Positions 1 to 46,106 of a stretch of DNA of 46,106 nt are shown one piece after another. Source of the DNA: Alkalinema sp. RU_4_3. Lineage in GTDB: Bacteria > Cyanobacteriota > Cyanobacteriia > Leptolyngbyales > Leptolyngbyaceae. The notes below the pieces were generated by a model. The model saw only the letters and a program-made list of their open reading frames with translations, did not search any database and was not told where the DNA came from. Positions within the stretch are counted from its first letter, which is position 1, and every line of letters starts with the position of its first letter. Location: assembly GCA_012031975.1 (NCBI GenBank), contig JAAUSA010000012.1, positions 1 through 46,106 on the forward strand, read 5' to 3'. Position numbers and translations under genes: made by a program.

Positions 1-163
1 TATGCCTATGTCAGGATAGTTGGCGATTTGTCTTTGGGGGCTAGGCTTAGATTTTTTTTTACCAGGTGACGGATGACGTTGTCCTTAATCATCAGTTGGC
101 GCATGACTTCCAGGAGACACTCTTGGGCTTGCTCCGAAGACATGGATTTGACCTGGTCCTGGT
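1..163. repeat. Terminal overlap, left copy (circular contig)
   Basis: These 163 bases are repeated at the right end of the window (45947-46106, 160 bases). The only differences seen are a T run of 9 versus 7 and a G run of 5 versus 4. A terminal direct repeat that cuts through a gene (nblA) and a terminator hairpin is the usual signature of an untrimmed circular assembly, so the molecule is inferred to be a circle of about 45.95 kb. The indels in short homopolymers suggest that one end was not fully polished. Confidence 0.9.
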
Positions 164-215
164 AGACCTGCATATTGAATTGTTGCTCTAGCGTCAACGA
201 TAGGGGAATGTCCAT
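6..215 (-). CDS. nblA: NblA-family phycobilisome degradation protein
   Basis: The 69-residue product has the NblA layout: an N-terminal LSLTLEQQF segment followed by a helix with MSSEQAQE and RQLMIKDNVIRHL. NblA is a small dimeric helical adaptor that binds phycobiliproteins and brings them to the Clp protease during nutrient starvation. Family members are usually about 55-65 residues, so length fits. The gene is transcribed away from the divergent cpcS-type lyase at 469. Its stop codon lies in the loop of a long hairpin that probably ends transcription. The last third differs between the two overlap copies: residues after HLVKK read NLSLAP here but SKPSP in the right-hand copy, because of the three-base homopolymer difference. 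Which C-terminus is real cannot be decided here. Carrying its own NblA lets the plasmid mark its own rods for turnover. Confidence 0.88.
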   Translation of the reverse strand: MDIPLSLTLEQQFNMQVYQDQVKSMSSEQAQECLLEVMRQLMIKDNVIRHLVKKNLSLAPKDKSPTILT

Positions 216-468
216 AGTTACCGACTCCTCACGTTATTCAGGGACGTGCATCAAGATCGAAACGTAAACCCAGTTGCTATGTAGCTTTATTAATGCGAAT
301 TGTTAATTAGTCTAGCATTGACTTGACAAAGTGTCCAGCTTGTACATCAAACGTAGCCATGACTACAAAATTCCAGGCAGCCTTGGATGGGCTGAGGTTC
401 ACGCCGTATGATGAAGGTATGGCAAGGGAGGCCAGCCTTTATATAGATGTTTGGGGTAAGGGGGTTAT

Positions 469-1065
469 ATGAACGGCATGGAGTTTTTTCAGAAAAGTAC
501 TGGGGTTTGGCGATCGCAGCGCACCACACACCACCTGGCTTTCCGTCGGGCGGAGATGGGTGGCTCTGAGATCCAGGTGCGGGCGCTGGCCAAGGATGAC
601 CCGGATATCGTTGAGCTTTGTAAGATGCATGAAGTGGATCCAGAGTTAGCGATCGGTGGGGCCTTTGTCTCCTGGGAGGGGACGATGGCTTGGGATCGCA
701 ATGATGGCGAAATCCATGAAGGCAAGACTTTCTTTGCCCTAGTGCCGGATGATGAGACGGGTCGCCAGGGTCGTCTTCTACGGGAAAAGGGCTATGCCGA
801 GATCGTGCCCGTTGTGGGTCGCTATGAGATGGATGCCGAAGATGGCTTGGTGCTGATCACCGAGTACGAAACGATGAGCTCCCGCGAGCGCTTTTGGTTC
901 GCCGATGAGAATACGAGGGTGCGTACCAGCACTGTGAAACGCTTTGGGGGGTTTAGTACAGCTACCTTCTGTAGTGAAACTCGGTTGACGGATGTCTTTG
1001 CGGGTGACAAGGCTCCAACCCGAATCACTGAAGCGGAACTAGTGCCCTCATTATTTGGATGGTAA
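469..1065 (+). CDS. cpcS: Phycobiliprotein lyase, CpcS/CpeS family
   Basis: The 198-residue protein begins MNGMEFFQKSTGVWRSQRTT and contains HHLAFRR, a GRLLREKGYAEIVPVVGRY block and an ETMSSRERFWFA block, all hallmarks of the CpcS/CpeS (S/U-type) lyase family. These lipocalin-like beta-barrels attach phycocyanobilin or phycoerythrobilin to the conserved Cys-82/84 of phycobiliprotein subunits. ATG 469 follows a purine-rich AAGGGGG, and family members start just before MEFF. A putative peptidase gene begins about 9 bases after the stop and cpcG follows, so the three probably form one operon. This is one of three S/U-family genes on the plasmid, with those at 14623 and 22095. The subgroup (CpcS-I, CpcS-III or CpcV) cannot be assigned from motifs alone, so the symbol is tentative. 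Confidence 0.85.
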   Translation: MNGMEFFQKSTGVWRSQRTTHHLAFRRAEMGGSEIQVRALAKDDPDIVELCKMHEVDPELAIGGAFVSWEGTMAWDRNDGEIHEGKTFFALVPDDETGRQGRLLREKGYAEIVPVVGRYEMDAEDGLVLITEYETMSSRERFWFADENTRVRTSTVKRFGGFSTATFCSETRLTDVFAGDKAPTRITEAELVPSLFGW

Positions 1066-1074
1066 GCAAAGTTG

Positions 1075-1614
1075 GTGAAGCCAAGTGTTTTGGGCGGAGT
1101 CGATCGGGCTCTGCAATACCTACAGTTTGTGCAGAGTTTTGAACTGGAGCCGGGGATGGTTAACCTTTTCTTGCGAGAGAAGGAGCTGGTCTACCCTCGG
1201 TTGGTGGAGCGGATTGACTGGCTCAACTATCAGATGCGGCTTCATTTGCAGGCTTGCCAGGATTGTTTGTTTCCCGAAAATCAGCGATTGGTCCAGATTT
1301 TGGCGGCTCCCTTGGACCCGCGTCTCCACATTGATGGCTTCTGCGATATTCGGGCTAACCCGATCACGATCGTGGTCGATCCCGGTCGGATTGATTCTCA
1401 GGATTGGCTTGGCTTGGTTGTCCATGAGTATGCCCATGCGATTACGGGTACGGTGGGCCATGGTCCGAGGTTTGGGGCGATTTTGCAGCATCTTTGTCTG
1501 GGGTTGGGGTTGGTTGTGACTCCTCCGGATTTGTTGACAGAACAACAGCTATGCAGCTACCCCCCATGCCGCCAAACCTCAGATCCACTAGCTTTTTGGT
1601 TAAGTCAACAATGA
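1075..1614 (+). CDS. Putative zinc metallopeptidase (HExxH), unknown role
   Basis: The protein has about 179 residues. Its only recognisable motif is VVHEYAHAIT near residue 120, an HExxH zinc-binding helix, followed about 10 residues later by HGPRF. HExxH followed by HGxxF resembles SprT/Wss1-like and related metallopeptidases, with the second His as a possible third ligand. No signal peptide or membrane segment is evident, so it is probably cytoplasmic. GTG 1075 is taken as the start; TTG 1072 is an alternative, and neither has a strong ribosome binding site. The gene sits 9 bases after the CpcS-type lyase and about 110 bases before cpcG, so its context is phycobilisome assembly or turnover. 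That link is inference from neighbours only, and the protein is not recognised as a named phycobilisome factor. Confidence 0.6.
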   Translation: MKPSVLGGVDRALQYLQFVQSFELEPGMVNLFLREKELVYPRLVERIDWLNYQMRLHLQACQDCLFPENQRLVQILAAPLDPRLHIDGFCDIRANPITIVVDPGRIDSQDWLGLVVHEYAHAITGTVGHGPRFGAILQHLCLGLGLVVTPPDLLTEQQLCSYPPCRQTSDPLAFWLSQQ

Positions 1615-1725
1615 GTTAATTTTCGTGAATAGTTCTCAGGATTTCTCGTAATAGAGGCCTGGGTCAACGTATGATGCTCATTAACCCTTGATTAAAATTC
1701 ATTAAGAATTACTGGAGGTTTGGGC

Positions 1726-2487
1726 GTGGCGATTCCACTTCTGGCCTATGCGCCGTCGAGCCAAAACACTCGTGTTAAAGGCTTTGATGTTCCTAACGAC
1801 GATCAGCTGAGAATTTTTTCCACGGACAATTTGTTGTCCCCAGCTGATTTTGATACGCTCATAGGCGCGGCTTACAGACAGATTTTCTTCCATGCGTTCG
1901 CAGCCGATCGCGAGATCTACCTTGAGTCTCAACTCAAGAGTGGTCAGATTTCGGTGCGCGACTTCATTCGTGGACTTTGCCTGTCGAGCACTTTTACAGC
2001 CAGCTTCTACAATCTCAACAGCAACTACCGCTTCGTTGAGCATTGTCTGAATCGCATTTTGGGTCGTGCGCCCTATAGCGAGAAAGAGAAGATTGCCTGG
2101 TCGATTGTGATCGCCACCAAAGGCCGTGCTGGTTTCATCAATGATCTGCTGAGCAGCGATGAATACCTGGAGAACTTTGGCGATTCGATCGTTCCTTATC
2201 AGCGCCGTCGGACGTTGCCTTCTGGTTCCGTTGAAGTGCCTTTCAACATCCAGAATCCTCGTTACGAGTCCTATCACCGTGCCAAACTGGGCTTCCCTCA
2301 AGTTATATGGCAAAGTACTGTCAAGACGTTCCGTGCCCAAGAGACTGCTCCAAAGGCTGGCTCTCCTGCTAACTTCTTGGATATGGCGCGCAATTTGCGT
2401 CCGGCACCGATTGGCTCACCTGCTGTCTCTGCACAGAATGTGGACTTCATCCGTGGCGTTCCCTATCGTGGGGCTGGTGGTAACTAA
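1726..2487 (+). CDS. cpcG: Phycobilisome rod-core linker polypeptide CpcG
   Basis: The product is about 253 residues and starts [14 protein letters not shown], the classic N-terminus of CpcG linkers. A Pfam-type phycobilisome linker domain follows (residues about 20-180), with [33 protein letters not shown] and [13 protein letters not shown]. CpcG anchors phycocyanin rods to the allophycocyanin core through its C-terminal part. GTG 1726 is chosen because GGAGG at 1714-1718 is well spaced and the resulting N-terminus matches the family; TTG 1720 would add two residues. No C-terminal hydrophobic segment like that of the photosystem I-associated CpcL/CpcG2 is evident, so a core-binding linker is favoured. 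It is the only rod-core linker on the plasmid and the piece that would connect these rods to a host core. A strong terminator follows. Confidence 0.92.
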
Positions 2488-2526
2488 TCGCTATATGGCC
2501 TTTTCGGGCTGATTTGTAGCTATTTT

Positions 2527-2569
2527 CAAAATCTCTCGATGTTCTTGAACATCGAGAGATTTTGTTTTT
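2527..2569 (+). terminator. Rho-independent terminator after cpcG
   Basis: A perfect 18-bp inverted repeat (arms 2527-2544 and 2547-2564, two-base gap) is followed by five T (2565-2569). It lies between the converging cpcG and cpcF genes. The T run is on the plus strand, so it mainly ends cpcG transcription. Confidence 0.9.
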
Positions 2570-2572
2570 GGG

Positions 2573-3199
2573 TTATGTTAGGCGATCGATCGCGAGCTGC
2601 GCTCTGGCCCGGACGGCGGTTTCGGTGTCGGTTTGTTGGGCTTGTTGGAGGTGGTGAAGGGCGATCGATCGCATCTCTGTGTTGGGTTGTTGGCCTAGGC
2701 ATTCGAGGCCGGAGATGCCTGCGTAGCGGACGATCCATTCTGGGTCGTGGCAAATTTGGCAGAGGGCATCGAGGGAGGTCTTTTGTAGGGTTTGGGCTTC
2801 TTCGGGGGCGATCCATTCCCAGTGGATGCTGCCGAGTCCTCGGGCAGCGGCGCGGCGGACGCTGAGGGCGAAGTCGTTGAGGGCTGTGTCTACTAGGAGG
2901 TGGTGCGATCGGGGGTCGCCGATGCCGGATAGGGCGCGAAGTGCCCAGGCGCGTGCGCCGTAGTTGTAGTCGTCGAGGAGGTTGAGGAGGTCAGGGACGG
3001 AATCTTTGCCGAGGGCGATGAGGCCATCGACGGCGGCGACGGCGGCTCCGGGGTTGTTGTAGTTGAGGGCACGGATGAGGTTGGGGATGGTTTCGGGGAT
3101 TTGGGCTTCGGCTAGAGCTTTGACGGCGTCGGCGAGTGTTGTGGCGGTGGCGGCTTCTTCGATCGCTTGGAGGAGTTGTTCTTTTGTGGCTGTGTTCAT
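2573..3199 (-). CDS. cpcF: Phycocyanobilin lyase subunit CpcF (HEAT-repeat)
   Basis: The 208-residue protein is built of HEAT-like repeats, with NNPGAAVAAVDGLIALG, YNYGARAWALRALSGIGDPR and FALSVRRAAARGLG, which match CpcF. CpcE and CpcF form the heterodimeric lyase that attaches phycocyanobilin to Cys-84 of CpcA, which is present at 15280-15768. Length is typical of CpcF (about 205-215). In most cyanobacteria cpcE and cpcF are adjacent. Here cpcE lies 2.6 kb away on the same strand, with a toxin-antitoxin module and dispersed repeats between them. It converges with cpcG and shares the intervening hairpin. A PecF or RpcF-like isomerase-lyase is unlikely without a phycoerythrocyanin gene, but was not formally excluded. 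Confidence 0.88.
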   Translation of the reverse strand: MNTATKEQLLQAIEEAATATTLADAVKALAEAQIPETIPNLIRALNYNNPGAAVAAVDGLIALGKDSVPDLLNLLDDYNYGARAWALRALSGIGDPRSHHLLVDTALNDFALSVRRAAARGLGSIHWEWIAPEEAQTLQKTSLDALCQICHDPEWIVRYAGISGLECLGQQPNTEMRSIALHHLQQAQQTDTETAVRARAQLAIDRLT

Positions 3200-3252
3200 G
3201 GTGAAAGTGGGATGCTAAAAGTGGCTCTATTGCCTGGTGCAAAGTTGTTTTG

Positions 3253-3317
3253 AATTTCGGATTGGCGAAATCTTAATTTCGGATTGGCGAAATTAGTCTT
3301 TTCAGATTGGCGAAATT
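3253..3317 (+). repeat. Iteron-like repeat cluster A (3 copies)
   Basis: Three copies of AATTTCRGATTGGCGAAATT lie at 3253-3271, 3275-3294 and 3300-3317, repeating every 22-23 bp, about two helical turns. Each unit has dyad ends (AATTTC/GAAATT) around an asymmetric centre. Further copies are found at five other places. This cluster marks the left edge of the module that separates cpcF from cpcE. Confidence 0.92.
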
Positions 3318-3448
3318 CCATAGTTGCTTTATCTGCATGGTTCTAGCTGTTGTTGTGTGTGCTTGTGCACATTGTATAAAACTGGAGATCCATCGCCTTG
3401 TCAAACCCCAAGACTCTGAATCCCTAGGTAGTCTATGAACTTAAGGAC

Positions 3449-3475
3449 TATAATAAAGTGCTTAATTCAGTGCTT
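3449..3475 (+). promoter_or_regulatory. Candidate promoter/operator of the toxin-antitoxin operon
   Basis: A perfect -10 word TATAAT (3449-3454) is followed by a direct repeat AGTGCTT at 3457-3463 and 3469-3475, 12 bp apart, just upstream of the antitoxin start. Phd/YefM antitoxins repress their own promoters by binding short repeats overlapping the -10 to +20 region, which this layout resembles. No good -35 word was found. Confidence 0.45.
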
Positions 3476-3487
3476 TTTTAGGTGCTT

Positions 3488-3832
3488 ATGATTAGTCTTG
3501 ACAACATTCAGTCCCTCACAGACTTCAAGCGAAATGCTAGTAGCTATGTCGATCGCATCCGCGAAACCAAGTCGCCATTGGTCTTGACGGTCAATGGAAA
3601 GGCTGCGGTGGTGGTGCAGGATGCGACGGCTTTTCAGGCTTCGGCGGAGCGGATGGAGTCGATGGAGTCTCAGATCCGAGCTTTGAAGCTGGCGGCTTTG
3701 AAGCAAGATATCCAAGTGGGTATCCAACAGCTGGAGAATGGTCAGTATCAGGACTATGACGAGGACGAACTTGATGCGCTGTTTGAGGATATTCAGCGTG
3801 AGGGTCGTGAGAGTTTGAGAATTATGTCATGA
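3488..3832 (+). CDS. Phd/YefM-family antitoxin
   Basis: The 114-residue protein starts MISLDNIQSLTDFKRNASSY and continues with RETKSPLVLTVNGKAAVVVQD, the DNA-binding fold of Phd/YefM antitoxins. The C-terminal half (RMESMESQIRALKLAAL and the acidic DYDEDELDALFED) is the part that in this family wraps and neutralises the toxin. ATG 3488 is preferred over GTG 3482 because AGG lies a few bases upstream and the family usually starts with M-x-S/I. The gene overlaps the downstream toxin by 4 bases (ATGA), which indicates translational coupling. Such pairs stabilise plasmids by killing or arresting plasmid-free daughters. Confidence 0.9.
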   Translation: MISLDNIQSLTDFKRNASSYVDRIRETKSPLVLTVNGKAAVVVQDATAFQASAERMESMESQIRALKLAALKQDIQVGIQQLENGQYQDYDEDELDALFEDIQREGRESLRIMS

Positions 3833-4137
3833 AGCGTCAGTTACGATTAACTGAGCAAGCCCAGCAGGACTTGCGAGGTATTTGGCGCGGGATGGCAGAG
3901 TTTGGCAGCTTAGAGGGTGCTGATGGCGTCCTCCAGGTGATTCAGAAGAAGTTCAAGATGCTGGTGCAGTTTCCTAGCTCTGGTCGGGCGAGGGAAGAGC
4001 TAGGGGTGGGCTTGCGGAGTTTTCCAGCCCGTGACTATGTGATTTTCTATCGGATCGGTGAGGCTCAGGTTGAAATTGTCCGTGTTATCCATGGAAGAAG
4101 GGATATTGAGGCTATGTTCACGGGAGAAGAGTCCTGA
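3829..4137 (+). CDS. ParE/RelE-family toxin
   Basis: The 102-residue protein has the RelE/ParE fold signature: an N-terminal LRLTEQAQQDLRGIW helix, FPSSGRAREELGVGLRSFPARDYVIFYRI in the sheet, and a C-terminal VEIVRVIHGRRDIEAMF strand-helix. ParE toxins act on DNA gyrase and RelE toxins cleave mRNA on the ribosome. The sequence looks closer to ParE (R-x-FP-x-x-x-YVIFYR, V-IHGRRD), but the target cannot be settled by eye. It overlaps the antitoxin stop by 4 bases and is clearly co-transcribed with it. It is the addiction component of the backbone module between repeat clusters A and B. Confidence 0.88.
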   Translation: MKRQLRLTEQAQQDLRGIWRGMAEFGSLEGADGVLQVIQKKFKMLVQFPSSGRAREELGVGLRSFPARDYVIFYRIGEAQVEIVRVIHGRRDIEAMFTGEES

Positions 4138-4748
4138 TGTGTGGCTTTGATGGTGAGGCTGCGATCGTGTTTCTTCAATGGTCAAATGTAGCTCTGCATT
4201 CAGTCCGCTAAAAGTGACTGAAAAGGGCTTTAGGCGAGGTGTTTTACCTCTGTATTAATGCCTCAAATGCTTGTCGATATCATTGCAGGCTAAAGACCAT
4301 CAAAATGCTTGAAACCCTTTTCAGAAAGGGAATCTATCCTACAGGCTTAAGACTAGAACTCTCTTAGACAGACCTCAGTTCACTGATAGCTAACCACACA
4401 TTATATACGTACATAAATCTACCTCCTCAACCGGATAACAGGGACCTGGCAGTAAAACGACCTAAAAATAGCCGAACTACCTGCCAGGATTGCCTTTGGA
4501 CCTGGCAGTAAACTTGAAGAGTTTAGTTTGAGGTTAAGCCCTTCAAAAATGGCTGAAAAGGCTTCTGATCAAGGATTTATACCTTGAAGTTAAGCACTTT
4601 TGAACAGTAGAACGGATATTTTAGCCCTGGGATAGATGAAACACGCGCTCAAAATGTTGTAGGAATAATCAGTCGGCTTTTAGGATTGCTACCAACAACC
4701 CCAAAAGCCTAACCACATCCCTTGAAACAAGCAAAGGACAGGCTAAGT
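4138..4748. other. Non-coding region with small hairpins and repeated CCTGGCAGTAAA word
   Basis: About 610 bases carry no convincing gene. They hold a direct repeat GACCTGGCAGTAAA (4443-4456 and 4499-4512) flanking a small palindrome CCTGCCAGG (4480-4488), and short hairpins at 4236-4250 (GAGGT/ACCTC) and 4315-4330 (CCCTTT/AAAGGG). The region leads into the frameshifted gene at 4749 and may hold its promoter or a relic control region. No terminator with a T run was found after the toxin gene. Confidence 0.5.
4443..4512. repeat. Direct repeat GACCTGGCAGTAAA with central palindrome
   Basis: Two identical 14-bp copies, 56 bp apart, bracket CCTGCCAGG, which is the core of the same word in near-palindromic form. 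The arrangement (site, inverted half, site) looks like a protein-binding array upstream of the gene at 4749. No binding protein is identified. Confidence 0.6.
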
Positions 4749-5779
4749 ATGAGTATCTTACGAGTTGAGCAAGATGGCGTTGAATTCTTTACCGAAGCGC
4801 AGACTGTTGCTTGTCAGATGTCTGAAGCAGGCATGGCGCGTCTATGTAATATCACTAGGCAGTCGATGAATGAACGGATACGTGATGCCTTGACAGGGAA
4901 AACGGCATTTAAATCGCTGAATCAGTTTGCTGGCAGATACTCGCCTCGTCAGGCAACACTGGAAATTAATGGGTGCCCAATAGTTGTTAGCCTGTACGAC
5001 TCTGATTTTTGCGCAGCCATGATCGAGTACTATGCTTTTGAATCACGCCATAGAACGCCGGAAGCCCTATTTGCCTATCGCAAATTTGCAGAATCGGTAT
5101 TGAGCAATGGATTCAGGAAATCACAGGCTGGAAACCACCCACACCAGCAGTAAAACTTACTGAAGAGGCGGTCATCGCCTATATCTCCGATCGCCTAGAA
5201 CCCGGTATGATTCCCGCAGGTATCCAAGTTGAGAGTTTGGTCGAAATGCTCAAGCGGGGTGACTTCAATGGTGCTGGCTGTCGCCTCTACTTCTACCTCG
5301 AAATGCTGCACCTCCAGGGCAAAACCCCAACTGAACGCCAAATCTGCGAGGATCTCAAGATTTCATCCAGCACACTCCGTAAGTGGCTCCCAAAAATCCA
5401 CGACTGGAGCCACTGCGCCGACTGGCTCCAACTCCCAGGCCGCAAAGGGCCAGAATATGCGATTCAACTGCGGATGCATAAAGCCCTAGGCGGCGTCATG
5501 GAAGCCTTTACCGTCGCAGGCCGCATCGACCTTGTCACCGACACAGAAGTCATCGAAATCAAAAGAGTTGCCGATTGGAAAGATGCCGTCGGTGAGGTCA
5601 TGGTCAAAGGCCAATCCTTTCCGAATCACCGGAAACGCATTCATCTCTTTGGCCAAGTAGAGAAACTGTGGGAAACCATCCTTGCTACCTGCACCTCCCT
5701 CGACATCACCGTCACCATTGAACCAGCACCAGCGCTATCGATCGTGCCCAAGCCAAACCCTTTGGGCAATGCCGTCTAA
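4749..5779 (+). pseudogene. Frameshifted HTH / PD-(D/E)XK nuclease-like plasmid protein
   Basis: Two frames make one protein of about 343 residues. The first part (ATG 4749, through FAYRKFAES) reads RVEQDGVEFF, MSEAGMARLC and AMIEYYAFESRHRTPEALFAYRKF, like antirepressor-type proteins seen on cyanobacterial plasmids and phages. After about 5097 that frame decays and stops at 5153, while the next frame continues GIEQWIQEITGWKPP and stays open to 5779. One missing base near 5095-5099 explains this. The distal part has an HTH (ICEDLKISSSTLRKWLPKI) and GRIDLVTDTEVIEIK, an I-D...E-x-K pattern typical of PD-(D/E)XK nucleases. Its function may be DNA processing for plasmid maintenance, but that is inference. 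The indel could be a real lesion or a sequencing error, since other one-base errors are suspected on this molecule. Confidence 0.7.
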
Positions 5780-5797
5780 CCCTATTCCGCTTAGGGC

Positions 5798-5839
5798 AAT
5801 TTCGCCAATCCGAAATTCTATTTTCAGATTGGCGAAATT
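5798..5839 (+). repeat. Iteron-like repeat cluster B (2 copies, opposed)
   Basis: AATTTCGCCAATCCGAAATT at 5798-5817 and TTTCAGATTGGCGAAATT at 5822-5839 are two copies in opposite orientation. The second ends one base before the cpcE stop codon (5840-5842). The cluster forms the right edge of the module that separates cpcF from cpcE. Confidence 0.92.
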
Positions 5840-6646
5840 CTACAACAGGCTGTCCATAAGGTTCATTACATGGATCGCACCCTCAGATAGTTCCGACGAA
5901 TCCGGCAAAATCTGCTTCTCCAACACCCCTTTCAGCGCAATCAACTTCAGACTATTCTCAGCCAAAGTCTCAGCGATCGCATCCGCCGCCGGAAGATAGC
6001 CGATCGCCCCGACATCCGACAGCGCTGCCCGCCGTAGCTGGAGATCATCCCCCTTCAGCGCCTCAATCAGAAGATTCCCATAGGCTGCATCCCCAGTTAG
6101 CTGGTACATCGCGCGATCGGCAGCATACTGAACCCTTGGCACCGGATGATCCAGAAACGGCGCAACACTAGCAACATGCTCCTGGGCATTCAGCGTCCCA
6201 AGAGCCTCCATCAAAGCATCATAGGGCTCATAGAGATCAGGAACCTGTGGATTCAGCTCCGTCTCGATCAGTCCATTGTTCAGGCGTCGGACCAAGGCAG
6301 GAATCGCCACTGCACTGCCTAACATCTCCAAGGACTGCGCCGCCGCCTCCCGCACATAATAGTCCTCACAATCGAGAGCCTCAATCAAAGCCGGAACAGA
6401 CTCCTGCGCATCTAGTTTCCCCAAGGCCCTAGCCGCATTCCGCCGAAAGGGATAGCCCCCATCCTCTGTCCGATCGTCCTCATCCTTCAACGCCTGGGTC
6501 AACCGCTCGATCGCCAAAGGCGACCTCACCTGAAATTTCCCCAACCACCAAGCCGAATAGAACCTCAGCCCTAGATCCGGGCCAATCAGATTATCGATCG
6601 CCTGTTCGACAGTGATTTGGGGGCTGGAATCGATCGGTGCATCCAT
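5840..6646 (-). CDS. cpcE: Phycocyanobilin lyase subunit CpcE (HEAT-repeat)
   Basis: From ATG 6646 the product is 268 residues: TVEQAIDNLIGPDLGLRFYSAWWLGKF near the N-terminus, then HEAT repeats with FRRNAARALGKL, YYVREAAAQSLEMLG and VQYAADRAMYQLTG. This is the CpcE pattern (the LR-Y-AWWLG block is diagnostic). CpcE pairs with CpcF to attach phycocyanobilin to alpha-phycocyanin Cys-84. The reading frame is open upstream to 6751, but those residues do not resemble the family, so the internal Met is chosen. Length is close to the usual 260-280. Its stop codon touches repeat cluster B. It is divergent from the invertase gene, with about 120 bases between them. Confidence 0.88.
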   Translation of the reverse strand: MDAPIDSSPQITVEQAIDNLIGPDLGLRFYSAWWLGKFQVRSPLAIERLTQALKDEDDRTEDGGYPFRRNAARALGKLDAQESVPALIEALDCEDYYVREAAAQSLEMLGSAVAIPALVRRLNNGLIETELNPQVPDLYEPYDALMEALGTLNAQEHVASVAPFLDHPVPRVQYAADRAMYQLTGDAAYGNLLIEALKGDDLQLRRAALSDVGAIGYLPAADAIAETLAENSLKLIALKGVLEKQILPDSSELSEGAIHVMNLMDSLL

Positions 6647-6767
6647 GGTGGGTAAGCAGATGTGATTTAAAAGTAGTTTTTTTGAGAAGTGAACTCCTTT
6701 CCACCGTACTCTGAATTGAGCTGAAATTGAACAGTTGCAGGCTGATCGCAAGGGCTAGGGGGCAACA

Positions 6768-8291
6768 TTGGGTAAAGGTCAATCAAAAGCACTGGACTTA
6801 GATCAGGCGATCGCACAGGCCGAGGAACTGTTTTGGAAACAGGCTCTGGTGATGTGCCAAAACCAAACCGTGGGGGCCGTCGCCGCAATTCAAAACCACA
6901 GCCCAGGGGACTTCCATGGCGATCTGAACTATGGCGAGGTCTTCATCCGCGACAATGTGCCCGTCATGGTCTACCTGATGATCAAGGGCAAGACTAAGGT
7001 GGTGCGGCACTTTCTCGACATTAGCTTCAGCCTACAGAGCACCAAAACGCCGACCGTGGGGATCTTTCCCACTAGCTTTACGGAGCGTGATGGACTGGTG
7101 ATGGCTGACTACGGCCAGAGGGCAATCGGTCGCGTAGCTTCAGTGGATGCCTCCCTATGGATACCCATCTTGGCCCACCTCTACGTCCAGAAGACGGGGG
7201 ACACCGAATGGGCTGCCCAATCCAAGATTCAAGTGGGACTAACGCAGTTGCTGACCTTGTTGCTACGGCCCAGGTTTCATCATGCGCCGACGCTGTATGT
7301 GCCGGATGCTGCCTTTATGATCGATCGCCCCCTAGACGTATGGGGCGCACCACTGGAGATTCAGACTTTGCTGTATGGGGCTCTACTCTGCTGTGCCAAA
7401 CTGCTCAAGATTGGTTTGGCCCACAAGGGTATCGTGAATCCGCCGGTGGATGGGAATCTCCCTCGGCATCAGATTCCTCGCGATCCGTTTACGGCCCAGC
7501 AGGTGAAGCATTATGTGGGTGCGATCGCCTGTGCCAAGGACCTGCGGCGTTATTTACTGCGCCATTATTGGGTGAATTCCAAGTCGATCCAAGTGCTGCG
7601 GCAGCGGCCTAACGAGGAGTATGGCGATCGGGCCGTCAATGAGTACAACATCCGCACGGAGACAATCCCCCATTGGCTCCAAGACTGGCTGGGGACTCGT
7701 GGTGGCTATCTGTTAGGCAACATCCGCACGGGGAAGCCCGATTTCAGGTTCTTCACGCTGGGGAACTGCCTGGGGGCGCTGTTTGACGTGTTGAGTTATA
7801 GCCAGCAAGAGGCGCTCTTCTATTTGATTGCGCAGAACCAGAAGGACCTGGTTGCCCAGATGCCGCTGCGCATTTGCCATCCGCCCCTGGACGATGAAGA
7901 CTGGCGGCGTGACACGGGTTATGACCCTAAGAATCGGCCCTGGTCCTACCATAATGGCGGCCATTGGCCCTGCTTGCTGTGGTTTCTCTGTGTGGCTGTG
8001 TTGCGGCTGCCGCAGGTCTATACGGGCGTCAATAGTGAGTTTCAGGAGGTTACCAGGGAATTGCTGGAGTCCTCCTATAAGCTCTTGCTCCAACAACTCC
8101 CGGCCCAGCGCTGGGCAGAATATTTCGATGGCCCCACCGGACTCTGGACAGGTCAGCAAACCCGCTATTACCAAACCTGGACGATCGTTGGTTTTCTCTT
8201 AGTTCACCATCTTTTGGATGTCGATCCGAGGGCGGCCAGAATTTTGGATGTGCCCTCTTTGAAGGAGCTTTGTCGACCTGATTCAGTCTGA
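6768..8291 (+). CDS. Alkaline/neutral invertase, glycoside hydrolase family 100
   Basis: The 507-residue product matches cyanobacterial GH100 invertases: NYGEVFIRDNVPVMVYL, FGxRAIGRV-like DYGQRAIGRVASVDASLW, PDAAFMIDRPLDVWGAPLEIQ (the MID aspartate, near residue 185, corresponds to the catalytic acid), NGGHWPCLLWFL and AEYFDGPTG (catalytic glutamate, near residue 451). GH100 enzymes hydrolyse sucrose to glucose and fructose in the cytoplasm. The start is TTG 6768, preceded at a good distance by AGGGGG (6756-6761); no ATG precedes the domain. Length is slightly above the usual 460-490. It is divergent from cpcE and converges on the GlmS-like gene. A sugar enzyme amid phycobilisome lyases is unexpected, and a supply role for the EPS locus is only a guess. 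Confidence 0.88.
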   Translation: MGKGQSKALDLDQAIAQAEELFWKQALVMCQNQTVGAVAAIQNHSPGDFHGDLNYGEVFIRDNVPVMVYLMIKGKTKVVRHFLDISFSLQSTKTPTVGIFPTSFTERDGLVMADYGQRAIGRVASVDASLWIPILAHLYVQKTGDTEWAAQSKIQVGLTQLLTLLLRPRFHHAPTLYVPDAAFMIDRPLDVWGAPLEIQTLLYGALLCCAKLLKIGLAHKGIVNPPVDGNLPRHQIPRDPFTAQQVKHYVGAIACAKDLRRYLLRHYWVNSKSIQVLRQRPNEEYGDRAVNEYNIRTETIPHWLQDWLGTRGGYLLGNIRTGKPDFRFFTLGNCLGALFDVLSYSQQEALFYLIAQNQKDLVAQMPLRICHPPLDDEDWRRDTGYDPKNRPWSYHNGGHWPCLLWFLCVAVLRLPQVYTGVNSEFQEVTRELLESSYKLLLQQLPAQRWAEYFDGPTGLWTGQQTRYYQTWTIVGFLLVHHLLDVDPRAARILDVPSLKELCRPDSV

Positions 8292-8296
8292 TAGTT

Positions 8297-8316
8297 CAGA
8301 TAACAAACATTATCTG
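8297..8316. terminator. Weak hairpin between convergent invertase and GlmS-like genes
   Basis: CAGATAA (8297-8303) and TTATCTG (8310-8316) form a 7-bp A/T-rich stem with a 6-base loop in the 29-base gap between two converging genes. There is no T run, so its role as a terminator is uncertain. Confidence 0.4.
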
Positions 8317-8320
8317 TAGT

Positions 8321-9325
8321 CTACTGGTCGATCGATTTTGTCAAGTTTCGGGGGCGATCGATGTCGAGTCCCCGTTGTTTTGCGATTTCATGGGCGAGGA
8401 GTTGGAGCGGGATGACGTTGATGATCGGAGCCAGTAAATCATTGGTCTCAGGTACTTGGAGGACTTGATCAAAGATGTCGTGAGTTTCGCTAGAAACTCC
8501 TACCAGATAGGCACCGTAGGCTTTTAATCGTTCTAGTTTTTTGAGTGTTTCAGCGTTTTTTGAGAAGCCTTTTTTGACGATCGCAATCACTGGAAATCCT
8601 GGTTCAATGATGGCGATCGGACCATGCATAAAAGTTCCTAAGCTCGATCCTTCTGATGAAATATAAGTGGTTTCCTTCATCTTTAAAGAACCTTCTAAAG
8701 CAATTGGATAATTAATACCATCACCCAAAATTATCAATCTATTTTTTGATAAAATATTAGTTGCGATAATAGATGTTTTGCACGATTCAATTGTATCGCT
8801 TATTTGTTCTGATAAACTTTCAATGAAACTATCTTTGACACTATTAATAGATAATCCTAGTTTTAGTAATAAAATAAGTTGTGATGTGAATGATTTGGTT
8901 GCTGCAACAGCTAATTCTTCTCCAGCAGGCGTTTGAATGGTTTGGGTGCAGAACTTATGAAGTGGTGTGTTCGATCGATTGGTAATGCCTAAGGTTTGGG
9001 ATTTTTGAGCTGGGCTGATTGATTCAACGGCTTTAAAAATATCTGCGGTTGTACCTGATTGACTTAGTAGAATTAAGAGGTTGTTTTTTTCTTGTCTGAT
9101 TTGGCGATCGACCATATTCGCCGCATCAAAAACCATCGTTAGTTTTCCAGTTAAATGTTCAAACCAGAATTGTGCAACTAGCGCAGCGTGGTAACTCGAA
9201 CCACAGGCAAGCAATTGAAAAGAATCTGGGTTTTTCAGTGACTCTAACAATGACAAATCCATATCCAAACAGCGCTGGGCAATCTCGGGCTGTTCCAGAA
9301 TGTTTTTCAGCATTTCAGAAGACAT
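8321..9325 (-). CDS. SIS-domain protein, GlmS-like isomerase lacking the glutaminase domain
   Basis: The 334-residue protein corresponds to the C-terminal isomerase half of glucosamine-6-phosphate synthase. It has two SIS domains: LLACGSSYHAALVAQFW and LLSQSGTTADIFKAVE in the first, KMKETTYISSEGSSLGTFMHGPI in the second, ending with LDIDRPRNLTKS, which matches the GlmS DxPRNLAKS tail. The N-terminal glutaminase domain, with its Cys-1 nucleophile, is absent. Full-length GlmS makes glucosamine-6-phosphate from fructose-6-phosphate and glutamine. A lone isomerase domain could use ammonia, work with another amidotransferase, or deglycate sugar amines like FrlB/AgaS-type proteins. The middle of the gene (about 8680-9080) is visibly richer in A+T than its neighbours, which suggests separate acquisition. 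It faces the invertase gene. Confidence 0.75.
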   Translation of the reverse strand: MSSEMLKNILEQPEIAQRCLDMDLSLLESLKNPDSFQLLACGSSYHAALVAQFWFEHLTGKLTMVFDAANMVDRQIRQEKNNLLILLSQSGTTADIFKAVESISPAQKSQTLGITNRSNTPLHKFCTQTIQTPAGEELAVAATKSFTSQLILLLKLGLSINSVKDSFIESLSEQISDTIESCKTSIIATNILSKNRLIILGDGINYPIALEGSLKMKETTYISSEGSSLGTFMHGPIAIIEPGFPVIAIVKKGFSKNAETLKKLERLKAYGAYLVGVSSETHDIFDQVLQVPETNDLLAPIINVIPLQLLAHEIAKQRGLDIDRPRNLTKSIDQ

Positions 9326-9420
9326 AGAATCTTTCCTCCGCGAAGCTAGAGATACTCTAGCCTAAGCTGATTCGGTGTTCCAAGAGCCCCTTGGTCTGAC
9401 AAAATTGAAGCAGATGTTCG

Positions 9421-10356
9421 ATGAAACCTTTGAAGACGGTTATGGATAATTCCCCTAGCGCTTACCTTGCTCCGGCCCTACCACCGAAGTTTTCTGTCGA
9501 AGAGGCTGATGCGATTAACGATCGCGTCAACGATCTGCGGGTCTCGGGGCAGTTCGATCCGCAAGATGGAGCCATCCTGCAAGATATGGTGGAATGCTTA
9601 GGAGATAGTCGGGGCACCGTTCGTCTCCGGTTTGCAACGGTGCTAGGTGAGATCGGTCAGCCTGCCACCGCCATTCTGCTCAAAGCTCTAGCTGAACATC
9701 CTAATCCCGTTGTCCGCCGCGCCGTGGCCAAAACCTTGACTTTGATTGGCGATCCATCTGCGGTGCCCGGTCTCATCCAGGCAGTCCTACACGATGAGGA
9801 TACAGTCGTCAAAAGTTCCTCCGTTGGAGCCCTGGCCCGAACTGGGCAGATCGCTGTGCCGACACTTCTATCCTTGCTGACCGATGCGACAACCCCTGAA
9901 AACCTGAAGGGTCTGGCAGCTTGGGCCTTAGCCTTCATCGGTCTAGATGCAAAGGATGCTCTGCTGGAGCAGATTCACTCTGATAGTGTCGAGGTGCGAT
10001 CGGCCATTGTGGCCGCGATCGTCAAGATGGCCCAGGAGGCCCCCGATGAACAGATGTTTGAAATCCTTGTGGAGGCTTTGCAGGATTGGGACTTGACCGT
10101 TCGCCTAGAAGCGATCGCGGCCCTCGGCAACCTCGCCTATTTACCTGCCCAACCCAAACTCTTCACCCTGCTCACGGATGAAGAGGCTGAAACTAGGCGA
10201 TCGTCGGTGCTTGCCCTAATGAAGATGGGTGATACTACAGCGATTCCCCAGCTAGAGACTGCCCTCACTGTTGAACCGGAAGAGAGTATCCAGAAAGTTA
10301 TTCAGTTGGCGATCAGCCAGTTGCAACGCCAGATGGATGATGATGACTGGGATTAG
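9421..10356 (+). CDS. cpeF: HEAT-repeat bilin lyase-like protein (CpeF/MpeV-like)
   Basis: The 311-residue protein consists of HEAT-like repeats of the E/F lyase clan: LQDMVECLGDSRGTVRLRF, LGEIGQPATAILLKALAEHPN, VVRRAVAKTLTLIGDPSAVP and VIQLAISQLQRQ at the C-terminus. This arrangement resembles CpeF (MpeV-like), which in Fremyella acts on the doubly linked phycoerythrobilin at beta-phycoerythrin Cys-48/59; both cysteines exist in the CpeB encoded here. It converges on cpeZ with a 4-base overlap of stop codons and lies next to cpeY, which supports a phycoerythrin role. A related gene at 18463 is the alternative candidate, so the symbol is tentative. ATG 9421 is used; Met at 9442 is an alternative. 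Confidence 0.7.
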   Translation: MKPLKTVMDNSPSAYLAPALPPKFSVEEADAINDRVNDLRVSGQFDPQDGAILQDMVECLGDSRGTVRLRFATVLGEIGQPATAILLKALAEHPNPVVRRAVAKTLTLIGDPSAVPGLIQAVLHDEDTVVKSSSVGALARTGQIAVPTLLSLLTDATTPENLKGLAAWALAFIGLDAKDALLEQIHSDSVEVRSAIVAAIVKMAQEAPDEQMFEILVEALQDWDLTVRLEAIAALGNLAYLPAQPKLFTLLTDEEAETRRSSVLALMKMGDTTAIPQLETALTVEPEESIQKVIQLAISQLQRQMDDDDWD

Positions 10357-10976
10357 CTTTGGCGGTTGTAGTTTCTCACTAGGTCCGATCGAGACAATGC
10401 GCTATTTGCCATCTCCCGAATGTAGGGGTCAAAAGTTTCGGTGTCGGTGATCTTTTGGAGCAGGACGGCGGCGCGATCGTCTTTGATGGCACCTAGAGAG
10501 TTGACGATCGAGACGGCTAGGCCGACATTGTCTGTGGCAGTCAGGGCTTCATCAAAGATGTCTATGGCAGGAGTTCCGATTTCCCCTAGGGCCATGGTGG
10601 CTGCAATATGGACGACAGGGTTCTCATCTTGCATCGCGGCCTTGAGGCCATCCAGTCCAGCCTGGGGAAAGGGTTGATCGCGGTACATCACGGCAACCTG
10701 GGCCAGGGCCTTGGCGCAGCTACCTCGGACGGTGACATTGTCGCTCTTCAGCATGCCATCGACGGTGTAGGGAATGGAGTCCTGGCCGATTGCCCCCAAA
10801 GTCTTGACCGCGCAGCGGCGATAGACCACATCTTCATCATCTAGGGCCGCGATCAACCGCTCGATAATTGCCTTATCTGGCGTCTCGCTATAATGCTCGG
10901 CCAAGTCCCACATAGCGTCATCCCGGAGATTTGGGTTGGGATGCTTGAGCTGTTCAAAAATTTCGTCGGTAGTCAT
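10353..10976 (-). CDS. cpeZ: Phycoerythrin lyase chaperone CpeZ
   Basis: The 207-residue protein starts MTTDEIFEQLKHPNPNLRDDAMWDLAE and has HEAT repeats with DEDVVYRRCAVKTLGAIG, SDNVTVRGSCAKALAQVAV, NPVVHIAATMALGEIG and NVGLAVSIVNSLGAI. These blocks and the length match CpeZ (about 205 residues). In Fremyella, CpeZ acts as a chaperone-like partner that raises CpeY activity and stabilises phycoerythrin. It is 18 bases downstream of cpeY on the same strand, the known cpeYZ order, and follows cpeBA at a distance, as in other phycoerythrin loci. Its stop codon overlaps that of the convergent CpeF-like gene. Confidence 0.88.
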   Translation of the reverse strand: MTTDEIFEQLKHPNPNLRDDAMWDLAEHYSETPDKAIIERLIAALDDEDVVYRRCAVKTLGAIGQDSIPYTVDGMLKSDNVTVRGSCAKALAQVAVMYRDQPFPQAGLDGLKAAMQDENPVVHIAATMALGEIGTPAIDIFDEALTATDNVGLAVSIVNSLGAIKDDRAAVLLQKITDTETFDPYIREMANSALSRSDLVRNYNRQS

Positions 10977-10994
10977 AGGAATTTAGGAGATTTG

Positions 10995-12269
10995 TTAAAC
11001 AAGGCTGGCAATCTTGGCTCGAATCGACCAATCGGGGTCTTCGGCTAGGCGGTCGAACCCACTTCTATCACCCAGCTTGTCCAGGGCGAGGATGGCACCA
11101 TAGCGCAGATCCCACAGCGGACTTTCCAAGCAAGGTGTCAATAGTTCAATGGCCTTGGGATCGCCCAGTTCGCCGAGGGCCATGGCGGCAGCGGCGCGGG
11201 ACTTCTGGAACTGGGGCTGACTAATATTCAAACCCTCTGCCAAAACATCGTAACCCGGTTCATAGCGTAACCAGCCCAGTAGTTTCATCACATGATAGTG
11301 GGCTCCGTAGTCCTCTCGGGCCTTGTCTTGATAGGTTTGGAGTAAGGCTGCGCCGACGGCTGGGCGATCGCTATGCTCTATCAGGGTCTTAGTGGCCAAA
11401 TAGGCGCGGGCAAAGTCAGTTTCGTAGAGTTCTTGGATCAGGCGATCGATCGCTGGGGTGTCGTCGTAGGCATGGATTAGCTGCAAGTCCTTGGGATGGT
11501 CATACAGCGCCTTTTCAAGTTCTGGTCCGATGACTTCTGCCTGAAGTGCTCCGGTGGGCAATCCTACCTCAGCTAACATTCTGAGTCCTCGCATTCTGAA
11601 AACTAGAGATACAGGGGCCTGACTGATGTAGGGGATGGCTGGATAGTAGTTTGTGTCGATCAGATCTTGGATGCAGAGTCGGCGAGTGTAGACGTTTGGA
11701 TGGAAGAGAAACTCCATTACTGATTCCATCACTTCTTCATTTCCGGTAAACCGATAGACGGTGGCCAGGGCCGCGCTAGCGATCGTTTTATCTTCGTATT
11801 CAGTGAAGGATTGGATGCGATCCAGGGCCGGATGATAGTCGAGCTTGGCGATTGTGTGGATGATCGCCCGGTAGCTTTGGTTTGGGACGGCGAGGAGTTG
11901 GGCTAGGGTTTCTAGGATCGCTGAGTCTTCAGTACCGATCTCGCCGATCGACCAGGCGGCATTTTCGATCGTATAGGTGTCGTCGGTTTCGGTGAGGCAG
12001 CCATGAATGGTGGCAAGGCCGCTCTTGGCCTTGAGTTTGCCGAGGGATTCGATGGCCTTGCGGCGGACAATCCGGTTGTCGAGGCTGGGCTCGCGATTTT
12101 CAATGGCCCGAGTGAGTGCCGCGATCGATTCTTCGGAGGGAAAAAAAGCTAACTGAGAGGCGGCAATGTAGCGGGAGTCGTCCTCTGTTAGTTGATCAAG
12201 GGGTTTGTCCAAGACTGCGATCGCGTCAGATTCGGAGAGTCCAAAAAGGTTGGCAAAGCGATTATTCAT
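10995..12269 (-). CDS. cpeY: Phycoerythrobilin lyase CpeY
   Basis: The 424-residue HEAT-repeat protein matches CpeY, including MNNRFANLFGLSESDAI at the start, VRRKAIESLGKLKAK, ENAAWSIGEIG, FHPNVYTRRLCIQDLIDTNYYP, FRMRGLRMLAEVG, AHYHVMKLLGWLRYEPGYD and LWDLRYGAILALDKLGD. CpeY is an E/F-clan lyase that attaches phycoerythrobilin to alpha-phycoerythrin Cys-82, the cysteine present in CpeA here. Length fits the family (about 425-435). cpeZ follows 18 bases downstream. The cpeBA operon lies upstream on the same strand, separated by a hairpin at 12303-12337, so read-through from cpeBA may supply part of its expression. Confidence 0.9.
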   Translation of the reverse strand: MNNRFANLFGLSESDAIAVLDKPLDQLTEDDSRYIAASQLAFFPSEESIAALTRAIENREPSLDNRIVRRKAIESLGKLKAKSGLATIHGCLTETDDTYTIENAAWSIGEIGTEDSAILETLAQLLAVPNQSYRAIIHTIAKLDYHPALDRIQSFTEYEDKTIASAALATVYRFTGNEEVMESVMEFLFHPNVYTRRLCIQDLIDTNYYPAIPYISQAPVSLVFRMRGLRMLAEVGLPTGALQAEVIGPELEKALYDHPKDLQLIHAYDDTPAIDRLIQELYETDFARAYLATKTLIEHSDRPAVGAALLQTYQDKAREDYGAHYHVMKLLGWLRYEPGYDVLAEGLNISQPQFQKSRAAAAMALGELGDPKAIELLTPCLESPLWDLRYGAILALDKLGDRSGFDRLAEDPDWSIRAKIASLV

Positions 12270-12302
12270 GGGACAAACAGGTAAAGCAGCATTACATAAA
12301 CA

Positions 12303-12337
12303 GATCCCCGGCTTCTAAATAATAGAAACCGGGGATC
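12303..12337 (-). terminator. Hairpin downstream of cpeBA
   Basis: GATCCCCGG (12303-12311) pairs perfectly with CCGGGGATC (12329-12337). A further 5-bp TTCTA/TAGAA helix follows inside after one mismatch. Read on the minus strand, the stem is followed by a T-rich but interrupted stretch. It lies between cpeA and cpeY, so it may be a partial terminator that keeps lyase mRNA below cpeBA mRNA. Confidence 0.7.
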
Positions 12338-12380
12338 GATCGCTTCAACTAGCGCTTAGTCTAGTCGTCGCTCCAAGTCA

Positions 12381-12914
<534 letters not shown>

Positions 12915-12961
12915 TCAAATTGCTGTGCCAACAAGCAACAGCTTTAAGCTCAGAGCGCTAA

Positions 12962-13699
<738 letters not shown>

Positions 13700-13740
13700 C
13701 TAGAATCCCCAATAGAAAACAGGGTGGTTTTGCCCATTTG

Positions 13741-14562
13741 TCAACAATCTTTTTTCAGGCTATCGCGGGTACTACGGCGCGTAAAGGTATTCCATACGTC
13801 AAGTTCGGCATTGGGGCGGCTTAAAAGTTGACTGCGTTGGCCGTCGCTCAGGATGGCGGCTCCAAAATCTGCGCCAGCGATGCTCTGTAAATTCTCCAGC
13901 TCCGCATCTGTAAAGTCAGCAGCCCGGAAGTCAGCTTCACTTAGGTCCACATTCACCAGTCGAGCTTTATGCAGGTAGGCCCCGGTAAAGAAGGCTTTGC
14001 GCAGGTCAGCACCACTGAAGCGGGCGGCTTCTAGGTTTGCGCCCGTGAAGTCGGTGCCACTCAGATATGCACCCAAGAAGTTGGCCGATTGGACATCGGC
14101 TTGACGGAGGTTGACGGTGTTGAGGAAAGCTCCACTGAGTTGGGCGCTGGGGCCGATCGCCCCAGAATTTTTGTAGGAGAAGGCTTCTGGCCAGAGGGTT
14201 TGGCTGTTGTAGCGGGCGACTTGAAGTTTGGCCTGATCGAGGTTTGCACCCGTGAGGTTGGTGTTTTCGAGGTTCGATCGACAGAGGTTTGCGCCCGTCA
14301 AATCAGCGCCGGAGAGATTGGCGCCGGAGAGATCGACGCCCCGAAGGTCGGCATTGATGAGGTTTGCGCCGGAGAGGTCGGCATTCTTGAGCAGTACAGC
14401 GAGGAACTTTGCCCGTTCTAGGTTGATGCCCTTCAGGTCGCAGTTGCTGAGGTCTTCTTTGTAGCAGTCGAGTTGACTAGCGGCCCCCGATCGCAATAGT
14501 TCAAGGATGGCGGTGCGGCGATCGTCCGGGTTGTCTTGACTGAGGGAAATGGAGCGATTCAT
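13741..14562 (-). CDS. Pentapeptide-repeat protein in phycoerythrin locus
   Basis: From ATG 14562 the protein is 273 residues. After a short helical leader (DDRRTAILELLRSG) it contains a long run of A(D/N)Lxx units such as NADLSGANLINADLRGVDLSGANLS, interrupted once by a non-repeat loop near residues 110-130. Such sequences fold as a right-handed quadrilateral beta-helix. Its biochemical role is unknown; pentapeptide proteins are common in cyanobacteria, and some are linked to regulation (for example RfrA) or to DNA mimicry. It lies immediately upstream of cpeBA on the same strand and divergent, by 60 bases, from the S/U-type lyase gene, so a phycobilisome-related job is possible but only by context. 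The longer frame to 14706 overlaps the lyase and looks unlike a repeat protein. Confidence 0.8.
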   Translation of the reverse strand: MNRSISLSQDNPDDRRTAILELLRSGAASQLDCYKEDLSNCDLKGINLERAKFLAVLLKNADLSGANLINADLRGVDLSGANLSGADLTGANLCRSNLENTNLTGANLDQAKLQVARYNSQTLWPEAFSYKNSGAIGPSAQLSGAFLNTVNLRQADVQSANFLGAYLSGTDFTGANLEAARFSGADLRKAFFTGAYLHKARLVNVDLSEADFRAADFTDAELENLQSIAGADFGAAILSDGQRSQLLSRPNAELDVWNTFTRRSTRDSLKKDC

Positions 14563-14622
14563 TATGAGGGATATTAAAAAAGCACGTTGAATCTGATTGT
14601 AAACCTTGGATGGTGGGACAAA

Positions 14623-15213
14623 ATGCGGGTTGATATTCCAATGACCATGATGGATTTTTTCCGTAAGAGTCAGGGCACTTGGCTCACCCAGCGGGAGGTT
14701 CACCATTTTGACCTGGTGAAAAACGAATCAGGGGTTTCCAATTTGATCGTCAAGGTGATCGAGGCCAAGGACCCAAGGATCTTAGATATTTGTCAAGCGC
14801 AGAACATTGATCCGGCCCTGGCCCTCGGTGGCGGAAGCTTTATGTGGCAGGACAATCTCGACGAGGTTGCGCCCAATGAGAACTATGCTGCGATCTTGAT
14901 CGATGTGCCCGACGATGAGAGCCGACGGTCTGGGCGACTGCTACGGAATCGAGGCTATGTGGAGACGGCCCCTGTGGTCTGCCGCTATTGGTTTGGCCAA
15001 GATGGGGTGTTGACGATTGACACAGAATACGACAACAATGTCGGCCAGGAGCGCTGCTGGTTTATCACCGATGACTTCCGGGTGCGGGTGAGCAGTGTGC
15101 GCTTGATGGATGGGGTGCAGCTAACGGCCTACTGTTCAGAGCGGCGCTGTGTGACTGATGAGACTTTAGAGGCATTGTTGCAGCGCAATCGCGATCGGGC
15201 TGCGGTTGTTTAA
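14623..15213 (+). CDS. Phycobiliprotein lyase, CpcS/CpeS family (CpcU/CpeU-like subgroup)
   Basis: The 196-residue protein contains MDFFRKSQGTWLTQREVHHF, GRLLRNRGYVETAPVV and ERCWFITDDFRVRVSSVR, the S/U-type lyase pattern, but it differs clearly from the paralogues at 469 and 22095 (VHHFD instead of HHLAF, and CW-FITDDFRVR). It looks closest to the U-like branch, whose members act alone or as a heterodimer with an S-type partner on Cys-82/84 sites. ATG 14623 is used because a GGTGGG lies upstream; Met codons at 14641, 14647 and 14650 are also possible, and the homologous domain begins near the last. It is divergent from the pentapeptide gene and converges on cpcA, sharing a bidirectional terminator. 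Confidence 0.82.
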   Translation: MRVDIPMTMMDFFRKSQGTWLTQREVHHFDLVKNESGVSNLIVKVIEAKDPRILDICQAQNIDPALALGGGSFMWQDNLDEVAPNENYAAILIDVPDDESRRSGRLLRNRGYVETAPVVCRYWFGQDGVLTIDTEYDNNVGQERCWFITDDFRVRVSSVRLMDGVQLTAYCSERRCVTDETLEALLQRNRDRAAVV

Positions 15214-15219
15214 ATAGCC

Positions 15220-15253
15220 AAAACGGCGGTAAGACTTGCCTCACCGCCGTTTT
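15220..15253. terminator. Bidirectional terminator between lyase gene and cpcA
   Basis: AAAACGGCGGT (15220-15230) and ACCGCCGTTTT (15243-15253) form a perfect 11-bp stem with A/T tracts on both sides. It lies between the converging S/U-type lyase and cpcBA genes and would end both transcripts. Confidence 0.88.
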
Positions 15254-15279
15254 AAGGCTCAATCAAGTTCAGCTAGAAA

Positions 15280-15768
15280 CTAGCTCAGTGCGTTGATTGC
15301 GTAGTCGATATAGGAATTAGCTTCCACAGCAGGGTCGCCAGAGAGACCATGGTTGGCTTTGACATACTTCAAAGCTTCCACATACCAGCTGGGGGAAAGA
15401 TCAAACGTCTTGTTGATCTCAGCAATCCCGCCGATCAAGTAGTCATCCATGGGGCCTGTGCCGCCGACAACCAAGCAGTAGGTGATCATGCGCAGGTAGT
15501 AGCCGATGTCACGCACACACTTCGCTTTACCTGTTGCGGTAGAAGCAAAGTTAGGACCACTCATGGTGGTGGTGTAGGGGAACTTCTGGTACACAGCGTT
15601 AGCTGCGCCATCAGCAAGGCTCTGAGCCTTGTCGGTCAAACCCTTGGCAGCAGCAAGGCTGGCCGAGGCTTGGCGGAAACGACCAAAGGCGGTCTGGATT
15701 TCGGTGCTGCTCAAAAAGCGGCCCTGAGAATCAGCAGCAGAAATTGCTTCGGTAATAGGAGTCTTCAT
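15280..15768 (-). CDS. cpcA: C-phycocyanin alpha subunit
   Basis: The 162-residue protein starts [20 protein letters not shown] and carries the single alpha bilin site at Cys-84 ([15 protein letters not shown]), as in all CpcA. Length is the family standard. Its chromophore is normally attached by the CpcE/CpcF heterodimer, and both partners are encoded on this plasmid. It follows cpcB by 118 bases. No cpcC or cpcD rod linkers follow, unlike the common cpcBACD operon, so the phycocyanin here may be only the short proximal part of rods that continue as phycoerythrin. Confidence 0.96.
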
Positions 15769-15886
15769 CGGTTTCGCTTCTCCCGGTAGTTTTTACAGGA
15801 CTAATCAAATCTTCCAACGGACAGCAAGTGCATTAAGGACGCGTGAGAGAGCCTCAGCCCTCCCCACGACGGTCGCTCAATTCGAT

Positions 15887-16405
15887 CTAGCCCACAGCAG
15901 AAGCTGCGCGATCGAAGTAGCTTGCCACTTCAGCCATGATGGCGGAGCAATCACCGGAGGTGATGTTGTTGCGATCGCCAGCGATAGCAAGAGCTGCGTC
16001 CTTCATCTTTTGCACGCCCACTGCCACGGAAGCTCCGGGAGTACCGAGTGCCAAGTAGGTTTCGCGTAGACCATTCAAGCAGCGATCGTCAAGGACGGAA
16101 GCGTCACCTGCGAAGATTGCATAGGTCACATAGCGCAGAATAATTTCCATGTCGCGCAGGCAAGCGGCCATACGACGGCTGGTGTAAGCGTTACCACCAG
16201 GAGCGATCAGCTGGGGCTGCTCGGCAAACAATGCGCGGGCAGCGTTAGCGACGATCGCAGAGGCGTTGCTGGTAATGCGGTTGACGGTGTCCATCCGCTT
16301 GTTGCCATCTGCAACCATGGCGCTCAAAGCGTCCAACTGAGCAGAGCTCAAGTATTCGCCCCTTGCGTCAGCCTGGGAAACAACCTTAGCAAATGCGTCA
16401 AGCAT
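15887..16405 (-). CDS. cpcB: C-phycocyanin beta subunit
   Basis: The 172-residue protein starts [20 protein letters not shown] and has both beta-phycocyanin bilin cysteines: Cys-82 ([11 protein letters not shown]) and Cys-153 (SGDCSAIM). Asn-72, the site of gamma-N methylation by CpcM, is present in the PGGNAY motif. Cys-82 is normally loaded by CpcS-type lyases and Cys-153 by CpcT. No CpcT distinct from CpeT was found here, so the host may supply it. It is first in a cpcBA operon with a 463-base upstream region rich in short dyads and repeats. Confidence 0.96.
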
Positions 16406-16868
16406 TGGTGTAATCTCCTAAAAATGCTGGTTGACTATAGTTTTTTGCTTCAACAACAGAACTTGCTTTTATTAAAATTCAAGCCCGTTGGTATCAGCCT
16501 GCTCGAACAGTTTGGAACGGTTGTAGCAGTTCGTCCCAATGCCCGATACCGATTGGACTGACTCAACCTGTTGACTAGGTCACAACTCGTTTATGAGAGT
16601 GGCACTGGTCTTAGATGAGAGAGTGTCGAATCAGATGCAGGTCAAATGTTGACTACGCTTAATACCCTTCAAAACTCTTTATACAATGACACTGAACCCA
16701 GATTTGTTACGAATTGTCAGAAATGGCAGATTTGTAACAAAATGACATGGTCCGGCGTGCATCGCGCTGGGAGGCTTGAAAAACCTCACTCCAATGATTA
16801 TCGCAGAGTCAGAAAGCTGATAGGAATTTGTTACATAACTCAACATAATCCTTACAAATGAGTCAACT
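16406..16868 (-). promoter_or_regulatory. cpcBA upstream region with repeated GTTGACTA and a TTTGTTAC dyad
   Basis: This 463-base gap between pebB and cpcB contains no gene. It holds three direct copies of GTTGACTA (16430-16437, 16570-16577 and 16648-16655; TAGTCAAC on the transcribed strand) and a perfect 8-bp dyad TTTGTTAC/GTAACAAA (16703-16710, 16734-16741); another TTGTTAC lies near 16829. cpc promoters are strong and light-regulated in many cyanobacteria, but no known box (such as the RcaC L box) was matched exactly. Confidence 0.5.
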
Positions 16869-17615
16869 TTAGGTTGAGCTTGTCAACTTTTGCTCCAGGT
16901 CAAAGAGAAATCCATGGATGTAGGCCTCGGTCCATTCCTCTCCATAAAATCGTTTGAACATGCCACGGGCTGGGTCTTTCTCCGCGCGATAGCGCAGATA
17001 GCGCAGGTGGGCAGCCTCAACCTCTTTGAGGCGATCGGGGTCCGTCACAGGCTGGGCCTGCTCCACAAAACCAAGGTAGAGGTCTAGATAGTCCTTGAAG
17101 GCGTTGAAGACATGGGTCTCTACGGCCTCAGTTTCCGTCGGGCGAGTCCATAGAAAGGCTGGGGAGAAGAAGGGCTGCGCCTCCTCCGGGAAGTCCCCGC
17201 CCCAGGGCAGGTGAGCTTGGTACTTCTCAAAGGTGGCCATCACAGGCGCACTGTATCTCGCTTGGTAGTCTGGCTCATCCCGAAACAAGGGCTGCATATC
17301 GATCGCAATCAAATGCCCCCCCGGCAAAGTCACCAAGTCTGCCCCAAAGAAGGGCAGGTCATAGTTGAGCCTTGGGAAGATGACAAAGTTCAACACTTGC
17401 AGAGCAGCACCTCCTTGAACATGGGCGGCCCGAAACTGGCGAATCTTCTCGCTCTGGAAGGCGTAGCTAGTGGTGGTGACAAGCTGGGCGCGATCGCCTT
17501 TACCTGTGACGGCCTCCTTAAATTCAAAGCCTTCAGGAATGGGATAGGCATCCAGATCAAGCTTGGCACGCAAGATCTCTATCCCTTGCTCAAGAAAGGG
17601 CTGATATAGGGTCAT
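16869..17615 (-). CDS. pebB: Phycoerythrobilin:ferredoxin oxidoreductase PebB
   Basis: The 248-residue product is a ferredoxin-dependent bilin reductase: [35 protein letters not shown] and [16 protein letters not shown] are the family blocks. Of the PebA/PebB pair this one has the PebB features and the downstream position. PebB reduces 15,16-dihydrobiliverdin to phycoerythrobilin, the chromophore of CpeA and CpeB. It starts 15 bases after the pebA stop codon on the same strand, the usual pebAB operon, which allows channelling of the intermediate between the two enzymes. Length is close to the family's usual 245-260. Confidence 0.93.
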
Positions 17616-17630
17616 AGGGGTGCTTAGGGG

Positions 17631-18359
17631 TTAGTGAACGGCTGCCGCCAAGGACACAGCATCTTCAAACAGGAACTCGAACAGGAATCGGTTCGCCCAT
17701 TCATTGCCAAAGTGGCTACTGAACAACCCATGGGCCGGATCGCGATCGGCGCTGTACTGGTCATAGTCCTTCTGGGCCTTGATGACCCGCTGGATATCCG
17801 AAGGGTCGCTCAGCGGCATCGCCGCATCAAGCATTTCCCAATACAAATCCAGGTAGTCCTTAAAGGCGTCAAACACCCGAGTCGGGATGACATCCGGCTC
17901 CACCTTGGCAAACAGCAGGAACTTCGAGAAGTACTGGTTCGCATCGTAGAACTTCATCTCCAATCCCTGGGCTAAGTCCGGGTAGCGATCGTGCAGCCGT
18001 TGCAAGGGCGCAATGTACTTCTGCTGGTAGGCTTCATCCTGAAAGAGAGGTTGAAAATCCAGTACAATCAGATTTTTGACTTTCCCAAAGGAAAGAAAGT
18101 CAATCCCCAGGAATGGCAGCTCATACTGAGCACTGGGATAGATCACACTGTTGAACACCTGCATTGCATCGCCTGCATCCATGTATGTGTAGCGAATTTT
18201 CCGCAACTCGGCACATTCATAACTCCAACTTTGAATCGTCGCTGGGGTCCGGCCTCGATCGCTAGCCTTGTGCGCTAACCCGGCTGGAATAGCCCGTGGT
18301 TGTAGTGCGAACCTTTGGAACAGTTCGCTTTCCAAATGCTCCAGAAAGGGCTTATACAT
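17631..18359 (-). CDS. pebA: 15,16-dihydrobiliverdin:ferredoxin oxidoreductase PebA
   Basis: The 242-residue protein begins MYKPFLEHLESEL and has the bilin reductase blocks IRYTYMDAGDAMQVFNSVIYP, LPFLGIDFLSFG and [16 protein letters not shown]. PebA makes the first two-electron reduction of biliverdin IX-alpha to 15,16-dihydrobiliverdin. It is the first gene of pebAB. No heme oxygenase is encoded here, so biliverdin must come from the host. It is divergent from the CpeF-like HEAT gene at 18463, with about 100 bases between that should hold both promoters. Confidence 0.93.
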   Translation of the reverse strand: MYKPFLEHLESELFQRFALQPRAIPAGLAHKASDRGRTPATIQSWSYECAELRKIRYTYMDAGDAMQVFNSVIYPSAQYELPFLGIDFLSFGKVKNLIVLDFQPLFQDEAYQQKYIAPLQRLHDRYPDLAQGLEMKFYDANQYFSKFLLFAKVEPDVIPTRVFDAFKDYLDLYWEMLDAAMPLSDPSDIQRVIKAQKDYDQYSADRDPAHGLFSSHFGNEWANRFLFEFLFEDAVSLAAAVH

Positions 18360-18462
18360 AAAGTTGAGTTGTAATACCGGTATGTGTCTGAGGATAAAAG
18401 ATCGCTAGAATGGAAGTCCTGATTCTTAAACAGAAATACATGTTCTGTTGTATCTCTTAACA

Positions 18463-19338
18463 ATGTCTTTCCTGCCCCTAGATGCCTCAAAGTTGGCCAT
18501 TGATCAGTCGGTAACAGACGCGCTGATCGAGGTTGTGAACCAGCAAATCATGTTGCATACCTTTGAGGACGAATCTTTACTCGATCGTATGGTAGAGCAT
18601 TTAGCGGACGAGCGCGATCGGGCTCAGATGCAACTAATTGATACCTTTGGAGAGATCGGTGATCTGGCCACACCCATCTTGGTCAAAGCCTTGAACAAGC
18701 ATCCCAATTCTAGGGTTCGCTCGGCTGTGGCTCGGTCCTTGGCAAAAATTGCTGATCCTGAAGCCGTTGAAGATTTAGTCCTTGCTTTGATTGGAGACCA
18801 GGATACAGAGGTTCGGGCAGCGGCGGCAGCGGCACTATCACGGATGGAGGAAGCGGCGGTGCCTGGCTTAGTTTCAGTCTTGGCTTCTCCCACTTGCGAT
18901 GAAGTACAAAAAGGTCAGGCAGCCTGGGCCTTGTCCCAAGTGGGAGAAGCTGGACTGATTGCCCTGATGCCGTCATTGCAACATCCTGGCGTGGATGTGC
19001 GTTGTGCCGTGCTGCGATCGATCGCCAAAACTGCCCAAGGCCAACCCAATCTTGTCGTGCTCTCTTGCTTAGAAACCGCCCTCAAGGACGAGTTCTCTCC
19101 TGTACGCGCAGAGGCAATCCGAGCCCTCGCAGATCTCAATCAGCAACAGTCAATTGGCGCAATCGCCCTCAGCCTTCGCGATCAGGATCCAGATGTGCGT
19201 CAAGCTGCCGTGATCGCCCTCGGACGGCTCAGGAATGTTGAGGCCCTGCCAAGCCTTAGAATCGCACTGCAGGATTCTGTTGTGGGTATTCGTTCCCTAG
19301 CCAAACTCTCCATCCAGCAGATTCAAGGCACACTGTAG
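18463..19338 (+). CDS. HEAT-repeat bilin lyase-like protein (second CpeF/MpeV-like)
   Basis: The 291-residue product is all HEAT-like repeats: MVEHLADERDRAQMQLIDTFGEIGDLATPILVKALNKHPN, VRSAVARSLAKIADPEAVEDL, VRAAAAAALSRM and VRQAAVIALGRLRNVEALP. It shares domain order and several blocks with the protein at 9421 and with CpeF/MpeV, so it belongs to the E/F lyase clan; NblB- or IaiH-like roles are alternatives. ATG 18463 is chosen over TTG 18448. It is divergent from pebA and is followed after 26 bases by the phycobiliprotein-like gene, so those two probably form an operon. One testable idea is that this protein serves that divergent phycobiliprotein. Confidence 0.72.
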   Translation: MSFLPLDASKLAIDQSVTDALIEVVNQQIMLHTFEDESLLDRMVEHLADERDRAQMQLIDTFGEIGDLATPILVKALNKHPNSRVRSAVARSLAKIADPEAVEDLVLALIGDQDTEVRAAAAAALSRMEEAAVPGLVSVLASPTCDEVQKGQAAWALSQVGEAGLIALMPSLQHPGVDVRCAVLRSIAKTAQGQPNLVVLSCLETALKDEFSPVRAEAIRALADLNQQQSIGAIALSLRDQDPDVRQAAVIALGRLRNVEALPSLRIALQDSVVGIRSLAKLSIQQIQGTL

Positions 19339-19364
19339 ATCTTTTCCGCCTCCAAGGGGTTGCC

Positions 19365-19943
19365 ATGGCACTTAGTGAACATCTGAAACAGCTCATCCAA
19401 AAAGCCCGCATCATGGACTTCCAGGACTGGTCCGATCGCCATTCTCCGGAAATCGTCGCCCTCTTCCAAGCAGCGGATGAAGGGAAGCTATACCTAACGG
19501 ATGATGCATTGACAAAATTGAAACATCTGTATCCTGACCGAGGGGAGGACTTGGCGATCGTGCAAATGTTGCGCGATCAGGTGGTGGAGATTGTCGATGA
19601 AGCAAGGGCAGGGGTTTTAGCCCGATTCCCGACGATTTTAGAGCCCGGTGGAGGCCTTTATCCACCGGAGCGCGCCGATGCCTGTTGGCGGGATTTTTGG
19701 CAGTTCTTACGCTGCATCACCTATGGTATTGCTGGCCAGCAGACTCAGTACACCAGTGAGTCAGGGCTACAGCACATGCGCCTACTCTATGAAGAACTTC
19801 AAGTGCCCCTTGATGCGATGGTTGTCGGCTTGGAAGGCATCAAGTTGGCTAGCTTGAAGCGAGTCTCCCCAGAACAGCAGTCCGATCTCGTACCTTACTT
19901 TGACCACTTAACTCAGCAGCTTGATCGCTTTCGCAAAATGTAA
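19365..19943 (+). CDS. Divergent phycobiliprotein-like (globin-fold) protein
   Basis: The 192-residue protein aligns by eye with phycobiliprotein beta subunits: ILEPGGGLYPPERADACWRDFWQFLRCITYGIAG matches the CpcB stretch around [20 protein letters not shown], and LRLLYEEL-like and VVGLEGIK blocks follow at the right spacing. The bilin cysteine (Cys-107) and the following R-D pair, which holds the bilin nitrogens, are kept; the methylated Asn is Gly-97. A 25-residue N-terminal extension and low identity elsewhere set it apart from CpcB, CpeB and allophycocyanins. It could be a minor pigmented rod subunit, a cap, or a bilin carrier/assembly factor. It follows the HEAT gene by 26 bases and precedes cpeC. 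No established name is known to me. Confidence 0.72.
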   Translation: MALSEHLKQLIQKARIMDFQDWSDRHSPEIVALFQAADEGKLYLTDDALTKLKHLYPDRGEDLAIVQMLRDQVVEIVDEARAGVLARFPTILEPGGGLYPPERADACWRDFWQFLRCITYGIAGQQTQYTSESGLQHMRLLYEELQVPLDAMVVGLEGIKLASLKRVSPEQQSDLVPYFDHLTQQLDRFRKM

Positions 19944-20272
19944 CAAAATGTTAAGAGTTACTCAACATTTCTCATTGTGCCCCTATTGACTTTGAGCAAG
20001 CCATTGCAGGCATTTTGCCCCTCGATTGGCGTTGTTTCATTCATAATTCTTGATAGTTGGAAGCCCTGGCATATATGAAGATTGAAGATGCGCGATCTTG
20101 TCAACAATGTTGAACCAGATTGACAGAGTTCGATCGAACTCAAACTCGGTCTTCTCAAGGCTTTAATCAGCTTAAAAGAATAATTTTGGTTGCCTCTGGC
20201 AATTATGAATGTCCTTAATATCTTGAGACGATCGCTACTAAACCGCTGTTGTTAACCAGGAGAAAGCACTCC
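19944..20272 (+). promoter_or_regulatory. cpeC upstream region with two dyads
   Basis: This 329-base gap holds the probable promoter of cpeCDSTR. TCAACAATGTTGA (20101-20113) and the perfect 16-bp palindrome GAGTTCGATCGAACTC (20126-20141) lie close together about 130-170 bases before the start. A short dyad TAACAAAATGTTA (19941-19953) overlaps the upstream stop codon. In chromatically acclimating species this promoter is controlled by CpeR-independent light regulators (CcaR or RcaC), but no exact G box or L box was recognised. Confidence 0.5.
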
Positions 20273-21127
20273 ATGCCTTTTGGACCAGCTTCCCGATTGG
20301 GGGTCAGCCTATTTGATGAGACCCCTCCCCTTGAGTGGGTCCCTGGACGATCCGTAGAAGAAGTCGAAACATTGATCAATGCAGTGTATCGGCAGGTTCT
20401 TGGTAACGCCTACGTGATGGAAAGCGAACGGCTTGCCGTTCCTGAATCACAGTTTAAGCGCGGCGAACTAAGCGTCCGTGAATTTGTGCGCGCCGTGGCA
20501 AAATCCGGTCTCTATCGCACTAGATTTGTTGAAGCTGTACCGCGCTATCGCTACATCGAGCTAGCCTATCGCCATCTGCTGGGCCGTGCCCCGAATAGCT
20601 ATGACGAGATGAAAATGCACAGTGCTGTCCTTGATACCAAAGGGTTTGAGGCAGATATTGACAGCTTCCTCGATAGCGATGAGTACCACAATGCCTTCGG
20701 CGAGAATTTTGTACCCTACATCCGGGGTTACAAGACCGAAGCCATCACCCACATGGTGGGCTTCACCCATACATTCCAGTTGGTGCGGGGCGCTTCTACC
20801 AGCTCTCTGAAAGCTGACTTGGCAGGCAAGTCACCAAAGCTGAACGCTTTGGTGATCAATGCCCAAGCGACCCCAGTGACCCCCCCTGGCAACACCTTCC
20901 GTGCTCCGGCAATCAACTCTTACGTCCGTCAAGGCGCAGGGGCAACCGAGAACGGCAAGACCTACCGGATCGAAGTCACAGGCTACCGTGCGAAGGCTGT
21001 CAACCGGGTTTCCCAGTTCCGGCGGTCCAACCAGGTCTATCTGGTTTCCTATGAGAACCTATCCCAGGAATATCAGAGAATCCACAGACAAGGTGGCACG
21101 ATCGTCAGTATCAGTGCTGTTAACTAG
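20273..21127 (+). CDS. cpeC: Phycoerythrin-associated rod linker CpeC
   Basis: From ATG 20273 the protein has 284 residues and starts MPFGPASRLGVSLFDETPP, the CpeC N-terminus. The phycobilisome linker domain (about residues 20-170) contains AVYRQVLGNAYVMESERL, GELSVREFVRAVAKSGLYR and IELAYRHLLGRAP; a C-terminal CpcD-like domain has YRIEVTGYR and SQFRRSNQVYLVSYENLSQEYQRI. CpeC joins phycoerythrin hexamers into rods and sits next to phycocyanin. It is the first gene of a cpeC-D-S-T-R cluster. A strong hairpin separates it from cpeD, so a short cpeC-only transcript is likely. Confidence 0.93.
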   Translation: MPFGPASRLGVSLFDETPPLEWVPGRSVEEVETLINAVYRQVLGNAYVMESERLAVPESQFKRGELSVREFVRAVAKSGLYRTRFVEAVPRYRYIELAYRHLLGRAPNSYDEMKMHSAVLDTKGFEADIDSFLDSDEYHNAFGENFVPYIRGYKTEAITHMVGFTHTFQLVRGASTSSLKADLAGKSPKLNALVINAQATPVTPPGNTFRAPAINSYVRQGAGATENGKTYRIEVTGYRAKAVNRVSQFRRSNQVYLVSYENLSQEYQRIHRQGGTIVSISAVN

Positions 21128-21136
21128 ATTCATCGG

Positions 21137-21169
21137 AAAAGAGGCCCGAGTTGAGCTCGCGCCTCTTTT
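21137..21169 (+). terminator. Hairpin between cpeC and cpeD (attenuator-type terminator)
   Basis: AAAAGAGGC (21137-21145) pairs with GCCTCTTTT (21161-21169), with an inner CGAG/CTCG helix, and is followed by CTGCTTTT. It is the only strong hairpin inside the cpe cluster and would make cpeC mRNA more abundant than the downstream lyase and regulator mRNAs. Confidence 0.75.
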
Positions 21170-21217
21170 CTGCTTTTAGAAGCTGATCGATAAAAATACC
21201 TTTGGAGGGATATTCCG

Positions 21218-21949
21218 ATGGCCGACACAATGGAACTGTGGGCAAATGCTTCCACAGAAGATATTCAAACTGTCATTCGCGCAGTCTATAAGCAGGTTTT
21301 GGGCAACGCCCATGTCATGGAGAGCGAGCGCCTGACCACAGCAGAGTCTCAACTTTGCGATGGCAGTATTACCGTTCGGGATTTTGTCCGTTTGGTGGGT
21401 AAGTCGGACTTCTACCGCAAGCGTCACTTTGAGAAGTGTGCACCTAATCGCTTCGTGGAGCTGAACTTCATGCATTTTCTGGGTCGGCCTCCAGAAACGC
21501 AGGCTGAGATCTCTGAGCACATCCAGCGCTGTGTCAACGATGGCTATGATGCCGAAATCGACTCCTACATCGATAGCGATGAGTATACTGCCACCTTCGG
21601 TGAGAACCAGGTGCCCTTCAATCGCGGCGCACGCACGGAATCCGGACTGAGACAGAACACCTACAACAAGATGTTCGCCCTCGATCGCGGTCCTGCTCAA
21701 CTGAGCGGAGCCGTTAAGTCCTCCCAGATGGTGGGCTTGAGTGCTGGTAACAAGATCACTGCTTCTTCTGCGACCGTGACAGGTTCAGGGACAGAGAAGA
21801 AATTCCGCATCGTGGTCAAAGGGGCTACTGGTGGCGTCCGTCGCATCAGCACAACGGAATACCTGGTTACAGCGGAAAAGATGTCTCCAACCATTCAGCG
21901 GATCAATCGCACCAGCGGCAAGATCGTCAGTATCACGGAAATTGCCTAG
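21218..21949 (+). CDS. cpeD: Phycoerythrin-associated rod linker CpeD
   Basis: The 243-residue protein starts MADTMELWANASTEDIQTVI and has the linker-domain blocks AVYKQVLGNAHVMESERLT, GSITVRDFVRLVGKSDFYRKRHF and LNFMHFLGRPPE, plus a C-terminal CpcD-like domain (KKFRIVVKG...STTEYLV...IQRINRTSGKIVSI). It is a distal phycoerythrin rod linker, either CpeD or the closely related CpeE; cpeD is preferred because of its position directly after cpeC. Only one such gene is present, so the rod may hold fewer phycoerythrin hexamers than in species with cpeCDE. GGAGGGA at 21204-21210 is a strong ribosome binding site. Confidence 0.85.
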   Translation: MADTMELWANASTEDIQTVIRAVYKQVLGNAHVMESERLTTAESQLCDGSITVRDFVRLVGKSDFYRKRHFEKCAPNRFVELNFMHFLGRPPETQAEISEHIQRCVNDGYDAEIDSYIDSDEYTATFGENQVPFNRGARTESGLRQNTYNKMFALDRGPAQLSGAVKSSQMVGLSAGNKITASSATVTGSGTEKKFRIVVKGATGGVRRISTTEYLVTAEKMSPTIQRINRTSGKIVSITEIA

Positions 21950-22094
21950 ATCGATTGGGTAACAAATTTGACTAGCTGAAGTCTAAAGATTTAGCGGGTA
22001 TTTTTGCAATGCCCGCTGGATCAGTCTTCTCTAAGTGTCGAGAAAGAGGCACTAGTCCTGCTTTACCCTCCCAGTATTAGGTCCGTTATAGTCC

Positions 22095-22628
22095 ATGGAT
22101 ATTAATCAGTTTGTTGCCCGGTCCGTTGGGCGTTGGCGATCGCAGCGCAGCGCCCACCATCTAGCCTTTCGTCACTTTGAAGCAGTGGAGTCGGTGATTG
22201 ATATCATCGGCCTTGACCTCAAAGACAATCGCGTGATTCAGCTTTGCCAACAACATGATGTCGATCCAAGCCTTGCAGTATCACCTTTTTATATGGCCTG
22301 GGAGGGTCAGTCGGATTGGGATGATACTGCTGTATCCAAAGGAAGCACAGTTCTTGTCCCAGTCCCTGATCCGGAAGATCCTGGCAAAGGCAAACTGTTG
22401 AGAGAGCAGGGCTATGCAGAGAGTGGGGCGGCGATCGGCCAGTACCATTTCACAGAGGATCAAACCTTCGTCCTGATCACCCCCTATGACCAGACTTCTG
22501 CGGAAGAGAAGATTTGGTTTGGCACCGATAATCTCAGATTCCGTGTTTCACTGATCAAGACAGCCAATGGGACGGGTGTCGTCACGGCATCCTTTGCCTC
22601 CGAAGTCCGCAGTACAGATCCATCCTAA
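22095..22628 (+). CDS. cpeS: Phycobiliprotein lyase CpeS (S/U family)
   Basis: The 177-residue protein starts MDINQFVARSVGRWRSQRSAHHLAFRH and contains GKLLREQGYAESGAAIGQY and EEKIWFGTDNLRFRVS, the S/U-type lyase pattern. CpeS attaches phycoerythrobilin to beta-phycoerythrin Cys-80/82. Its place between cpeD and cpeT, in the same order as the Fremyella cpeCDESTR operon, supports cpeS rather than cpcS. It is the third S/U-family member on the plasmid. The 145 bases before it contain a weak AGCGGG/CCCGCT hairpin but no clear promoter. Confidence 0.85.
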   Translation: MDINQFVARSVGRWRSQRSAHHLAFRHFEAVESVIDIIGLDLKDNRVIQLCQQHDVDPSLAVSPFYMAWEGQSDWDDTAVSKGSTVLVPVPDPEDPGKGKLLREQGYAESGAAIGQYHFTEDQTFVLITPYDQTSAEEKIWFGTDNLRFRVSLIKTANGTGVVTASFASEVRSTDPS

Positions 22629-22649
22629 ATATCACGATCGGGCCTAGCC

Positions 22650-23282
22650 ATGGAGAATCGAACTGCCTTAATGGATGATTTCATCACCCTCGCTCAATGG
22701 ATGGCCAGCGAGTTTAGTAATCGGACCCAAGCGATTGAGCAGCCAAGGGACTTCGCCCATATTCACGTCTTCTTTCGGCCCCTCCCCTTTAAGTTCTTCC
22801 AAGGTATCGGCTTCTACTCCGAGCAAGTCTACGACTACGACCTATGGACCCCCTATCGCCAGGGTATTCATCACCTAGTTATCCAGAACAACCAAATCTA
22901 TATCAAAAACTTCGGCCTCAAAAGTGCTCCTCGCTATGCTGGCTCAGGCCGTGAACTCTCTATTCTAAAGACAATCAAACCCAGTGATATTCAAGAACGC
23001 TGTGGCTGCGCCATGGTTTTTCATCGAGAGGGAACTCAGTTTTTGGGGCAAGTTGAGTCAGGACGGCAATGTTTGATCCCAAAGGAAGGGCGTCAGACCT
23101 ATCTCGTGAGCGACGTGGAGATGACAGAGAACACTTGGGTCAGCCGCGATCGCGGCTATGACGTGGAGACCGATGAACAGGTGTGGGGATCAGAGGCCGG
23201 GGTTTTCCAGTTTGAGAAGCAGCAGAGTTTTGCCCAAGAGCTGCCACTTCAGGAACTTTTAGAGAGTCATGTGTACACTTGA
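22650..23282 (+). CDS. cpeT: Phycobiliprotein lyase CpeT (T family)
   Basis: The 210-residue protein has the CpcT/CpeT layout: LAQWMASEFSNRTQAIEQP at the start, then HIHVFFRPLPFKFFQGIGFYSEQVYDYDLWTPYRQ and a central block with ERCGCAMVFHREGTQFLG. T-type lyases load the beta-subunit Cys-153/165 site. Here the likely target is beta-phycoerythrin Cys-165, although action on CpcB Cys-153 cannot be excluded, since no separate CpcT is present. It follows cpeS by 21 bases and precedes cpeR by 15 bases, so it is clearly in the operon. Confidence 0.9.
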   Translation: MENRTALMDDFITLAQWMASEFSNRTQAIEQPRDFAHIHVFFRPLPFKFFQGIGFYSEQVYDYDLWTPYRQGIHHLVIQNNQIYIKNFGLKSAPRYAGSGRELSILKTIKPSDIQERCGCAMVFHREGTQFLGQVESGRQCLIPKEGRQTYLVSDVEMTENTWVSRDRGYDVETDEQVWGSEAGVFQFEKQQSFAQELPLQELLESHVYT

Positions 23283-23297
23283 ATTAGCCACTCGTTC

Positions 23298-23648
23298 ATG
23301 AATATTGTTCAATCTCAGCCCACCTCCGGAAGAGTTTTTGGCATGCTTCCCCCAGAAGCTCAGAAAAAGATACAGTCCTGGATTCGGAGTCGTCACCTGA
23401 TTTGCTCCGGAAATTTCTACGTGTTTGAAAGTGTAGACTCCAGTGCGATCGAGCGATTCACTGAAAGTATAGAAGTACTAGGTGGAACCCTAATCTCTGT
23501 GGAGACTATTGGGAAGATCTGGATGGGCGATCATCGACAGGTTTTGCTCTATCGGGCAAAAGCCAGCCTGCATACCCCTTGCCACGATCTCAAGCAATAT
23601 TGGATCAAATACGGCAGCTTTCGGACAAGGTTTGATGAGCAAGTTTAG
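23298..23648 (+). CDS. cpeR: Phycoerythrin operon activator CpeR
   Basis: The 116-residue protein has the CpeR core MLPPEAQKKIQSWIRSRHLICSGNFYVFESVD, LGGTLISVE, KIWMGDHRQVLLYRAKASLHTP and LKQYWIKYGSF. CpeR is needed for cpeBA (and pebAB) expression in Fremyella and is itself made from the end of the cpeC operon, giving a two-step control of phycoerythrin synthesis. The same wiring is possible here, with cpeBA at 12962-13516. No sensor such as CcaS/CcaR or RcaE is on the plasmid, so the light input would come from the host. It carries about 16 extra N-terminal residues before MLPP compared with the usual form. Confidence 0.92.
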   Translation: MNIVQSQPTSGRVFGMLPPEAQKKIQSWIRSRHLICSGNFYVFESVDSSAIERFTESIEVLGGTLISVETIGKIWMGDHRQVLLYRAKASLHTPCHDLKQYWIKYGSFRTRFDEQV

Positions 23649-23716
23649 GGGGACACAGTAGGAAGTTTTCCCCTCATGGTTGATAATCCATAGTTGACTC
23701 ATGTGTTGACGCAACG

Positions 23717-24685
23717 ATGGATTTACATCTTATCCTCTCAAACCTGCTGACCCCACCCATCCTATTCTTTGTGCTGGGAATGTTAGCCGTCTTTGCCAAA
23801 TCCGACCTAGAAATACCAGCACCGATTCCCAAGCTTTTTTCACTCTATCTTCTTCTGGCTATTGGATTCAAGGGTGGCGTAGAACTTGCGAAAAGTGGCA
23901 TCAGTGGTGAAGTCATCAGTGCCATTAGTGCGGCAATTGTCATGTCTTGTTTGGTACCCGTGTATTCTTTTTTCATTCTACGGAAGAAACTAGATGCTCC
24001 CAATGCAGCGGCAATTGCTGCAACCTATGGATCCATCAGTGCTGTTACATTTATTACAGCTACATCCTTCCTTGACCAAGTCCATGTGCCTTCCGATGGA
24101 TTCATGGTGGCAGCCCTTGCACTGATGGAATCCCCAGCCATTATCATGGGCTTGATTTTGGTGAATGTCTTTGGCAAACGGGATAAGGAAGAGATGGATT
24201 GGGGAGAGGTCCTACGGGAAGCCTTCCTTAATGGTTCCGTCTTTCTGCTGATCGGTAGCTTAATTATCGGTGCGATCTCCGGAGAGCATGGTGAAATAAT
24301 GCTCAAACCCTTTGTCAAAGACATGTTCTATGGGGCACTGAGCTTCTTCCTCTTGGATATGGGCTTGGTCGCAGCAAAACGGATTCGAGACCTCAAACGG
24401 ACGGGCAGCTTTCTAATTCTGTTCGCGCTGCTGATGCCTCCCCTGAATGCATCCTTGGCGATCGGGATTGCTGCGTTAATTCATATGACCAAGGGCGATG
24501 CACTGCTCTTCGCTGTCCTATGTGCCAGTGCTTCCTACATTGCGGTCCCCGCCGCAATGCGTTTGACTGTCCCAGAGGCAAATCCAGGGCTCTATATCTC
24601 AACAGCCCTCGCTGTTACATTCCCGTTCAACATTACCGTCGGTATTCCCCTCTATTTTTGGGCAATCCAAACCATGTGGAGTTAA
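23717..24685 (+). CDS. sbtA: Sodium-dependent bicarbonate transporter SbtA
   Basis: The 322-residue membrane protein is hydrophobic throughout, with about ten predicted membrane segments, and has SbtA blocks such as PPILFFVLGMLAVFAKSDLEIP, YLLLAIGFKGGVEL, TYGSISAVTFITA and ASASYIAVPAAMRL. SbtA is a high-affinity Na+/HCO3- symporter of the plasma membrane in the CO2-concentrating mechanism. Typical length is about 350-380, so this member is a little short, mainly in the central cytoplasmic loop. It starts 68 bases after cpeR and is followed by sbtB 6 bases later. Whether it reads through from the cpe operon or has its own low-carbon promoter is not clear. Confidence 0.93.
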   Translation: MDLHLILSNLLTPPILFFVLGMLAVFAKSDLEIPAPIPKLFSLYLLLAIGFKGGVELAKSGISGEVISAISAAIVMSCLVPVYSFFILRKKLDAPNAAAIAATYGSISAVTFITATSFLDQVHVPSDGFMVAALALMESPAIIMGLILVNVFGKRDKEEMDWGEVLREAFLNGSVFLLIGSLIIGAISGEHGEIMLKPFVKDMFYGALSFFLLDMGLVAAKRIRDLKRTGSFLILFALLMPPLNASLAIGIAALIHMTKGDALLFAVLCASASYIAVPAAMRLTVPEANPGLYISTALAVTFPFNITVGIPLYFWAIQTMWS

Positions 24686-24691
24686 ATTTTT

Positions 24692-24982
24692 ATGCATCCC
24701 GTGAATCGGATCGAGTTGATCGTCAACTCGACAGAGATCAAGAAACTCACAAAGCTCCTAGATAAGGCAAATGTACCGGGGTACACTGTTTTCCGCCACG
24801 TCAATGGCAAGGGGGAATGGGGCGTTACCCCAGAGGATACAGCCATGATCGACCTCGATAATGCCTATATTCTAGTTTTCTGTCCAAGCGATCAGACCGA
24901 AAACCTACTTGGACAAATCCAACCCTTCCTCAAGAAATTGGGTGGGCGCTGTTACATATCCGAAGCCCAGGCCCTGTTTTAA
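24692..24982 (+). CDS. sbtB: PII-like regulator SbtB
   Basis: The 96-residue protein has the SbtB signature: an N-terminal ferredoxin-like fold (RIELIVNSTEIKKLTKLLDKANVPGYTVFRHVNGKGEWG, covering the T-loop region) and ILVFCPSDQTENLLGQIQPFLKKLGGRCYISEA. SbtB binds adenine nucleotides, including cAMP, and controls SbtA by direct contact. It is shorter than the Synechocystis protein and lacks the C-terminal cysteine pair of the redox-sensitive R-loop. It is separated from sbtA by 6 bases, so the two are translated together. It converges on the wzc gene with no visible terminator in the 32-base gap. Confidence 0.9.
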   Translation: MHPVNRIELIVNSTEIKKLTKLLDKANVPGYTVFRHVNGKGEWGVTPEDTAMIDLDNAYILVFCPSDQTENLLGQIQPFLKKLGGRCYISEAQALF

Positions 24983-25014
24983 ACCCAGACCTTACTTTAG
25001 ACAGCCAAAACCCT

Positions 25015-27195
25015 CTATACCAGTGACACCGTCGTGGCTTCAGCTCCGACGGTGTTATTGTTACTGGTGTAGTAGAAGTAGCTATCAGGCTCTTGCTTGA
25101 GATTGACACCATTGGCAACAATTCCCAAGACATTGGAGTTAGAGCGCCGCAGTAGTTCCTTGGCCGCCGTCGCACCGACAGAGGTCACAACACCGGGTCG
25201 GACGACCAGAATGACACCATCCGCAAGCTTGCCAAGAATCCCAGCATCGGCCATACCCACCAGAGAAGGACCATCCAACAGAACATAGTCATACTGCTGA
25301 CTAACTTTCTGCATGAGATGGGTCATGGCTTCAGACTCCAGCAGTGTGAGCGGATCGGGTGGCATCACCCCCGAGGTCAACAGGGAGAGATTTTGGGTAA
25401 TCTCTTGAATCGCCTGGGGCAGGTCATCGGGATCAACAATTACATTGCTCAGCCCCATGGAGTTCATCATCCCCCAAAGGTGATGCTGATTGGGCGATCG
25501 CATGTTCACATCAATCAGCAAAACTTTCTTACCGGACTGGGCCAAGGTGGTCGCAAGATTTGCTGCAACTTCTGATTTACCTTCTCCAGAGATAGAACTT
25601 GTGATTAGGATAGTCCGCGTCTTTTTATCCAAGCTTGTAAATTTCAGGTTCGCTTGAAACATCCGATAGGCCTCATGGATGATCGATCGCGGACCTGTCG
25701 CTGTCACCACCCTGGGTGAGATACCCGTGAGAGACAAATCCATGGGTAAGGCAGCTTCATGGGTCTTAAAGCGCGGAATCAGGCCCAAAAGACTATAGCC
25801 AAAGAAGGATTGAGCTTCCTTTACTGACTTGAGGGAGCGATCGATCAAGTCCAGCAGGAAAGCCGCCGCCACCCCCAGCATTAAACCAACGGCCAGACCG
25901 CCACCAATATAGACAGGCTTTTTGCTAGAGCCCGCTTTTTTCGGCGCACGGGCCTCTTGAATGATACGAGCATTACCGACCGTTTGACTTTCGGCAACAC
26001 GAATGTCCTGGAGACGGGTACGTAGAGTCTCATAGGTCTTCTTGGCAATATTCAAGCGGCGCTCTAAGGCATCTTGATTCTTGACCAGGTTCGGTATTGT
26101 ACTAGCTCGATCGCGATAGGTCGCTTGCAGCTGGGTCAACGTTGCAACCTTTTGCTCCAGACCTAAACGTTGGGCCTGAAGTTGTACAGCATCCGCTGTG
26201 AACTTCTGGCGTAGGGTACTCATCTGTAAGTCGCTGGCCTCTACACCATCATTGCCTGGCACCGCATTGCCAATCCGTTCCTGTAGGACAGATTTGAGTG
26301 CCGCTTCCTGTCGCTCTAGTGCCACAACGGAGGGATGACCCGCGCGATAGCGGGTCCGCTCTGTCGCTAGCTGGGTCTGAATTTTTTGAAGATCCCCTAG
26401 AGCAGACTGAACACTAGGAAGCTGACTCAGAGAAGCTGAGTCGATCGCTTGCTCTACAGGCATATCCACCCGCTGATCCAGGAGATTCTGCTGGGCCGAG
26501 ACCTCCGCCAGTTGACTACGAGACTGATTGATTTGATCCGCAAGGGTCTTTAAAGTATCAACCGTGGCAAGAGACTCCTTCTCTAGGGCAAAGATGCGAT
26601 TATCATTTTGGAAGGATTGGAGCACCTCTGCTGCGATTTCTAAGTCAGCTTGCGCGCGCGGAAGTTGCTGCTCAATGAATTCACCAGCAGATTTTGCCTC
26701 AGCACGATTAGTGACCACATTGCTCGCAATATAGGCCTTCATCAGCTCATTTACAACCGCAGAAGCCTGTTTGGGATCCCCTGAAGCATAGCTGACCTTA
26801 AGTACGTCTGTACCGACAACAGTTTCAACCTTAAGCTTTAAATCCTCAGCATCTAACAGCTGGCCCTGGGCATCGCGTAGATTCAGCTTCTGAATGACTT
26901 CTTGTATCAAAGGCAGGGATTGGACAACCACAGCCTGCGTGTCGAGCGGATTTCCTTCTCGCTTCAACGATTCAAGTGAACCAATTCGTTCGCCTACGCC
27001 TGTGAGAAAACCCGTACGGCTAGACTGAACAAGTAGCTGCCCTTGTGCTTTGTATTGAGGCTTCTCAGAGTAGGCAGAAGCACCTGCAAGAGCCGCCGTA
27101 CTCACAGCCATACCTGAGATAATTAACCAGCGCCGTCGCAGGACTAACCAGTATTTTTGTAGGTCAATTTCTTCTGGATAGTGACGTTGATCCAT
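25015..27195 (-). CDS. Wzc-like polysaccharide co-polymerase / BY-kinase
   Basis: The 726-residue protein has a Wzz domain at the N-terminus (first membrane segment near residues 24-42), a long coiled-coil region (about 150-440), a second membrane segment (GGGLAVGLMLGVAAAFLLDLI) and a C-terminal ATPase/tyrosine kinase domain. Walker A is SSISGEGKS (about residues 530-538), Walker A' is VLLIDVNMRSP (about 558) and Walker B is YDYVLLDGPS (about 637). The second Asp of the usual DxDxR Walker A' is Asn, which could weaken kinase activity. The tail has only three tyrosines (SYFYY), fewer than typical BY-kinases. It would set polysaccharide chain length together with the Wza and Wzy proteins encoded nearby. 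Confidence 0.9.
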   Translation of the reverse strand: MDQRHYPEEIDLQKYWLVLRRRWLIISGMAVSTAALAGASAYSEKPQYKAQGQLLVQSSRTGFLTGVGERIGSLESLKREGNPLDTQAVVVQSLPLIQEVIQKLNLRDAQGQLLDAEDLKLKVETVVGTDVLKVSYASGDPKQASAVVNELMKAYIASNVVTNRAEAKSAGEFIEQQLPRAQADLEIAAEVLQSFQNDNRIFALEKESLATVDTLKTLADQINQSRSQLAEVSAQQNLLDQRVDMPVEQAIDSASLSQLPSVQSALGDLQKIQTQLATERTRYRAGHPSVVALERQEAALKSVLQERIGNAVPGNDGVEASDLQMSTLRQKFTADAVQLQAQRLGLEQKVATLTQLQATYRDRASTIPNLVKNQDALERRLNIAKKTYETLRTRLQDIRVAESQTVGNARIIQEARAPKKAGSSKKPVYIGGGLAVGLMLGVAAAFLLDLIDRSLKSVKEAQSFFGYSLLGLIPRFKTHEAALPMDLSLTGISPRVVTATGPRSIIHEAYRMFQANLKFTSLDKKTRTILITSSISGEGKSEVAANLATTLAQSGKKVLLIDVNMRSPNQHHLWGMMNSMGLSNVIVDPDDLPQAIQEITQNLSLLTSGVMPPDPLTLLESEAMTHLMQKVSQQYDYVLLDGPSLVGMADAGILGKLADGVILVVRPGVVTSVGATAAKELLRRSNSNVLGIVANGVNLKQEPDSYFYYTSNNNTVGAEATTVSLV

Positions 27196-27577
27196 GGTGC
27201 AGGGATTAAAGGTTTAGGAACGTAGTAATGTCTTGTATCTGAAGCATTAAGAGCTAGCACTGAAATTGGAGTCTCCTATCGCAATGGAACAGAAGCTATT
27301 GCATAGGCCATTGATTGAGATCGCATCTTGTAACCAAGGTATAAAGGATTACCCAAACTTCGACCAGAACTCTCACAGTTTTAGAACAAGCCATTTCAGG
27401 CTCACAGATTCAGGCTCACAGATTCAAGCTCACAGACAATTGCATCAAACGATTCGAAATTATTGAGAAGCACCTAGAGCCAATTAAACAGCCCTAATCA
27501 AAAGCTCGATCCTGAAGGCTAAGAGGCACCATATTAGTTAGGCTACCCAACTTAGCAGAAAAATTGCTTTTGACTAC
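27196..27577. other. Intergenic region upstream of wzc with 14-bp tandem repeat
   Basis: About 380 bases between wzc and the WecG-type gene hold no convincing coding frame. The only clear structure is a tandem repeat (27397-27438). The promoter for wzc is presumably here, but no consensus was recognised. Confidence 0.5.
27397..27438 (+). repeat. Three tandem copies of a 14-bp unit
   Basis: CAGGCTCACAGATT occurs at 27397-27410 and 27411-27424, and a third diverged copy (CAAGCTCACAGACA) follows at 27425-27438. Three copies with the last one decayed suggest slippage or a small binding array about 200 bases upstream of wzc. Confidence 0.85.
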
Positions 27578-28384
27578 CTAATAATGTTTTACAAGGGTTT
27601 CCTGATACTTCAGGACATCTTGACCATTCTCCAGCCGCCAAGGACTACGATACAACCTAAAGCGCTGCTTTAGCACTAAGGTGAAAAATGGCAACGCATC
27701 TCCTAGGTATCGACGCCATAGGCGCTTTGGCTCACAGATTAGGCGATAGACCCACTCTAGACCCACCTGACTCATCCACCGGGGCGATCGCTGAACACTG
27801 CCCGCCTCGAAATCTATCGTGGCACCGATCGCCAAAAACACCTTAACACAGGGCATTTGGTCCCGGTACTGTGCAATCCATTGCTCCTGCTTAGGTGCAC
27901 CCACACCAAGCGCTAGCACCGTCGCCCCTGAGCGGTTAACCCGATCGATCATCGCTTGACACTCGGCCGGATCGTGTTCGAACCCAAAGGGTGGGGAGTA
28001 GCAACCTACAACCATCTCACGCTGAACCTTCTGATTAATCAAAGTCCGAGCCTTATGGGCAACCCCTTCCGCCGCACCCATCAGAAAAATCGTCATCGAG
28101 GTATCCGCATGGTAGTAGCGATAGAACGCAGGAAACAAATCAGAACCGGATATTTTTTGACGAATAGGTGTTCCAAGAAATCGGGCAATATAGATCAGTA
28201 ACTGGCTGTCACAGACTCGATAGTTGGCAACCTGATAGGCCCGGAAAAAGTCTTGGTTGCGCTGCATCTTCATCAAGTGATCGACATTCGGCGTAAAGAC
28301 AGTCCCCCCATAGCGCAAGACCTCCAATAGCTCCAATAGCGTTAGATTGTCAATGACCGAATTTAACAGGCGAATCTGATTCAT
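27578..28384 (-). CDS. WecG/TagA/CpsF-family glycosyltransferase
   Basis: From ATG 28384 the protein has 268 residues with the WecG/TagA pattern: TPNVDHLMKMQRN (Asp and His of the active site), RVCDSQLLIYIARF and a C-terminal ALGVGAPKQEQWI. These GT26 enzymes transfer N-acetylmannosamine or related sugars to a lipid-linked acceptor, usually as the second sugar of a repeat unit. The frame continues upstream to TTG 28429, but the homologous part begins after the chosen start. In this locus it would build the exopolysaccharide repeat unit. No polyisoprenyl-phosphate sugar transferase (WbaP/WecA type) for the first sugar is present, so that step must come from the host. Confidence 0.88.
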   Translation of the reverse strand: MNQIRLLNSVIDNLTLLELLEVLRYGGTVFTPNVDHLMKMQRNQDFFRAYQVANYRVCDSQLLIYIARFLGTPIRQKISGSDLFPAFYRYYHADTSMTIFLMGAAEGVAHKARTLINQKVQREMVVGCYSPPFGFEHDPAECQAMIDRVNRSGATVLALGVGAPKQEQWIAQYRDQMPCVKVFLAIGATIDFEAGSVQRSPRWMSQVGLEWVYRLICEPKRLWRRYLGDALPFFTLVLKQRFRLYRSPWRLENGQDVLKYQETLVKHY

Positions 28385-28750
28385 ATCTCTCGGACGGCAT
28401 AGAACCGACCTAACTGACGTTGCTTCCAAAATAGTAACGATACTTAATTGAACTAAAAATCTACCGGGAGGAAGGAATTTCCCATCCGTCAGCTAATCTT
28501 TGGGAGGATTTAATTCCTATTTTCTTTTCTAAAAATATTTCTTCTAGCCTCAATCGGTATCACCCCCCCATTTCCCGCTATGTCCGGATGATTTTCATGA
28601 AGCCTGCTTAAAGATCTTCATAGATTTTCTGTATAAACGTGTTGAGGCATAGAAAGTATTGTCCAAATTATGGGAAAAATCTATCTAGAGATTCCTGGTT
28701 ATTGGCATTACTAAGGAAGAAATTAATTAAGACCAGCCTTACCTAGTTCC
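28385..28750. other. Divergent intergenic region between WecG-type gene and wza
   Basis: This 366-base gap lies between two divergent exopolysaccharide genes and must hold both promoters. The stretch is A+T-rich with T and C runs. No operator, repeat or hairpin of note was seen. Confidence 0.4.
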
Positions 28751-29866
28751 ATGTCCTATAGATTCCTACGTATGCCTTCCCTTCAAAACTTCATCGGTCT
28801 CTTAGCTGGGAGCCTTTTAATACCTACCTCCCAAGTCGTTGCCCAGACGGCTCTACCCCCGTTTTCATCATCGGAATCCCTTTCTAGAAAGCCTTATAGC
28901 CCTCAAGTCATTCTGCCAGCACCAAGTCAATATAGTTACTACTTAGGTCCTGGTGATGAATTAAAAATCACCGTGGCTGGCTACCCAGAATATACAGGCT
29001 CCCAAATTATTTTGTCCGATGGAACGATCGCCCTGCCCTTAGTCGGTACTATCAATGCATCCGATCGCACACCTGCCCAGCTCACCCAAGAGCTAACAGT
29101 CCTCCTCAATAAATATGTCGTCGATCCCTCCGTCAGTGTCAGCATTGCCAGCCAGCGGCCGATCATCGTCAACGTAGCCGGAGAAGTTCAACGTCCAGGC
29201 CCCGTACAGCTACGGAGTATTAAAGCCGGAACAGACCTAGGTCAGAGTCTTAGCGTCGCAGGAGTAACATCCCAACAAAGACCCACCGTAACCGCAGCAC
29301 TCCTAGAGGCTGGCGGCGTCACCCGTGAATCTGACATTCGCAAAATTGTTCTGAAACGCTATACCCCAAGCAGTCTTGCCCCTGCTAGCCCTGTGACGAT
29401 CAACCTCTGGGACTCGGTCACTTCCGATGCAGCCAATCGAGATATCACCCTTCAGGATGGAGATACAATTTTCATTCCCAAAAACACAGGTGGGGATGCC
29501 TTAAACCCTCAAATTCTCGCACGTTCCACCGTAGCACCGCGTACCGTCCGGGTTAAGGTTGTGGGCGAAGTAAAGAAGCCTGGGGAATCCCTAGTGCCAC
29601 CTGATAGCAACCTCTCTAGCGCGATCGCAATTGCCGGAGGTCCCACGGAGAAAGCAAGGATGAAAGAGGTATCCTTTATCCGCATGCTCCCCAATGGACA
29701 ACTTGACCAAAAGACCCTAGACCTAAGACTACTGACCGATAGTATCCAAGTTCAAGATGGAGATGTAATCATGGTGCCTCAGACCGCTGGCGATCGAGGA
29801 CTCGGCATTGCCAACCAGGTTGCTAGCCCCTTAGGTCTACTGCTGAGACTTTTCGGCATTCGTTAA
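28751..29866 (+). CDS. Polysaccharide export protein, Wza-like (SLBB domains)
   Basis: The 371-residue protein has an N-terminal signal sequence (NFIGLLAGSLLIPTSQVVAQT), a Poly_export domain (YYLGPGDELKITVAGYPEYTGSQIILSDGTIALPLVG) and two SLBB domains (VNVAGEVQRPGPVQL and VKVVGEVKKPGESLV). It forms the outer-membrane/periplasmic export channel that works with the Wzc-type protein. No lipobox cysteine is seen at the signal cleavage region (VVAQT), so unlike enterobacterial Wza it is probably not a lipoprotein. It is divergent from the WecG-type gene and ends in a strong bidirectional terminator. Confidence 0.9.
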   Translation: MSYRFLRMPSLQNFIGLLAGSLLIPTSQVVAQTALPPFSSSESLSRKPYSPQVILPAPSQYSYYLGPGDELKITVAGYPEYTGSQIILSDGTIALPLVGTINASDRTPAQLTQELTVLLNKYVVDPSVSVSIASQRPIIVNVAGEVQRPGPVQLRSIKAGTDLGQSLSVAGVTSQQRPTVTAALLEAGGVTRESDIRKIVLKRYTPSSLAPASPVTINLWDSVTSDAANRDITLQDGDTIFIPKNTGGDALNPQILARSTVAPRTVRVKVVGEVKKPGESLVPPDSNLSSAIAIAGGPTEKARMKEVSFIRMLPNGQLDQKTLDLRLLTDSIQVQDGDVIMVPQTAGDRGLGIANQVASPLGLLLRLFGIR

Positions 29867-29878
29867 TCGACTTGAAAC

Positions 29879-29916
29879 AAACAGAAGGGCAGATCGCACG
29901 ATCCACCCTTCTGTTT
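29879..29916. terminator. Bidirectional terminator between wza and GT2 genes
   Basis: AAACAGAAGGG (29879-29889) and CCCTTCTGTTT (29906-29916) form a perfect 11-bp stem with A and T tracts on both flanks, between two converging genes. Confidence 0.85.
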
Positions 29917-29928
29917 ATTCAGCTCAAA

Positions 29929-30851
29929 TCAAGCTTTCAAACTGCTTCTAAGATAATTGACCAACATACGAGGCGCACAGTCCAACCAAGTCCGACTAGA
30001 GAAGAACTGGTCAAAGTAATATTTCGACTCAGGAATTTGGAAGACCCGATGCAGGCTCTCTCGGCCACTAATTTGACCCACAGCATGGGAGAAGCGGCGA
30101 TTCGTAAAGGGTGCTGTCTCAGGAAACCGCTGGCGCAGGTAGTAGGACGTGCGAATGTTCGTTTCCCCATGGAGCAACCCCGTATCCTGCCGCTGAGCAT
30201 AGAGATTTTGCCATGGATCCGATACTGGGATAGCGCCTGGCCGTAAAGATACCCCTTACCCAGGAAAGCAGCTGACAGGCAAAGGAAGTTATCGGACGAA
30301 ATCCGCAGGGCCTCAGGCATCGGCAAGATCTGTTGGAGGATCGATCGCCGAAAACATAACGCACTGGTCGGTGGCAAATAGGGCAGCTCCTGGCCCTGAC
30401 GAATCATGCCCCGTAAATCTAGAACTTGAGTCTCAAAGGAACCATGATCCGGACTGACCTCGATCGGATCCCCCGCCGCATTGACATCCTGCAAGGCATG
30501 GAATACCCAATCAACTTCTGGCATTGACTGGAAAAGACTCACAACCTTCTCCAGTTTATCTGGTACAAAGACATCATCTGCATCGAGGAGACAAACAATC
30601 TCTCCCGTAATCTCTGGCAGACCTGCATTGAAGGCAGAGCCCTGGCCACCATTCACCTTGAACACAGACTTAATCCGATCGCCGTAGGACTCAATCACAG
30701 CCCGAGAATTATCCTTGGACCCATCGTCCACCACAATGACTTCAACGGACTGATAGGTCTGTCCCAAAGCACTATCGATAGCACAAGATAGGTACTGCTC
30801 GTAGTTGTAGTTATCGATCAAAACTGTGACAAGAGGATTCTGTTGCAACAT
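29929..30851 (-). pseudogene. Family 2 glycosyltransferase with one-base frameshift
   Basis: The N-terminal 220 residues are a normal GT-A family 2 enzyme: PLVTVLIDNYNYEQYLSCAIDSALGQTY, VIVVDDGSKDNS, and the DxD-like LLDADDVF. The frame then turns into unlikely sequence (GKISMLSGRIRGCSMGKR) after IHG near 30208. A neighbouring frame restores a natural continuation (NLYAQRQDTGLLHGETNIRT through NYLRSSLKA) to the stop at 29929. One missing base next to the TTTTG at 30206-30210 explains it. The lesion may be genuine or a homopolymer sequencing error. If intact, the enzyme would add one sugar of the exopolysaccharide repeat. It lies in a row with the acetyltransferase and Wzy genes on the same strand. 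Confidence 0.8.
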
Positions 30852-30882
30852 AGTATTTGGTAAGGGACAGCAGGAGCTTAAA

Positions 30883-31458
30883 TTAGATGCCAGACTTCGG
30901 AACCAGCACCTTCGCTGGAATACCCACAGCAGTCATACCATCTGGCACATCACAGAGGACGACAGCATTAGCCCCAATATTCGTGTCATCGCCAATCACG
31001 ATCGCACCGAACAACTTGGCACCAGCACCCACATTGACGCGCTTGCCCAGTTTGGGTGCCTCGGTGAGTCGATCCATATAGCGAATGCCCAAAGTTGTTC
31101 CCTGACGGATGATAGAGTCATCTCCGATTTGACAGTTACCATGGACCACGATATTGCCTTGATGCTCTACAACAACCCGACGACCTAACTTGACCGTATA
31201 GGGCAGTTCAATCCCATAATGGTTGCGAACGCGACGAAATAGCATCGTATAGACCAAGCTAAAAGGCATTCGTAACCATCGAGAGGCAATTCCCATCCGC
31301 CAGACCCCAAACCGATGGATCGCCACGGCGCGAAAGCCAGGTTTAGTCCAATCCCGGCCATGGGCAATCCAATCTTCTCGAATTTGAGAAAACAAACTGA
31401 GGTCCGATCGCTCCGGCTGACCAGAAGAAGATAGTGGTGGATTTATTAAACTGGCCAT
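30883..31458 (-). CDS. Serine acetyltransferase-like (left-handed beta-helix) acyltransferase
   Basis: From ATG 31458 the protein has 191 residues. It has the CysE/EpsC pattern: SLFSQIREDWIAHGRDW, an AIHRFGVW helix, then hexapeptide repeats (NIVVHGNCQIGDDSIIRQGTTLGI, VNVGAGAKLFGAIVIGDDTNIGANAVVLCDVPDGMTAVGIPAKV). CysE makes O-acetylserine, but close relatives in polysaccharide loci act as sugar or serine-linked O-acetyltransferases. Given its place between the GT2 and Wzy genes, acetylation of the exopolysaccharide is more likely than cysteine synthesis. It starts 9 bases after the wzy stop codon. Confidence 0.85.
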   Translation of the reverse strand: MASLINPPLSSSGQPERSDLSLFSQIREDWIAHGRDWTKPGFRAVAIHRFGVWRMGIASRWLRMPFSLVYTMLFRRVRNHYGIELPYTVKLGRRVVVEHQGNIVVHGNCQIGDDSIIRQGTTLGIRYMDRLTEAPKLGKRVNVGAGAKLFGAIVIGDDTNIGANAVVLCDVPDGMTAVGIPAKVLVPKSGI

Positions 31459-31466
31459 AGAAGATA

Positions 31467-32750
31467 TCAAGAAGGTGAAAAAGGGGTCTCAGCATCTTTT
31501 AGAAGTACTGGTGGACCAGTTATTCTAGGTTGATAGCCAACCATTACAGATAGAACAGTAGTGATATATAGAGACCAGTACAAACTACCTGTACGTAGCA
31601 GATAGCTTTCTGTCAGATTATTCATGGCCAAAAAGGTGAGATAGGCTATTCCCCAATAATTCTCTGAATCATCCGATGCATAGGCCTGCTTAAGACTTCG
31701 GATATAGGCCATAGCATAGCTCACTAAAAATAGACTTAATCCCACCATCCCCGTATCTAAGGTCAAGTCTAAAAAACCATTATGCCCATGGGGCACAACA
31801 AAGCCCTGGGCGACAACAGAGCCAACCGAAGCACCATAATGGAGCTTGAGACTCCAGAATGCACCACGGCCATAGCCTAACAGAGGATGCTCTTCTAGGA
31901 GATAGTTTATGGATGTAGTCCAAATGGGAGTTCGCCCTGAGATAGAAGGATCTTTACCCAGCCCCGTCACCAAAGCGACCCAATTTTGGGTGAACAGAAA
32001 TACGAAACATCCACCAATCAAAACAAATAAATCCACAAAAACGACCGTGGCCTTCCCCTTCCAACGAAATTTCCGATAGAACGCTAGGATTGAGACCAAA
32101 ACTAGAGAAAGAATGAGAGAGGTCTTGGAAGTAGACATCAGCATCATAATAAGCATGAAACCAAAGCCCCCCCAGCGGAAAAGCTTGTTCTCTTCCTTCG
32201 GCAACAGAAAAAAAGCCAAGGATCCCAGCACCATCATACTTCCGAAGGTATTCTTATAGTCATAGAGCCCCTTCCAAGCGCCTGGATGATCCGCTAAATG
32301 TTTTCCAATAGAGGGCATTCCAACGGCCAAGGCTGTACTAAGCAGTCCCCCGATCCCAAACGTTATGGCAATCAGCTGAACCTGTTGGCGAAAATCAAAC
32401 CGCAGGGCCATGTAGAGACCAAATGCTGTCATCTGGAAAATCTCGCGCATTGCTGTATTAGTTAAGTCTGCATCGACAGACCAAAGGCCCGAGAGAATCA
32501 CCACGATCTGCAATAGCCACAACCAAGGATCGCGCCCCAAAAACCACAAAGCGCGCTTCCACTGTGCTATCACCGCCACAGTTGAGGCAAACCAAATAGC
32601 ATAGCGAATCAGTGTGATAATCGATTCGGGGATCAATCCAGGCTCACGCGTGGCCTCATTGGCCCCGATCGAAAATGCACCAGAAAAAAAAGTCAAGCCA
32701 AAAATGACAAAACATTTTTCTATGAAAGGTAGAAAACGGCTGAGGCTCAT
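31467..32750 (-). CDS. O-antigen polymerase/ligase-family membrane protein (Wzy-like)
   Basis: The 427-residue protein has about ten to twelve membrane segments and the O-antigen ligase/polymerase (Wzy_C) signature: a large periplasmic loop around residues 280-330 with SISGRTPIWTTSINYLLEEHPLLGYGRG and VPHGHNGFLDLTLDTGMVGL. Such proteins polymerise lipid-linked repeat units on the periplasmic side in Wzy-dependent pathways. It is the probable polymerase that pairs with the Wzx flippase at 36948 and the chain-length partner Wzc. Only one is present. It is the first gene of a three-gene minus-strand group. Confidence 0.87.
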   Translation of the reverse strand: MSLSRFLPFIEKCFVIFGLTFFSGAFSIGANEATREPGLIPESIITLIRYAIWFASTVAVIAQWKRALWFLGRDPWLWLLQIVVILSGLWSVDADLTNTAMREIFQMTAFGLYMALRFDFRQQVQLIAITFGIGGLLSTALAVGMPSIGKHLADHPGAWKGLYDYKNTFGSMMVLGSLAFFLLPKEENKLFRWGGFGFMLIMMLMSTSKTSLILSLVLVSILAFYRKFRWKGKATVVFVDLFVLIGGCFVFLFTQNWVALVTGLGKDPSISGRTPIWTTSINYLLEEHPLLGYGRGAFWSLKLHYGASVGSVVAQGFVVPHGHNGFLDLTLDTGMVGLSLFLVSYAMAYIRSLKQAYASDDSENYWGIAYLTFLAMNNLTESYLLRTGSLYWSLYITTVLSVMVGYQPRITGPPVLLKDAETPFSPS

Positions 32751-33106
32751 TGAAGGATCACGCTAGATTCCGTTTAGATCGATCGAATACAATATTTTCA
32801 AAGGAAGGACAGAAAAAACTTGGCTCAACCAGTAGGGCACAATAACAAAGGAAAAGACATCCAAGGAACGACCCTACTATATATTTACATCCTCTCCATA
32901 GTTCTACCCGGAGAGCCTTGTCAATCTTTAAATAGACCAGAAAATTCCTGGGAAGAAAAGATTCATCTATCTTAAGACATACGTCTTAAAGACCATTGCT
33001 GATTAGGCTTGACTATGCTTACCTAGAGAATAAAGACTGACAAACAATAGACATAAAACTGAGATTACACCTCTTGCCCCAGCGGCCCCTCTGGATCAAT
33101 TCTCCC
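32751..33106. promoter_or_regulatory. Divergent intergenic region with a TTAAGAC dyad
   Basis: This 356-base gap separates the divergent wzy and GH9 genes. The one clear structure is the inverted repeat TTAAGAC-4-GTCTTAA (32972-32989), about 120 bases before the GH9 start, in operator-like form. No cognate regulator is encoded nearby. Confidence 0.5.
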
Positions 33107-35527
33107 ATGAGCCATTATACCCAACGTCTAACTCTCATCATCACAGTCACTAGCCTAGTCTGTGGCCTATGCGTGGCACTGCGATCACAATCCCAACCTG
33201 CCCACACCATCAATAACCTAGAAGAACCAACGAACACTGTCACACAGATCTATCCGGTTCGAGAAGACTTCTTAGCGGTTGAGATCAGCACGGGCTCAAT
33301 TATCCATGCTCAACAGCAGACCTATAAGCCGGAATTGGGCGATCGCGTCGAACCACAGACTAATAATAATGACCTCGTAAAAAACCTACTCAAGGTAAAA
33401 GGCAGTCTTATTGGTAAGGACAAAAAGATTCTATATCCCTTCGATCAGCGATCGGGAATAACCCTAGAAGCCAGTTGGCTAGCCAACAAACAGACCTACA
33501 GCATTCAGTCCTCAGACGACCCACAGTACAAAACACCCAAGACGCCTAAACAGGTTCACCACAAAACAAAACCTACTGACATCGGGGAGATCAACGGCAG
33601 CTACCATGCCTGGCAACAGAAACACACAGCCTACCTACAACTTCCCACCCCCCTGACCCCAGGCAAAACCTACCAGATCACATTCCAGGGCAACAGCCTC
33701 AAACCCAAGATCTACACCCATCAACCAACCTTTGGCAGGTCTGAAGCGATCCATGTCTCACAACTCGGCTTCCGACCAGACGATCCCTCAAAGCTCGCCT
33801 TCCTTTCAACCTGGATGGGCTCCGGTGGTAGTCTCATTTACCACGAACCCAGAACGTTTTGGCTAAGGGAAGAACAGAGCGGACGAACAGTATTCAAGGG
33901 AACCATCCGTCTCCGGCGAGATCAAAGTGAGACAGAAGACCCAAAAGCCAGGAACTATAATGCGACACCAGTGTACGGACTAGACTTTTCTGACTTTGAG
34001 CAGCCTGGCAGCTACCAAGTTTGTGTCACGGCGATCGGCTGTTCCTTCCCTTTCTCTATCAAGCAGGATCAATGGGAAAAAGCCTTCTATATTGCTGCAC
34101 GGGGGTTTTATCACCAGCGCAGCGGCATCGAAATGAAGCAGCCCTACACCTCCTTTAAGCGCCCCCTCAACTTCCATCCAAAGATCGGCACCACAGTCTA
34201 CGCCTCCACCACCCGCCTCATGGATACGGACCAGGGCCTCTGGGGAAAGCCGGGCTTCTCCGAACAACTCGCCAAGACAAAAACTAAAACCATTGTGCCT
34301 AATGCCTGGGGCGGCTACTTCGATGCCGGAGACTGGGACCGCAGGATTCAGCATGTTGATGCAACCCAAAACATCCTAGAGCTAGCAGAACTCTTCCCTT
34401 CATTCATAGCCCAGACAACCCTCAACCTCCCAGAATCCCAGAACAAAACCCCTGACCTGATTGATGAAGCCCTCTGGAACCTAGACTTCTATCGTCGCCT
34501 CCAAACCCAGGATGGCGGTATCCGTGGTGGTATCCAATCCATCACTGACCCCAAACGTGGTGAGATGAGTTGGCAAGAATCTGGCGAAGTCTATGCCTAT
34601 GCCCCAGACCCATGGGCAAGCTACATCTACGCAGGCGGAGCCGCACAATTAGCTCAATGGCTCAAAGATCACAATCCAGAATTATCAAAGACCTATCAGG
34701 CCAGCGCCATCAAAGCCATGGCCTATGCCGAGCGAGAATTGCCATTACTGACCGAAAAAGACTCGCCCAAGGAGATTCGCGATCGCCGAAACTATGCTGC
34801 CCTAGAGCTATACCGCCTCACGGGAGACAAACAATGGCACCAAACCTTTATCACCAGCAGCAGACTCAAGGAACAGGGCAACCCCACCGATCGCCGAGGC
34901 CAGCTATCTGCCGCCTTTCTGTATAGCCGGATGCCCAAAGCTCAAACCGATCCGAAACTTCAAGAAGAAGCCCGTCAGGCAATCTTAACCGAGGCAGACA
35001 TTGCCCTAGCCCAAACCCAAAAAGCCGGATTCGGCTGGGCCAAAACAGAGCCTGACGCACCAATCGGCTGGGGGCATGGCCTAGGAGTCCCCCACTCGAT
35101 CGCCCTCCTAAGGGCTCACTTCCTGACCCAGGAGACCAAATACCTGAGTGCTGCTCTCCTATCAAGCCAATTCAGCGCCGGGGCCAACCCTGACAATATA
35201 ATCTTCACGACTGGCTTGGGCCTACGCAGTCCCAAACATCCCCTAATCTTTGACCAACGCCTCAGTAACCAAGCTCCACCACCAGGAATCACAGTCTACG
35301 GCCCCTTTGACACTCAGTTTTATGGCGATTTTTGGACCATTAAAGAATTTAAGGAAAGCCTCCAGCCAAGCATTGAGTCCTGGCCATCAGTTGAGACCTA
35401 CTTTGACGTCTTTCTCATGCCCATCACCACAGAATTTACAATCATGGAAACCATGGGACCAACAACCTATACCTGGGGCTATCTAGCCGCTCGACAAAAT
35501 ATCAAGCTAGCCAAAACAACACAATAA
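33107..35527 (+). CDS. Glycoside hydrolase family 9 protein (endoglucanase-like) with CelD N-terminal domain
   Basis: From ATG 33107 the protein has 806 residues. It has an N-terminal hydrophobic signal/anchor (LTLIITVTSLVCGLCVAL), a Ser/Thr/Gln-rich linker, an Ig-like CelD_N domain (about 215-320, with IHVSQLGFRPDDPSKLAFL) and a GH9 catalytic domain. Catalytic features are NAWGGYFDAGDWDRR (catalytic base pair of Asp, about residues 402-412), ANPDN-IFTTGLG, and TTEFTIMETM near residue 780 containing the proton donor Glu. GH9 enzymes cut beta-1,4-glucans. In this locus it is probably an exported trimming or release hydrolase for the polysaccharide, as seen with cellulose synthesis loci, rather than a food enzyme. 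It is divergent from wzy. Confidence 0.87.
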   Translation: MSHYTQRLTLIITVTSLVCGLCVALRSQSQPAHTINNLEEPTNTVTQIYPVREDFLAVEISTGSIIHAQQQTYKPELGDRVEPQTNNNDLVKNLLKVKGSLIGKDKKILYPFDQRSGITLEASWLANKQTYSIQSSDDPQYKTPKTPKQVHHKTKPTDIGEINGSYHAWQQKHTAYLQLPTPLTPGKTYQITFQGNSLKPKIYTHQPTFGRSEAIHVSQLGFRPDDPSKLAFLSTWMGSGGSLIYHEPRTFWLREEQSGRTVFKGTIRLRRDQSETEDPKARNYNATPVYGLDFSDFEQPGSYQVCVTAIGCSFPFSIKQDQWEKAFYIAARGFYHQRSGIEMKQPYTSFKRPLNFHPKIGTTVYASTTRLMDTDQGLWGKPGFSEQLAKTKTKTIVPNAWGGYFDAGDWDRRIQHVDATQNILELAELFPSFIAQTTLNLPESQNKTPDLIDEALWNLDFYRRLQTQDGGIRGGIQSITDPKRGEMSWQESGEVYAYAPDPWASYIYAGGAAQLAQWLKDHNPELSKTYQASAIKAMAYAERELPLLTEKDSPKEIRDRRNYAALELYRLTGDKQWHQTFITSSRLKEQGNPTDRRGQLSAAFLYSRMPKAQTDPKLQEEARQAILTEADIALAQTQKAGFGWAKTEPDAPIGWGHGLGVPHSIALLRAHFLTQETKYLSAALLSSQFSAGANPDNIIFTTGLGLRSPKHPLIFDQRLSNQAPPPGITVYGPFDTQFYGDFWTIKEFKESLQPSIESWPSVETYFDVFLMPITTEFTIMETMGPTTYTWGYLAARQNIKLAKTTQ

Positions 35528-35691
35528 AACCACATAAGCCTAGTAGTTTTACCCACACTTCAAAAAAATAGCCCGGTCAAGCCTCCTGCCTATACGTCCA
35601 AAGACGGATCTTTTCAGAAACCAATCAGTTTATCAGGGTGATGATGTTATACCTCTGTAGTAATAGATAGTGCCCCCCTTACGATCCCCGA

Positions 35692-36951
35692 ATGGCTATT
35701 GCATACCTTGTCAATCAACATCCAAAATTCAGCCAAAGTTTTATTCGGCGCGAGATTCTTGCCCTAGAAAGCTTAGGCACTCCAGTCATACGATTTTCCG
35801 TCCGATCGGGGGAAAACCTAATTGTTGATCAAGCCGATCGCGAAGAATTCAACAAAACAAGCGTTATTTTATCCGTGGGGGCCATTGGACTTGCCAAAGC
35901 AATCCTCTCCAGCATTGCAATCCGCCCCAAAAAATTCATAGCTGCCCTCAAACTCGCTATCCAGACAGGACTTAAGTCCGATCGAGGACTCCTACTCAAC
36001 CTAATCTATCTGGCAGAAGCAGCCGTCCTATACCAGTGGCTCAAACGAGACAAGATTAAACATCTCCATGTCCACTTTGGCACCAACTCCACCACCGTCG
36101 CCATGCTCTGCCATGCCCTAGGTGGACCTAACTATAGCTTTACTGTCCACGGACCTGAAGAATTCGATCGCCTTGTGGGGCTCTCCCTCACGGAAAAGAT
36201 CCACCGCGCCGCCTTTGTCGTCGCGATTAGCTCCTTTGGACGCAGCCAACTCTATCGATGGTGCCATCACCACCACTGGCCTAAAATTAAGGTCGTCCAT
36301 TGCGGCGTCGATCAGAATTTTCTTGAGCACAAAATTACCCCCATCCCAAAACATGCCAACTTCACCTGTGTCGGTCGGCTGTGCGAACAAAAGGGCCAAT
36401 TACTGCTACTGCATGCCGCCAAGCAACTGGTCGAGGAAGGCTTTGATTTCCGGCTTACCTTAGTCGGGGACGGGGAAATGCGATCGGACCTAGAAACCCT
36501 CATTACTCAATGGCACCTGGAAAACACCGTTGTCATCACAGGCATCGCCACCACAGACCAAGTGCAAAGATACCTCCTAGAATCCCGTGCTTTAGTATTA
36601 CCTAGCTTTGGAGAGGGCTTGCCCGTGGCCATTATGGAAGCCCTAGCCTTGGGTCGGCCCGTCATTAGCACCTATATTGCCGGGATTCCAGAACTGGTTA
36701 AACATGGAACAAATGGCTGGCTAGTGCCCGCTGGGGACATTGATGCCCTGACGCAAGCACTTAAGGAAGTGATTAACACCCCCGTAGAACAGCTAGAACA
36801 GATGGGTAAACTAGGAGCTATGGCTGTGGCCCAGAGTCATGATATTCAGAAAGAAGCCCAATATCTGAACGAACTGTTCCAGCATCAACTTCAGCCTCAA
36901 GCCGCCCCTTCACACCTCATACCCACCCCATTGACCTCGATCGCATCATGA
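35692..36951 (+). CDS. Family 4 glycosyltransferase
   Basis: The 419-residue protein is a GT-B, GT4-family enzyme: AYLVNQHPKFSQSFIRREI at the start, HLHVHFGTNSTTVAML and FTVHGPEEFDR in the N-lobe, and FTCVGRLCEQKGQLLLLHA, LVGDGEMRSDLE, LVLPSFGEGLPVAIMEALALGRPVIST (E-x7-E donor-binding motif) in the C-lobe. It would add one sugar of the exopolysaccharide from a nucleotide-sugar. Its stop overlaps the start of the flippase gene by 4 bases (ATGA), so the two are co-translated. About 165 bases without clear features separate it from the GH9 gene. Confidence 0.9.
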   Translation: MAIAYLVNQHPKFSQSFIRREILALESLGTPVIRFSVRSGENLIVDQADREEFNKTSVILSVGAIGLAKAILSSIAIRPKKFIAALKLAIQTGLKSDRGLLLNLIYLAEAAVLYQWLKRDKIKHLHVHFGTNSTTVAMLCHALGGPNYSFTVHGPEEFDRLVGLSLTEKIHRAAFVVAISSFGRSQLYRWCHHHHWPKIKVVHCGVDQNFLEHKITPIPKHANFTCVGRLCEQKGQLLLLHAAKQLVEEGFDFRLTLVGDGEMRSDLETLITQWHLENTVVITGIATTDQVQRYLLESRALVLPSFGEGLPVAIMEALALGRPVISTYIAGIPELVKHGTNGWLVPAGDIDALTQALKEVINTPVEQLEQMGKLGAMAVAQSHDIQKEAQYLNELFQHQLQPQAAPSHLIPTPLTSIAS

Positions 36952-38303
36952 CGACCCAATCTCTCAAACAACGTGCCGTCAGCGGTGCAATCTGGACTAT
37001 CGTTGGGTATGGCGGCAGTCAGCTCCTGCGTTTTGGCAGTAATCTGATCTTGACTCGACTATTAATTCCGGAATATTTCGGCTTAATGGCGATCATCAAC
37101 ACATTACTGGCTGGCATCCATCTCTTTTCAGATCTCGGTGTCGGCCAAAGCATTATCAATAATAAACGAGGCGAAGAGGAAGATTTTCTCAATACAGCCT
37201 GGACCGTCCAAATCATTAGAGGCTTCATCATTTGGGGGATCTGTTTGGTCGCGACCATCCCCATCGCTCATTTTTACAATGATCAGCGATTATTAAGTCT
37301 CATTCCCATCGTCGGATTTTCAGGAGTCATTGATGGGTTTCAGACTACTCGGTATCACATAGCCCAACGGCGGATGGAGCTGCAAAACTTCATTCTATTT
37401 GAACTACTCGTACAGACAATTGCCATTAGCTGTCTAGTCACCATGGCCTACTTCCAGCCCACGGTCTGGACCCTAGCCGTGAGTAGCATTATCAGTACAA
37501 TGGTGCATACATTCTTTAGCTTTCTCTTTTTCCCAGGTCCAAACCACCGTTTACTCTGGGAAAAAGAGGCCCTTCATGACCTTACAAGTTTTGGACGTTG
37601 GATTTTCCTAGCTTCAGCAATGATGTTCATTGCCGAACAGTCCGATCGACTGATTCTAGGCAAAATTATTGGATTGCCAACCCTGGGCGTCTTTACAATT
37701 GCCTACACCTTAGCCAACATGCCTCGGGAAATCCTGAAAACACTAAGCTACAGAGTGATCATGCCACTGGTGGCGCAATCCCTAGATCTATCCCGTTTAG
37801 AACTCAGGACTAAAATTCTCAAGCAGCGTCAAAAACTCCTATTTTTGTGCATTCCCTGTCTAGCCATATTAGTTGTGGGAGGCGATCGCGTGATAGCCCT
37901 ACTCTACGGACATCGCTACATCCAAGCAACATGGATGATGCCAATCATCTGTGTTGGTCTGTGGTTCTCTATTCTGTTTCAGAGCATTAGTGAGACCCTC
38001 GTAGCCATTGGAAAGCCTTCCTACTTAGCCCCAGCCCAGTTCATTCGATTCCTAGCAGTCGCCATCGGCATCCCCACAGGCTATCACTTTGCCCAAATTC
38101 CTGGCGCAATCTGTGCCCTGGCGATGAGTGATGTGCCCCTCTATCTGACCAACTTATTTGCTCTAGCCAGAGAAAAGCTATCACCCATCGCCCAGGACGT
38201 CCAAATGACTTTTTACTTTATAGTCACCCTAGGTTTGCTGCTGCTGGTTCGCTACCAATTGGGCTTCGGCACCCCCATTGATAATCTTTGGCTAGTTCAT
38301 TAA
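36948..38303 (+). CDS. Wzx-like polysaccharide flippase (PST family)
   Basis: The 451-residue protein has about 12-14 hydrophobic segments and the N-terminus of PST flippases (SLKQRAVSGAIWTIVGYGGSQLLRFGSNLILTRLLIPEYFGLMAI, GVGQSIINNKR). It moves lipid-linked repeat units across the plasma membrane for the Wzy polymerase. It is coupled to the GT4 gene by an ATGA overlap. It is the last gene of the exopolysaccharide locus: its stop codon overlaps, by 3 bases, the stop of the convergent backbone gene, with no terminator between cargo and backbone. Confidence 0.88.
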   Translation: MTTQSLKQRAVSGAIWTIVGYGGSQLLRFGSNLILTRLLIPEYFGLMAIINTLLAGIHLFSDLGVGQSIINNKRGEEEDFLNTAWTVQIIRGFIIWGICLVATIPIAHFYNDQRLLSLIPIVGFSGVIDGFQTTRYHIAQRRMELQNFILFELLVQTIAISCLVTMAYFQPTVWTLAVSSIISTMVHTFFSFLFFPGPNHRLLWEKEALHDLTSFGRWIFLASAMMFIAEQSDRLILGKIIGLPTLGVFTIAYTLANMPREILKTLSYRVIMPLVAQSLDLSRLELRTKILKQRQKLLFLCIPCLAILVVGGDRVIALLYGHRYIQATWMMPIICVGLWFSILFQSISETLVAIGKPSYLAPAQFIRFLAVAIGIPTGYHFAQIPGAICALAMSDVPLYLTNLFALAREKLSPIAQDVQMTFYFIVTLGLLLLVRYQLGFGTPIDNLWLVH

Positions 38304-39859
38304 ACGCGCTGCAAGACCTGCTCCAACTCATCACGCAGCAGACCACAAATCTGCTCGCGGTGTTTAGGTTGGATGAGACGCGCGCCTTTGATCCAGTAGG
38401 TCACCATCGATCGATCAAGATTTAGATACTCCGCCAACTTCGATCGACTGAGACCCCGAATGGCCAGGGCCTCCGCCAGCACTCTGCCCGTAAACCGCTC
38501 TGACAAAGGTAAATCAGCTTCCTGGAGCTCTTGGAACACAGGAGATAAGATAGTCACCTCCGCCTGCAACCAACGTTCCAGCCAGCTTTCACTAGCAGTA
38601 TCGAGATCAATCTGCACTGGATTGGCCTGGTGCCAAGCAGGCTGCAACTCCACAGGATAGGTCTCCGCATCGAACAATACGGTCCATCCCAATTTTGACA
38701 GTGTTCTCAAAGCTGTATTCCACAGAGAAAACAAATAGTTCCGCCGATCCCTACGTCGGTCCATCTCCATCAGCACCGACTTAGACTCAACCTGCTCCAA
38801 GAGATGACCCACCACATAACGATCGCCCGTCTTGAGCTGACTAGTCAAGGTTAAAAACATTGATAACTTAGCCGCTAGGGGCTTTTTGTAGGGATTGATT
38901 TGAAGAGTCCCCTGGGCCATTTGACCATACAGCCGCAACGACGAACGACGCCTATAGTCCGAAACATCAGGGAAATAGGCACTCCAGTAAGCCATCCCCA
39001 CCCGAATCGTCAGATTTTGAGGCTCTTCCGGTTGATAGCTAGAAACAGAAGCCAGCTCCGTATCAACCGTCTGGGTAATCATGCCCTCATACTCCAACTC
39101 CTCCAAAACCCAGAGCGGCACCTTTAAAGCTTTAAACGTATGGGTCTCCGGATCCACCTGATTAATCAACAAGAAGAGATTACAAACCATCTCAACCAAG
39201 TTACCTAGATGTCGAAGGCGCTTACCTTGACTCAACGCTTGCTCAGGATCCCAAATATTCAGATCAAACAGATCCCGCACTCGAATCTCGACCATCTCCT
39301 CCCAAGGATCTTGGGTCATGGTCGATCGCACCGCTAGGGCCAAAAAAGTGTAGGCCGTCTCAATGTCATACTGCTGAATGATCTCCCAGGCCACCTGGGC
39401 CAAGACCACTGCCACCCGCTGGGTAGACTCATCGCCCCGCACCACAGCATGCTCCAAAAAGACATCCCCGACCACCTGCCGCCAATGGGCATAGTGGGTC
39501 GAAGGAATCACATTCTTGGCCGCCTGAGCTTGGGCAATCTCCGCCGCCACAGTCTGAAAACGACGGGGATCCCCCTCCTTCAAAGGTCGTTCCGCAGACT
39601 TGCGGCTATACAAATTTTGCAACGAGGTCTGCCAGTCTAACTGTGGGGTTGACTGTGGGGCTGGCTGTGGGGCTGACTGCGGTGGATCTGACTGACCACC
39701 CTTTAACTGTCCCTCGACTTTAGCCCCCTTGGGCTTTGGCGTACGCTGTTCCATCGGCTCAATCCTATTGGCACGCCCCATCGGTGCCGAGGCGAGCTTC
39801 TCTTCCCCCAGCGTACTGCGCTTTTCCCAGGATGTGTACTTTTGAGGCCAAGAGTTCAC
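38300..39859 (-). CDS. Plasmid protein with C-terminal helix-turn-helix, unknown function
   Basis: The 519-residue protein is not recognised. It starts at GTG 39859, with GGAGG about 8 bases upstream. The first 75 residues are low-complexity (PQSAPQPAPQSTPQL). The middle is helical without a known motif. The C-terminus has an XRE-like HTH: GLSRSKLAEYLNLDRSMVTYWIKGARLI (about residues 470-500). It lies beside repeat cluster C and is divergent from parA, so a role in plasmid replication, partition or copy control, possibly by binding the repeats, is a reasonable guess. A Rep or ParB-like function cannot be told apart from the sequence. Confidence 0.7.
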   Translation of the reverse strand: MNSWPQKYTSWEKRSTLGEEKLASAPMGRANRIEPMEQRTPKPKGAKVEGQLKGGQSDPPQSAPQPAPQSTPQLDWQTSLQNLYSRKSAERPLKEGDPRRFQTVAAEIAQAQAAKNVIPSTHYAHWRQVVGDVFLEHAVVRGDESTQRVAVVLAQVAWEIIQQYDIETAYTFLALAVRSTMTQDPWEEMVEIRVRDLFDLNIWDPEQALSQGKRLRHLGNLVEMVCNLFLLINQVDPETHTFKALKVPLWVLEELEYEGMITQTVDTELASVSSYQPEEPQNLTIRVGMAYWSAYFPDVSDYRRRSSLRLYGQMAQGTLQINPYKKPLAAKLSMFLTLTSQLKTGDRYVVGHLLEQVESKSVLMEMDRRRDRRNYLFSLWNTALRTLSKLGWTVLFDAETYPVELQPAWHQANPVQIDLDTASESWLERWLQAEVTILSPVFQELQEADLPLSERFTGRVLAEALAIRGLSRSKLAEYLNLDRSMVTYWIKGARLIQPKHREQICGLLRDELEQVLQRV

Positions 39860-40248
39860 AATTCCATCCTCCGTTCAAATTTTGAATTTCGCCAATCTGA
39901 AATTACTAATTTCGCCAATCTGAAATGGACAATTTCGCCAATCTGAAATTACCATGTTTTGAAGCATATTTATCCTGTTAAGAATAATCAAAACAACCTA
40001 AATGCTTCTGTATCAGTTGCTTTAAATTTCACCAATCTGAAATCAGAGATTCCAGCCAAGGAATTTCGCCAATCTGGAAAGCACCCAAATGAGGATTTTT
40101 GCCAATCTGAAAAGCCGAGAAGTTGTCCATTGTAGACAAACTGAGCTATAAAAGGGCTTACATTAAGCTATTACAAACCAGTTTCGTCAAAAGCTATTCA
40201 AACTGCTCACCCTACCGCGATCGGCCCTCTCTCATCGCTTCTTGACCC
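39860..40248. promoter_or_regulatory. Divergent backbone control region with repeat cluster C
   Basis: This 389-base gap between the HTH gene and parA is packed with repeats and probably holds both promoters, and perhaps a centromere or origin. Between the repeats the sequence is A+T-rich (for example 39956-40020). A TTGTC/GACAA dyad lies near 40123-40139. Confidence 0.6.
39885..40113 (-). repeat. Iteron-like repeat cluster C (6 copies)
   Basis: Three near-perfect copies of AATTTCGCCAATCTGAAATT lie at 39885-39904, 39908-39926 and 39931-39950 with a 23-bp period. Three more diverged copies are at 40025-40043, 40062-40080 and 40095-40113. All point the same way. The cluster fills the gap between the HTH gene and parA, where partition sites or operators are expected. 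Confidence 0.92.
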
Positions 40249-40836
40249 GTGATTATTACTGTTGCTAGCTTCAAAGGTGGCGTCGGCAAAACCACCACCG
40301 CAATTCACCTGGCCTGTTTTTTTGCCAATCAAGGAAAAACGCTCCTCGTCGATGGCGACCCCAACCATAGTGCCTCTGGATGGGCCAAGCGTGGCGACCT
40401 TCCCTTCAAAGTAGTTGACCTAATGCAAGCCCCTATGCATTCAAGGAACTATGAGCACGTGGTAATCGACACAGCAGCCAGACCCAGCCGCGACGATCTC
40501 GAAGCCCTGGCCGATGGCTGCAACCTACTAGTATTGCCCACCACCCCCGATGCTCTATCCATGGACGCCTTACTCCAAACCGTAGACCTTCTACAGACCC
40601 TCGGCAGCGATCGCTACCGAATCCTCCTCACCATCATTCCGCCCAAACCCCGCAAAACAGGCGCTCTTGCCCGTGAGGCAATGACTGGCCTCCCCCTCTT
40701 CAACCATGGCATTCGCAGATTTGCCGCCTACGAGAAAGCAGCCCTTGAGGGGAAACCCGTCTATGACGTCTCCGATACCAACGCAAAGATTGCTTGGAGA
40801 GAATATGAAACGATCGGGCAGGAGATCTTGGCATGA
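40249..40836 (+). CDS. parA: ParA-family partition ATPase (type Ib)
   Basis: The 195-residue protein has the deviant Walker A KGGVGKTT (residues 9-16) right at the N-terminus, Walker A' LLVDGDPNHSAS and Walker B HVVIDTAAR. With no N-terminal HTH extension, it fits the small type Ib ParA class, whose partners are usually short ribbon-helix-helix proteins and whose centromeres are short direct repeats. It starts at GTG 40249. Its stop overlaps the next start (ATGA at 40833-40836), so the two are coupled. The repeat clusters on both sides are plausible centromere sites. Confidence 0.92.
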   Translation: MIITVASFKGGVGKTTTAIHLACFFANQGKTLLVDGDPNHSASGWAKRGDLPFKVVDLMQAPMHSRNYEHVVIDTAARPSRDDLEALADGCNLLVLPTTPDALSMDALLQTVDLLQTLGSDRYRILLTIIPPKPRKTGALAREAMTGLPLFNHGIRRFAAYEKAALEGKPVYDVSDTNAKIAWREYETIGQEILA

Positions 40837-41490
40837 GTCCTGAGAAATCTAAGAACCAATTTGCGATCCTCTTCCAGCAATATCAGACTCAACAAGCTGA
40901 AGATCCTCAGGACTTAGCAAAATCACAAAAAAAAAATATCCTCCACAAAAAAAAGCGCCAAAACGACTAAAAAATCAAAACCTAAAGTCCCGGAAATTGA
41001 AACCCCAGAGATTGAAGCCCTAGAAGCTAAAACCCTAGAGATTGAAATCTTAGAGGTTGAGACGCCAGAGGTTGAACCTTTGGATGACGACCTCGATCAA
41101 GGCAATCTTGAAGTCATCCGAGCGACCCGAACACTGCCACCTCGTCGGCCCCGAAAGCAGGAGAGACCACAAAATCCTACGCTTCAGAAGCTCCTAGACG
41201 AGGAAGCCCTCAAAGAAGCAGAGGAGCAATCAGGCCCCAAAAAGCGGGGCCGCCCAGCCAACGGAAAACGTTCCGACCCTAATTGGTCCGCCCGAACCTT
41301 TTACATTCGCAAAACCACCGATGCAAAGGTCGAGCGCGTTCTAGATCAAATGAAACGCTACAACATCAACCTCGACAAATCAGAGCTGATCGATCTGCTG
41401 CTAGAAGCCTGGTCGATGGTGGAATCCGGCGAGATCGATGATTTTCAGATTGGCGAAATTCTCCAGATCGATCCACCAAAACTCAAGTAG
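40833..41490 (+). pseudogene. ParA partner protein (probable ParB/ParG-like), interrupted at an A10 run
   Basis: A start at 40833, coupled to parA, reads MSPEKSKNQFAILFQQYQTQQ and then meets a run of ten A at 40927-40936, after which it stops. With nine A the frame runs on without break through a Lys-rich part, an acidic repeat region (PEIETPEIEALEAKTLEIEILEVETPEVEP) and a C-terminal domain (NWSARTFYIRKTTDAKVERVLDQ) to 41490, about 218 residues in all. The C-terminal part resembles ribbon-helix-helix DNA-binding partners of type Ib ParA (beta-strand RTFYIRK followed by two helices). The open frame from 41080 is only the distal two-thirds. An extra A may be a sequencing error, a real mutation, or a slippage site allowing two products. 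A repeat unit (41443-41460) encodes part of its own C-terminus (DFQIGEI). Confidence 0.78.
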
Positions 41491-41570
41491 GGCAAGAGTT
41501 TTGTCTATTTTCAGTTCTCAAAAACTTGAATTTTGCCAATCTGAAAATCAAATTTCGCCAATCTGAAATT
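41443..41570 (+). repeat. Iteron-like repeat clusters D and E (1 + 2 copies)
   Basis: TTTCAGATTGGCGAAATT (41443-41460) lies inside the 3' end of the ParA-partner gene. AATTTTGCCAATCTGAAAAT (41529-41548) and AATTTCGCCAATCTGAAATT (41551-41570) lie after it, 22 bp apart and in the opposite sense. The pair sits in the gap before the convergent replication gene. Confidence 0.9.
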
Positions 41571-41582
41571 CTAGAACCTTTG

Positions 41583-44500
41583 TTAGGTGGGAAATGGAAC
41601 AGAATTCCTCGGCGAATGCGGGATTTTCCTAATCAAGTTGATTATTTCCTGAAACTTTTGATTTAGATGGACGAACGTAGTCTTTTTGTACTTTTCAAAC
41701 TCATTGTTGAGAAGACTCGACGACAAGTAGTTACCCCTTTCTATAACTATTGATTCAATGGGGGTTACTACAGATGGAGAGGGAGGATCCTTGGGCTGTA
41801 GTAGGCAATCGCTTGTCTCAACATTGTTGCTGCATCGGCGTTGATGACGGCGATGGATGATTGTGATGACGGTTTGATAGTGGTCGAGATCGAGGGTATA
41901 GAAGCGCTTTTGTTGACCTCGGGATCCAAGGCGTTGCGATCGGACCTTTAGACCTAACTGTAGACAGAGGCGTTGGAAGATCCAGCCATTGTTGGCATGT
42001 TCTTCTGCGGGGACGGTAAAGCCCAGGATTTCTTTGACGTTTTGGCGGTGGCTTCGGACTGCGCTGCCTAGGGGTTCTAAATCTTCATTGCTCCAAGTCT
42101 GTCCTGGTACTAGAAAGGGCAACAGTCCGAGGCGATCGCGAACAAACTGTTTCAAGGCTTCAAACCGCATGTCGAGGGGCAACAGTTCCTGTCCCCACTG
42201 GGCCTGACGAGCTAGGGCGGCTACATCTTTGGCTAGGGCAAAATCTGTGCCGTAGAAAAGTGCTTCCAACTGGGGAATAGTCTGGCGATATTCCTGGTAG
42301 AAGGCAATATCTTCGGGTGTGATCTGGTGGGTTGCTAAAAATTCTGAGGCCTGGGTCTTCTCTATATTGAGCTTGTCCTCAGGAGTTAAGATTTCTTTGA
42401 CTTTGAGGGCCTGGAATTCTTCTTTGCTGAGAATCCTCGCTGTTGAGATGGCGATTTGGTAATCCCGCTTTGCCTGTTGTTTGGCTTCCTTCATTTGGAT
42501 TCGGGGTGATCGCTGGTCTGCTTCAGATTCTAGGGTTTCTAGGGTGACTTGACTGCCTTCACTCTCTAGCCGTGCCTGGAGGCGATCGCGCAGGGACCAT
42601 AGAGATTGATTAGTTTGGGCGACGAGTTGGGCGAAGGTTTGGATGTGGGGGCTGTCTTGCCAGAGCTGTTCTGTCAGTTCCTTACCGAGCAGGTCTGAAA
42701 ATCCTAGGGAATGACGCAGCAGGGCGGCTGTCATGTCAATTTTGGTCTTGAGCTGATAGCAGATGATATTGGGATTGGTGCTGGTGCTGAGCTTGTGGAA
42801 GTTCGTACCTTGTTTGGTGCACCAGACGACGCGGGGGACATTGTCGCGAACTCGATTGAGGGCTTGGGCGGCATCGGCATCGGTGATTACGCCGTAGAAC
42901 AGTCCATAGACCACATCTATATGGGGGACTTCAATGCTGACACCAGTGGTGAGGCTGGGAGTGGCAATCACCCAGTCGTAGTGACTGATTTCTTGGTTGG
43001 GATTGGTGATGAAGGCGCGTTGCTTGGGGTTGCTGGAGGTTTTGCTGTTGATGAGTAGGCCATTTTTAGCTTGTTTGCTTTGGTTTATTACCTCTTCTAG
43101 GGCTTCAGAGGCGCCGATGGAGTCGGTGGCAATGAAGATTCGTTTGCCAGTGGTGAGGTCTTGCAGGATTTGATCGATGATCGGGTCTTCTTTGGTGTTT
43201 TGAAGAAATTTGACGGGGAAGCTTTGGGGGCGATAGGTGTTCTGGATTAAGTAGATTGCTGTGGGCTGGTTACGCAGGTTGCGAATGTAATTGATGCCGA
43301 TATCTGCGGCATCAGCGTCGGCCAGGATGATCAGCTTGGCTGCCTGGATCACGGCTTGGAATCTAGCGAGGAGGAAGGCTCGTTTTCCGTCTTTGTCACA
43401 GGTGTTGCTCAGGAGTAGGTGGCGCAGGACCTGCATGAATTCATCGATCACCACAATTCCATCGCGAAACTCCTCAGGATTGATTCGCCCCAGGCTATCG
43501 ACACAGAGGCCAACGCGGTGGGTGAGGCCCGAGGCATTGAGGGCTTGGCCTCGGAATTCGTCGAGGTCCGATCGATAGTCCAATCCCATGCGATCGCACA
43601 GGTTCCGCATCAAGGCAATGCGGTGGCCGAGGGCAATCACGCGATCGCTTGTGTGGATCCGTTCGACGATGGCCTTAGTTTTGCCCGTGCCTTTGGGGGA
43701 GGACAGGACTAGGATGCCTGTGTCTGGAATCGAGGTGGATGCCTGCCAAGGTTTGAATTCAGCTTGGTGGACGGAGAGGCTGGGTGTTTGTTTGAGTTCC
43801 TGGGCTTTCTGCCATTGCCATTGCCAGAGGTTGAGTGCTAGGGCTTGGGTGAAGGCTTCGGCAAAAGCTGTGGATCCTCTGGCCACGATGAAGTCATCAA
43901 CCCCTTTCTCGGGACCAGGGAGGGTGATGACGCTGACGGTGGATCCTGATTGCTGGAGCAGGCGGCCTGTGGTGGCGATCGCTAGGTTGACGTTGTGGCG
44001 GGTATTGGCCTTGGTGTCATGGTCAAAACAGAGGTAGAAGGGGCGTCCGGTTTGGGCGAAGAGCGCCAGTTCTGGAATCAGGGTTTCGCTCCAGATTTTG
44101 CCAGCGCTGTCCCGCATGACTCGGCGGCCATTGAAGACGCCTGGGAGGGCGATCGCGTCGTAACCCAAGCTGATCAGGGCTGCTGCCTTCTTGACTCCCT
44201 CGACAATCAGGATGGGGCGATTGGCATCGGCTTGGACTTCAGCCCAGCGGTTGGGATGGTCTGGATCCAGAAGGAAGAAGGCGCGGGTGGGTGTCTTGAG
44301 CGGATGCTCGTACTTGATGGTTTTGTTGCGTTCTAGATCGACGCGGGGGCGATCGGGCTTGAAACAGCCCCAGAGCATGGGATCCCAGGACTTCTCAGGG
44401 TCCAGGCCACTGCACCACCAGCCGCCTGCCTCGATGTGGCTGTATCGGTTGAGTACTGCGGTGGTCAGTCGGCCTGAGTTGGTGCGGGCCAGTCCTGGGG

Positions 44501-44660
44501 CGGAACAGAGGCGATCGAAGGGCAGGTCGCCCTCTAGGCTAGTGAGATTGGCGGCGATGATCTGCGGGGCTATACCGCTGTCTAGCCACTCTTGCCAGTG
44601 TGGTGCATTGATATGGCCTGGAATGCCTATGGAGGCTTCCAGAAGGGAAATGGATGGCAT
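41583..44660 (-). CDS. Plasmid replication protein, CyRepA1-type (DUF3854 + helicase-like)
   Basis: The 1025-residue protein has the architecture of the cyanobacterial CyRepA1 plasmid Rep family. The N-terminal DUF3854/Toprim-like part (about 100-260) contains ILIVEGVKKAAALISLGYDAIALPGV and FYLCFDHDTK. A superfamily helicase-like ATPase follows, with Walker A LSSPKGTGKTKAIVE (about 318-332), Walker B GIVVIDEFMQ (about 400), and later motifs KRIFIATDSIGASEAL, WVIATPSLTTGVSIE and AQALNRVRDNVPRVVW (arginine-finger motif VI-like). It probably combines origin opening with primase or helicase function. Members of this family drive replication of Synechocystis plasmids. The gene is followed by repeat cluster E and preceded by a structured leader, the likely origin and copy-control region. 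Confidence 0.85.
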   Translation of the reverse strand: MPSISLLEASIGIPGHINAPHWQEWLDSGIAPQIIAANLTSLEGDLPFDRLCSAPGLARTNSGRLTTAVLNRYSHIEAGGWWCSGLDPEKSWDPMLWGCFKPDRPRVDLERNKTIKYEHPLKTPTRAFFLLDPDHPNRWAEVQADANRPILIVEGVKKAAALISLGYDAIALPGVFNGRRVMRDSAGKIWSETLIPELALFAQTGRPFYLCFDHDTKANTRHNVNLAIATTGRLLQQSGSTVSVITLPGPEKGVDDFIVARGSTAFAEAFTQALALNLWQWQWQKAQELKQTPSLSVHQAEFKPWQASTSIPDTGILVLSSPKGTGKTKAIVERIHTSDRVIALGHRIALMRNLCDRMGLDYRSDLDEFRGQALNASGLTHRVGLCVDSLGRINPEEFRDGIVVIDEFMQVLRHLLLSNTCDKDGKRAFLLARFQAVIQAAKLIILADADAADIGINYIRNLRNQPTAIYLIQNTYRPQSFPVKFLQNTKEDPIIDQILQDLTTGKRIFIATDSIGASEALEEVINQSKQAKNGLLINSKTSSNPKQRAFITNPNQEISHYDWVIATPSLTTGVSIEVPHIDVVYGLFYGVITDADAAQALNRVRDNVPRVVWCTKQGTNFHKLSTSTNPNIICYQLKTKIDMTAALLRHSLGFSDLLGKELTEQLWQDSPHIQTFAQLVAQTNQSLWSLRDRLQARLESEGSQVTLETLESEADQRSPRIQMKEAKQQAKRDYQIAISTARILSKEEFQALKVKEILTPEDKLNIEKTQASEFLATHQITPEDIAFYQEYRQTIPQLEALFYGTDFALAKDVAALARQAQWGQELLPLDMRFEALKQFVRDRLGLLPFLVPGQTWSNEDLEPLGSAVRSHRQNVKEILGFTVPAEEHANNGWIFQRLCLQLGLKVRSQRLGSRGQQKRFYTLDLDHYQTVITIIHRRHQRRCSNNVETSDCLLQPKDPPSPSVVTPIESIVIERGNYLSSSLLNNEFEKYKKTTFVHLNQKFQEIINLIRKIPHSPRNSVPFPT

Positions 44661-44690
44661 CGTATGCTCTCTCTACAAGTTAGGTGGAGA

Positions 44691-44881
44691 GGGACATAAA
44701 GAGCAAACTGACACCAAACTCAAACAGCTTTCAGAGATTGGACTACTTGCGGTTCGTCACAAAATCTTTTAGACTGGAAGCTAATATTTGACAACTGTTA
44801 CTCCTGCGAAAGAGTTTTTTTGTTGTTTGGGTTGGTGTCAGTTAGGTCAGACTTTTAGAAGTGTCTGGCTCTTTATGTCCC
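44691..44881. repeat. Nested inverted repeats in the rep leader
   Basis: GGGACATAAAGAGC (44691-44704) pairs exactly with GCTCTTTATGTCCC (44868-44881). Just inside, ACTGACACCAA (about 44707-44717) pairs with TTGGTGTCAGT near 44832-44842. The arms begin about 30 bases upstream of the rep start codon on the transcribed side. Confidence 0.85.
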
Positions 44882-44899
44882 GATAACCCTTTTTAGAAG

Positions 44900-44934
44900 C
44901 CTGAAGGTCATTGGTCGTGACTTTCGGGTTTTTT
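44900..44934 (+). terminator. Rho-independent terminator, plus strand, opposite the rep leader
   Basis: CCTGAAGGTCA (44900-44910) and TGACTTTCGGG (44918-44928) form an 11-bp stem with two G-U pairs, followed by six T (44929-44934). The nearest upstream plus-strand start would be inside the rep leader, so this terminator implies a short RNA there. Confidence 0.75.
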
Positions 44935-45362
44935 ATTGGTAAGGTTCTTTGGGTCTTGGACTGATGACCTAGGGACGGTCTTGATCTTGCGATCAAAGCA
45001 CTTTAGACATAAAAGGGTGGCGATCGGTAGGCTTTGGTCAGTCTTGAGGCCCACTAGGTGGATCGATCTAGATCGATTGTCTCGAAACGAGATTTACGAC
45101 CTAAACAGACTGAATGGCGGCTTACAGATCAGTTTGATACTAGTTAATCACAATCTTCCCCAGGATCAATATCTATCCCAAGATAGTTCTCTTCAAAATG
45201 GGCTTGGGGTGGGGGCAGAAATGCTCTGGGATGCTTTGCTAGGAGTCGTTGTGGCGATCGATCGATTTTTTCTTTTTTGCGAACTTGATTACAATATGTT
45301 GCGTAGGATCCATGCGATTGCTAGATCCATTGTCAGGATTACCTTTGAGCCCATCTTTTCGT

Positions 45363-45511
45363 ATTTTCGGATTGGCAAAAATACATTTTCAGATTGGTGA
45401 AATTAGAATTTCGGATTGGCGAATTGGCGAAATTAGAATTTCGGATTGGCGAATTGGCGAAATTCAAAAGCTTTATGTGGCAGGGGTTTCAAATTTCGGG
45501 TTGGCGAAAAT
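45363..45511 (+). repeat. Iteron-like repeat cluster F (5 copies, two with an internal 8-9 bp duplication)
   Basis: Copies lie at 45365-45382, 45385-45404, 45407-45434, 45437-45464 and 45492-45511. The third and fourth are identical 28-bp forms in which GCGAATTG is duplicated within the unit, giving a perfect 30-bp tandem repeat. This is the largest iteron array on the rep side and a good origin candidate. Confidence 0.92.
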
Positions 45512-45669
45512 AGCTGTTTTGTAGGGCCATAATCCAGGCTTTAGATAGAAGTTAGACGTGGTTTCGGGCTGAAAAGTTGACTTGCGGGAGCGTCAATGGA
45601 GTGGGTTGCCCTTAGTCCTGTTGACCGAGACAATGTAGAAAGTAGATCAAAACTCTTTTAGGAAAAGTT

Positions 45670-45894
45670 ATGTCTGAATCAACCACTGTACCCACAGCCC
45701 AGGAGATTACCGAGACCATTCAGGAGCTCGAACAGTACCGTGAGCGTTTGGTCTCTGAGACGATGGAGACGGCTAAGAAGGCAAAAATGATGAAGGCTAC
45801 TGTGATGGCCCAGCTGGAGCCGGAGCTTGCCCATATTGATGCGGGCCTTGCGGGCCTCCGCGCCCAGCAAGCTCAAATCGAAGCCAGTAATTAG
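45670..45894 (+). CDS. Small coiled-coil protein, unrecognised
   Basis: The 74-residue product is soluble, acidic and almost all helical: AQEITETIQELEQYRERLVSETMETAKKAKMMKATVMAQLEPELAHIDAGLAGLRAQQAQIEASN has heptad-like spacing of hydrophobic residues, which suggests a helical hairpin or coiled coil. A well-spaced AGGAAAAG precedes ATG 45670. It faces nblA, and the two share a long hairpin. Its place at the edge of the phycobilisome genes suggests a link, but no function can be given. Confidence 0.65.
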   Translation: MSESTTVPTAQEITETIQELEQYRERLVSETMETAKKAKMMKATVMAQLEPELAHIDAGLAGLRAQQAQIEASN

Positions 45895-45933
45895 ACCGCA
45901 GTTGAGATCTTGGGCCGAATAAGTCTACCTAAA

Positions 45934-45977
45934 ACAAATCGCCAGCTATGCCTATGTCAGGATAGTTGGCGATTTGT
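45934..45977. terminator. Bidirectional terminator between small gene and nblA
   Basis: ACAAATCGCCAGCTAT (45934-45949) pairs with ATAGTTGGCGATTTGT (45962-45977) over 16 bp with one G-T mismatch. The nblA stop codon is in the loop. The window starts inside this hairpin; its right arm reappears at 16-31. Confidence 0.8.
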
Positions 45978-46106
45978 CTTTGGGGCTAGGCTTAGATTTT
46001 TTTACCAGGTGACGGATGACGTTGTCCTTAATCATCAGTTGGCGCATGACTTCCAGGAGACACTCTTGGGCTTGCTCCGAAGACATGGATTTGACCTGGT
46101 CCTGGT
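45947..46106. repeat. Terminal overlap, right copy
   Basis: This is the second copy of the window's first 163 bases, with a T run of 7 instead of 9 and a G run of 4 instead of 5. It is the same physical DNA as 1-163 in a circular molecule and should be counted once. Confidence 0.9.
45952..46106 (-). CDS. nblA: NblA, partial (overlap copy of the gene at 6-215)
   Basis: This is the C-terminal part of nblA, cut by the window end. The three-base difference changes the residues after HLVKK to SKPSPKDKSPTILT but keeps the frame. It is not a second gene. Whether this or the left copy has the correct homopolymer lengths is undecided. Confidence 0.8.
   Translation of the reverse strand, partial: QDQVKSMSSEQAQECLLEVMRQLMIKDNVIRHLVKKSKPSPKDKSPTILT

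Follow-up and report, generated by a model that had tools for sequence, protein, structure and literature searches.

An AplA ortholog, a divergent phycobiliprotein with a conserved bilin site, in a phycoerythrin gene cluster of Alkalinema sp. RU_4_3

The window analyzed here, a stretch of 46,106 nucleotides from Alkalinema sp. RU_4_3 (contig JAAUSA010000012.1), carries a phycoerythrin gene cluster (Table 1), and within it an intact open reading frame encodes a protein of 192 residues whose PF00502 (phycobilisome globin domain) match at 6.5e-45 is, by the profile search, far beyond chance. The initial annotation had described this product as divergent and phycobiliprotein-like, with a retained Cys-107 followed by Arg-Asp, an N-terminal extension of about 25 residues and no methylated Asn, its gene being coupled to a CpeF-like HEAT gene and located ahead of cpeC, and each of these points held. 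C107, R109 and D110 are all present, and the extension measures 25 residues against CpcB and 26 against ApcA; the offset to ApcA is constant, with C81 of ApcA corresponding to C107, and therefore 26 residues stand ahead of the ApcA start. In Nostocales members with longer starts, the extension is a few residues longer. The Asn of PGGN, which is methylated in phycobiliprotein beta subunits (the beta-72 position), is Gly97 in this protein, and mostly G, D, E, A or S in the other members of a 31-sequence alignment. The HEAT gene lies on the same strand, with 26 bp separating its end from the ATG of the phycobiliprotein gene, and a cpeC-like linker gene follows downstream.

Table 1. Coordinates of the features discussed, in window positions
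Feature	Position	Strand	Basis or remark
CpeF-group HEAT protein	9421..10356	+	homology; 55% identical to nearest CpeF-group homolog
cpeZ	10353-10976		HEAT gene, named by position
cpeY	10995..12269	-	626 bits, cut-off 600
cpeA and cpeB, phycoerythrin subunits	12381..13567	-	
Pentapeptide-repeat protein, unk5 of Six et al.	13741..14706	-	linked to aplA in 40/80 loci
cpcA and cpcB, phycocyanin subunits	15280..16405	-	
pebB, phycoerythrobilin:ferredoxin oxidoreductase	16869..17615	-	456 bits, cut-off 327
pebA, 15,16-dihydrobiliverdin:ferredoxin oxidoreductase	17631..18359	-	354 bits, cut-off 263
CpeF-like HEAT-repeat protein (CpcE/F clan)	18448..19338	+	profile match, homology; likely true start ATG 18463
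aplA ortholog, PF00502 domain at residues 33-186	19365..19943	+	profile match, homologs, alignment, tree
N-terminal extension, 26 residues vs ApcA, family-wide	19365..19442	+	alignment; helices H5-13 and H20-24 predicted
Cys107-Trp108-Arg109-Asp110, central bilin site (Cys-84-type, C-x-R-D)	19683..19694	+	invariant in 31/31 relatives
cpeC-like phycoerythrin rod linker	20249..21127	+	linker domain and CpcD domain; likely ATG 20273
Linker, cpeS, cpeT, cpeR-like gene	21218..23648	+	cpeR by position and homology only

Conservation within the family is concentrated at recognizable sites, with 17 invariant columns in the alignment of 31 relatives, among them C107, W108, R109, D110, F114, R116, Y120, G134, Y142 and P148. 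The invariance of C-W-R-D bears out the earlier argument for chromophore binding from conservation of the bilin site, and the protein very probably binds a bilin. The low overall identity to antenna subunits might suggest a degenerate phycobiliprotein duplicate with neither bilin nor function, but against this stand the 17 invariant columns in relatives from many families, the reading frames that are open throughout in the best-scoring orthologs, and a confident predicted fold, which together make such a relic extremely improbable; the same conservation rules out a chance or degenerate reading frame. Three positions were compared for subunit contacts. The canonical alpha-beta contact residues D13, R93 and Y97, which we take to correspond to D38, R116 and Y120 here, are largely retained (D38 in 27 of 31 sequences, R116 and Y120 in all), a pattern with which the formation of a heterodimer may be compatible. 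The window protein has Gln113 and Leu42 where the family consensus has His and Arg. A second cysteine, C117 (19713-19715), shares a helix with the bilin cysteine and stands ten residues past it; it is found in 24 of the 31 relatives and absent from the marine group.

The initial annotation had also proposed a structure prediction as a check for the globin fold, and the AlphaFold2 model (pLDDT 95.7, pTM 0.91) matches phycobiliproteins, the Foldseek matches listed being all phycobiliproteins or smURFP. Superposition gave an rmsd of ~8.4 A to whole allophycocyanin chains and 2.1 A to the N-terminally shortened smURFP. As a control, ApcA of this genome was folded with 27 relatives, and it too departed from its own crystal structures (rmsd ~5.4 A), with low confidence at the N terminus (pLDDT 53-63). 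Because the control misfits as well, the poor fit of the N-terminal helices is uninterpretable, and the idea that the displaced helix pair represents a closed monomer was dropped. The contrast in N-terminal confidence between the two models is suggestive and was left out of the argument, since the control alignment is far less diverse (85% vs 56% mean identity).

The initial annotation had aligned the product with beta subunits and held it to be neither CpcB, CpeB nor a known Apc. What it shares with CpcB, CpeB and ApcB is the fold, the PGG motif and the central Cys; its best NCBIfam scores, however, are to ApcB (73.5 bits, 1.8e-20) and ApcA (71.1 bits, 9.8e-20), ahead of CpcB (41 bits, 1.9e-10) and CpeB (39 bits, 8.5e-10), and all four fall far under the respective equivalog cut-offs of 228, 270, 279 and 275. 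The closest PDB sequences are those of ApcD and ApcA (~25-32% identity), proteins with which it has the fold and the C-x-R-D motif in common, and from which it differs in its N-terminal extension, its separate clade and the location of its gene in a phycoerythrin cluster. In a maximum-likelihood tree of the family members with this genome's ApcA, ApcB, ApcD, ApcE, ApcF, CpcA, CpcB, CpeA and CpeB, the window protein and marine AplA form one group (100/99), which belongs to neither the alpha clade (99/85) nor the beta clade (97/82); the tree was midpoint-rooted, and thus does not give the branching order among the three. The scores and the tree rule out a beta-subunit origin, in keeping with the missing beta-72 Asn. 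The denial of CpcB, CpeB and the standard Apc subunits thus stands, but the protein is not new, in that it falls into the AplA family, known since 2004 (Montgomery et al.).

This assignment was reached through the distribution of relatives and their gene order. Among 386 genomes of the phylum, ~33 encode full-length orthologs at 47-64% identity, N-terminal extension included; a second tier, from marine picocyanobacteria including Synechococcus, aligns at ~30-37% over residues 7-188, and below it the matches drop to ordinary allophycocyanins that align over residues 33-187 only. Scanning 84,980 species genomes for the family motif CWRD[FC][WF][HQ]F returned 242 stretches that encode it; 80 of them, with products at 54-66% identity, were kept as loci, and these come from Nostoc, Calothrix, Scytonema, Brasilonema, Leptolyngbya, Pseudanabaena and others. 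In the marine loci a CpcG-type linker gene comes directly after the relative, and a pentapeptide gene after that. According to Six et al. (2007; PMC2246261), every marine Synechococcus that contains PEII has an aplA ortholog immediately ahead of cpcG2, and the pentapeptide gene unk5 as a rule comes after cpcG2; for Fremyella diplosiphon, they described AplA as a photoreceptor that resembles ApcA and is unconnected to the phycobilisome. From the agreement of the marine position with the published one, the shared clade and the agreeing sequence features, we infer that the window protein is an ortholog of the AplA (allophycocyanin-like, Apl) family and not a new kind of phycobiliprotein; its orthology to the F. 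diplosiphon protein, which is outside the 80 kept loci, rests on the marine aplA (~30-37% identical) as a bridge. The Apl family, described by Montgomery et al. in 2004, is reportedly marked by a 28-residue N-terminal extension and retained chromophore residues, and F. diplosiphon AplA reportedly carries a covalent chromophore and is absent from phycobilisomes. The members from F. diplosiphon and marine Synechococcus resemble the window protein in having an extension of ~26-28 residues, an intact bilin site, similarity to allophycocyanin and an association with phycoerythrin strains, those of the marine strains also sharing the published aplA synteny. Unlike these, aplA of the window lies behind a CpeF-like HEAT gene and beside pebAB and cpeC. 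Public annotation labels the plasmid-borne aplA of Rippkaea PCC 8801 and that of Pseudanabaena PCC 7367 only 'phycobilisome protein' or 'phycocyanin', and for this reason the family is easily taken for something new. No phage copies of aplA were found.

The genomic distribution of aplA follows that of phycoerythrin. The gene is located within phycoerythrin clusters, in a conserved peb/cpe neighborhood, and travels inside these clusters, plasmids included. A recognizable phycoerythrin gene was present on the fetched stretch in 62 of the 80 loci, several of the others being short contigs. Of the 53 genomes that have aplA, 48 also have CpeB, scored as NF058508 over its cut-off, whereas CpeB was found in 2 of the 80 phycobilisome-bearing genomes that lack aplA (Fisher p = 7e-28, a value that ignores the relatedness of the genomes). 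Within at least seven mixed genera (numbered g9, g22, g15, g49, g35, g20 and g47 here) the two genes were present or absent together; genera g30 and g66 are counter-examples. Five genomes have aplA and no CpeB, four from one genus plus genome G036, and each has one bilin reductase, presumably PcyA. C-W-R-D is kept in both sampled members of this group (G312, from the genus of four, and G036), and therefore phycoerythrobilin is not strictly required. The loci of that genus are L068, L071, L072 and L075 (G312, G253, G237 and G235); in the two examined, L068 and L071, aplA lies between genes for an RseP-like protease and a fibrillin-like protein. The order pebA-pebB-aplA recurs on the Rippkaea plasmid and at two further loci (L074 and L079). 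That plasmid, pP880102 of Rippkaea orientalis PCC 8801, is a mobilizable element of 40.8 kb with transposases, on which pebA-pebB-aplA is accompanied by cpeBA, linker and lyase genes. In Pseudanabaena PCC 7367, aplA is near cpeB on a conjugative plasmid, and in Gloeothece citriformis PCC 7424 it is likewise on a plasmid.

A place in the antenna, as the new minor subunit, rod cap or terminal emitter that the initial annotation had suggested, would agree with the phycobiliprotein fold, the intact bilin site and the position of the gene among linker genes. Apart from the family being already known, however, AplA lies outside the alpha and beta clades, and across comparable genomes it diverges much faster than ApcA, identity to this genome's own copy being 29-64% for AplA vs 71-88% for ApcA. 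The F. diplosiphon protein was reported in 2004 not to occur in phycobilisomes, and the five genomes without phycoerythrin retain aplA; on these grounds a function as rod cap or terminal emitter is improbable, as is an antenna role of any kind. Taken jointly, the identity as AplA, the binding of a bilin and a non-antenna role linked to phycoerythrin are highly probable.

The HEAT-repeat neighbors of aplA vary with the lineage. The protein encoded directly upstream in the window is like the CpeF/MpeV lyases in clan and size, and unlike them in its long branch, of unsure placement in the tree, and in being a second copy in its genome. At 37% identity to the other CpeF-like protein of the window and 45% to its best homolog elsewhere, it is, as far as sequence can tell, a fast-evolving second CpeF-like copy. 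Its closest homologs are CpeF-like genes mostly distant from aplA, so that it was rejected as a conserved aplA partner; the arrangement in the window, which recurs as a CpeF-like gene directly upstream of aplA in several Scytonema, Brasilonema and Microseira loci, is therefore one variant, and an NblB-like neighbor is commoner. The latter, a HEAT gene of ~220 aa, lies divergent beside aplA in 54 of the 80 loci, and as its product scores ~100 bits over the full NCBIfam NblB model, far under the cut-off of 300 bits, it is an NblB paralog and not NblB. This aplA-adjacent gene (loci L050-L169) is conserved and apparently has neither a name nor an NCBIfam equivalog; its best homolog in the Alkalinema genome, at 40%, is on another contig (C263). 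With a pair of CpeF-like HEAT proteins in a single phycoerythrin cluster, the window differs from nearly all other searched genomes, which gave one match. That the neighbor varies (CpeF-like here, NblB-like mostly) weakens the case for a dedicated HEAT partner of AplA; a physical partnership between the two may be supposed from the gene neighborhood.

Proteins of this HEAT clan attach, isomerise or remove bilins, or serve as chaperones (PMC7948978). It can thus be envisioned that AplA is a factor for bilin handling or assembly, which would take a bilin from PebA/PebB or from a lyase and hold it or pass it to phycoerythrin with the help of the HEAT lyases. This is a serious possibility, though clearly short of an even chance: aplA adjoins pebA and pebB in many clusters, its neighbors belong to the clan just described and its co-occurrence with phycoerythrin is near-strict, but the five genomes with aplA, a single bilin reductase and no CpeB do not fit, and a thioether attachment, being normally stable, is ill-suited to a carrier. 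The interpretation we tentatively favor, although we hold it at a little under even, is that AplA serves as a sensor of light or of bilin status. AplA is a soluble single-domain phycobiliprotein, which would carry one bilin at Cys107; phycocyanobilin would suffice, because lineages that do not synthesize phycoerythrobilin retain this site as well. The loaded protein would stay outside the antenna and inform or support the phycoerythrin system, and the adjacent HEAT protein, of the CpcE/F-CpeF-NblB clan, would probably read its loading or light state, or would add or remove its bilin. It counts against a sensor that the window protein, a single-domain product, contains no output domain. A function other than sensing, bilin handling or assembly, or light harvesting is unlikely. 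A broader proposal is speculative and rather doubtful. In it, AplA proteins would constitute a third lineage of phycobiliproteins, outside the antenna, that separated as early as alpha and beta did; together with HEAT solenoids of the CpeF/NblB clan they would make up a two-part module for reporting or buffering the supply of bilin to phycoerythrin, one that is carried along with phycoerythrin genes on plasmids.

In the literature searched, no function was found to have been assigned to AplA since its description in 2004. To that description our analysis adds the co-occurrence of CpeB with aplA, the plasmid-borne clusters, the NblB-like HEAT neighbor and the invariant C-W-R-D. The link to phycoerythrin, the invariant site and the recurring HEAT neighbor make this orphan protein experimentally testable, and they raise the question of whether a non-antenna biliprotein is needed for making, loading or regulating phycoerythrin.

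Two further observations concern the flanks of aplA. The gap between aplA and cpeC contains a perfect 16-bp palindrome, GAGTTCGATCGAACTC (20126-20141), the sole copy in the window, where 0.03 copies would be expected at up to two mismatches; it is a possible operator of the cpeC operon. The stretch right after the phycoerythrin linker operon (23717-24982) encodes an Sbt_1-family bicarbonate transporter and, behind it, a PII-like protein, in the SbtA/SbtB arrangement.

Follow-up and report, generated by a model that had tools for sequence, protein, structure and literature searches.

A long inverted repeat followed by a terminator-like hairpin lies directly upstream of the replication gene of a plasmid from Alkalinema sp. 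RU_4_3, which raises the question of whether this region encodes an antisense RNA and, if so, how such an RNA would act on rep. The window, i.e. the whole stretch of 46,106 nt that was analysed, corresponds to positions 1-46,106 of contig JAAUSA010000012.1 (GCA_012031975.1). The contig ends overlap by about 160 nt: the first 163 bases (1-163) and the last 160 (45947-46106) are the same apart from homopolymer length, and the window thus closes to a complete circular plasmid of about 45.95 kb. The Rep protein scores 418 bits with the NCBIfam model NF042913 (cut-off 200) and carries the primase-related Pfam domain DUF3854 (142.6 bits). A ParA gene is also present on the plasmid.

The region probably specifies a plus-strand cis-antisense RNA, about 245-275 nt long, by which rep expression would be limited, most likely by way of the rep leader and its translation. 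The relevant features are listed below, where L003 denotes the locus of the closest distinct relative of rep.

41583..44660, minus strand: cyRepA1-family replication gene, 1025 aa, with DUF3854 and CyRepA1 domains (NCBIfam, Pfam)
44661..44934, plus strand: putative antisense RNA gene, complementary to the rep leader, 5' end at about 44661-44690 (fold z -6.9, plan shared with L003)
44670-44676/44684-44690, no strand assigned: small hairpin adjoining the rep start, alignable with L003
44691..44704, plus strand: closing helix, 5' arm, 14 bp, three two-sided changes relative to L003
44706..44717, plus strand: nested helix, 5' arm, 12 bp
44720..44794, minus strand: possible 24-aa leader ORF (AGGAG, 6 nt, TTG start) in the apical part of the folded leader, candidate
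44832..44843, plus strand: nested helix, 3' arm, 12 bp
44848..44867, plus strand: side hairpin CAGAC/GTCTG between both helices, giving a three-way junction (from folding)
44868..44881, plus strand: closing helix, 3' arm, 14 bp
44900..44934, plus strand: intrinsic terminator with an 11-pair stem, 7-nt loop and six T, counterpart in L003 at 4636-4664
45371..45513, no strand assigned: iteron-like direct repeats around TTGGCGAAATTAG, spacings 30, 30 and 47, candidate origin

Folded element and terminator upstream of rep

The initial annotation had described a perfect 14-bp inverted repeat, a second pair nested within it and a plus-strand hairpin terminator with six T residues, all of which were confirmed: the outer arms (44691-44704/44868-44881) are complementary at 14 of 14 positions and the nested ones (44706-44717/44832-44843) at 12 of 12, while the terminator consists of a stem (44900-44910/44918-44928), a 7-nt loop and the run TTTTTT at 44929-44934. 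None of 2000 dinucleotide shuffles produced a 14-bp arm at the spacing of the window, the longest shuffled arm being 12 bp. The interval 44661-44934 folds with -105.2 kcal/mol (z -6.9) on the plus strand and with -80.4 kcal/mol (z -6.2) on the minus strand. Outward from the rep start, the plus strand presents the small hairpin, the closing helix, the nested helix, the side hairpin, a spacer and the terminator, and the folded element reaches to within 30 nt of the rep ATG. On the minus strand the small hairpin (44670-44690) overlaps the likely ribosome-binding site of rep; its local fold there (z -0.3) is not significant alone. Minus-strand ORFs of at least 60 aa are absent from 44661-44934, the longest candidate being that of 24 aa.

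The terminator hairpin has an energy of -18.8 kcal/mol in a purpose-made scan; a consensus terminator scan of the window returned no terminator, the 44900-44934 hairpin included. The stem contains the wobble pairs T44902-G44926 and G44906-T44922, which turn into A-C mismatches on the minus strand, suggesting that the hairpin is fitted to the plus strand. Hairpins reaching -12 kcal/mol are not rare by themselves in the window (16 on the plus and 14 on the minus strand), and the argument therefore rests on position and conservation rather than on the hairpin alone. The earlier statement that nothing is coded on the plus strand is fair, as just one ORF (44191-44772; 193 aa, TTG start), which lies antisense to rep and has no Pfam match, reaches into the interval with its tail. 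The last plausible plus-strand gene (ORF 41080-41490) ends 3.4 kb before the terminator, which thus serves no ordinary gene. The sense strand of the rep leader yielded no terminator in the terminator scan and, unlike in Inc18 and pT181 attenuation, none stands between the target and rep, which argues against transcript attenuation. Elsewhere on the plasmid, a hairpin at 45937-45974, located 3' of a small ORF (45670-45894), qualifies as a strong terminator hairpin by its score whichever strand is read (-20.4 and -17.5 kcal/mol).

Promoter prediction recognised no plus-strand promoter in the window, and promoter-like sites on the antisense strand are not enriched across the family (16 of 57 loci, shuffle mean 15.4). 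The same test was also blank near the proven antisense RNA of the Synechocystis plasmid pSYSA, so that promoter prediction is uninformative here.

Conservation and divergence among cyRepA1 leaders

The search for relatives of rep covered 194 related genomes, 386 from the phylum and 42 from the order (overlapping sets), and L003, whose Rep is 61% identical, was the only close yet distinct relative found. It keeps the whole plan in the same order, with the start hairpin, an 18-bp closing helix (0 of 2000 shuffles) and an antisense terminator at 4636-4664, composed of CCTCATCTG/CAGATGGGG and then TTTTT. The check by folding and covariance that had been proposed initially came out in favour of the structure: besides the strong folds on both strands, the 14 aligned pairs of the closing helix comprise 11 that are unchanged between the window and L003, three with two-sided changes and none that is broken. 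The L003 helix also gains three pairs inserted in both arms and one at its end, while a hybrid helix between the L003 5' arm and the window 3' arm forms 11 of 14 Watson-Crick pairs, or 12 with wobble. Pairs added in both arms would be hard to explain without selection for pairing, in a comparison of two sequences. The flanks of the two elements align (30 of 48 and 50 of 84 columns identical) but the apical middle does not (74 of 163), a divergence that would be expected of a recognition region. The arms are separated by 163 nt in the window and 116 nt in L003, and the L003 leader has one sense-strand terminator (-9.1 kcal/mol).

A blastn search of PLSDB returned no direct DNA relatives, and a scan of genome contigs returned one locus, L032, a near-identical copy of the plasmid in the MAG CRU_2_2 (G097) that agrees at 1039 of 1040 upstream positions. 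Its terminator stem is short by one base and its rep fragments contain stops; the recorded coverage of this copy is 1.7, and these deviations are therefore probably sequence errors. Viral contigs searched with the rep of the window and that of L003 gave no match, and phage records gave merely remote matches to rep.

In the wider family, antisense-strand terminators occur at -420 to -60 in 29 of 57 CyRepA1 loci, compared with sense-strand ones in 11 of 57; the set includes three near-repeat loci, without which the antisense count is 27 of 54. Inside the rep gene, antisense-strand terminators were found in 4-6 of 41-43 loci. An earlier, overlapping set gave 31 of 58 on the antisense and 14 of 58 on the sense strand, with six shuffles giving 5-10 of 58. 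The scan found no antisense terminator in 28 of the 57 loci, and farther upstream (-840 to -480) it found one in 17 of 55, indicating that part of the enrichment is shared by the intergenic region as a whole. As a positive control, it recovered the 3' hairpin of asRNA1 of pSYSA. Arms of at least 12 bp were found in the window and L003 only, among 58 loci. By eye, L060 and L061, whose Reps are 47-48% identical (residues 138-952), as well as L019, L024 and L030, have a start hairpin, a hairpin domain and an antisense terminator. A start hairpin with z below -1.8 was found in 12 of 57 loci versus 7 of 104 control stretches; the window (z -0.3) is not included.

Mini-ORFs cross the start hairpin in several loci (by eye) and pairs of a Shine-Dalgarno sequence and a start codon are scattered, while the 24-aa ORF with its AGGAG, 6-nt spacing and TTG is not generally conserved. 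Since any reading frame would be expected to contain some ORF by chance, a leader peptide is kept as a possibility only. Two sequence motifs recur among the leaders: GCTGCTGCATGG is common to the otherwise mostly unalike leaders of L015, L024, L030, L031, L069 and L075 (in part also L073), and GGACTCTAACT occurs in those of L024, L029, L030 and L060 and makes hairpin arms in several loci.

Leptolyngbya BL0902 harbours three coexisting plasmids (L100, L101 and L102) in which the rep starts (+50 to +200) are 82-100% identical and the DNA at -650 to -450 is 80-96% identical, but the leaders (-350 to 0) share 32-74% identity in 50-nt blocks. In this one strain, the leaders thus have the look that would be expected of an incompatibility determinant, and the clear signature is limited to these three plasmids. 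The L060/L061 pair bears a mild form of it. The leaders of L111/L112 and L113/L114 are divergent, but the DNA farther upstream is mostly divergent too; two plasmids found together in a P. galeata strain do not differ in their leaders. The variable valley is absent in L009/L064 and in the same-genome pairs L109/L110 and L115/L116, and also in L107 compared with L109 and L110.

Proposed mode of action and known antisense systems

The proposed antisense RNA would start near the rep start codon, end at the terminator (44934) and fold into the small hairpin and the large, closed three-way hairpin. Its complementarity to the 5' leader of the cyRepA1 mRNA would be complete, and that leader would take the mirror structure. 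As plasmid copies increase, so would the antisense RNA; pairing would probably begin at the variable apical loops and hold the leader in a conformation that permits little translation of rep, thereby keeping the copy number low, and plasmids with the same apical loops would be incompatible. The block may be exerted via a short leader ORF: translation of the 24-aa ORF could unfold the nested helix, similar to the role of leader peptides in IncFII and I-complex plasmids. Transcription of the RNA, repression by it and a block on translation, as opposed to primer formation or attenuation, are predicted from sequence. The initial claim of a small plus-strand RNA over the rep 5' region gains its support from comparison, namely from L003, the terminator survey and the pSYSA positive control.

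Antisense RNAs at cyanobacterial rep genes have already been published for pSYSA (PMC9978351) and pSYSX (PMC10899382), and a literature search on CyRepA or CyRepA1 with antisense, incompatibility and cyanobacteria gave no further case among the matches listed. According to the available part of the pSYSA report, asRNA1 of Synechocystis 6803, which has been mapped and blotted, comprises three stem-loops in about 150 nt; it starts 166 nt ahead of the rep ATG and runs antisense to the 64-aa leader ORF ssr7036 (PMC9978351). The hairpin at its 3' end lies about 318 nt from the same ATG, again on the upstream side. The parallel with pSYSA that had been suggested for the window holds in outline, both having a CyRepA1-family rep with an antisense-strand terminator just upstream, but RNA size, position, leader ORF and fold differ: unlike pSYSA, the window has no leader ORF of the size of ssr7036, and one large closed hairpin reaches the rep start instead of three stem-loops. 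The window may thus represent a differently built version of the antisense control known from pSYSA.

For pSYSA a ColE1-like primer model has been proposed, in the portion of the report at hand (PMC9978351). Transferred to the window, the leader transcript of the rep strand would be the replication primer, the maturation of which the antisense RNA would block. The iteron-like repeats and the long non-coding stretch upstream, as well as the fact that pSYSA is the only studied relative, speak for this kind of control, which is nevertheless unlikely, as the element directly abuts the rep start codon with a start hairpin alignable with that of L003, Rep has its own primase-related DUF3854 domain, and the ColE1 RNAI family (RF00106) has no match up to E 5 in 44300-46106. 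The repeats around TTGGCGAAATTAG at 45371-45513 are a possible origin; no counterpart of the array was found upstream of the L003 rep.

The good fold of the minus strand (z -6.2) would also suit a leader that controls rep translation through mRNA folding by itself, the plus-strand terminator then stopping stray antisense transcription through rep. This is quite improbable, since the wobble pairs of the terminator suit the plus strand alone and antisense-strand terminators upstream of the family outnumber sense-strand ones. A DNA-level function of the long inverted repeat, as a Rep-binding site or a cruciform at the origin, would fit its place on the replicon adjoining rep and the compensated changes, which are compatible with any inverted repeat because the arms exist in DNA as well, but it is very improbable given that the arms lie 163 nt (window) and 116 nt (L003) apart, unlike usual binding palindromes, that a terminator follows in both loci, and that the iteron-like repeats, located elsewhere, make better candidates for the origin.

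The proposed cis-antisense RNA acting on the rep leader has relatives in outline beyond pSYSA. In pSYSX, antisense RNAs over the rep start region of CyRepX1/CyRepX2 are suggested to block translation; unlike in the window, the Rep family is a distinct one, the RNAs start inside the coding region, and the available text of the report describes no long closing helix (PMC10899382). The REx-C module of Pseudomonas plasmids, as far as the part of the source at hand goes, contains a putative antisense RNA terminator with compensated changes, further stem-loops, an optional leader ORF and rep, and occurs with several rep families (PMC5304414). Unlike the window, it involves ColE2-related RepA-PFP and RepJ Reps, other sequences and other hosts in that part of the account.

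Rfam searches of nine leader loci gave nothing above the gathering thresholds; the best match in the window, RybB at 44864-44937 (20.6 against a cut-off of 40, E 0.31), was rejected as a random resemblance to a generic terminator. In IncFII and I-complex plasmids, the antisense mechanism involves a UUGGCG target loop with a pseudoknot partner. The window resembles their CopA/CopT-tap-repA and RNAI-repY-repZ systems, as these are presented in the accessible part of the source (PMC10724649), in having a putative antisense RNA facing a folded rep leader and a possible leader ORF. Unlike them, it has no Rfam CopA match, UUGGCG loop or pseudoknot partner, and its Rep is different. TTGGCG is absent from both strands of the 360 nt upstream of the window rep; the L003 leader has the UUGGCG motif, with no pseudoknot partner seen by eye. 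The loop was seen in L003, L006, L015, L019 and L060 and was rejected as a family feature, with 8 of 57 loci on the sense strand compared with a shuffle mean of 4.1 and a maximum of 9.

A conserved RNA candidate beside other CyRepA genes

Alignment of the leaders of a related clade, followed by a covariance model, revealed another candidate, R1, a conserved RNA of about 90 nt that combines an extended -10 element (TGATACAAT) with a hairpin and a terminator, the latter including a conserved ACTGTGGTAGG stretch (loci L127-L146, e.g. L127 1501-1627 on the plus strand, and L147-L154). With this model, 21 of the 41 genomes from the order gave a single hit each. In 20 of them R1 sits immediately 5' of a CyRepA-family gene, in the opposite orientation, as judged from the protein motif for 19 and from coordinates for G000:C308; the remaining hit, in G012, is located 5' of a Prim-Pol-like gene (weak Pfam match, E 0.061). 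Two-sided changes affect 11 of 23 pairs on 21 sequences, compared with 0 of 500 shuffles and 1-4 in slid controls, the alignment being fitted to the model. The class as a whole yielded 29 matches in 242 genomes, 14 of them outside the family of the window, and in the seven examined loci outside it (L148-L154) R1 is located between a Prim-Pol-like gene, upstream of which it lies, and a divergent conserved gene. The model does not match the window; the genome of the window has its own R1 (G000:C308:13749-13881) beside another CyRepA gene. The one member locus scanned, L090, gave no Rfam match for R1. At least two R1-CyRepA cases are on contigs larger than 6 Mb, so the locus is probably chromosomal.

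That R1 occurs next to replication genes of two kinds is reminiscent of the exchangeable REx-C modules of Pseudomonas, to the extent that the source portrays them (PMC5304414). Exchangeable antisense-RNA leader modules might govern both plasmid and chromosomal CyRepA genes, the window representing a large-hairpin type with an incompatibility-setting apical part, and R1 a chromosomal type retained across an exchange between CyRepA and a Prim-Pol-like protein in the neighbouring primase-like gene. DnaA-independent replication is a described theme in cyanobacteria. Some cyanobacterial chromosomes would then contain a plasmid-like, RNA-controlled replication locus as a candidate for DnaA-independent initiation. 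We regard this generalisation as tentative and rather doubtful, and its link to DnaA-independent replication is speculation.

CyRepA1-type Reps are widespread in cyanobacteria, and among the papers found their copy control has been studied on pSYSA only. A conserved antisense plan would help to explain the coexistence of several CyRepA1 plasmids in one cell, would provide a handle for tuning the copy number of cyanobacterial vectors, and would allow a direct test of primer-type versus translation-type control. The R1 candidate makes the role of the chromosomal CyRepA homologs testable.
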